Virus record (IMG/VR): IMGVR_UViG_3300030451_002700
Coordinates: 7,493 to 41,336 of that record
From: a virus
Strand: one strand, 5' to 3'
Length of the DNA: 33,844 nucleotides
Shown one piece after another: positions 1 through 33,844 of the stretch (its first letter is position 1; each line of letters starts with the position of its first letter). Position numbers and translations under genes: made by a program. The notes under the pieces were generated by a model. That model did no database searches. It was not told the origin of the DNA and was given only the letters and a program-made list of their open reading frames with translations.

Positions 1-678
1 CAAAAACGTAAACTAAAACCAGACCAAATCAAACTAATGTTACACATGCAGTGGAATGATTATATGGGATGGGATATTGACCACATGACTAAAATGTATG
101 GTATTAGAGAGTATATGTATGAGAATGCTATAGGTAATCTAGATGCAAACTATGCACCAACTGAGGAAGAAATGGTAGATAAAGTATATAATCATATGGA
201 TGTATTCATATTACCTACAGCTGGTGAAGGATTTGGTATACCAACTATTGAAGCTATGTCTTGTGGTGTACCAGTTGCAGTAACAAATTACACTAGTTCT
301 TATGAACTTATTAAGATGAAAGACTATGCAGACCGAGACGAAGAGTGCCCTACTTTCCCGTTAGGCCAAGGAGCACAAAATGGTCGAGACTACATAGACT
401 TTGATAAAGACATGACCGACAGAGGATTCTTGTTACCATACAAGGATATGTGGTGGGACACTCCAAAGAGGGCAGCACCACAAAGGGCTATAGCTTCTGA
501 AATAGCTATCAGTCAGATAATAGAGTTCTATTATGACAACCCAGACACAAAGCTAGAGCACGGAAAGAATGCTAGAGAACATATGAAGAAAATGTATGAT
601 TGGGATGTTATAGGACAGAAATGGATAGACTGGATTCATATGGTAGAATCCGAAACAAAAGGAAAGAAAAAGAAATGA
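1..678 (+). CDS. Glycosyltransferase, GT4-like, C-terminal part (5' truncated by window)
   Basis: The frame is open from base 1 with no stop upstream, so the N-terminal acceptor domain lies outside the window. The visible 225 codons hold the nucleotide-sugar binding half of a GT-B enzyme. The E-x7-E signature EGFGIPTIE, whose two glutamates are encoded at 226-228 and 250-252, is followed by AMSCGVPV, the usual GT4 donor-site region. A helical C-terminal tail follows (ExxxxKxMYDWDVIGQKW), as in GT4 proteins. The family transfers a sugar from an activated donor to an acceptor; neither substrate can be told here. Viral copies usually modify DNA, virion proteins or host surface glycans. The stop overlaps the next start as ATGA, so the two are translationally coupled. 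Family confidence is high, role unknown. Confidence 0.85.
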   Translation, partial: QKRKLKPDQIKLMLHMQWNDYMGWDIDHMTKMYGIREYMYENAIGNLDANYAPTEEEMVDKVYNHMDVFILPTAGEGFGIPTIEAMSCGVPVAVTNYTSSYELIKMKDYADRDEECPTFPLGQGAQNGRDYIDFDKDMTDRGFLLPYKDMWWDTPKRAAPQRAIASEIAISQIIEFYYDNPDTKLEHGKNAREHMKKMYDWDVIGQKWIDWIHMVESETKGKKKK

Positions 679-1031
679 ATTTAGTATTCGGTATGGATGG
701 TATAATATGTACCCCATGTAAAGACTACACTGATGTGGATAGAGCAAAGCCTTTGGTCAATGTTATAGAATTTATGACTTGGTTAAAGAAGAACAACCAC
801 CATGTAACAATATGGTGTAAGAGACCTAACTCATTAGATTGGGTTATGGCAACAAAAGATTGGTTAGCAAATCACCAAGTACCATATGACAGAGTATTGT
901 TTGAAAAACCATATAACCCTGTTATGGTCAGTGAAACACCACCAAACGCTAAGTATTACAAACATGATAATGATTTGAATATTGTAGCAGGATTATTTGA
1001 GGACTGGAAAGATGGGCGAACTAAAGAATAA
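675..1031 (+). CDS. HAD-fold protein, probably catalytically inactive
   Basis: 118 residues. The start at 675 overlaps the glycosyltransferase stop (ATGA) and follows a purine-rich GGAAAGAAAAAGAA; the in-frame ATG at 600 lies deep inside the upstream gene and is less likely. The layout matches small HAD phosphatases of the capsule-biosynthesis type: a hydrophobic strand ending in an acidic loop, a DAKP-like segment (DRAKPLVNVIEFM), a second strand (HVTIWCKR), a W..TK.WL helix, and a FEKPY lysine motif. The first loop reads VFGMDGIICT where active enzymes have DxDGT, so the nucleophilic aspartate is glycine. The motif II threonine/serine position reads cysteine in TIWCKR, and the motif IV aspartates are missing near VMVSETPP. 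A binding or regulatory role next to the glycosyltransferase is more likely than phosphatase activity. Fold assignment is by eye. Confidence 0.6.
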   Translation: MNLVFGMDGIICTPCKDYTDVDRAKPLVNVIEFMTWLKKNNHHVTIWCKRPNSLDWVMATKDWLANHQVPYDRVLFEKPYNPVMVSETPPNAKYYKHDNDLNIVAGLFEDWKDGRTKE

Positions 1032-1056
1032 AAAAGGAAATACTAGGAAAGGAAAA

Positions 1057-1365
1057 ATGATAGATAATAGAAGTAGGGAACGAGAGTTCCTCGGAAGTGT
1101 AGGACCTATTGTAAAGGTCACTTGGAATGATGCAGCTAGCACATTCAAAGAGTATAGAATAAACGCAGAGAATCCATCAGAACATCTAACTGTTTGTGAA
1201 ACTATAGGTGAGATGGTAGCAAGAGATGACAAAGCTATTGTTATAATAATGCACGGCTCACAGTGTGATGGTTGTGACATTATGGCAATCCCTGCAGATT
1301 GGGCACAAAATATAGAAATACTAAAAGAATGTACTTCAGAGAGTTCGGAATCCCAGCAAGAATAG
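1057..1365 (+). CDS. Hypothetical protein, 102 aa
   Basis: I do not recognise this family. The start at 1057 is chosen because AGGAAAGGAAAA precedes it; an upstream in-frame ATG at 1012 overlaps the previous gene and would add 15 Lys/Gly-rich residues. The N-terminal half looks like a beta-rich domain (VGPIVKVTWNDAASTFKEYRI). A hydrophobic strand follows (AIVIIMHG), then a QCDGCD motif whose two cysteines could bind metal or form a disulfide. The tail is rich in Ser/Glu. The 3' end overlaps the next gene by 37 bases. Position between the HAD-like protein and the primase-like gene suggests a replication or nucleic-acid role, but nothing in the sequence proves it. Confidence 0.65.
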   Translation: MIDNRSREREFLGSVGPIVKVTWNDAASTFKEYRINAENPSEHLTVCETIGEMVARDDKAIVIIMHGSQCDGCDIMAIPADWAQNIEILKECTSESSESQQE

Positions 1366-2390
1366 CCAGATGTAGTAATGTTGAATCATTAGAAGGTTTG
1401 ATACGCCAGTATAATGGTAAGAAGAACTGTTACACTAGTGTATATGTATTTGATGATTCTAAAGACAAAGAGGGTGGTAGAACCAATTACAATACTGCTG
1501 CCCTTAATACTATATGGTTTGACTTTGATGATGAAAAGAACGTTGACAAATGTTTAAAGGATGTGAAAAAATTTATACGCCGATTCTGCAAGCCACTAAA
1601 AATTACCCCAAGGATATATCTTACAGGGGGCAAGGGCTTTCAAATGAATATAGACTTCGTCATGCCAGTGGACTTACCAGAGCATATCAAGAAAGACTCG
1701 GTAAAAAATTACTTGTTACATCTGAAGAAGGAGTACAAGTTATCAACACTGGATGATATATGTATAAATAATAGTGTCTCTTGTATGAGACGTATAGTAA
1801 ACACATTACATATGAAGGGTGGTGTGTATTGTACACAGTTCTCAGTTGAGGATGTTATGAAACTCAGCATAGAAGAAATGTATGCAATAGCATTGGAGGG
1901 TAACTGTGAAATTATACCTCCAGTCAAAAGCCCTAAGGCTACTCGTAGGTTTGTAGAGTTTGTATGTGACCAGTATGATATCAAACACACTGTGTCTAAC
2001 AGTATTGATTTCTTACTAAATCAAATAGAAAATGCAGCAGGCTCAGTAAGTCTGAAGACAGACTATAGCAACGAGTATATAAAGCCCCCAAGGAAATGTG
2101 TAATGGAGCTTATAAATAGTAGTATAGACCGTGGTCACAGTAACCACGAACAGAATAACATTATAGCCACTGAGTTAGTAAATGGTGGGTATAGTGACCA
2201 AGATATTTCTTTTGTATTTAAAAGCATATATAATGAGCCAGCTGGTGACTGGGGTTGGTATAAAGACAATCCTAGGGAAGCTGGAAGGCATATAACACTC
2301 ATTAGACAGAAAGCTTTAAATAGATATTCAAAGGATAAATTAATACAAGCAGGAGTCTGCGAAGGCAATGATTGCGTGTGTAATGGATAA
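1329..2390 (+). CDS. Archaeo-eukaryotic primase (AEP) superfamily protein
   Basis: 353 residues from ATG 1329; an upstream ATG at 1299 would extend further into the preceding gene. The catalytic fold is recognisable. Motif I is FDFDDE, with D65 and D67 as expected metal ligands. The nucleotide-binding segment is TGGKGFQ at about 100-105, and the RRIVNTLHMKGGVYC segment at 154-168 matches the R-h-x-x-T-h-H-x-K-x-G-h-Y block of PriS-like primases. The C-terminal third (SSIDRGHSNHEQNN onward) looks like the helical PriCT-type extension and ends in CEGNDCVCNG, a possible metal site. Two catalytic positions look changed: motif II normally ends in His and here is Gln105, and the motif III Asp aligns with Ser149. 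The protein would prime viral DNA replication if active. The family points towards archaeal viruses, though plasmid and phage PrimPols also exist. Confidence 0.75.
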   Translation: MYFREFGIPARIARCSNVESLEGLIRQYNGKKNCYTSVYVFDDSKDKEGGRTNYNTAALNTIWFDFDDEKNVDKCLKDVKKFIRRFCKPLKITPRIYLTGGKGFQMNIDFVMPVDLPEHIKKDSVKNYLLHLKKEYKLSTLDDICINNSVSCMRRIVNTLHMKGGVYCTQFSVEDVMKLSIEEMYAIALEGNCEIIPPVKSPKATRRFVEFVCDQYDIKHTVSNSIDFLLNQIENAAGSVSLKTDYSNEYIKPPRKCVMELINSSIDRGHSNHEQNNIIATELVNGGYSDQDISFVFKSIYNEPAGDWGWYKDNPREAGRHITLIRQKALNRYSKDKLIQAGVCEGNDCVCNG

Positions 2391-2401
2391 GTCGTGATAA
2401 T

Positions 2402-2758
2402 ATGGCAAATATGAAAAGAGTAGAAAAAAGACTAGAAAATGTCGAGAACTGGTTGAAACAGTTCGAACAAAGTGCAGGTCCAAAACAAACCATGGATAAC
2501 ATGAACTGGTTAGTTGGACAGAGCAGAATGCTTGGTGACAGATTACAGCAAGCAGAAGCAGCAATCAATCAATTGAATGCAGCACTAGAAAGAAACAGCG
2601 AAATTGTTCAAACATTTATGGATGAGCAAGACTGTGTGATGGAATGGCAAGGATACCTAGCTAAGCTAGAAGCTGAAGCAAAGGAGGATGAAGATGCCGT
2701 TCAAGAGTCAAGCACAGAGGAAGTACCTGTACAAGAACAAACCGAAGATAGCTCGTAA
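2402..2758 (+). CDS. Coiled-coil protein of unknown function, 118 aa
   Basis: Heptad-like spacing of hydrophobic residues runs through most of the protein (RVEKRLENVENWLKQFEQ, then LGDRLQQAEAAINQLNAALE), so a long helical coiled coil is likely. The last 35 residues are acidic and probably disordered (EAKEDEDAVQESSTEEVPVQ). It starts 11 bases after the primase stop, with no strong ribosome binding site. Its 3' end contains the start of an overlapping small gene in another frame (2694-2837). It could act as an oligomeric adaptor. I recognise no family. Confidence 0.65.
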   Translation: MANMKRVEKRLENVENWLKQFEQSAGPKQTMDNMNWLVGQSRMLGDRLQQAEAAINQLNAALERNSEIVQTFMDEQDCVMEWQGYLAKLEAEAKEDEDAVQESSTEEVPVQEQTEDSS

Positions 2759-2837
2759 GTTTGAGAAGGAAACACCAAAAGGTGCTAAACTACCCAAACG
2801 AGTCAAGAAAACGAAACGTAAAACAAAACGCAAGTAA
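2694..2837 (+). CDS. Small basic protein of the MPFKS..QRKYLY type, 47 aa
   Basis: A short gene overlapping the end of the coiled-coil gene in another frame. A perfect AAGGAGG at 2681-2687 sits 6 bases before ATG 2694, the best ribosome binding site nearby; ATG 2688 touches the site and is too close. The product begins MPFKSQAQRKYLYKNKP and continues with ETPKGAKLP, a pattern I remember from very small proteins in many phages and archaeal viruses whose role is unknown. The tail is a run of Lys/Arg (14 basic residues among the last 22), so it may bind DNA or RNA. Family recognition is from memory. Confidence 0.75.
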   Translation: MPFKSQAQRKYLYKNKPKIARKFEKETPKGAKLPKRVKKTKRKTKRK

Positions 2838-2868
2838 TATTGGCAAAGACAAAAAAAGGTGAAATATT

Positions 2869-3195
2869 ATGGCAATACTAAAAATAGAATCCAAGAACGC
2901 TAGTTCAGGATGTTATGCAGAAGTATTCGTAGCACGCTACGAAGTATATCCAAACGTAGACCCAACAGGTGTATGCGTAGGATTTAGAACTGTATGCACT
3001 CCGAATGGACTTTCAGGATATTGGGACACTGTTGTCCCTAACGCAGATATACCATCAGGCTCTACCCCAACAGAGGTAGCAGCTTTAGGATGGGCCAACC
3101 TATCAGGAACAATTGTTCCATGGGCTGAGACAGAGATGAATAAATCAACAATCATCGGCGACGAGTTCGCTAAAATAGTTGAAGAAGGAGCATAA
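2869..3195 (+). CDS. Hypothetical protein, 108 aa
   Basis: The start is supported by AAAGGTGAAA about 8 bases upstream. The sequence looks beta-rich and globular: MAILKIESKNASSGCYAEVFVARYEV has alternating hydrophobics and could be a small sandwich or barrel. A proline/glycine-rich middle (DIPSGSTPTEV) and a helical C-terminus (STIIGDEFAKIVEEGA) follow. Four cysteines lie in the first half (G-C-Y, V-C-V, V-C-T) but form no obvious finger. No signal peptide or membrane segment is seen. It begins a run of tightly packed small genes ahead of the reductase. I do not recognise a family. Confidence 0.65.
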   Translation: MAILKIESKNASSGCYAEVFVARYEVYPNVDPTGVCVGFRTVCTPNGLSGYWDTVVPNADIPSGSTPTEVAALGWANLSGTIVPWAETEMNKSTIIGDEFAKIVEEGA

Positions 3196-3197
3196 AT

Positions 3198-3251
3198 ATG
3201 TGTTGTAAAGAAGGATGCGAATGCACAGCTGATTGTTGTACAGAGGAATAA
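3198..3251 (+). CDS. Cysteine-rich 17-residue microprotein
   Basis: A tiny frame 2 bases after the previous stop. GAAGGAG at 3184-3190 ends 7 bases before ATG 3198, an ideal ribosome binding site that otherwise has no use, since the next gene has its own AGAGGA. The predicted product MCCKEGCECTADCCTEE has six cysteines in the order C-C-x3-C-x-C-x3-C-C, with acidic residues between. The pattern resembles metallothionein-like metal chelation, or a peptide that is oxidised in the virion. No family is known to me. Translation is inferred only from the ribosome binding site and gene packing. Confidence 0.55.
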   Translation: MCCKEGCECTADCCTEE

Positions 3252-3253
3252 AC

Positions 3254-3424
3254 ATGGCTAAGAAAGTTAAAGAAGCTAAAGAAGTTGTTGAAGAACCAAA
3301 AGAAGAAGCAAAAGAAGAAGTAAAGGAAGTTGTTTCTGAATCTGGAGAATACAGAAGAGTGTTCAGAAATGGCGAGTGGATATTAAAAGACAAAGACGGC
3401 AACGTCATTGTTGGAGAAGAATAA
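3254..3424 (+). CDS. Hypothetical charged protein, 56 aa
   Basis: Starts 2 bases after the microprotein, with AGAGGAATAAAC before the ATG. The first 30 residues are an almost pure Lys/Glu/Val helix (MAKKVKEAKEVVEEPKEEAK), the rest a short beta hairpin-like segment (EYRRVFRNGEWILKDKDGNV). The second half resembles small virus proteins with a WxxKDxxGN turn; the function is unknown. Its start region is nearly identical at DNA level to that of the following gene (22 of 24 bases), which suggests local duplication. Confidence 0.65.
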   Translation: MAKKVKEAKEVVEEPKEEAKEEVKEVVSESGEYRRVFRNGEWILKDKDGNVIVGEE

Positions 3425-3426
3425 AC

Positions 3427-3609
3427 ATGGCCAAGAAAGCAGCAGCTAAAAAGACTGAGTCTAAGAAAGTAGCAGCACCAGCTAAAAAGATGGTTAAAGT
3501 AATGCGCTTTAACGTCAAAGATGGTGAAAGATATCCAATGGAAGTTGAGGAGTCAGAAGTATTGACTCACATCAACGGTGATGTTGGGTTAAAAGATATA
3601 ATCCTATAA
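3427..3609 (+). CDS. Hypothetical basic protein, 60 aa
   Basis: Starts 2 bases after the previous stop, with GGAGAAGAATAAAC upstream. The N-terminus is Lys/Ala-rich (MAKKAAAKKTESKKVAAPAKK) and probably disordered or nucleic-acid binding. The rest forms a compact segment (VKVMRFNVKDGERYPMEVEE). The stop TAA shares its last base with the next ATG (TAATG), indicating coupled translation. No family recognised. Confidence 0.65.
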   Translation: MAKKAAAKKTESKKVAAPAKKMVKVMRFNVKDGERYPMEVEESEVLTHINGDVGLKDIIL

Positions 3610-3698
3610 TGGGGTTATTAACGACGCGCAATGCCTGCAAGTGCAAACCAGATGACGTTTGCAAGTGTGGGCACCGTGTCATCATAGATTATAAATAA
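3609..3698 (+). CDS. Cysteine/histidine-rich 29-residue microprotein
   Basis: A short frame joined to the previous gene by TAATG. The product has Cys10, Cys12, Cys18, Cys20 and His22 (CKCKPDDVCKCGH), two C-K-C knuckles separated by an aspartate turn. This looks like a minimal zinc-binding knuckle or another metal chelator. There is no strong ribosome binding site of its own, so expression would depend on reinitiation after the 60-residue gene. It is the second Cys-rich microprotein within 500 bases, which raises confidence that both are real. Confidence 0.5.
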   Translation: MGLLTTRNACKCKPDDVCKCGHRVIIDYK

Positions 3699-3712
3699 TT
3701 TTTTAAATTTAG

Positions 3713-3727
3713 AAAAAGCTTTTTATA
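3713..3727 (+). promoter_or_regulatory. Probable archaeal-type BRE/TATA element before the reductase
   Basis: The sequence AAAAAGCTTTTTATA lies in the 70-base gap before the reductase. It matches 13 of 15 bases of CAAAAGCTTTATATA, found on the other strand in the gap before the tail unit (19843-19857). Archaeal promoters have a purine-rich BRE followed by an A/T box about 25 bases before the transcript start, which would fall near 3750 here and leave a short leader containing AAAGGAG. The element also contains a 12-base palindrome. A bacterial -10-like TATAAT at 3739-3744 is an alternative. Confidence 0.45.
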
Positions 3728-3768
3728 GTAGCATAAACTATAATAATGAACCGCAAAGGAGTGGTATA

Positions 3769-5634
3769 ATGTTTAAGAACGAAGTAGCAGAATTTATATA
3801 TAAAAGAACGTATTCACGTTGGCTAGAAGAAGAGGGCAGACGAGAGGACTGGCCAGAAACAATAGAAAGATTTATTGGTTTTTTAATTTCAAAAAGACCA
3901 GATATTCCAGATAAAACAATAAGTAAAATAAGAAAGTACATGACAGAATTTGCAGTTATGCCATCAATGAGATTCCTTTGGGCTGCTGGCCCTGCTGCTG
4001 ACTTTGACAACACCTGCATTTACAACTGTGCTTTCGGTAAGATTAACGCCGTCGAAGCTTTCGCCGAATGTCTATACATACTGATGTGTGGAACGGGGTA
4101 TGGCTTTTCAGTGGAACAAGAAGAAGTAGAGAAATTACCTGAAGTGCCTGAAATAAAAAGCGGTCAAGCATTAGCCAAAGTAGTTATAGATGACTCTAAG
4201 GCTGGCTGGGCTGATTCAGTAAAGACATTGATGGGAAGTCTTTATGACGGCCAAAACCTTTATTTCGATTACTCAGAGATTAGACCTGAAGGAGCTCGCC
4301 TCAACACAATGGGTGGTAGAGCCTCAGGTCCACAACCTCTAGTAAAGTTGCATGATTTCATACGTGAAACTATGCACAACGCACAAGGTCGAAAGCTCAC
4401 AACACTTGAAGCTCACGATATATGTAATCAAATTGCAGAAATAGTGGTTGTGGGTGGAGTCAGGCGCAGCTCACAAATCTCATTGAGTGACCTTGATGAC
4501 AATGATATGCGTCACGCAAAAGAGTGGCCTTTCCCTATAAAAAGAGCTATGGCAAATAACAGTGCTGTGTTCAGGGAAAAGCCCTCAGCTGCAGACTTCT
4601 TAGTTGAGTGGGGTGCCCTAGCTAAATCAGGAACAGGAGAGCGTGGTATATTTAATTTAGAAGCTGCGCAAAACAGGGCACCAGCTAGACGTTACGCTCC
4701 TAAGATACAAGGCACTAATCCTTGTGGAGAAATAATGTTACGGGACATGGAGTTTTGTAACCTTTCGGAAGTAGTTATAAGAGCCGATGATGACCTAGAT
4801 ACGTTGTTGGACAAAGTGGAGACAGCTACATGGCTTGGTGTAATACAAGCAACCTTTACAGACTTCCCATACCTAAGAAAAGAGTGGAAAAAGAACTGTG
4901 ATGTAGAACGTCTACTAGGCGTTAGTTTGACAGGACAAATGGATAACCCCTCTATTCTTACTTCGGAGTGCTTAAAAGCGCTTAAATCGCGTGTTTTACG
5001 CATATCTCGTAAAGCAGCAGATATATTGGACATAAATGTACCAGTTGCTACTACTTGTGTTAAGCCATCAGGAACTGTCAGCCAACTAGTGGACTCAGCA
5101 TCAGGTGTTCATCCCAGATACTCTCAATACTACATCCGTCGTTACAGAATATCCTCCCGTGACCCATTGTTTCAAATGATGAAAGATGCAGGTATCAAGG
5201 CTACACCAGAGGTGGGACAGGATGAAGCCACTGCAACTACATGGGTACTAGAGTTTCCAGTCAAATCACCAGATGGTTGTATAACACGTAAGGATGTCTC
5301 AGCTCTTGACCAACTAAGTCACTATAAAAACTTACAACATAACTGGTGTGAACATAATGCTAGTATGACTGTGTATGTTAGAGATGACGAATGGTTCGAA
5401 GTAGGCAACTGGGTGTATAAAAACTGGGATATTATCAATGGTGTATCCTTCTTGCCGTATGATGGTGGTAAGTATAAACTAGCTCCATACGAAGAAATAG
5501 ACGTGCATACCTACGAAAGGCTTATAAAGGGTCTCCCCGTAATAGATTATACACAATTGTCACAATATGAGATGACAGACCATACCCAAGGTAAGGCTGA
5601 ATATGCTTGTGTTGGCGACAAATGTGAAATATAA
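3769..5634 (+). CDS. nrdJ: Adenosylcobalamin-dependent (class II) ribonucleotide reductase, RTPR/NrdJ type
   Basis: Reduces ribonucleotides to deoxyribonucleotides for viral DNA synthesis, using adenosylcobalamin to make the thiyl radical. The sequence follows the monomeric RTPR subgroup (Lactobacillus leichmannii type). It has YNCAF with Cys87, MCGTGYGFSVEQ, the FDYSEIRPEGARL segment, GGVRRSSQISL, and NPCGEI with Cys319 (radical cysteine) and Glu321. EFCNLSE supplies Cys330, spaced 11 residues from Cys319 as in the known enzyme, and ATTCVKPSGTVSQL follows later. It ends in CVGDKCEI, the C-x4-C shuttle pair (Cys614, Cys619). All expected catalytic residues are present. At 621 residues it is shorter than the roughly 740-residue bacterial protein. 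AAAGGAG precedes the start. The substrate level (di- or triphosphate) is taken from the family. Confidence 0.95.
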   Translation: MFKNEVAEFIYKRTYSRWLEEEGRREDWPETIERFIGFLISKRPDIPDKTISKIRKYMTEFAVMPSMRFLWAAGPAADFDNTCIYNCAFGKINAVEAFAECLYILMCGTGYGFSVEQEEVEKLPEVPEIKSGQALAKVVIDDSKAGWADSVKTLMGSLYDGQNLYFDYSEIRPEGARLNTMGGRASGPQPLVKLHDFIRETMHNAQGRKLTTLEAHDICNQIAEIVVVGGVRRSSQISLSDLDDNDMRHAKEWPFPIKRAMANNSAVFREKPSAADFLVEWGALAKSGTGERGIFNLEAAQNRAPARRYAPKIQGTNPCGEIMLRDMEFCNLSEVVIRADDDLDTLLDKVETATWLGVIQATFTDFPYLRKEWKKNCDVERLLGVSLTGQMDNPSILTSECLKALKSRVLRISRKAADILDINVPVATTCVKPSGTVSQLVDSASGVHPRYSQYYIRRYRISSRDPLFQMMKDAGIKATPEVGQDEATATTWVLEFPVKSPDGCITRKDVSALDQLSHYKNLQHNWCEHNASMTVYVRDDEWFEVGNWVYKNWDIINGVSFLPYDGGKYKLAPYEEIDVHTYERLIKGLPVIDYTQLSQYEMTDHTQGKAEYACVGDKCEI

Positions 5635-5643
5635 GGAGAATAA

Positions 5644-5817
5644 ATGGCAAATTACGATGTAGATACTCACACTGAATCATTCGCAACTTTGGCACTTTGT
5701 ACTGCTGGTCTAAACACCAAGTTAGAAACTATTGTTAACACAAAAACAATTAGACATGTACAGATATTAAAAAATGGTGTAGAGTACGCGTATATATTGA
5801 CAGTGGATGCAGCTTAA
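5644..5817 (+). CDS. Hypothetical protein, 57 aa
   Basis: A small gene 9 bases after the reductase stop. AAGGAG sits 6 bases before ATG 5644, a strong ribosome binding site. The product begins MANYDVDTHTESFATLALC and ends in a strand-like KNGVEYAYILTVDAA. No membrane segment or motif is seen and I do not recognise it. Its spacing puts it in the same transcript as the reductase, but a functional link is not shown. Confidence 0.65.
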   Translation: MANYDVDTHTESFATLALCTAGLNTKLETIVNTKTIRHVQILKNGVEYAYILTVDAA

Positions 5818-5819
5818 AT

Positions 5820-6077
5820 ATGGAGTTCGATAAGGATATCACCGGTTATGGACGCAAAATGGGACTCACTGCAGGCATGACAGCAGATGGAAAAATAGAC
5901 AATGTAGTGAAACTTGGTTCTGGAGAATATGATGGAATGCAACCAGCAGGCACAATTTCTATGCGAACTATAAATCCCGGCCATACTGAATCTTCTGGTG
6001 GTGGAGCAAACAGAGGAGACTTTGCTCCTACAGATGGTAGAGATGACGGCGTAACCGGAAACGTAAGAGGTAAATAA
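5820..6077 (+). CDS. Hypothetical glycine-rich protein, 85 aa
   Basis: Starts 2 bases after the preceding stop, with only a weak purine stretch upstream, so coupled translation is likely. The product is rich in Gly, Asp and Thr and looks flexible (GYGRKMGLTAGMTADGKIDN, then SSGGGANRGDFAPTDGRDDG). It has no hydrophobic core segment. It is the last plus-strand gene; the stop lies 8 bases from the stop of the convergent tail hub gene. No family recognised. Confidence 0.6.
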   Translation: MEFDKDITGYGRKMGLTAGMTADGKIDNVVKLGSGEYDGMQPAGTISMRTINPGHTESSGGGANRGDFAPTDGRDDGVTGNVRGK

Positions 6078-6085
6078 ATATTAAC

Positions 6086-7138
6086 TCAGTTATCTTGCCG
6101 AGCGATATATTCGGCGAGAGTAGGAGGCTTCCTATTTATGTTGAGTCCTATAGAAAAACTGGAAGGACTGAAACTTATCTTCTTTCCACGAATCCTGTAG
6201 TTCCCAGAGAATTTTTGGTCCTCAGTTTCGACACGAATTACATCGTTCTCGGAGAGGTAAGCCCCTTCGAAGGTCTCTATACCGTATTCATACTGAGTGG
6301 TGAGGTTGGCTCTGAAGAGTTTTTGTGCGAAGTCTTTACACTCAGCGGGGGACTTTAATGATTCATTGGTTACTTCTAAGTAATTCCTATCGTAAGCTTC
6401 AAGAGCAGTATCATGCGAAAATGTTCCTTTTACTCCATTTGCTCCGTTCACTATGACCACAGTAGGAACTTTCTTATTTACTATTTTTAAATCTATTATG
6501 TTATCATATTCTGTAAATACATGTTTTACCTCAGCTGAATCTAAATCACTCTCTAATTCTATAACCAACTGAGAAGTACTACCATCATCAACTACTTTAG
6601 CCATGTTAGGTCTAGGTACTGTACCACTATTATCCACTGCTCTACTAACCAACTCCTTTATTATATCTAATACGCTTAACGTACCTCTCAAGGGGGGCCT
6701 AGAGGAGCTAATAATGGGGGTAGTATCGCCTATAATGTCAGTTCCAACTTTAGTGCTTAGTAGGGCTTTTGATATAGACTTAGTGATTGCATTACCAGCC
6801 GTCATACCATCTATGTTATCTTTATCTGTTAATGCTATTTTTGCTTTTTCAGGGTTACCACCCTTTACCATATAGCCTAAAACATCTTGAGCATATACTT
6901 CTACATCGTTAAAATTTTCTTTTAAACGTTTTATATAACCTCTAAATATAGGAGTAGTATCATGTTCACGTAAATGTAATGTTACTTCTTTATTCCATAA
7001 ATCTTTATACCCAGCGTATGTTTTAGGTAATTTAAATTGTAAAGTAGCTGCTGTTAAACCACCTGTATTCTGATAAATACCATCTATGTAATCTGCTAAA
7101 ACTCCTTCTATTCTAACTTCAGGAGTAATCTCGTTCAT
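6086..7138 (-). CDS. Tail hub / baseplate hub-like protein (gp27/gp44-XkdQ-like)
   Basis: 350 residues, the last gene of the late tail unit. It starts at 7138 behind GGAGG with 8-base spacing, overlapping the previous gene's 3' end by 20 bases. The N-terminal part reads as a hub beta-barrel: VTLHLREHDTTPIFRGYIKRL, then DVEVYAQDVLGYMVKGG. This is the pattern of tail proteins that sit under the tube and hold the distal tail together, such as the gpD, gp27 and XkdQ folds. A second barrel follows (HVFTEYDNIIDLKIVNKKV), and the C-terminal SENDVIRVETEDQKFSGNYR resembles the closing strand region of such hubs. Position after the tape measure and large distal proteins fits. The hub fold is inferred from pattern, not alignment. 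Confidence 0.65.
   Translation of the reverse strand: MNEITPEVRIEGVLADYIDGIYQNTGGLTAATLQFKLPKTYAGYKDLWNKEVTLHLREHDTTPIFRGYIKRLKENFNDVEVYAQDVLGYMVKGGNPEKAKIALTDKDNIDGMTAGNAITKSISKALLSTKVGTDIIGDTTPIISSSRPPLRGTLSVLDIIKELVSRAVDNSGTVPRPNMAKVVDDGSTSQLVIELESDLDSAEVKHVFTEYDNIIDLKIVNKKVPTVVIVNGANGVKGTFSHDTALEAYDRNYLEVTNESLKSPAECKDFAQKLFRANLTTQYEYGIETFEGAYLSENDVIRVETEDQKFSGNYRIRGKKISFSPSSFSIGLNINRKPPTLAEYIARQDN
6094..6118 (-). terminator. Weak hairpin at the convergent junction
   Basis: An 8-base imperfect stem (CTTGCCGA at 6094-6101 with TCGGCGAG at 6111-6118, one G-T pair) encloses a 9-base loop. It overlaps the last codons of the hub gene. On the minus strand it is followed after some distance by a T-rich stretch (TTAATATTTATTTA), so it could end late transcription. 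It is also just downstream of the plus-strand block. There is no classical T-run, so the assignment is weak. Confidence 0.25.
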
Positions 7139-10133
7139 ACTTTAAACCTCCAAGAGGAAAACGGTCAGTAAACAATATACCATCATTTTTAATTAATGCT
7201 ATATCTTTTATGATTAATGTAAAAGTATAACTCATCACAGCACGAGGACCACCAGTGCCTCTTGTCTCATTTACGTTAGATATTATACCCCAGAATCGTA
7301 TAAATGTACCATCTTTTTGAGGCTCATCCCAGTATACTGGAACAGACTCAGCTTGTATATTTCTTATTTTATGTAAATGGCCATACAGTGTTGATGCTCC
7401 CTCAGTAGCCACGGTACCAGAACTCTCATCACCTAAAGCTACACTACTAAAACCTATCTCTGTAATATCTATTCCTGTTTTAACAATTGTTACATTACCT
7501 TTGCGTGATATTGCTTTGAAGTATTGACCACCCCTTCCTACACTCAAATCACTAGTTATCTGTAATGAGTTTAAATTATAAGCAGAATCATCTATTTCTT
7601 TAACAATCGCAGAATCTCCTTGATTAGCATCAAAAATGTTCCATAACTCAGGACATGCGTTGTTAGCAGAACCATCTAAAGTAGTACCACTAAGGGTTAA
7701 CTTTAGTAAATATTTATCATTAGTAGAGAATGAAGTGCTAGTGAAATTAGTTAAATTATATAAGTTTTGGAAATATGAAGGAGTAGATGCATTATATGTG
7801 TCCATACCTGCCGTTACTAATAAAGCATTATTCAAAACGGTGTTACCGGGATTATCTTGGTATACTTTATTAGCTCCATTTACTACATCATAAATATTAA
7901 TTCTTCTTACAGTACCTGTTACAGTACCATTAGGTAAAACTAAATTAGCATTTGTAGTTGCTGAACCGGGTGAGGTAGCTGTACCTACTTGAAGATAAAG
8001 TGTACCATGACTTCCTGCACTAGCATCATAACCATCACTTGCACCACTCGCAATCCAAAAAGCAGAACCTGAACCAGTTCCTGATTTAGTAATAAAAATA
8101 TATTTATAAGCACCTATATCGGTAGCATCTCCTATAGTTTCTAACGCTGTTTTATCTGAAGCTGCAGCTAAAGCCACCTTAACGTAGCCATCTCCATATC
8201 CTGTTACACCACCAGCAGTGGTGCTAGCTGTACCAGTGACAGTAACATCATCAAAACCAGCTGCAGTAGCACTACTCAAACTAGCAGCACTAGTATTATA
8301 TCTACCACCACATAGATTTTTAGCAGATATTGCAGACCAGTCAGCAGGCATATCAAAACTGATATAACCAGATTTTGCTAAAGAACTTGTTTTTAATGTA
8401 TAAGTATTAGTGTCAGGGATTTCACGAGATACTCTAGTGGTGTCTTTAAATTTTAAAGGTTTCCAAAAAGCATTTTGTATTTTAGTGCTAGGATTATCCA
8501 CATGTAAATATTCTACACCAGCTATTTTGAATCCAGTAACCTCTGGGTCAAAAGTACTTGCATCATACCCCATACTTCTTACAAAATTTGTTGTATTAAA
8601 AAATACCTTATTTGTTTTACTATCGAATGCTAAGAGAATATATTCCTTTTCTCCATGATTTACATCTACTGCTTGATTAGCAAGGTCTCTAACATCTTGT
8701 GAATTGACACTAGCTAATTTAAATACTGTGCCACTTCCGTTATTTTTCATATCACTCGTTTCATCTACAAGGGCTGTATCTGTTGCGTTTGATACACTAG
8801 CCCAGTTAGGACATGGTTTACAATATAATACTTCTGGTTGATTAATTGTTATGCTACTACCTGAAGTTGAAGCAGCCTCGACTGAAGTGCGTACATTATG
8901 ATATTGCGTAAAGAACCTACCATAATCATCTAATGCTACGGAGTTACTTCGTATTTGATTATCAGCATCACTCTGTAAATACCATTTATAGTCACTACCA
9001 GACCCAAATACTTCTTGAGCTGCGGCTACATTGTTCACCCCATATGGATTTACTAAATAACTATAATGAATCTTTTTTGTGCTCTCAGTTTGTTTAGTAC
9101 CAGTTCCAAGTATATTTGTACTGAGAGACCACTGATTTACAGGATTCATCCATAGTTTTCCATTATCGTATCTATAATTTGATATAGCTACATTAGAGGC
9201 AGCAGCTCTACTTTGACCCATTTCTAAGGTTGTGTAACGTTTACTATCTTCTACACTTTTAACAGGACTACCTGCTGTAACATATGTTATTGGATAATAT
9301 TTACCATCAGCTGCTTTTGTTACTAAAAATATTTTTAATCTATTAAATATTTCATTTGTAGTGTAGTCAGTGCCAGCGTTTGTCGTACTAGTTCCTACAC
9401 CCTTACAACTATCAAAAGACACTTTTAATATTTTATTATATACACTGTTTTCACCGGGATGTTCAGTATGCCAGAAATCATAAACACCATATTGATTTGT
9501 TGCTTGTGTCAAATCTACTTCAAAATTTTTTAATGTTTCTTGAGATATGTCTGCACCTAAACTTATTTGTGATTCTGTACCAGTTTGTGCATTATATTTA
9601 TTACGTGCTACTACACCCTCAACTGACATTGTAATTTTTTGTATTGTTCCTGTCAACTCAGTTCGTGTTAATAAAGGAGCTATAGCTAAATAAACTTTTT
9701 TACCACCCTCAGTTTCTAATATAGAATTATCTATACCAGAATTTACTTCTGTATTTTCTACTCTCATTATGGCCGTAGGAGCTAAATCTGAAATACGTGC
9801 CACAGCTATACCTGAATTTATACTGTGTGGTACAACCTCTGTATTAGCAGCAGGACTATAATATCTTGATACAAAACCATCTGAATTTATTGTTTGTATT
9901 ATAGGATTAAAGTCTCCAGTTTTTGTATATGTGTGTTTGACAGTAATAGTTTTCTTTGGTTCAGTTAATTCTACCCACTGATAATTTGCCTCATCTTTTT
10001 TATTACTAGCACCATCATCCCAATCAATATAAACGGCTCTAACATCTCCATTGTCGAATGTAATGGTTGCTGTCTTTTCTGTGTTTACATTACTTTCGGA
10101 AGGATTAGTTCCTGTTTCCCATGCTAAACTCAT
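7119..10133 (-). CDS. Large distal tail protein with N-terminal PKD-like domain, 1004 aa
   Basis: The start at 10133 is preferred: ATG and the upstream stop form ATGA, with GGAGG at 10149-10145. An in-frame ATG at 10151 adds six residues but lacks a site. Residues about 20-95 look like a PKD beta-sandwich (VRAVYIDWDDG, then VKHTYTKTGDFNPIIQTINS), a fold common in surface and adhesion proteins. The middle is long, Ser/Thr/Gly/Asn-rich and beta-like. The last 130 residues (GHLHKIRNIQAESVPVYWDE, then FIRFWGIISNVNETRG) resemble the domain of tail proteins that ring the hub. The gene lies between a 1711-residue protein and the hub, so it is probably part of the tail tip or baseplate that touches the host. 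Exact role unknown. Confidence 0.65.
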   Translation of the reverse strand: MSLAWETGTNPSESNVNTEKTATITFDNGDVRAVYIDWDDGASNKKDEANYQWVELTEPKKTITVKHTYTKTGDFNPIIQTINSDGFVSRYYSPAANTEVVPHSINSGIAVARISDLAPTAIMRVENTEVNSGIDNSILETEGGKKVYLAIAPLLTRTELTGTIQKITMSVEGVVARNKYNAQTGTESQISLGADISQETLKNFEVDLTQATNQYGVYDFWHTEHPGENSVYNKILKVSFDSCKGVGTSTTNAGTDYTTNEIFNRLKIFLVTKAADGKYYPITYVTAGSPVKSVEDSKRYTTLEMGQSRAAASNVAISNYRYDNGKLWMNPVNQWSLSTNILGTGTKQTESTKKIHYSYLVNPYGVNNVAAAQEVFGSGSDYKWYLQSDADNQIRSNSVALDDYGRFFTQYHNVRTSVEAASTSGSSITINQPEVLYCKPCPNWASVSNATDTALVDETSDMKNNGSGTVFKLASVNSQDVRDLANQAVDVNHGEKEYILLAFDSKTNKVFFNTTNFVRSMGYDASTFDPEVTGFKIAGVEYLHVDNPSTKIQNAFWKPLKFKDTTRVSREIPDTNTYTLKTSSLAKSGYISFDMPADWSAISAKNLCGGRYNTSAASLSSATAAGFDDVTVTGTASTTAGGVTGYGDGYVKVALAAASDKTALETIGDATDIGAYKYIFITKSGTGSGSAFWIASGASDGYDASAGSHGTLYLQVGTATSPGSATTNANLVLPNGTVTGTVRRINIYDVVNGANKVYQDNPGNTVLNNALLVTAGMDTYNASTPSYFQNLYNLTNFTSTSFSTNDKYLLKLTLSGTTLDGSANNACPELWNIFDANQGDSAIVKEIDDSAYNLNSLQITSDLSVGRGGQYFKAISRKGNVTIVKTGIDITEIGFSSVALGDESSGTVATEGASTLYGHLHKIRNIQAESVPVYWDEPQKDGTFIRFWGIISNVNETRGTGGPRAVMSYTFTLIIKDIALIKNDGILFTDRFPLGGLKYERDYS

Positions 10134-13100
10134 ACTGGTGTTGTCCTCCATGAAATATTCTGACTAGAGGCAACTTCTTTAAATGTTTTACCTCTAATGT
10201 TGTGATAATCATAAGCAAATAACTTAGCAGACCATGTGTTTGTTTTTCCTGAAGTTAAATCATCTAAGTCGGCAGTGTTATAGATATATTCATTACCCTC
10301 AACCACTAAAAATTGTTTATCCCAAAGAACAAATTCTTCTACTCTTCCTTGAAAATAATTTATTCCGGGCGGGAATGCGGCATAACCATATGCAAATTGT
10401 AAATGGTCACTTCCAGTATATTTATTAACTGCATCTACTACATACCCATCTAATTTTCCATCGACATAAAGTTTTAAATCAGGCCCTGCCTCACTTTGAT
10501 ATCTATAGGTTACAATTATTGAATAGACAGTTTCTCCGTCACACCTAACCACAGTACTACCAGTAGCTGTACTAGTTGCACTGCTTGTACTATGGTCATA
10601 TTGTATTACATCATTGGCATCTTTTCTTAAAGCAATCATATGATTAAACACTCCTTGACCGAAAATTAGAGTATTTGAACCCTTTTCTGTAGCATCAAAA
10701 GTAACATGAATAACAAATGTATATTCAGTTAAATTTTTAAAAGCGTCATTTTCACTATTTGTTACTCTAATACTAGCTGATTCAACAGCATTACCGCTTA
10801 TGTGAGGAGAATATCCTTGTAAACCATCTACAAAACTTCTAACATTAGCACCAACCACAGCAGTACCGCTTGTATCAGTTATTTTATTGTACCAATTTAT
10901 TGTAGGTTTTGTAGTTAAATTAGGTGGTTCTTCATTCATTGGAATCCATAATTTAGCATTTTGATATTTATTTTCTATTGCACCATTATTATCTATGTGA
11001 ATCATTTGATACCATATATCATCGTCTGGTATATCCCAGTTAAATCTAATTGCATTTAAATTTTCTGTTGATAAGTCGTATAAATTAGTACCTTTTGATA
11101 ATAAATCTATTGCTGGTTCTACTGTGAAACTATTAATAAATGGTGTTGAATCTAAATATTCGTAAATGTATGTTGGTTTGAATTGTAATTGATTATCTGA
11201 AGCATACTCGTCTCCTATAAGCCTTACATTAGTTGTATAGTCTGATGGAAGTTGTCTCATCATAAGATTAAAATTACCTCTTTCTTGTACAGTAGAGTCA
11301 AGTAGTAATGGTCCAATATTCATATAATTATAAGTATTCAAGGAAGGAGTTGTATGGCTTAAATATCCTCCCTTTTTTTCTGCGGTATCGTATGCACCAT
11401 AACCGAAATTTTGTGTTAATATTAGAGCAGTGTCAGCTTCAGGGTCTAATGTGAAATTCCACGCAGAATCATAAGAAGCAGATTGTCCTATACTTCCAGT
11501 ATCAGCAACTTTAAAGGTATATGTAGCTTCATTAAAAGTAGTTCCTGTTACAGTAGACGGTGAAGCACTAGCTCCTGATAGATTATTGTGTACTAATGTT
11601 ACACCAGTAAAGCTACGTGGTTGGTAATTTTGGTCACCTCTAGTATTTAAATTGACCCAATATTTATAAGGTGATATATATAGATAAGGAAGTTGAGTTT
11701 CCCGACCTATAGCATTGGCAAACACCCCACTTCCTGAAACTACACTTTCGTTAAACGTTACGATATTATTTTCCCCTATAGCAGATACACCTCCTTTAAG
11801 TGTTAAAATTTTAAACGTACTACCTGAAAATTCAAAATTAGCTTGATATAAAATATACTCTTCATTTTCATTATATGGATTAAAAACATCAACATCAGCT
11901 ACCTGTAACTGGTTAGTAGCAAGATTATTACCTCCACGAGGCACATCAGTAATTTTTGTAGAGCAGAAAGCATTTTCTCGTTTAGCCCACACATCATAAG
12001 CATTACTTGTAGAATTACCTGCGTTTGATATATTAATGTTAATGAATCCTTTTTGTGTAAATCCGTCTGATGATAAGAAGTTATTATTGCTGCCTGTTCC
12101 AAAACATATTTTACTTGTTATGTCTTTATTTCCAGTGGTAGAATATTGAGCATTACCTACAGCAGGGTCGAAATAGTTAACGCCTACAGTGCCGCTTGCA
12201 TAAGGACTTCCTTGTACTTCTGTACCACTACTGCTTCCATCAAGCCAAACACCATCATCATAATCACTTTTACCTAAACTAATTGTAGCTCCACTATATA
12301 AATCTGGTATAATCCTATCAAGTCTGGTGAAAGATGTTGTATAAAAATCATTCATTAATAGATATCCCCTTCGTGCTGTTGAAGAACCACTAATAGGTAA
12401 ATCTAGTTTACTGTCAAAACCTATACAAAAGTGAGAAGCAGGAGAATAACTATTTATTGTGGTATTTGCGTCAGTAGCATTTACAGCAGTGCCTGCATTA
12501 AATGAAGTCATATCGATACTACCATCTTCTATAAATCTAATAGGGCTGTCTACTAACTCTCCTTGTGGAAATAATACGGGTGACGGTATTTTACCTTTAG
12601 ACGTAGTGTTGGCTATATTTTTGTAAAAATCACAACCCATTACATTATCTATATAAACTTCAGTTTCAATAGCAGAACCACTTGCTGAATCTATTATTTG
12701 ATTATCACCGAAAGCAAACTGAGATTCTGCACTATTGACAAATCTATAATTTTGTACCCATATAATCATATGTTTAGGGTATTTACACGTTACAGCATTA
12801 GGAGTTGAAAAAAAGTCACTGAACCTAAACCCCGGTGTAGAACCTCCAGTAGAAGCACCGGGATTAGCGTTACCGCCTGAAACTGAAAAATTAAGGTCAA
12901 GATATGGCATATCTTTATAAATATCTTCACTTGTTGATTCCTCATTTATAGCATCAGTTTGAAACACACAACGCATGGCAACACCTTGCCGGCTGTTGGG
13001 GAAAGTAGCGTAAGGGTTTCTTGTATTTGCATAACTGTTAGAGTTAGCACCGGTGTCTTGTAAGACATCGATGTAAAATTTCATATTGAAAAATTCATTC

Positions 13101-15265
13101 ATTGGTAATTTAACTACTCTAGGGGTAGCAGCGGGAACGCTATTACTATTTTCTATATTAGCTGGAAACATTAACATTTGTTGTAATCTTCCATCTGCAG
13201 TCCCACTACGTATTTTAGCTAAACCAAAACCAAACTGATGACCACTACCAGCATTCCACATCTCATTGAAACCCATTTGGAAAGTATTAAATTTTACAAT
13301 TGGTAATGCTTGCGCATAAATAAATTCATTTTCAATATCAGCACCATCCATACCCAGTCTACTTAAAACAACTCCCCCTACTATTGATTCAGCATTTTGT
13401 GATGAACCATAAGCGTTATCAAATCCATATTGTAAGAAATCCTCTAATGTAGTATGTGTGTCGAGTGGTTTATAATTTGAAAAAGTAATTACTACACTAC
13501 GTAAAAAAGTCATTGCTTTAGTTCTAATAGCTGCAGTAGTACCAAAATTGGTTGATTGGAAATCACTACCAGAGTATTCTACTGTAGGGTCATTGATAAA
13601 GTTGCCAGTTACATTATTACCTAAAGTCGAGCCTAAATAGTTTTGAATATCATATAAAACACTTGGTTGAAGTTTTGCTACATTCATATCCATACTTATG
13701 TATGGTACATATGAACGTCTATCTCCATTCCTTGATAAAGACATATCTTGTGTCAAAGGGAAAGGTATATCGTACTTTGCCATATATGCAGTTTGAGGAT
13801 TTAAAGAATTATCTCTACCTAAATATTTTTCTATATCTGCGTTATCAGGTGAAAAGTCCCACAAATGATATATACGGGCAGCATTTGCTCCACTTTTAAC
13901 GACGTCTGATTGTAATTCAACTGTAGATGTTAAAACTGGTACATCAGATGTTGCGGTAAAAGGATTGTTAAAATTAAACGAACTGTATACTTTATCAAAA
14001 ATAGTATTATTAGTAGTAGTGTTAACTGTGTTTTCAGGGTTAGGGTCAAATGTTTGTTCACTATCGTATTTTATCAAAGCACTATTTATGTTAGATATAA
14101 ACATTCCATATCCTGATGCCCTACCGTTACGATTTAATATATGGTAAAATTGTCCATCTGGTGAAGGAGAAGTCTCTTTCGCAAGGTATAATCTACCTTG
14201 ACTTAATACAGTGTTATTAAAATTATTCATGAAAGCTGTGTCAGATGGTGAACCATACGATTGATTTGGTGTTCCTGCATTTCTCGATTGGATACCTCCA
14301 TCAGGATTTCGCATAATAAAACCATTCTCTATGTTACCTATAAATGAGTTTAAATCATACGCATTTTGAGCTCTTACAGGATAGTAAGCATTTTGTTCCA
14401 TAATTATTTTAACATTTTTAAGACTCTGCATACCTAACGCATGTCCATGATTATTTATTACACTCGAAACATTATACTTAAACTCATCATACAAAGAACA
14501 AAGTATGTAAGGATTTTGTCTTTTTACAATAGTATTAGCTCCTTCTCTAGTTATCTCAGTAACTGCAGATAGTTTAGCATCTAATCCATCAAAATTTTCT
14601 TCAAAGTTTACAGATGGTCCAGTATAAACACTGGAAAAGGTAGTAACATTAGCGCCCATGTCTTCATCTAGTTCGAGTTGTGTAGTGCTAGTTGTTGTTC
14701 CTGTATAATTTGTAGATAGTGTTAATGCAGTATTACTACCTATAGCTGCTACTTCATATCTTTCTTTAGAACCATTAGGGCCTATATAAATGTAAGCTCC
14801 TCCTTGATAATTAGTGCCTTTGAAATATTTACCAAAAAAACCAGTTGTCCCACTCCATGTAGTTCCTACTCCTGAAACAGCTGTAGAACCGTTAGTTGCG
14901 GTAATCGTACCTGCTGATGTTGGACGAGCAAAAATCATACCTCCCTCTTTTATATCATAATTGTTATGTAAACCAAATAATTGTAAACTTGGTACTGTTC
15001 CATCACCATCAGCTACGTGTAAACCAGAAACATATGTTCTTAAATATCCACCACGAAGTCCATAACGACCTCTTATAACATGTTCATTAGAATCAACATT
15101 ACCAGACAATAGTAAATTACTTGGGGTTTTTCCAGTATTTATATTATAATTTAAATCTGTCTTATTTGAAAAATCACCATGTTGGTCAAAAACCATCTGG
15201 CCGTTTGTAACTTGTTTTTCTACATAAAAACTATTTGGTCTAACATTAAGTTTTTTAGATGGCAT
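10130..15265 (-). CDS. Very large tail tip protein with C-terminal LamG-like domain, 1711 aa
   Basis: Starts at 15265 by TAATG overlap with the tape measure stop, with GGAGG 9 bases upstream. Residues about 125-205 contain a module often seen in phage tail proteins (GTITATNGSTAVSGVGTTW, then RYEVAAIGSNTALTLSTNY). Residues about 1470-1650 look like a LamG/concanavalin-type jelly roll (YTFVIHVTFDATEKGSNTLI, then DLKLYVDGKLDGYVVD and YFQGRVEEFVLWDKQ), a fold that often binds glycans. The region between is Asn/Ser/Thr-rich and probably beta-structured. Position directly after the tape measure, together with the size and lectin-like end, suggests a central tail tip or receptor-binding component. 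No enzymatic motif was seen. Confidence 0.65.
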   Translation of the reverse strand: MPSKKLNVRPNSFYVEKQVTNGQMVFDQHGDFSNKTDLNYNINTGKTPSNLLLSGNVDSNEHVIRGRYGLRGGYLRTYVSGLHVADGDGTVPSLQLFGLHNNYDIKEGGMIFARPTSAGTITATNGSTAVSGVGTTWSGTTGFFGKYFKGTNYQGGAYIYIGPNGSKERYEVAAIGSNTALTLSTNYTGTTTSTTQLELDEDMGANVTTFSSVYTGPSVNFEENFDGLDAKLSAVTEITREGANTIVKRQNPYILCSLYDEFKYNVSSVINNHGHALGMQSLKNVKIIMEQNAYYPVRAQNAYDLNSFIGNIENGFIMRNPDGGIQSRNAGTPNQSYGSPSDTAFMNNFNNTVLSQGRLYLAKETSPSPDGQFYHILNRNGRASGYGMFISNINSALIKYDSEQTFDPNPENTVNTTTNNTIFDKVYSSFNFNNPFTATSDVPVLTSTVELQSDVVKSGANAARIYHLWDFSPDNADIEKYLGRDNSLNPQTAYMAKYDIPFPLTQDMSLSRNGDRRSYVPYISMDMNVAKLQPSVLYDIQNYLGSTLGNNVTGNFINDPTVEYSGSDFQSTNFGTTAAIRTKAMTFLRSVVITFSNYKPLDTHTTLEDFLQYGFDNAYGSSQNAESIVGGVVLSRLGMDGADIENEFIYAQALPIVKFNTFQMGFNEMWNAGSGHQFGFGLAKIRSGTADGRLQQMLMFPANIENSNSVPAATPRVVKLPMNEFFNMKFYIDVLQDTGANSNSYANTRNPYATFPNSRQGVAMRCVFQTDAINEESTSEDIYKDMPYLDLNFSVSGGNANPGASTGGSTPGFRFSDFFSTPNAVTCKYPKHMIIWVQNYRFVNSAESQFAFGDNQIIDSASGSAIETEVYIDNVMGCDFYKNIANTTSKGKIPSPVLFPQGELVDSPIRFIEDGSIDMTSFNAGTAVNATDANTTINSYSPASHFCIGFDSKLDLPISGSSTARRGYLLMNDFYTTSFTRLDRIIPDLYSGATISLGKSDYDDGVWLDGSSSGTEVQGSPYASGTVGVNYFDPAVGNAQYSTTGNKDITSKICFGTGSNNNFLSSDGFTQKGFININISNAGNSTSNAYDVWAKRENAFCSTKITDVPRGGNNLATNQLQVADVDVFNPYNENEEYILYQANFEFSGSTFKILTLKGGVSAIGENNIVTFNESVVSGSGVFANAIGRETQLPYLYISPYKYWVNLNTRGDQNYQPRSFTGVTLVHNNLSGASASPSTVTGTTFNEATYTFKVADTGSIGQSASYDSAWNFTLDPEADTALILTQNFGYGAYDTAEKKGGYLSHTTPSLNTYNYMNIGPLLLDSTVQERGNFNLMMRQLPSDYTTNVRLIGDEYASDNQLQFKPTYIYEYLDSTPFINSFTVEPAIDLLSKGTNLYDLSTENLNAIRFNWDIPDDDIWYQMIHIDNNGAIENKYQNAKLWIPMNEEPPNLTTKPTINWYNKITDTSGTAVVGANVRSFVDGLQGYSPHISGNAVESASIRVTNSENDAFKNLTEYTFVIHVTFDATEKGSNTLIFGQGVFNHMIALRKDANDVIQYDHSTSSATSTATGSTVVRCDGETVYSIIVTYRYQSEAGPDLKLYVDGKLDGYVVDAVNKYTGSDHLQFAYGYAAFPPGINYFQGRVEEFVLWDKQFLVVEGNEYIYNTADLDDLTSGKTNTWSAKLFAYDYHNIRGKTFKEVASSQNISWRTTPV

Positions 15266-17700
15266 TATACCAGACCTCCGAATGAATCAATACCGATAGA
15301 AACGTTTTTCATCACAGTCTTTCCACTTCCTATAGATTCTTGGGTTTGCATAGTATTTAAGATTTTGCCTGAACGGTCAGGTACAAAGAGTTCTGGACCT
15401 TGTTCACCCACTATATATGCATTATTTCTTTTAGGCATACCTCCTGAAGCCATCGGACTTACATATCCGCCAGACTGTCTATTATCTAAGTAATTTTTGA
15501 GCATCATCCCCCCTACCAAAAGTGCTCCTATACCAGTACCAGCCATAGCAACTTTAGCAGCAGTAGCACTTTTAGCTACACCAATTAACAAAAGCTGAGT
15601 AATAGGAAGAACTGTATTTAACATTTTCCAATATATAATAAATCTTAACAATTCTGGTTCCATAACATTAAGTACTTCAAGTAATATTTTCATGGGTAAT
15701 ACCATTAGGCGTAACATGTCAGCACTAACTAAACCTTCTTCTGAAAACTCTTTTACTATTTCAACCAATTCTACCAGTAGTTCTTTCAAAACAAGTACAC
15801 CCTCTACTGCCAATGTCCTTATTTCTTGACCAAAGTCAGTTAATACATATTTACCATTTTCTTGTACTACAATCATATCTTTTAATTCTTGTACAGTAGT
15901 TACGATAGCTTCGTGGAACGCGTTCATAAATTCAGTTCCTTCATACGAAGCATCTCTCAAAAAGAAAATAGCCTGAACGTTGTTCTTAAGTATTTGTATC
16001 TGTGCAGAAATAGATTCATTCTGTATACGAACCATTTCATCTAGCTGTCCACCAGCATTTCTTGTCTCATGTACTGCTCTAGTAAACTCATCGGAAGCTT
16101 GAACTAAGTGGATAAACGCAGTTGCACCACGCACATTCAAGTCTTGTATCAGAGTAGTTAGTAACTCTGTGTTCGATGCAGTCTCAGGTCCTACCGCCTC
16201 AGCAAACTGTCTAGCTATCTCATCCAACTGTAACATCTCACCTTGTGCATTTAGAATCTCAACACCCATTTTACGGAAACCTACTTCAGCATCAAGCGCA
16301 CTCTCAGCAAACTCAGCTAATGCTTGTCTAAGACCCCTACCTGCAATACCTGCCTCTAAAGCTCTATTAGTCAAGACCTGTAAAGCCCCTAGTAATTGGT
16401 CTATACTTTGCCCTGTGCTAGTAAAGAAAGGTAGAGCGAACTTAACAGCGCTTGATAAATCTTCATACTCTATCAAAGACTTCTGTATAGCAAAAGCAAA
16501 TTTATCGGTTAATAGAGCTGCTTGGTCCATTTCCATACCAAAACCAAACAATGTCTGAGCTGTAAGTTTAGAGATAGTATTGTGGTCTCCTTGTACAGCC
16601 ATAGAAAGCTTCAATGTGCTTGGTAACATTTCTAGTGCTTCGTTTGCAGTAACACCAGCCGATGCAAGTTGGTACAATCCAGTGGCACCGTTCTGCATCT
16701 CCATACCAAATTGTTGACCAAACTGAGTAATGGTTTCACCGACGTTAAAAAGTTCGTCGTTTGTTAAGTTGAAAACAGAGTTTGCGTTTAATAATTCACG
16801 TTCAAACTCAATGAGGGCTTGTGTGCTTTGGTTGAGCTTATAGTAGAACGCCGTTGCGAGTGCTACAGAGGCCCGTAAAGCCGCGTTAAATCCTTGTCTA
16901 ATGTGATTGGCTGCCTTGGTGACTTGAGCACCAAATTCAGCTGCTTGGTTTGCTAGCTCCTTATACTTATTTCTAAATTTTTCTGCAGTTTTAATTCCTG
17001 TGTTAAGGTTTCTGGTGTTTTCTTTTTCTTTTGATACTCTCTCACCTAGGCGTCTAAGTCTTTCTTTTTCACCCTCAATTTCTTTGTCAAGTTGTTTAGC
17101 CTTTTTTGAACCAGCTTTTAGGCCCTCACGTTTTTGTTGTAAGTCTTTTATGTTTGCAGAGATTGTCAGATTCTTTGCTTCGAATTCATCAATAGCAGCT
17201 TGCTCTTGTTCTTTTTGTAATCTTAATGCTTCTCTTCTTTGTTTAGAATCCATCTGAGCTAGGTTTTGAACCATCCTAGTCATCTTGGCCATCTTACTCA
17301 TACCGTCCTCGATACCAGCAAAAAGAGCTTTTCCTATATCTCCCTCAGCTTCACCTGCTGCAGCTCTTAGTCCCGCGAACTGAGTACCTCCTTCACCGAA
17401 AGAACTAGCTACAGCACGACCAGACTCTGCTAATTGTTTAAGACCCTTTTCAATCTCAGCATTCATTAACCGATTACTTTGTTGTAGATTACCCATCATG
17501 AGTTGTTGAGTCTTACTCATTTCTTGTACAGCTAATCCTCTATTCTTGGCTGAGGCTTGTTGTCTCATCATAGCCATTTTTTGGAAAACACTTGCAGCAC
17601 CTTGTGATAGCATACCACCCGCTTCTTGCATAGCCTGCGGGCTAGGAACGGCTAAACCGATTGCGACTCTTGCTGCAAATACTTGTCCTGCGAAACCCAT
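15265..17700 (-). CDS. Tail tape measure protein
   Basis: 811 residues. It sets tail length during assembly and is ejected with the DNA. The N-terminal third is coiled coil (LQKREGLKAGSKKAKQLDKE and following). Next comes the conserved TP901-1-type tape measure block, including FGMEMQNGATGLYQLASAGV and ALEMLPSTLKLSMAVQGD, then ALQVLTNRALEAGIAGRGLR. Hydrophobic segments occupy about 690-760 (ITQLLLIGVAKSATAAKVAM, TGIGALLVGGMML). The end carries GGMPKRNNAYIVGEQGPELF, the widespread VGExGPELF tail motif. It follows the chaperone pair, as in siphovirus gene order. The size implies a tail of roughly 120 nm by the usual 1.5 angstrom per residue rule (inference). Its own ribosome binding site is weak; the start is only a few bases past the upstream stop. 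Confidence 0.93.
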   Translation of the reverse strand: MGFAGQVFAARVAIGLAVPSPQAMQEAGGMLSQGAASVFQKMAMMRQQASAKNRGLAVQEMSKTQQLMMGNLQQSNRLMNAEIEKGLKQLAESGRAVASSFGEGGTQFAGLRAAAGEAEGDIGKALFAGIEDGMSKMAKMTRMVQNLAQMDSKQRREALRLQKEQEQAAIDEFEAKNLTISANIKDLQQKREGLKAGSKKAKQLDKEIEGEKERLRRLGERVSKEKENTRNLNTGIKTAEKFRNKYKELANQAAEFGAQVTKAANHIRQGFNAALRASVALATAFYYKLNQSTQALIEFERELLNANSVFNLTNDELFNVGETITQFGQQFGMEMQNGATGLYQLASAGVTANEALEMLPSTLKLSMAVQGDHNTISKLTAQTLFGFGMEMDQAALLTDKFAFAIQKSLIEYEDLSSAVKFALPFFTSTGQSIDQLLGALQVLTNRALEAGIAGRGLRQALAEFAESALDAEVGFRKMGVEILNAQGEMLQLDEIARQFAEAVGPETASNTELLTTLIQDLNVRGATAFIHLVQASDEFTRAVHETRNAGGQLDEMVRIQNESISAQIQILKNNVQAIFFLRDASYEGTEFMNAFHEAIVTTVQELKDMIVVQENGKYVLTDFGQEIRTLAVEGVLVLKELLVELVEIVKEFSEEGLVSADMLRLMVLPMKILLEVLNVMEPELLRFIIYWKMLNTVLPITQLLLIGVAKSATAAKVAMAGTGIGALLVGGMMLKNYLDNRQSGGYVSPMASGGMPKRNNAYIVGEQGPELFVPDRSGKILNTMQTQESIGSGKTVMKNVSIGIDSFGGLV

Positions 17701-17702
17701 TA

Positions 17703-17999
17703 TTAAATTATTCCTTTAAATGTTGGTACTTCTTTCTTTCCTCCGACCATATCCTCAAATTTTCGCCTTGTTTCTAAGTATTTTATATACTGTGCGCGAA
17801 TCTGAGGGTTATCTTTTGCCATTTCAGACACATCTTTTTCCGTTATTCCATCCATTGAATGGAACATTTCATACTCTGCGTTTGCACTTAACAATCCTAC
17901 CAATTCATGACGAGGTGTATTCTTTATATCACCCCAATTCATTCCTAACTCCTTCATTAATGGTATATAAAGGAGAACCGCATCAGGCGATTCCAGCAT
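17703..17999 (-). CDS. Tail assembly chaperone, downstream frame (gpT-like)
   Basis: 98 residues if read from ATG 17999, which overlaps the upstream stop as ATGA. The frame lies -1 relative to the upstream gene, and the usual gene pair before a tape measure makes a short and a frameshifted long chaperone. ELGMNWGDIKNTPRHELVGLL resembles the helical W-x-x-I-x-x-T-P motif of such downstream frames. The rest is helical and charged (KDNPQIRAQYIKYLETRRKF). No ribosome binding site precedes its ATG, so expression mainly by frameshifting from the upstream gene is likely, giving a product of about 219 residues. Confidence 0.75.
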   Translation of the reverse strand: MLESPDAVLLYIPLMKELGMNWGDIKNTPRHELVGLLSANAEYEMFHSMDGITEKDVSEMAKDNPQIRAQYIKYLETRRKFEDMVGGKKEVPTFKGII

Positions 18000-18361
18000 C
18001 AGTTTTGAAAATTTACTGCTGCTGTGTCCTCTGCACCTAGGATTTTATTAGATATTGCGTATCTTAATGTAGTTGGTAGTAGTGACCACTGTTCTTCTAC
18101 AATGACAGGGCCATCTGGGTTCTTTTCGTTTGCTTTTTGTATCATTTTAAGAACTCTTTGTGAACCTAATTCTTGATACATTCCCATTTTCTCATCTTCT
18201 GGTAAGTCTTCTGTTATAGCAGGTAGTTTTGGTTCTTCCTTTTCTGTTAATTCACAATATTGGAACTCAACCAATTTTCCTCTAAAAACAACTTCGTTAA
18301 TTTGCACTTCATCAGTGAGTGCTACTAATTCGTCCATTGACCAAATTTTCTTTTCTTCCAT
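17999..18361 (-). CDS. Tail assembly chaperone, upstream frame (gpG-like)
   Basis: 120 residues, small and acidic, placed between the tail tube genes and the tape measure as tail chaperones usually are. These proteins coat the tape measure while the tube polymerises and are not in the finished virion. The start at 18361 has AGGAGAAATAAAA upstream. The sequence (EVVFRGKLVEFQYCELTEKE, then EEQWSLLPTTLRYAISNKIL) suits the family, but the identification rests mainly on position, size and the frameshift site near its end. The last codons include A AAT TTT, four codons before the stop TGA. Confidence 0.78.
   Translation of the reverse strand: MEEKKIWSMDELVALTDEVQINEVVFRGKLVEFQYCELTEKEEPKLPAITEDLPEDEKMGMYQELGSQRVLKMIQKANEKNPDGPVIVEEQWSLLPTTLRYAISNKILGAEDTAAVNFQN
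18008..18014 (-). promoter_or_regulatory. Candidate -1 ribosomal frameshift site (A AAT TTT)
   Basis: Near the end of the upstream chaperone frame the codons are GTA AAT TTT CAA AAC TGA. The seven bases A AAT TTT fit the X XXY YYZ slippery rule in the zero frame. Slipping back one base after TTT gives TCA AAA CTG and then the ATG of the downstream frame, so Phe118 would be followed by Ser-Lys-Leu and the 98-residue frame without any stop. A weak imperfect stem (GGA-A-TCGC with GCGG-T-TCC) begins about 13 bases later; its distance is longer than usual. Confidence 0.6.
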
Positions 18362-18377
18362 TTTTATTTCTCCTGAA

Positions 18378-18393
18378 GGGGGCTCATGCCCCC
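18378..18393 (-). promoter_or_regulatory. GC-rich hairpin between tail tube and chaperone genes
   Basis: A perfect 6-base stem GGGGGC/GCCCCC with a 4-base loop lies in the 51-base gap after the second tail tube gene and just before the chaperone ribosome binding site. Such a compact GC stem stands out in this AT-rich genome. On the minus strand no T-run follows, so it is more likely an attenuator, RNA processing or stability signal than a full terminator. It could keep chaperone and tape measure levels below those of the tail tube. Confidence 0.5.
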
Positions 18394-18412
18394 CTCATAT
18401 TAACTAAATACC

Positions 18413-19006
18413 TTATAGGTCTGTGGTTATAGCACCGTCGTCGCCATCAGTTCCGTAAGATGGTGTAATGTATGACATCAACTCTAATGTTTCATCCATA
18501 GTTCCATCTGTGTTAACGGTTACTGTGTGACCGGTTATACAACAGCCTTTTATAGTTATAACTTCATTAGTTCCAGCGTTAGCTACAATCTCTATGTATA
18601 CCCTGTAACCTCTGTCTCCAGTTGGTTGTGCTAATCCATCGTCAGCTGAACCTTGGTTATTCAAAGCACCAAATCGTGCTTCGTTAAAAAGAACATCCAT
18701 AAATTCGTCTGTCTTTTTACGTGTTAGTGTGACTGTGGTTTCTTTTTTAATGTCTGCTTTAGTTTGTGAGCGCATACCGAAATATGAAATATCTTCATCC
18801 ATAGAACCAATGCTTAGTTCACAAGCTGTAAGTTGACCAAAAACTTCTGTTTCACTACCGGGACTTGCTGGTATTAAAAAGGTTGTAGATGGACTTGCTG
18901 AAACAGTTACTTGAGATGAAGCTCCTGCAGCTGGTGTAACACCTACTCCTCTGTTGGACTCTGTGCTCATTTTTACAGTAACATCTTTACCTAAGAAAAA
19001 TACCAT
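18413..19006 (-). CDS. Major tail tube protein, paralog B (197 aa)
   Basis: A tail tube-type beta protein, one of two adjacent related genes. Shared landmarks with its neighbour are FLGKDV at the start, LSIGSMDED in the middle, KKETTVTLTRKKTDEFMDVL, and a C-terminal TGHTVTVNTDGTMDETLELM. Tube proteins stack as hexameric rings around the tape measure. The C-terminal G-H-T-V-T-h-N-x-D-G-T-x-x-E-T-L-E pattern resembles tube proteins of siphoviruses. The start at 19006 follows GGAG with 11-base spacing, 5 bases after the paralog's stop. Which copy is the main tube subunit cannot be told from sequence. Confidence 0.75.
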   Translation of the reverse strand: MVFFLGKDVTVKMSTESNRGVGVTPAAGASSQVTVSASPSTTFLIPASPGSETEVFGQLTACELSIGSMDEDISYFGMRSQTKADIKKETTVTLTRKKTDEFMDVLFNEARFGALNNQGSADDGLAQPTGDRGYRVYIEIVANAGTNEVITIKGCCITGHTVTVNTDGTMDETLELMSYITPSYGTDGDDGAITTDL

Positions 19007-19011
19007 AAGTA

Positions 19012-19764
19012 TCAGAGCTCCGCAACAGGTGTGCTAGTCCTATTAAATCCAGTTGTATCTCCGCTGATGTTACTAGGTTTTTCTACACCCGGAGCTACTG
19101 AAGAAGTAAATTCCAGAGTTTCCTCTTGAGTACCATCTGCGTTAAGGGTCACAGTGTGACCAGTCATGGTAGCATTTCTTACAGTGAATAATTCACCGCT
19201 AATGGTACTTTTCAAAACAATGTGTAATCTAAATCCGTAAACACAATCTGATGTAGTACCTGATTCTACTACGTCTCCCATGAATTGAGAGCCATCATTA
19301 ATTTTACAAAGATTGTTAGCTGTATCATAAACAATCCCAAAACGTGCTCCTTGCCTAGTTGCGTCTGTGCTGCTACCGAAAAAATCAGCATCGAGACTTG
19401 GCCCATTGAACAACGTATCATAAAACTCATCGTCTTTTTTGCGAGTAATTGTGACGACTGTCTCTTTTCTAAGTTCCACTTTTTGCATTATTTGTGGTTT
19501 ACCTAGAAAAGGTCCAACATCTTCGTCAGATACTCCAATTGACAGGTCAATACCTGTTATGTCTTTAATTACACCTTTACGAACCGTAGCGTCATCTAAC
19601 ATTGGTGGTACAATCTTTTGTGTGGTGTGAAGTGCAAGGTTTTGTAATGCTATTTTTTCTGAGCTAAGCATTAAAACTTGTTCATCACCGTCTGCACTAC
19701 CAGAGCAGAGGTCAGATTCAGTTGTAAGATATAATTCTACATCTCTTCCTAGGAAATATGTCAT
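19012..19764 (-). CDS. Tail tube protein, paralog A (250 aa)
   Basis: First gene of the tail transcription unit. It shares FLGRDV, LSIGVSDED, RKETVVTITRKKDDEFYDTL and TGHTVTLNADGTQEETLEFT with the gene after it, so the two arose by duplication. It is 53 residues longer, mainly through a longer N-terminal segment and an insertion after the middle block (DSGSQ-type loop with NNLCKINDGSQFMGDVVES). The longer copy may form a specialised ring, a minor subunit, or decorate the tube. AAAAGGAG is about 10 bases upstream of the ATG, and a probable promoter lies 79 bases upstream. Confidence 0.72.
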   Translation of the reverse strand: MTYFLGRDVELYLTTESDLCSGSADGDEQVLMLSSEKIALQNLALHTTQKIVPPMLDDATVRKGVIKDITGIDLSIGVSDEDVGPFLGKPQIMQKVELRKETVVTITRKKDDEFYDTLFNGPSLDADFFGSSTDATRQGARFGIVYDTANNLCKINDGSQFMGDVVESGTTSDCVYGFRLHIVLKSTISGELFTVRNATMTGHTVTLNADGTQEETLEFTSSVAPGVEKPSNISGDTTGFNRTSTPVAEL

Positions 19765-19842
19765 ATTTTTATTTTCTCCTTTTTTTGTCTAGACTTTCAA
19801 TACAGACATTCCACTCGTTGTATTTTATTTACCTTTACTTAG

Positions 19843-19857
19843 TATATAAAGCTTTTG
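19843..19857 (-). promoter_or_regulatory. Probable archaeal-type BRE/TATA element of the tail unit
   Basis: On the minus strand the 94-base gap between 19764 and 19859 contains CAAAAGCTTTATATA. It has the form purine-rich BRE plus TTTATATA box and repeats the element before the reductase (13 of 15 bases). A start about 25 bases downstream would lie near 19822, leaving a leader of roughly 55 bases that contains the AAAAGGAG site. The rest of the gap holds a short palindrome GTCTAGAC and nothing else I recognise. A bacterial -10-like TATACT overlaps it but has no matching -35. Confidence 0.5.
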
Positions 19858-19858
19858 C

Positions 19859-21577
19859 TTACTTGGTTATTTGTTTACCATCAAAAGCATAAACACCAGC
19901 TCTTCTTGATGTTAAGAACGGAGAAACAGAAATATTTTCACCATACTGTTCGTCTTTCCAAGAGTATGTACCTTTAGTCCATACACCCATACCTTTAAAA
20001 GCCTTAGCATAATCGTTATATATAAAATTTTCAGACATACCTTTACCCTGACCTTGTGATTTATCTTTCCAAACGTCAGACAAATTTGAACTTTCTTTAA
20101 GTAGTTTTTCAAAAAAGAATCTAAAATTACCCTGTACTTGTGGATTTGTATAAAATTGTTGTATTTGTCTAAGAATATCTTGAGCTATATCTGCAGTAGT
20201 TAATCCAGTCACTGCGTTATTCTTTTTAGTTTGTGCTCCAACTGTTATATCTACACTACCTTCTGATAATAAAGTAGCGTCAGATTCTACAACATGACCT
20301 AGTAAACCTATCCTACTCTCAGTAGCAATAGCTGTGTCCATAGCTTGTTGTTTTAACATACCAACTCTTTTTGAAAACTCTATACCATCTACACCAGCCA
20401 TAGCTAAACCAGCTTGAGTTAACATATCTGATACATTCCCTAAACCACCTACAAACTCTACACTAACCATATCTTTAATTATCTTAGGATATCCATTTTT
20501 CTGAGTACCAGCACTCAACCGTACCATACCCATCATACCACCCTCTAATGCTCCTAAAGGTACTTGGTATAAATATCCTGCAGCTGAAGGTGAATTAGAT
20601 ATTACGGTTATACGGTCAATTAACTCTCTAGCTAATTTTGGGATGTCGGTAGATGCATCTCCTATAGCTGACGCACTGTTACCAAACGCTGCACGCACCG
20701 TAGCTGCTTTGTCTTCTTTTTTAATTTTTACTTTTGCTTTAACTTGTTGGTCAGCAAAGTCAGCAATCCTACTATTAATCTCATTTATATCTTGGTCTAC
20801 TTTATTTTCAAAAGCTTGACGTAAACTACCTGCTTGTTTTATTTGTGTTTTAGTAAATCTAGCAAAAGATTTTACCCCTCTACTACCTGCTTTAGCAATT
20901 GTCATTTCCAAACCAGCAGTATTTTCAACCATCTGTTTACCGAACGTTTTTTCAATAGCTTTATAAATACCAGCACCACCTTTATCATAACCAAATAGTA
21001 TATCAATATTTTCAGTACTCATACCTGCCTTTCTTTTTGTTTTAGCACTTTCATACAAAGCAGGGTCATTGAGAAGTTCCATCTCAGGGTTACTACCAGT
21101 AAACCCAGTTATTCTTTCTAGTTCTTTACCTATCAACAATGCTTCAATTTCGTTAACATCAGAAGGAATTCGGGGTGCACTAGAAGACGACTGCAATCCA
21201 GCTTTAGAAGTTCTAACACTAACATTAGCATCAATCATACGTGATAACAAAGAACCTAAACCTATAGCAGAAGTTGACGCCTCACCAGCCATACTATTAT
21301 AAGTCTTTAAAGAATCTTGCCAGTTGTTAGCTTCTGGTAAAGTTTGATATAAACCTGATTGTTCTGGATTGATTCTTTTAGGCCACATATAAGGAGTTGG
21401 TACATTAGAAGTTTCATTGCGAGGTGCTAATGTAAAATACCCTTGTTGACCTAAACCACTTAAAGCCATTCTATATCTTTGTGTAAGTGGTAAAAACGGC
21501 TGTAAACCAATAGTTATACTTCTAAAAACATTCTGTTGTTGGAACTGACGTCCATGTAGATAAATAACTCTAGACAC
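19859..21577 (-). CDS. Putative virion or tail assembly protein of unknown function, 572 aa
   Basis: I do not recognise this protein. It starts with GTG (21577) behind AGGTGAT, 4 bases after the tail-terminator-like gene. The N-terminus is basic and aromatic (RVIYLHGRQFQQQNVFRSIT). The middle is helical and charged (DINEINSRIADFADQQVKAK, then KIKKEDKAATVRAAFGN). A Gly/Met-rich hydrophobic stretch follows (GALEGGMMGMVRLSAG). The C-terminal part has aromatic blocks (QQFYTNPQVQGNFRFFFEKL). No catalytic motif, signal peptide or clear membrane helix was found. It ends the neck transcription unit directly before the tail unit, where a structural or scaffold role is plausible. Most tailed viruses have no protein of this size there. 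Confidence 0.6.
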   Translation of the reverse strand: MSRVIYLHGRQFQQQNVFRSITIGLQPFLPLTQRYRMALSGLGQQGYFTLAPRNETSNVPTPYMWPKRINPEQSGLYQTLPEANNWQDSLKTYNSMAGEASTSAIGLGSLLSRMIDANVSVRTSKAGLQSSSSAPRIPSDVNEIEALLIGKELERITGFTGSNPEMELLNDPALYESAKTKRKAGMSTENIDILFGYDKGGAGIYKAIEKTFGKQMVENTAGLEMTIAKAGSRGVKSFARFTKTQIKQAGSLRQAFENKVDQDINEINSRIADFADQQVKAKVKIKKEDKAATVRAAFGNSASAIGDASTDIPKLARELIDRITVISNSPSAAGYLYQVPLGALEGGMMGMVRLSAGTQKNGYPKIIKDMVSVEFVGGLGNVSDMLTQAGLAMAGVDGIEFSKRVGMLKQQAMDTAIATESRIGLLGHVVESDATLLSEGSVDITVGAQTKKNNAVTGLTTADIAQDILRQIQQFYTNPQVQGNFRFFFEKLLKESSNLSDVWKDKSQGQGKGMSENFIYNDYAKAFKGMGVWTKGTYSWKDEQYGENISVSPFLTSRRAGVYAFDGKQITK

Positions 21578-21581
21578 TCAA

Positions 21582-22100
21582 TCACCTATTGTTCTTGAAT
21601 ACTATAACTAAACTAGCCATAGCAGCCCATATCTCTAAATCAGGATTGTATCCCATGTCTGTAAAGCCAGTAAAGTGACGCTCTACAACTTCTGTCGTAG
21701 TAGAGCTAAAATCTACATCCATAAGTACATTAGCGCTATTAAGCATGAGATAATTAAGCAACCTTCTTTCTTTATAGGGCTCCCCACTTATCGTAATAGA
21801 GCTATCTCTATCTACCGCTAAGTGTATATTAAAGACTACTCCATAGAGCTCCCCTTTTGCAGCTGTATTAGAGCTACCAAATGTTAAGTTCTGTCCGAAA
21901 TATTGCTGTTCGATACCATTCGCAGCCATTTCTGTAATTATGGCTGGATACTTAGTTTCGTCTGTGCTTGGAAATTGCCCGAATACTGTAACGTCAGAGC
22001 TACTCCATGCTGTGCTGGTGCCTGCTGCTGTGTTGTAAGTACCGGTTCGTAAGTTGTCGATTAATTTACGTTCGACTATATTCAAGTGGTCTACTGGCAT
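21582..22100 (-). CDS. Tail terminator / tail completion-like protein
   Basis: 172 residues, joined to the upstream neck gene by TAATG. Placement after two neck proteins and before the tube genes is that of the tail terminator, which caps the tube at the head side. The sequence begins with a helix typical of this group (HLNIVERKLIDNLRTGTY). A strand-loop pattern follows (VFGQFPSTDETKYPAIITEM), then another strand (GVVFNIHLAVDRDS), with a hydrophobic C-terminus (IWAAMASLVIVFKNNR). The fold resemblance is by eye and the assignment rests largely on gene order. Confidence 0.6.
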   Translation of the reverse strand: MPVDHLNIVERKLIDNLRTGTYNTAAGTSTAWSSSDVTVFGQFPSTDETKYPAIITEMAANGIEQQYFGQNLTFGSSNTAAKGELYGVVFNIHLAVDRDSSITISGEPYKERRLLNYLMLNSANVLMDVDFSSTTTEVVERHFTGFTDMGYNPDLEIWAAMASLVIVFKNNR

Positions 22101-23059
22101 TAATCGTAAGCCCTCCTTCTAGCATCGTCACGACCACGTGTTCTAACACAGTTAAAGATTATATATCCATCTGTCATATCTTTCAAGGAATGTACGTGCC
22201 ATGATACTGATTTGTAGTACTCTATATCTTTTATTTGTAACGTATCTGTGTTGTCTGCGTTGTATTCTATCCTGAAAATTCTTAGGTCGTTTTCATAATC
22301 AAATGAACCCCCTGTAGTAACTGGTACATTATATCGTGTCCCTGTTTGATAAATACTCGTTGCAGAAGTACCTGACACAAATGGTACATCTACCGTAAGC
22401 CAATTATTATCTAGCAACACAAAATTATCATTGTCCCAGTTAACTCTATATGCTGAATTAGTACCACCATGATAAGACCTGATAGCTTTTAATTCTACAC
22501 TACCACTACCTCTTATCTTAAATCTTAATCTATCTGCTTCTAAAGTATTTTTAGCAGTAGTTTCGTAAAGTAAATTACCATTACCAGTGGCAGTTAAAGT
22601 TATACTTTCTCCGTCACTAGCAACTGAGCCAGTACCTGTCCAATTTGTAGTACCAGTGGTAGGGACTGAGAAGATTGTTCTATAGTTTGTAATTAATCTG
22701 TCCCATCCTTCTATCTCATTGAAGTTAGTATTGTTATCTTGGTCAAAATTAGGAAGATTTTTTATAGTAGTTATATTTGGAGTGTATATTCTAGCAGCTC
22801 CAATGATATTGTTACCTTGTCTTTCTTGTTGATAATCTGCAGTAACTGTAGGTCTAATAATTGCAGGTAAATCAGGTACCAAAATCTCATTTGAACCTAT
22901 GGTTCCAGATGGTACACCATAGTTATCTGTTTTATATATAGCTGGTCTGTGATAAGTTACTTTTTGAGCTTGCTCAGTTCGATATCTCAGTGCGCGAAAC
23001 ACCCTGTTCATATTCAAAGCACCCGGACGGACACCTTGAGAACCAATCAAACCGGGCAT
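22100..23059 (-). CDS. Neck / head-closure-like protein with inserted beta-sandwich domain, 319 aa
   Basis: Joined to the upstream gene by TAATG, with GGAGG 6 bases upstream. The outer parts look like one neck protein: residues 1-130 (NMNRVFRALRYRTEQAQKVT, then GWDRLITNYRTIFSVP) and about 283-319 (HSLKDMTDGYIIFNCVRTRG). Between them, about 133-282 read as a separate beta-rich module. It has WTGTGSVASDGESITLTATG, ADRLRFKIRGSGSVELKAIR, WLTVDVPF and DLRIFRIEYNADNTDTLQIK. This is the style of carbohydrate-binding or galactose-binding-like sandwiches. An added surface domain would place a binding module at the head-tail junction. The two-part reading is inference. Confidence 0.6.
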   Translation of the reverse strand: MPGLIGSQGVRPGALNMNRVFRALRYRTEQAQKVTYHRPAIYKTDNYGVPSGTIGSNEILVPDLPAIIRPTVTADYQQERQGNNIIGAARIYTPNITTIKNLPNFDQDNNTNFNEIEGWDRLITNYRTIFSVPTTGTTNWTGTGSVASDGESITLTATGNGNLLYETTAKNTLEADRLRFKIRGSGSVELKAIRSYHGGTNSAYRVNWDNDNFVLLDNNWLTVDVPFVSGTSATSIYQTGTRYNVPVTTGGSFDYENDLRIFRIEYNADNTDTLQIKDIEYYKSVSWHVHSLKDMTDGYIIFNCVRTRGRDDARRRAYD

Positions 23060-23547
23060 TAATAACCTCCGTCGCCTCTAGTGCCACGAGGTCTTGGATA
23101 CATTTCCTTCGTAGCGTTAACTCCTGTAACGTTTTCATCCCAGTTAACTCTACCGAGATATGGGTCTGCATTGTATGTTGTAGTCTTTATACTTAAGCTT
23201 TGTTTCATAACTAACTGTTGGTCAGCTAGTTCTTTGAAGTGTATGTATGCATCATCCTCATAGTAAACTGCTAAGTCACCAACTTGTATTCTTTCTATAC
23301 CCATACCATTTTGTGCTATACATGCAAGATAACAAGTATAATATGCCACTGCATTATCATATGCGGCATCATTGTCCATAGGGTCAGTAGAATCATAAGT
23401 CAAACCAGTCTGTTCAGTAAACCACTCAGTAGATATACTAATTAAAATGTCTAGAGTGTCATTATCTAGTTCTTCTTGTTCTATACCAGCTAAGAGTCTT
23501 ATACGGTCTCTCAGTCCAGCGAGTGTCGTTATACTTGTTACTGCCAT
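23059..23547 (-). CDS. Head-tail connector protein (gp6/gp15-like)
   Basis: 162 residues. The N-terminal helix-turn pattern (LAGLRDRIRLLAGIEQEELD, then DILISISTEWFTEQTGLTYD) and a central helix (DNAVAYYTCYLACIAQNGMG) are those of helical adaptor proteins that bind the portal, and GDLAVYYED resembles the loop that follows. The C-terminus is extended and polar (YPRPRGTRGDGGY). It starts 1 base after the stop of the small upstream gene and leads the two further neck proteins, matching usual neck gene order. Portal and terminase are not in the window. Confidence 0.7.
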   Translation of the reverse strand: MAVTSITTLAGLRDRIRLLAGIEQEELDNDTLDILISISTEWFTEQTGLTYDSTDPMDNDAAYDNAVAYYTCYLACIAQNGMGIERIQVGDLAVYYEDDAYIHFKELADQQLVMKQSLSIKTTTYNADPYLGRVNWDENVTGVNATKEMYPRPRGTRGDGGY

Positions 23548-23548
23548 T

Positions 23549-23758
23549 TTACATCATACCCCATGCACCTGCGCCAGTAGCTGCTGTGAGCGCTACACCA
23601 ACTAACCAGCGTACTTGCCTTTTTATATCATCTTCCCACATCTCGTGGTGGTGTAAATGATTTGTGAAGAGGGTCTCGAACTTTTCCATTCTGTTGAATA
23701 CAGTTTTAACTCTTTCATCCATACGAATTAGAAGCTCGTCGCGCTCTTCAGGCTTCAT
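23549..23758 (-). CDS. Small coiled-coil protein with C-terminal membrane helix (XhlA/holin-like)
   Basis: 69 residues. Helical N-terminal part (ELLIRMDERVKTVFNRMEKF) with a His cluster (NHLHHHEMWED), then a single hydrophobic segment at the very end (WLVGVALTAATGAGAWGMM). The plan, a charged coiled coil then one membrane helix, is that of XhlA-type accessory lysis proteins, but other small membrane proteins look alike. No ribosome binding site sits at a normal distance; a TTTAAATA box ends 23 bases before the ATG, so a leaderless message is likely. It is the first gene of the neck unit. Confidence 0.6.
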   Translation of the reverse strand: MKPEERDELLIRMDERVKTVFNRMEKFETLFTNHLHHHEMWEDDIKRQVRWLVGVALTAATGAGAWGMM

Positions 23759-23780
23759 TAATAAAAATATGTCTCCCTCA

Positions 23781-23793
23781 TATTTAAAGGTTT
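23781..23793 (-). promoter_or_regulatory. Probable archaeal-type TATA element of the neck unit
   Basis: On the minus strand the 37-base gap contains AAACCTTTAAATA, matching the A-rich BRE plus CTTTAWATA pattern seen before the tail unit. The box centre is about 26 bases from ATG 23758, the archaeal spacing for a transcript starting at the start codon. The gene's lack of a properly spaced Shine-Dalgarno agrees with this. It could also be chance in AT-rich DNA. Confidence 0.5.
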
Positions 23794-23795
23794 CT

Positions 23796-26700
23796 CTAAG
23801 CCTTGACTATCCAGACACCAGTATCAACTAAAAGGAACGTTTTGTTAGCACCTCTGTGTGTACCAATCGAAACTGTAGAGGACGCACTATTACTAGAACC
23901 TTCATAGATAACATCAGAAGTACCTTGCGCTACTGTAACTGATAATGTGCTAGCTGGGTCGGCTGCTACATTGTTAACAATAGTTGTTTCAAAACCAACT
24001 CTAGCTGCTGTACCTTCTGGTAATTGGACTGGTATAGCTCCAACACCCGGTCCTACTTCTGGTTTAATAAGTGCGAAGTTACCTAGTGGTGTAACTATAG
24101 CAGGGTTTGCATAAACTCCACCTGCAGCGTCATATAAATAAAGGGCTTCTGTTTGGTTTTGAATTATACCTCCATTAACTTTGAGAAGTTGGTTATCAAA
24201 CTCTCCATATATTAGAGGAGAGTCAGATTCTGCATTGTGAATATAAAGTTTGTTTGATTCTGCACCAGTAGAACTTGGTCCTGCATGTGAACCTATGTAT
24301 ACGTTATTTGAACTTGCTCCAGTAGCTTTCTTTCCTGCGTTTATTCCTATGGCAGTATTTTGGTAGTTTTGAGTTCCACTATATAAAGCTTGATGTCCAA
24401 GAACAACATTTCCACCTGAACCCGATTGTTGATTTAATCCTGCTTCGAATCCGACAATAACAGAAGCATTCTGTGTTGTTATAGAAGCCGCTGCTCTAGT
24501 ACCTAGTACTGTGTTTTTCTCAGCACTTGTAGCGGCCGTAAGTGCTTCTCTTCCTACTGCAACGTTATTATGTGCTGTATGGATTCCAGAATTATCTCCT
24601 TTACCTGCTTTGTAACCTATGAATGTATTGTGGTTACCATGTGGATAGTATCCTGCTTGGAATCCTACCATAGTACTTCCAGATGATTCTGAACTATAAC
24701 CAGCTAGAGTACCTACCATAACGTTATCTGATTGTGTCATTTCATAACCAGCACTATGTCCTATAGCAGTGTTGGAAGTTTGTGTGGTAGCAGCATTTAA
24801 TGCTTGTCTACCAATGGCGATATTGTTATCACCCGTAGTTGAATTTTGGAATGCTTGATAACCTATTGCTACGTTATCATGCGCAGTAGTGTAATCCAAC
24901 ATAGCACTCGTACCGATAGCTACGTTTGTTCCCCCTGTTGAATTACCAGCAGAACCATACATAGCTTGCCATCCTATAGCAATGTTATGGTTACCACCAG
25001 AGGCTTCATATAAAGCAGAATCCCCAATACCTACATTACCTGTATAAGCTACGCTGTTTTCTCCCTGAGCTGCTGTATAACCTATAAAAACGTTATTTGT
25101 ACCTTGTTGTATATTCAAACCAGCTTGGAATCCCATTACTACATTTCTACCATTACCAGTGCTTGTACCATTAGTAAATTCATAAGATTTAAAAGCGTCA
25201 TAACCTACTGCTACGTTTCTTTGTACAGCTGTACCAGACCTTAAAGCTGCGTGACCTACCGCAGTGTTCTGATAACCTGTAGTGTTTTTCTGCATTGAGG
25301 TATATCCTATAGCTGTATTACTATAACCAGTAGTTATATCCTCCAATGCAAATCCGCCTACAGCTTGGTTTTGGTCTCCTGTTGTTATATCCATTCCAGA
25401 GAATGCACCTACAAAGACATTATAATTTGCCATTGCACTTGCTGATGCGTTACCTTTACCAGCACTCTCTCCTACCAAGACATTGTAGTTTCCTGATGGC
25501 ATGGAAGACCCTGCTGCTTTACCTACTGCTACGTTAGATGTTCCACTAACTAACGAATTCAATACTTCATGACCAATAGCGGTTTGATTGTTACCAGTAA
25601 CTAGACTGCTTAAAGCTGCCCGACCCATCACAGTTAAATTACGGGCTGTTGCTGATGATGCTGCATTATAACCAATAATAACATTTTCATATGATGTAGA
25701 TGTTTGTGCTTTACCTGCTTCCCAACCAATAGTAACGTTACCTAAAGCTACTCCATTTTTAGCTGCATTATAACCAATAGTAACATGTCTACTTTGTGTT
25801 GTATTTCCTGAACCTGCTGCATATCCTATAGCAACCGCTTCTGATGCAGTTGTCCAGTCATATCCTGCAAAATTTCCAACTACTACATTTTTCTCAGCAG
25901 AAGTAATATTGAGTAGTGCTTCTCTTCCTATACCTACATTTTCTGCGGCGCCTGAGTCTACAACTCCATAACCTGCTTTATATCCCATCCAAACGTTGTG
26001 ATTCCCTGTAGGATGATATCCTGCTTGATATCCCACCATAACCGAATTAGCTGAACCTTTAGCTATAGCTCCTGCACTATTACCCAATGCTGCATTCTTA
26101 TCACCTGTAGCACCAGATAAAGCATATTGTCCTATACCTGTAGCATTATCAGCAGAAGAGTATTTCATAGCACCAAAACCTACTGCGGTTGTACTGCCTG
26201 CACCATCTACCTCACTTAGAGCATCAACTCCTATGACTGTGTTATAACTAGAAGTTGTAACTGCTTTCATTGCAGATTTACCTACAACTGTATGACTATC
26301 TCCTGTAGTTAAGTCTCTAGCTGCTAAATGTCCTATTGCTGTAGTAGCTGCAGTAGATGTAGCGCCTGATAGAGCTCTATAACCTATAGCGACTACTTGT
26401 GTGGATTCTTGGTTTTGCGCAAACAAAGCCTGTCCTATTACAACGTTATAACTTGAACCTGATGCATAACGCATTGCGTTAACACCAATTGCTACGTTAT
26501 CTTGATTTGTTACTGAATAGTTACCACCTTGCATGGTTTGGTATCCTATTGCTATATTATTTTGATGGGTTGCATTAGTACCAGATTGTAATACTCTATA
26601 TCCTACACCGGTGTTAACATTACCTTTTAAATATTGTCCAGCATTTTGACCAACCATAGTGTGGTATGTACCACTTGCGTTTGTAGATGTATTATGACCT

Positions 26701-29700
26701 ATTGCTGTCATACCGGCAGCAGTTCCTGATACCATTTTACCAGCATTTTCTCCAACCAATACTAAACCGCCGTTAGTGTTTGTTTCACCGGCTTCAGAAC
26801 CAATAGCGACTCCTCCGCCTGTTGTTAATTTACCTGCTTGTAATCCTATGAATACTCCACGACCTGTACCATTATAGTGAGATTGAAATCCAATAGCAAC
26901 ATCGTAAGTAGCTCCAACACCAGCTCCTAATGCTTGGTGTCCAACAGCTGTGACATATTGTGCTGTAACACTAGCACCTGCGTTATAACCTATTAATGTA
27001 TTTCCAGTATGTGTTGACAGAGATGTACCTGCATTAACACCTATTAATGTATTATAGTCTCCAGTAGTTGCTTGATATCCTGCTCGCCTGCCTATAAATG
27101 TATTATAATCTCCATTACTTAAACTTTGACCTGCTCCATCACCCACTGCTGTGTTAGCAACTGCGCCATCTACATTCATTAAAGCATTATAACCAACTCC
27201 TACGTTTAAGTTAGCTGCTGCACCAGCTGTACCAAATCCAGCATTGTACCCTACCCAAGTATTGTAATTACCAGTTGGGTGATAACCAGATTGATAACCT
27301 ACAGCTACTCCTCCAGCTCCACCAGACACTTTAGTCATAGCTGACATTCCTACAGCTACATTATAATCATTAGAGCCAGTTCTTAAAGCACTACTTCCTA
27401 CGGCTACATTAGACCCTCCTGTATGATAAATAGCGGCATTATAACCTATCAAAGTATTGTGACTGTGGTCTGATAAAGAAAGTCCAGCTTCTTTACCGAC
27501 TAATGTATTAGATGCTCCATCAACTAATCCACTTCCAGCAGAATGGCCTATAGCTGTATTATTGTTGGCTGTAGTCATTGCATCTAGTGCATATGGACCA
27601 ATTGCTACTGCTGAGTCTCCAGAAGTTAAATTTTTAAGTGCATCATATCCTATACCTACATTTAAGCTTGATGTAACAAGTCCTGCTTGCATTGCATTTT
27701 TACCTATAGCTATGTTATAATTACCAGTTGTTGCAGTCTTATATGCATCACTACCTAAAACAACGTTATAACTACCACCTAATATATTAGAACCTGCTTG
27801 GTCGCCTACTATAATGTTTTCCTGTGCAGTAGTTAAATCATATCCTGCTTCGTTACCCACTATTATATTTTTAAAACCAGTTGTTGCATTTAATCCTGCG
27901 TAATTACCTACAGCTACGTTTTGGTACCCTGTAAATCCTGTACCAGCTCCTTGTAAAGCACCGTATCCTACACCTACATTCTGATTAGCAGCGCCAGAAA
28001 TATTTCTCATGGCATAAGCACCCACTGCAACTGTTTGGTCATTGTCTGCACCAGTCTCACCTTCCATTGTGTTATGACCGATTGCTACGTTGTTAGTCCC
28101 GTCATTTTTAGATAAAGCAAAATAACCTACAGCTACGTTTTGGTTATTTCCATCAGCTGCATAGCCAGCATGCTCACCAATGAATACATTATAGCTAGTT
28201 GTTGATGCATTTAAACCTGCATTATTGCCTAAAAATATATTGCTTACTCCTGTGGTTATTGCTGTACCTGCATTGTAACCCATGACTATATTATTGTCAC
28301 CTGTAGTAACAGAATCCAAAGCCCCAAATCCAAAGGCAAAATTCTTTTGAGCAGAGTTAGTTGTGGAAGCTGGATTACTTCCTATATAAATAGAATTGGT
28401 CTCAGTTAGTGCATCAACAAAGTTACCTATAGTATCAGTACCTGTACCTATGGCTAACTTACCAGAAGATAAAGAACCACCGAATGTACCTCCTCCTCCT
28501 CCTCCTGCTGTCAAATCGTGGTCTGTACCATCATCATCAGTAAAAATTAATTTATTAGGTGAATCATTCTTGACCCAAAGTTGACCCCAACCTGCATTAG
28601 TTGTTTCGTGGTCTGCACGTTCTTCTATAGATAATGCACCCACTAAAGACATACTAGTCTTAGGACTTGACGTTCCTACACCAAACTTATAACCAGCTGT
28701 TCTAACATATAAGTTAGCATTATTGTTCATCAAATGTAAATTGTTACTTGCTATAATATGGTCAGTTTGAAATCTTATATTACTTCCATCACCAGCATCT
28801 AAACGCATCACGTAACCGTTAGTAGATGTATTTGTAAATCGAGCAACCTCAGTTGAAGTATCTTTATATACATCTAATTTGTAAGTAGGGTTAGTTGTGC
28901 CTATACCTACATTCTGTGAAGTATCTATACGCATAGCTTCTACATTGTTAGCACTAGCAAACCGTAATTCCATATCTGCATTTTGTCCTTGGAAAGAAAA
29001 TGTTTTAGCATTGAAATTATGTTGTATGTTAGCAGCGTTAGCATCTGTTGCACCACCAAATACTATATATCCACCCCTACTAGATGAATCACTAGATAAT
29101 ATAGATATACCTGCTCTGTGGTTATTTCTTATTACTAATTCCTCTGCGTCTGATTCTGGGGTTTGGGTAACAGTACCATTTGAACCAATAATCTCTAACT
29201 TACCAGCAGGTGTAGTTGTGCCTATACCTACATTACTACCTGATAAAGTCATCACTCCACCGTGTAGTTGTAAGTTTTGAGTAGCAGAGGTCCCTGTCCA
29301 TAAAAACGGAACGTAATAACTAGAACCATCATAAGTACGTATCTTAAATATTCGACTTCCTGATTGTTCAAATACAGTTTCGGCAGTATCAAATTCTAAA
29401 TCGTTAGATGTAGTTCCATTATCGATTCTAATTTTACCTGCTACTTCAAGTTTTGTGTTAGGTGTAGCTGTACCTATACCTACTAGACTGCCTGATGTAA
29501 CGTGTATAGCTGGTGTAGTTGTATCATAAGCGTAAACCTCTAATGGTACTTTGTCTGATGCTCCACTAATACCAAACTGAGCCGTTGATGTTGTAGATGT
29601 ATCATATCCCACTTGCCCAAACCTTGTAAAGAAATAAGACCATCTTCTATTTTGACTACCTAAAGTAACACTAGAATCAGAAGTACCAAGTAAAGATGTA

Positions 29701-30320
29701 TAAACTTGCGTAGAGCCTAAGAAAAGACTTCCACCTATACCTTCTATTCTACCATACCCTGTACCGTTATTACTAGTATCTCCAAATCTTATACCTCTAG
29801 AATTAGAGTTAGGCATATATATTCCATAAGTAGCAGTTCCTTGTTGTACTTCTAAAGGATAATTGATTGTATTTGTACCTATACCAACACCAGCAGCTTT
29901 AATATTCATAGTGTTTGTGTTGCCAGCGTAAAATCTAACATTGTCAGTTTCGAAACCTAGATAAGTGTCTGTATCACCATTATGTACAAGATTACTACCA
30001 AGAAGTAAATTACTAGTCATGGTCACATTTGTGCCATTGTATGTAAAACCTGAGTTACCAGCAAAGGCACCACCATTGTTATATTGTACCTGTGTATCAG
30101 AACCACCGGGCGTGCCTCCACCTCCTACTAAAGAATCTAAATCAACGGTAACATCACCTAGCCCACCGTTACGGGCTAAAGAAAGTCTGTAATTAGGGCC
30201 ACCACCTAATGTTGCCCCAGTAACATAATAATTTTGCCCAGCTGGTGCTGCGGCTTCTATTCTCTTGTTACCTACAGCGTTATGAGCCAAGCTCCTTAAT
30301 ACTTTTGTATATCTTGCCAT
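23796..30320 (-). CDS. Giant repeat fibre protein, 2174 aa (hemagglutinin/YadA-head-like repeats)
   Basis: Probably a trimeric fibre that binds the host surface. Residues 1-120 are an anchor-like region (VDLDSLVGGGGTPGGSDTQV). Residues about 140-570 contain five spaced modules of the G-h-G-T-x-x-P-x-x-K-L-x-h type (VGIGTATPNTKLEVAGKI, VGIGTTTPAGKLEI, VGIGTTNPTYKLDV), ending in QLWVKNDSPNKLIFTDDDGT, a block common in marine virus structural proteins. Residues about 656-2013 are a solenoid of about 79 copies of a motif such as NVAIGYQAG. The C-terminus (NKLYIHNAESDSPLIYGEFD onward) closes the solenoid and adds a beta-rich tip. No protease or glycosidase motif was seen. It forms its own transcription unit between a terminator and the neck promoter. 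Location on head, neck or tail cannot be told. Confidence 0.85.
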   Translation of the reverse strand: MARYTKVLRSLAHNAVGNKRIEAAAPAGQNYYVTGATLGGGPNYRLSLARNGGLGDVTVDLDSLVGGGGTPGGSDTQVQYNNGGAFAGNSGFTYNGTNVTMTSNLLLGSNLVHNGDTDTYLGFETDNVRFYAGNTNTMNIKAAGVGIGTNTINYPLEVQQGTATYGIYMPNSNSRGIRFGDTSNNGTGYGRIEGIGGSLFLGSTQVYTSLLGTSDSSVTLGSQNRRWSYFFTRFGQVGYDTSTTSTAQFGISGASDKVPLEVYAYDTTTPAIHVTSGSLVGIGTATPNTKLEVAGKIRIDNGTTSNDLEFDTAETVFEQSGSRIFKIRTYDGSSYYVPFLWTGTSATQNLQLHGGVMTLSGSNVGIGTTTPAGKLEIIGSNGTVTQTPESDAEELVIRNNHRAGISILSSDSSSRGGYIVFGGATDANAANIQHNFNAKTFSFQGQNADMELRFASANNVEAMRIDTSQNVGIGTTNPTYKLDVYKDTSTEVARFTNTSTNGYVMRLDAGDGSNIRFQTDHIIASNNLHLMNNNANLYVRTAGYKFGVGTSSPKTSMSLVGALSIEERADHETTNAGWGQLWVKNDSPNKLIFTDDDGTDHDLTAGGGGGGTFGGSLSSGKLAIGTGTDTIGNFVDALTETNSIYIGSNPASTTNSAQKNFAFGFGALDSVTTGDNNIVMGYNAGTAITTGVSNIFLGNNAGLNASTTSYNVFIGEHAGYAADGNNQNVAVGYFALSKNDGTNNVAIGHNTMEGETGADNDQTVAVGAYAMRNISGAANQNVGVGYGALQGAGTGFTGYQNVAVGNYAGLNATTGFKNIIVGNEAGYDLTTAQENIIVGDQAGSNILGGSYNVVLGSDAYKTATTGNYNIAIGKNAMQAGLVTSSLNVGIGYDALKNLTSGDSAVAIGPYALDAMTTANNNTAIGHSAGSGLVDGASNTLVGKEAGLSLSDHSHNTLIGYNAAIYHTGGSNVAVGSSALRTGSNDYNVAVGMSAMTKVSGGAGGVAVGYQSGYHPTGNYNTWVGYNAGFGTAGAAANLNVGVGYNALMNVDGAVANTAVGDGAGQSLSNGDYNTFIGRRAGYQATTGDYNTLIGVNAGTSLSTHTGNTLIGYNAGASVTAQYVTAVGHQALGAGVGATYDVAIGFQSHYNGTGRGVFIGLQAGKLTTGGGVAIGSEAGETNTNGGLVLVGENAGKMVSGTAAGMTAIGHNTSTNASGTYHTMVGQNAGQYLKGNVNTGVGYRVLQSGTNATHQNNIAIGYQTMQGGNYSVTNQDNVAIGVNAMRYASGSSYNVVIGQALFAQNQESTQVVAIGYRALSGATSTAATTAIGHLAARDLTTGDSHTVVGKSAMKAVTTSSYNTVIGVDALSEVDGAGSTTAVGFGAMKYSSADNATGIGQYALSGATGDKNAALGNSAGAIAKGSANSVMVGYQAGYHPTGNHNVWMGYKAGYGVVDSGAAENVGIGREALLNITSAEKNVVVGNFAGYDWTTASEAVAIGYAAGSGNTTQSRHVTIGYNAAKNGVALGNVTIGWEAGKAQTSTSYENVIIGYNAASSATARNLTVMGRAALSSLVTGNNQTAIGHEVLNSLVSGTSNVAVGKAAGSSMPSGNYNVLVGESAGKGNASASAMANYNVFVGAFSGMDITTGDQNQAVGGFALEDITTGYSNTAIGYTSMQKNTTGYQNTAVGHAALRSGTAVQRNVAVGYDAFKSYEFTNGTSTGNGRNVVMGFQAGLNIQQGTNNVFIGYTAAQGENSVAYTGNVGIGDSALYEASGGNHNIAIGWQAMYGSAGNSTGGTNVAIGTSAMLDYTTAHDNVAIGYQAFQNSTTGDNNIAIGRQALNAATTQTSNTAIGHSAGYEMTQSDNVMVGTLAGYSSESSGSTMVGFQAGYYPHGNHNTFIGYKAGKGDNSGIHTAHNNVAVGREALTAATSAEKNTVLGTRAAASITTQNASVIVGFEAGLNQQSGSGGNVVLGHQALYSGTQNYQNTAIGINAGKKATGASSNNVYIGSHAGPSSTGAESNKLYIHNAESDSPLIYGEFDNQLLKVNGGIIQNQTEALYLYDAAGGVYANPAIVTPLGNFALIKPEVGPGVGAIPVQLPEGTAARVGFETTIVNNVAADPASTLSVTVAQGTSDVIYEGSSNSASSTVSIGTHRGANKTFLLVDTGVWIVKA
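24501..24670 (-). repeat. Higher-order repeat copy 3 inside the giant fibre
   Basis: Begins VGFQAGYYPHGNHNTFIGYK and ends in AEKNTVLG. It aligns over about 55 residues with copies at 25875-26038 and 27145-27303, sharing Y-x-P-x-G-N-x-N, G-Y-x-A-G and G-R-E-A-L blocks. Confidence 0.7.
25875..26038 (-). repeat. Higher-order repeat copy 2 inside the giant fibre
   Basis: Begins VGYQAGYHPTGNHNVWMGYK and includes ENVGIGREALLNITSAEKNV. The GREAL and SAEKN blocks are shared most closely with copy 3, the GYHPTGN block with copy 1. Confidence 0.7.
27145..27303 (-). repeat. Higher-order repeat copy 1 inside the giant fibre
   Basis: Begins VGYQSGYHPTGNYNTWVGYN and continues LNVGVGYNALMNVDGAVANT. It lies 1265 bases from copy 2, which lies 1368 bases from copy 3, so a block of roughly 430 residues appears to have been duplicated. 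Confidence 0.65.
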
Positions 30321-30345
30321 TGTTAATAATAATAATACACTCCAC

Positions 30346-30353
30346 TATTTAAA
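30346..30353 (-). promoter_or_regulatory. Probable archaeal-type TATA box of the giant fibre
   Basis: TTTAAATA on the minus strand, centred about 29 bases from ATG 30320. The sequence between (ending TATTATTATTATTAACA) has no Shine-Dalgarno, so a transcript starting about 25 bases downstream of the box would be nearly leaderless. It lies right after the terminator hairpin of the capsid unit, as a new promoter should. Confidence 0.5.
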
Positions 30354-30361
30354 TATTGTGT

Positions 30362-30392
30362 AAAAAAATAAGAGGTAGGGCTCAACCCTACC
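30362..30392 (-). terminator. Hairpin plus T-run terminator of the capsid unit
   Basis: On the minus strand a perfect 7-base stem GGTAGGG/CCCTACC with a 5-base loop (30374-30392) is followed within about 5 bases by seven T (30362-30368). This ends the capsid transcription unit 22 bases after the last gene's stop and precedes the fibre promoter. The form is that of an intrinsic terminator; in archaea the T-run alone can be enough. Confidence 0.8.
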
Positions 30393-30413
30393 ATCTTTAT
30401 TTTGAAGATGAAA

Positions 30414-30749
30414 TTATTCTTCTTCAGCCTTTTTCCACTCGTAGTCAGGTTCAGCCCATTTTGCGAGTTCTGCATCAGCGGCGGCTACTGCTGCTGCGGC
30501 TGCTTCTTCGCGGGTTCCGTAACCGAGATGGTTGCCGTCTTCGTCAAAGTGTTCAGTGTCTATATCTCTACACTTTTTGTAAGCTGCTGCTGCAACTATG
30601 TTGATACACTCATCTAGGATGCTTGGGTCTAATCTAATAGCTTTACATCTTGGACAAAGTTTACCATTCTCGTCAGGACAAATATGTTTACCATATTTCT
30701 CCATGTGACTAGGGTTTGGGGGTAATGTGAATCCTTTATTTTCTTCCAT
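30414..30749 (-). CDS. Hypothetical protein with possible zinc-binding cysteines, 111 aa
   Basis: ATG 30749 is chosen because AAGGAG precedes it by 7 bases; a GTG at 30767 would overlap that site. The N-terminal part has ICPDENGKLCPRCKA, a C-x7-C-x2-C arrangement that may bind metal, with another Cys in DECINI and one in KKCRDI. The middle is acidic with a DEDGNHLGYG turn. It is followed by an alanine-rich helix (EEAAAAAVAAADAELAKW) and an acidic end. It is the last gene of the capsid unit, 10 bases after the fibre-like gene. No family recognised. Confidence 0.65.
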   Translation of the reverse strand: MEENKGFTLPPNPSHMEKYGKHICPDENGKLCPRCKAIRLDPSILDECINIVAAAAYKKCRDIDTEHFDEDGNHLGYGTREEAAAAAVAAADAELAKWAEPDYEWKKAEEE

Positions 30750-30759
30750 ATTTATCTCC

Positions 30760-31974
30760 TTATGCACCTATGATTGTTTGTGTAAACCTTACTGTTGCAA
30801 CCCAATAGACAGTGCTACCTGCTGCACCTGTGACCATAATTTCTAATGTGTCATTAGTGTTATTAGCTTGTACGGATACGTCCCATGCGGCCGCATCCTC
30901 ACCTACTACGTTTATAGTTGGTGTACCTACTAATGCAGTTGTTCCAGCGTCATTCTTTATTGCTCCAGTAATTAAGTAAGCACATGTTTCTGTGCTGTTT
31001 TTTCTTCGTCCAACAACATCTGCTGTAAACACAACAGACTGATTTTGTATGATTGGTGGTCTAGTTTGTGCCCCGCCACCATTTATCATAGAGTGTAATG
31101 GTACTCCTGTAGCATCAGCTGTAACACGTCCCATCATGAACTCAGTCATTTGTATACTACCTTGAATACCAACTCCTGAACCATCTAAGTGTCTACCGCC
31201 ACCCATTTCTCTAGCACCTTGTATGTTACCACTAACATATTGACCGTGGACCAAAGAAAAAGGAGTGTTGTTAGTCATTTTATTAGCATCACCAAACATA
31301 ACTAGTCCAGTAGCGTTATTAGCATCACAAACCTGATTCCTACCTATAACTACACCATTATTATGACCTTCGGTTGCAGTGTTACCACTACCTCCTATTA
31401 GTGCATTTTCATCACGTGATGAAAAATTAGTGTGACCATACATGACATTTTGCTTAGCACCTCCACTTATAGTATGTGCTACTCCTGCCATAAAAGACCC
31501 AGTGAGATTATCGTTTTTCAGAATGTGGTCCATTCCAAATACACCACTATATGGACCCATACTACCTGATATATCATTACCGAAAATAAAGCAGTCTTGT
31601 GTCTTTGATGAAATATAATGGTCAGTACCCCAAACAAATAATCGTTTGGTATTGTTGTAATAACTACCTGCTATTGTAATGTCGTGACCAGATAAAAAGT
31701 GCCCAGCTTCATCTCGCGTGTCGTCACCGGGGTATATCGGGTCAATTTTTATTTTGTAACCCATTGCTATTCCATAATCTGCAAGAGTACCAGCAGGGTC
31801 AGTATATGTTATTCCACCACTTGTCACACCACCGCCGGGTTCTGAAAATTGTACTGTGTTTTCAGGAAGGAACTTATATACACCATCTACCAGTGTATTA
31901 TTACTTGGTTGAACAGCTAAATATCTAGCACTTCTGCTCCTGTTTTTTAATAATTTATTGTTAAATATTGTCAT
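30760..31974 (-). CDS. Fibre-like virion protein with hemagglutinin-type repeats, 404 aa
   Basis: The central part has irregular beta-roll repeats: FIFGNDISG, GVFGMDHIL, NVMYGHTNFSS, ALIGGSGNTATEGHNN, GVVIGRNQVCD and LVMFGDANKM. This is the same general fold class as the giant fibre but with little sequence likeness. The C-terminal 110 residues form a separate beta-sandwich (QSVVFTADVVGRRKNSTETC, then WDVSVQANNTNDTLEIMVTG), a tip domain type I remember from phage fibres. It starts behind AAGGAGATAAAAA. Its place in the capsid unit, directly after the major capsid protein, suggests a head fibre or decoration, though a tail fibre cannot be excluded. Confidence 0.7.
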   Translation of the reverse strand: MTIFNNKLLKNRSRSARYLAVQPSNNTLVDGVYKFLPENTVQFSEPGGGVTSGGITYTDPAGTLADYGIAMGYKIKIDPIYPGDDTRDEAGHFLSGHDITIAGSYYNNTKRLFVWGTDHYISSKTQDCFIFGNDISGSMGPYSGVFGMDHILKNDNLTGSFMAGVAHTISGGAKQNVMYGHTNFSSRDENALIGGSGNTATEGHNNGVVIGRNQVCDANNATGLVMFGDANKMTNNTPFSLVHGQYVSGNIQGAREMGGGRHLDGSGVGIQGSIQMTEFMMGRVTADATGVPLHSMINGGGAQTRPPIIQNQSVVFTADVVGRRKNSTETCAYLITGAIKNDAGTTALVGTPTINVVGEDAAAWDVSVQANNTNDTLEIMVTGAAGSTVYWVATVRFTQTIIGA

Positions 31975-32002
31975 TTTTTATCTCCTTAATTAAATAACTA
32001 AG

Positions 32003-32030
32003 TGGAGAGCATTTCCTCGCCAGCTCTCCA
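32003..32030 (-). promoter_or_regulatory. Hairpin after the major capsid gene
   Basis: Perfect 8-base inverted repeat (TGGAGAGC at 32003-32010, GCTCTCCA at 32023-32030) with a 12-base loop, in the 74-base gap after the capsid gene. On the minus strand it is followed by a mixed T-rich stretch (TTAGTTATTTAATT) but no solid T-run. It could partly stop transcription or protect the 3' end of capsid mRNA, so that capsid protein exceeds the fibre. The rest of the gap holds only the fibre gene's ribosome binding site. Confidence 0.5.
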
Positions 32031-32048
32031 AAGGCTAATCAACTAAGC

Positions 32049-33155
32049 TTAACCAGAAGCTCCGTTAATTGTGATTATACCAACTTCAGGTCTAATAATC
32101 TTCAAACCATATCTCATAGACATGTAAGAACCGACAATTCCGAAACCGGGGTTTGCCTCTTCTACAGTCAATGGTCTTCTTTCTACATAAACCATTGGTT
32201 TAGATGAAAGGTCGAAGACACCAAATCTTGTTGATGGTACGTATGCGTTTACAACGACAGTTAATCCATATATAGAACCGACGATACCGGTTGAAGCTGT
32301 CTGATTAACAGGGCTTCCGGGCATCATAGCTGACATAGTTGGGTTAGCTGCTGCACCTGCTTCTCCTTGTGCTGCTGTGAAAGCAGTTACAAAGTCACCT
32401 AGGTCTAATAAAGACTTATAGTGAGCTGGAGAAATGAACAAGTGTGAAGCGTTGTATCCACGTGTTGCGACTCTGTCGATAGCTTCAGTGATATCTGAGA
32501 GAGCTAAGTCTCCAGCAGCATCACCAGCTGCACGAACGTATGAGTTTCGAATCAATCTTGCGTCTGATTCGTTACCGTATGAGTCTAGACGTGATGTTGA
32601 AGCATCGATTTGAGCTGCAGTCATACCACTTCCATAAAATCCAGATTGTGGATTTGTAGAGAAAGTAGTGATGTTTGTTTCTGAAGTAGTCTCATCGATT
32701 GCGATTGTTCCGAAGTCTGCGTTTGCTGCGTGAGCACCGAAAATGACTTTGACAACGTGGTCAGTCATGTGCCTGTCTACAGCTCTGCGGGCTTCATTCA
32801 AAGCCATTTCTACTTCGTTGAATCTTGAATCTTCAATCATTCTTCGGGTTACACCTACTGCAATACCCCACTCTTTAACTGAAACTCTCTCGGAGCGTAG
32901 TTTTGTGTGTTGGTATTCTGGGGTGGTTCCCTCATTTATTTGTTCCAATTTCATGGAAGGCTTAGCTAGAGTAATATCAATATTACCACCAGTATCAGTT
33001 GTCATAGGTTCAGCGAAAAAAGACATTACAGGAAGCTCTGCGACTTTGTAGTCCATGATTGCTTCTTTGTAATCAATAAGTACTCTTTCACCTACACCAC
33101 CGTCTACTGAACCAGTGTTTAGTGTTGTTAACAAACCGGGAGTTGCGTCTACCAT
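32049..33155 (-). CDS. Major capsid protein, HK97 fold
   Basis: 368 residues, forming the icosahedral shell. The sequence shows the expected order: an N-terminal arm, then the E-loop strand region (GGNIDITLAKPSMKLEQINE). The spine helix area follows (VSVKEWGIAVGVTRRMIEDS, then ALNEARRAVDRHMTDHVVKV). Next is an A-domain segment (HLFISPAHYKSLLDLGDFVT) and a C-terminal P/A-domain end (GFGIVGSYMSMRYGLKIIRP). The pattern R-R-M-I-E-D-S and the D-R-H-M helix are typical of phage and archaeal-virus capsid proteins of this fold. There is no long N-terminal delta domain, so scaffolding is probably by a separate protein. AAGGTGAT precedes the start. The decoration protein gene lies 10 bases upstream. 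Confidence 0.9.
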   Translation of the reverse strand: MVDATPGLLTTLNTGSVDGGVGERVLIDYKEAIMDYKVAELPVMSFFAEPMTTDTGGNIDITLAKPSMKLEQINEGTTPEYQHTKLRSERVSVKEWGIAVGVTRRMIEDSRFNEVEMALNEARRAVDRHMTDHVVKVIFGAHAANADFGTIAIDETTSETNITTFSTNPQSGFYGSGMTAAQIDASTSRLDSYGNESDARLIRNSYVRAAGDAAGDLALSDITEAIDRVATRGYNASHLFISPAHYKSLLDLGDFVTAFTAAQGEAGAAANPTMSAMMPGSPVNQTASTGIVGSIYGLTVVVNAYVPSTRFGVFDLSSKPMVYVERRPLTVEEANPGFGIVGSYMSMRYGLKIIRPEVGIITINGASG

Positions 33156-33165
33156 TTAAATCACC

Positions 33166-33558
33166 TTATAGTGTTTGACATTTCGTCAATCCTGCTGCAC
33201 TGTTATTTTCTAACGTGATAGCTTGTGTCTTTGGTGCACCTGCGCCATTTGTGGCTGTGGTCAATCGACCCTCTGTGCTTCCCATCATCAAAGCAACACC
33301 TGCTCCTAAATCGTCACAGTTGATGTTTAGAATGACTCCGACGCCAGTAACTACTGAACATACAGCATCTGCTGCTGCGTCTGTCAATGCTATTCCAACA
33401 TATGCGAAATCGAAACCAGAGTCGTCGCTGTCTGCTTTTTGGAGAAGTCCATTAGTATTTAATGAACAAGCATCTCCTGCAGTGATTGCTTCAACAGTTG
33501 TATATGGTAATATACGTGCTGGAGCTCCACCGTCGTTAATCAAAATTTCTGTTGCCAT
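33166..33558 (-). CDS. Capsid decoration / stabilisation protein (DUF2190-like)
   Basis: 130 residues, directly before the major capsid gene. The pattern ITAGDACSLNTNGLLQKADS, then AYVGIALTDAAADAVCSVVT and a later GVALMMGSTEGRLTTA, is that of small beta-barrel head decoration proteins in which a strand is followed by G-x-h-x-x-x-x-G-x-h-x-x-A. These bind capsomer junctions and strengthen the shell. Four cysteines are present, unusual for this group. The start has GAGGT 8 bases upstream. Confidence 0.72.
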   Translation of the reverse strand: MATEILINDGGAPARILPYTTVEAITAGDACSLNTNGLLQKADSDDSGFDFAYVGIALTDAAADAVCSVVTGVGVILNINCDDLGAGVALMMGSTEGRLTTATNGAGAPKTQAITLENNSAAGLTKCQTL

Positions 33559-33560
33559 GT

Positions 33561-33844
33561 TTATTTACCTCTGTAGTACTCTTTATCTAGAGTAATTCTA
33601 CCGTTTACCATTTTCATACCGAATTTTCTTTCGGTTTCTTCTGGTACTTCACCTTCATCAGATGATTTACCTTTTCCGAAAGACCTTTCGACATCGTTGC
33701 TTGGCTCTGGCATTGCTGCTAGAGCGTCGCTGAATCCAGTCAATCTGGACTCATCCCATGCAGAGAGTTCCTCTACACGAGCATCCTTCTTATCTTCTTC
33801 GATAGAACCGAATAAGATTTCTCTGGATATAATTGCTTCTACAG
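33561..33844 (-). CDS. Scaffold or prohead-protease-type protein, C-terminal part (5' truncated by window)
   Basis: The frame is open from the window end, giving about 94 visible residues; a TTG at 33743 could be taken for a start but the sequence continues upstream without a stop. The visible part is charged and helical (EILFGSIEEDKKDARVEELS, then LTGFSDALAAMPEPSNDVER) with a flexible Gly/Ser/Glu linker and a basic end (RITLDKEYYRGK). Place and composition fit a capsid scaffold or the tail of a protease-scaffold fusion ahead of decoration and capsid genes. The assignment is by position and character only. Confidence 0.5.
   Translation of the reverse strand, partial: VEAIISREILFGSIEEDKKDARVEELSAWDESRLTGFSDALAAMPEPSNDVERSFGKGKSSDEGEVPEETERKFGMKMVNGRITLDKEYYRGK

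Follow-up and report, generated by a model that had tools for sequence, protein, structure and literature searches.

The question raised by this locus is what kind of protein a phage would build from some eighty diverged copies of one short repeat, how such an array is maintained and where on the virion it would be carried. The window, a stretch of 33,844 nucleotides, represents bases 7493-41336 of a 41,336-base IMG/VR virus record. We consider it very likely that in this uncultivated tailed phage the open reading frame at 23796-30320 encodes a virion fibre, comprising an N-terminal tag, exchangeable VGIGT modules, a rod of 79 coils of the YadA-head type of beta-roll, a cap and a tip. The features of the gene and its neighbours are as follows.

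23796..30320, minus strand: fibre gene, open reading frame of 2174 aa (PHROG 4636, tail spike protein, E 5.7e-107)
30237..30320, minus strand: N-terminal anchor, residues 1-28, MARYTKVLRSLAHNAVGNKR..., retained in relatives by the proteins of this slot with either type of shaft
28491..30236, minus strand: N-terminal modules, residues 29-610, a YYVTGATLGG domain and VGIGTxxPxxKLEV modules with a poly-Gly linker at the end
28489-28506: CCT run in the fibre gene, encoding the poly-Gly linker
28914..29234, minus strand: mobile 107-aa VGIGT module, a 321-nt difference from contig L003 with a 22-nt repeat at the junction
24255..28343, minus strand: array of 79 predicted beta-roll coils, residues 660-2022
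27105..27362, minus strand: coils 20-24, first copy of a landmark block of five coils
25839..26096, minus strand: coils 45-49, second copy of the landmark block
24465..24725, minus strand: coils 71-75, third copy of the landmark block
24678..25739, minus strand: coils 52-71, exchanged recently between this virus and the L065 lineage (dS 0.07-0.17; capsid genes 1.21)
23799..24254, minus strand: cap (NKLYIHNAESDSPLIYGEFD...) and C-terminal tip domain, residues 2023-2174
32049..33155, minus strand: major capsid protein (Pfam PF25209, E 5.5e-9), the query for finding relatives
23059..23547, minus strand: connector-like gene, across the fibre slot from the capsid gene (match to PF05135 at E 0.008, which is below cut-off)

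The cap follows the pattern YIGxxAG..NKLYI..SPLIYGEFD and is succeeded by a tip of 130 residues, for which the AF2 model reached a pLDDT of 36. For tip and anchor, no match was found among cultured phages.

The original prediction of about 79 repeats at 24281-28350 agreed to within about 30 nt with the array delimited here, which lies in frame in the 2174-aa ORF. Scanning with a position-specific matrix built from the strict motif located 78 coils; the only gap, of 34 aa at residue 1203, holds one more, which brings the number to 79. Coil starts are spaced 15-24 aa apart, most often by 17 (43 of 77 intervals), giving a mean period of 17 aa, and the autocorrelation of the array peaks at lag 17 (0.216 against a background of about 0.08) and at lag 34. 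The strict motif N..hG..[AGS] occurs 54 times, while across 1000 shuffles it averaged 3.0 and never exceeded 10. Repeats can be collapsed or expanded in short-read assemblies, and the coil number might on that account be an artefact, or else the product of recent expansion; we regard either as highly improbable. The coils share on average only 29% pairwise identity, which means that reads would be placed uniquely, and one diverged relative likewise has 79 coils. Furthermore, random misassembly of the array is unlikely because the same 79-coil array is present in a second IMG/VR contig, L003, in which the final 5118 nt of the fibre gene are identical to the window; the two records may derive from one population.

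The fold of the coils was approached through an AF2 model of coils 65-72, for which the alignment consisted of eight other segments of the same array. This eight-coil model (pLDDT 80.6, pTM 0.78) has one 3-residue strand per coil. Its matches in the PDB included the ice-binding beta-roll 3ULT at Z 12.5 and, at Z 11.3-11.6 and 20-22% identity, the YadA-like heads of YadA (1P9H), AtaA (3WP8) and BoaA (3S6L), in keeping with the beta-roll that had been predicted. The layer pattern of the YadA left-handed parallel beta-roll is GxNSVAIGAxSxAx (PMC9543794). In the numbering of that paper, the Gly that is conserved at position 8 is present in all 78 matrix-defined coils; the core residues are mostly beta-branched, with V/T/I at position 5 in 75 coils and I/V at position 7 in 68, and the next position is A/S in 73. 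We read the coil length of 17 rather than 14 residues as a longer outer loop. The YadA_head family of Pfam (PF05658) had no match to the whole fibre protein at E 1 and its best segment, at E 0.054, was below cut-off; profile searches found no family for the array in Pfam or NCBIfam, and a PDB sequence search with the single fibre protein gave no match. Foldseek with the coil model returned nothing significant from the PDB (no E below 0.15) and matched many viral models, YadA-like phage proteins among them.

These comparisons also bear on a different fold, in which the coils would form a left-handed beta-helix of the hexapeptide type, with three faces and 18 residues per turn, instead of a two-faced beta-roll. 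The period of 17 is nearer to 18 than to 14, the PDB profile search gave weak matches to hexapeptide enzymes only (the best, for profile A3, being acyltransferases at E 0.0075), and such enzymes match the coil monomer model almost as well as the YadA-like heads do (Z up to 11.4), so that VIA-align separates the two folds by only about 1 Z. Against this, each 17 residues hold only one 3-residue strand and one [IV]Gxx[AS] motif, sequence identity to the enzymes is 3-15% as opposed to that of 20-22% to the YadA-like heads, and the matches in the viral library are YadA-like. The three-faced helix is thus a live rival but the weaker one, and we think it unlikely; a YadA-type beta-roll is the best reading of the model.

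The fibre is of a known kind, the YadA-like left-handed beta-roll fibres of phages. The match to PHROG 4636 comprises 11 stretches confined to the array, and two structural-protein PHROGs, 6002 and 23837, likewise match there. By tblastn, the array has relatives in 80 records of cultured or named phages at about 30% identity, mainly marine cyanophages, pelagiphages and roseophages; relatives in marine phages are annotated as tail fibre or spike, and IMG/VR holds hundreds more. A single scan of bacterial genomes with an 87-aa segment, sensitive to near relatives only, found none.

In a survey of 129 viral loci with arrays, 88 ORFs were complete; the near-identical L003 was left out, and the use of three coil queries biases the sample. 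Their longest runs had a median of 29.5 coils, a 95th percentile of 58 and a maximum of 79, a number reached in one run by only one relative, L065. The largest total was 104 coils in Marine virus AG-345-L05 (cyanophage-like), interrupted into five blocks of up to 31 each. That protein, of 2491 aa (L054, 17556-25028), has cysteines at repeated positions in many of its coils, which is unusual for a virion rod. The expectation of one of the longest arrays of its type is thus upheld, and the array lies at the long extreme of a known class of fibre. The fibre itself had been expected to be very long, and in this respect the expectation seems overstated. With the rise of 4.8 Å per layer of the BpaC beta-roll (PMC9543794), 79 coils at 0.48 nm would give a shaft of about 38 nm, a modest rod in nanometres. 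Relatives with a collagen shaft in this slot would have rods of about 169-263 nm, the longest having 918 GXY residues at 0.286 nm each.

How did the array arise? The five-coil landmark block recurs with similar sequence near coils 20-24, 45-49 and 71-75, and the alignment of coils 19-23 with 44-48 scores 131.6 against a null maximum of 122.3 in 500 permutations. Because such internal block copies have dS values from 1.3 to saturated, they point to old duplication rather than recent expansion. Recent tandem expansion was rejected on the same values, and TRF found no array at the DNA level. L065 allows the history of the blocks to be followed between viruses. Its capsid protein is 64% identical to that of the window (dS 1.21) and its coils 46-79 are collinear with those of the window at 80% identity; dS along them falls in steps to 0.07 in coils 52-63 and 0.17 in coils 64-71, with flanks at 0.69-0.78. 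Coils 52-71 were thus exchanged with this distant lineage, and recently, since their dS is 0.07-0.17 compared with 1.21 for the capsid genes. Other blocks have moved: coils 19-23, 37-48 and 10-15 of the window correspond to coils 10-14, 3-14 and 37-42 of L065, respectively. In the L065 contig the array and the N-terminal part are in different frames with about 200 nt between them, perhaps through faulty assembly.

The same holds for the parts on either side of the array. L065 and L066 have a tip in common (86%), whereas that of the window differs (27-29% identity) despite the partly shared array. L003, near-identical to the window in other respects, lacks the 107-aa VGIGT module, with the 22-nt repeat at the junction; L066 and the L065 contig have this module at about 89-90% DNA identity. 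Since the collinear dS steps, moved blocks, differing tips and mobile module all point in this direction, the fibre gene evolves by the exchange of modules, coil blocks and tips. The long-term maintenance that had been suggested is therefore right in that the coils diverged long ago, but the array has not been static. The dS contrast shows that arrays evolve by exchange of coil blocks between lineages rather than by fresh tandem expansion. We also considered whether the 79 coils common to the window and L065 reflect a conserved ruler, and rejected this reading: L066 has 20+45 coils, and the first 45 coils are not collinear.

Exchange seems to extend to the whole shaft. We compared 50 relatives of the capsid protein, reading the slot only where the contig reaches far enough. 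The slot gene starts with MARYxKVLKSLAHNAV or a diverged form of it. Behind this anchor, L006, L044, L066 and L065/L089 carry VGIGT modules and beta-roll coils (L004, L005, L009 and L013, placed with them, stop before any array), while L011, L012, L014, L026, L030, L033, L039, L040 and L045 carry a collagen GXY shaft, with a diverged anchor in L039 and L045. Matches to collagen (PF01391) reach E 2.5e-66 in L030 and 5.5e-40 in L040, both with the MARY anchor, and 1e-108 in L045, with the diverged one. Among the relatives that combine a similar anchor with a collagen shaft, capsid protein identity goes down to about 74%, and L040 has the collagen type of shaft with a capsid protein 90% identical to that of the window. 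On the capsid tree four shaft changes are needed, three of them forced by starred branches. A limited literature search found no paper on a swap of beta-roll and collagen behind one anchor.

A collagen triple helix is a trimer and needs three chains. Because the anchor is common to both shaft types, the beta-roll coils would then form a trimer as well, and the comparison supports the shaft as a trimeric, N-terminally anchored and exchangeable rod, possibly a replaceable spacer. The slot can be regarded as a natural exchange experiment, in which similar capsids have beta-roll or collagen rods behind the same tag, and the swap suggests that the chemistry of the rod is neutral provided that the rod is trimeric. 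The anchor offers a defined short tag for virion-docking tests. A sulfotransferase gene (PF13469, E 2.7e-19) is inserted in the slot beside a collagen fibre in L033 (2462-3292) and L022 (12565 onward) and might modify the fibre or host glycans. A large ORF downstream of the fibre in L066 (11951-13558) has a weak match to a G8 domain (PF10162, E 2.4e-6).

Gene order bears on where the fibre sits. It runs cement, capsid, fibre, connector-like gene and tape measure, and in relatives this series is preceded by terminase and portal. In relatives the slot directly follows the capsid gene or is separated from it by one to two small genes; in the window it is two genes away. The same fibre may therefore be mounted on the capsid or neck instead of the tail, as a fibre or decoration spike of the head that serves in reversible adhesion or as a spacer. 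The slot lies within the head module, between the major capsid and connector-like genes, a tail-fibre-like domain is found in a separate 1711-aa protein downstream of the tape measure, and two of three strong PHROGs are classed as head and packaging; collagen-like trimeric head spikes and phi29 head fibres are also known (PMC7602432). Gene order is indirect evidence, however, the best PHROG and the annotated relatives say tail fibre or spike, and no decoration fold was found in the N-terminus. Attachment to head or neck and attachment to the tail are, on this genomic evidence, about equally probable. Our fuller proposal is more tentative and falls a little short of even chances: that the capsid-proximal slot houses a plug-in rod, in which a conserved short tag takes either a 79-coil beta-roll or a collagen triple helix of some hundreds of residues, two unrelated trimeric rods substituting for one another with the socket unchanged, and that this rod is a capsid (head) fibre.

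Between the capsid and fibre genes of the window lies a second, short repeat protein (30760-31974, minus strand) with paralogues in L020, L021, L026 and L030; relatives have one to two copies, and that of L021 has a weak match to LbR_Ice_bind (PF21300, E 7e-5, below cut-off). Two adjacent genes (18413-19006 and 19012-19764, minus strand) are paralogues across the group with no family match, and perhaps encode tail tube proteins. A ribonucleotide reductase is encoded at 3769-5634 on the plus strand (phrog_367, E 3.5e-161).

We propose that each coil forms one turn of a YadA-head-type beta-roll and that the fibre is a rigid, three-chain rod about 38 nm long, which would hold the C-terminal tip off the virion while the N-terminal tag plugs into it. 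Adhesion would reside in the tip and perhaps also in variable coil loops. The coils would serve as an interchangeable structural shaft. Lineages would trade tips, modules and blocks of coils with one another and would at times replace the rod as a whole by a collagen triple helix.

Among known systems, the YadA-like heads (YadA 1P9H, AtaA 3WP8, BoaA 3S6L and BpaC 7O23) have the same core, [N/S]-[VTI]-A-[IV]-G-x-x-[A/S], and a rod-like role, and the first three share the beta-roll fold of the model at the Z values given above. Their coils have 14-15 residues, compared with 17 in the window fibre, and BpaC has 42 near-identical coils (PMC9543794) where the window fibre has 79 diverged ones. Trimeric autotransporter adhesins have a C-terminal outer-membrane anchor domain, whereas the window fibre is a phage gene in which Pfam found no such domain, either at the C-terminus or in the whole protein. 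The trimeric fibres or spikes on the capsids of SPP1 (gp12, collagen-like) and phi29 (gp8.5) (PMC7602432) are far shorter and are likened to the window fibre, whose head position is putative, by kind and not by sequence. Closest are the marine phage fibres of P-SSM2 (PSSM2_298), the Pelagibacter phages HTVC111P/112P, the Roseobacter phages CRP-1/CRP-7 and AG-345-L05, which have the same 17-aa coils at about 30% identity but as a rule 13-34 uninterrupted coils compared with 79. A pelagiphage tail fibre described from a metaviromic island (Mizuno et al. 2014, PMC3909814) likewise is marine and has a YadA-like domain in a hypervariable fibre; its N-terminus is T7-like, whereas the window fibre has a different short tag, behind which whole shaft types appear to be swapped.
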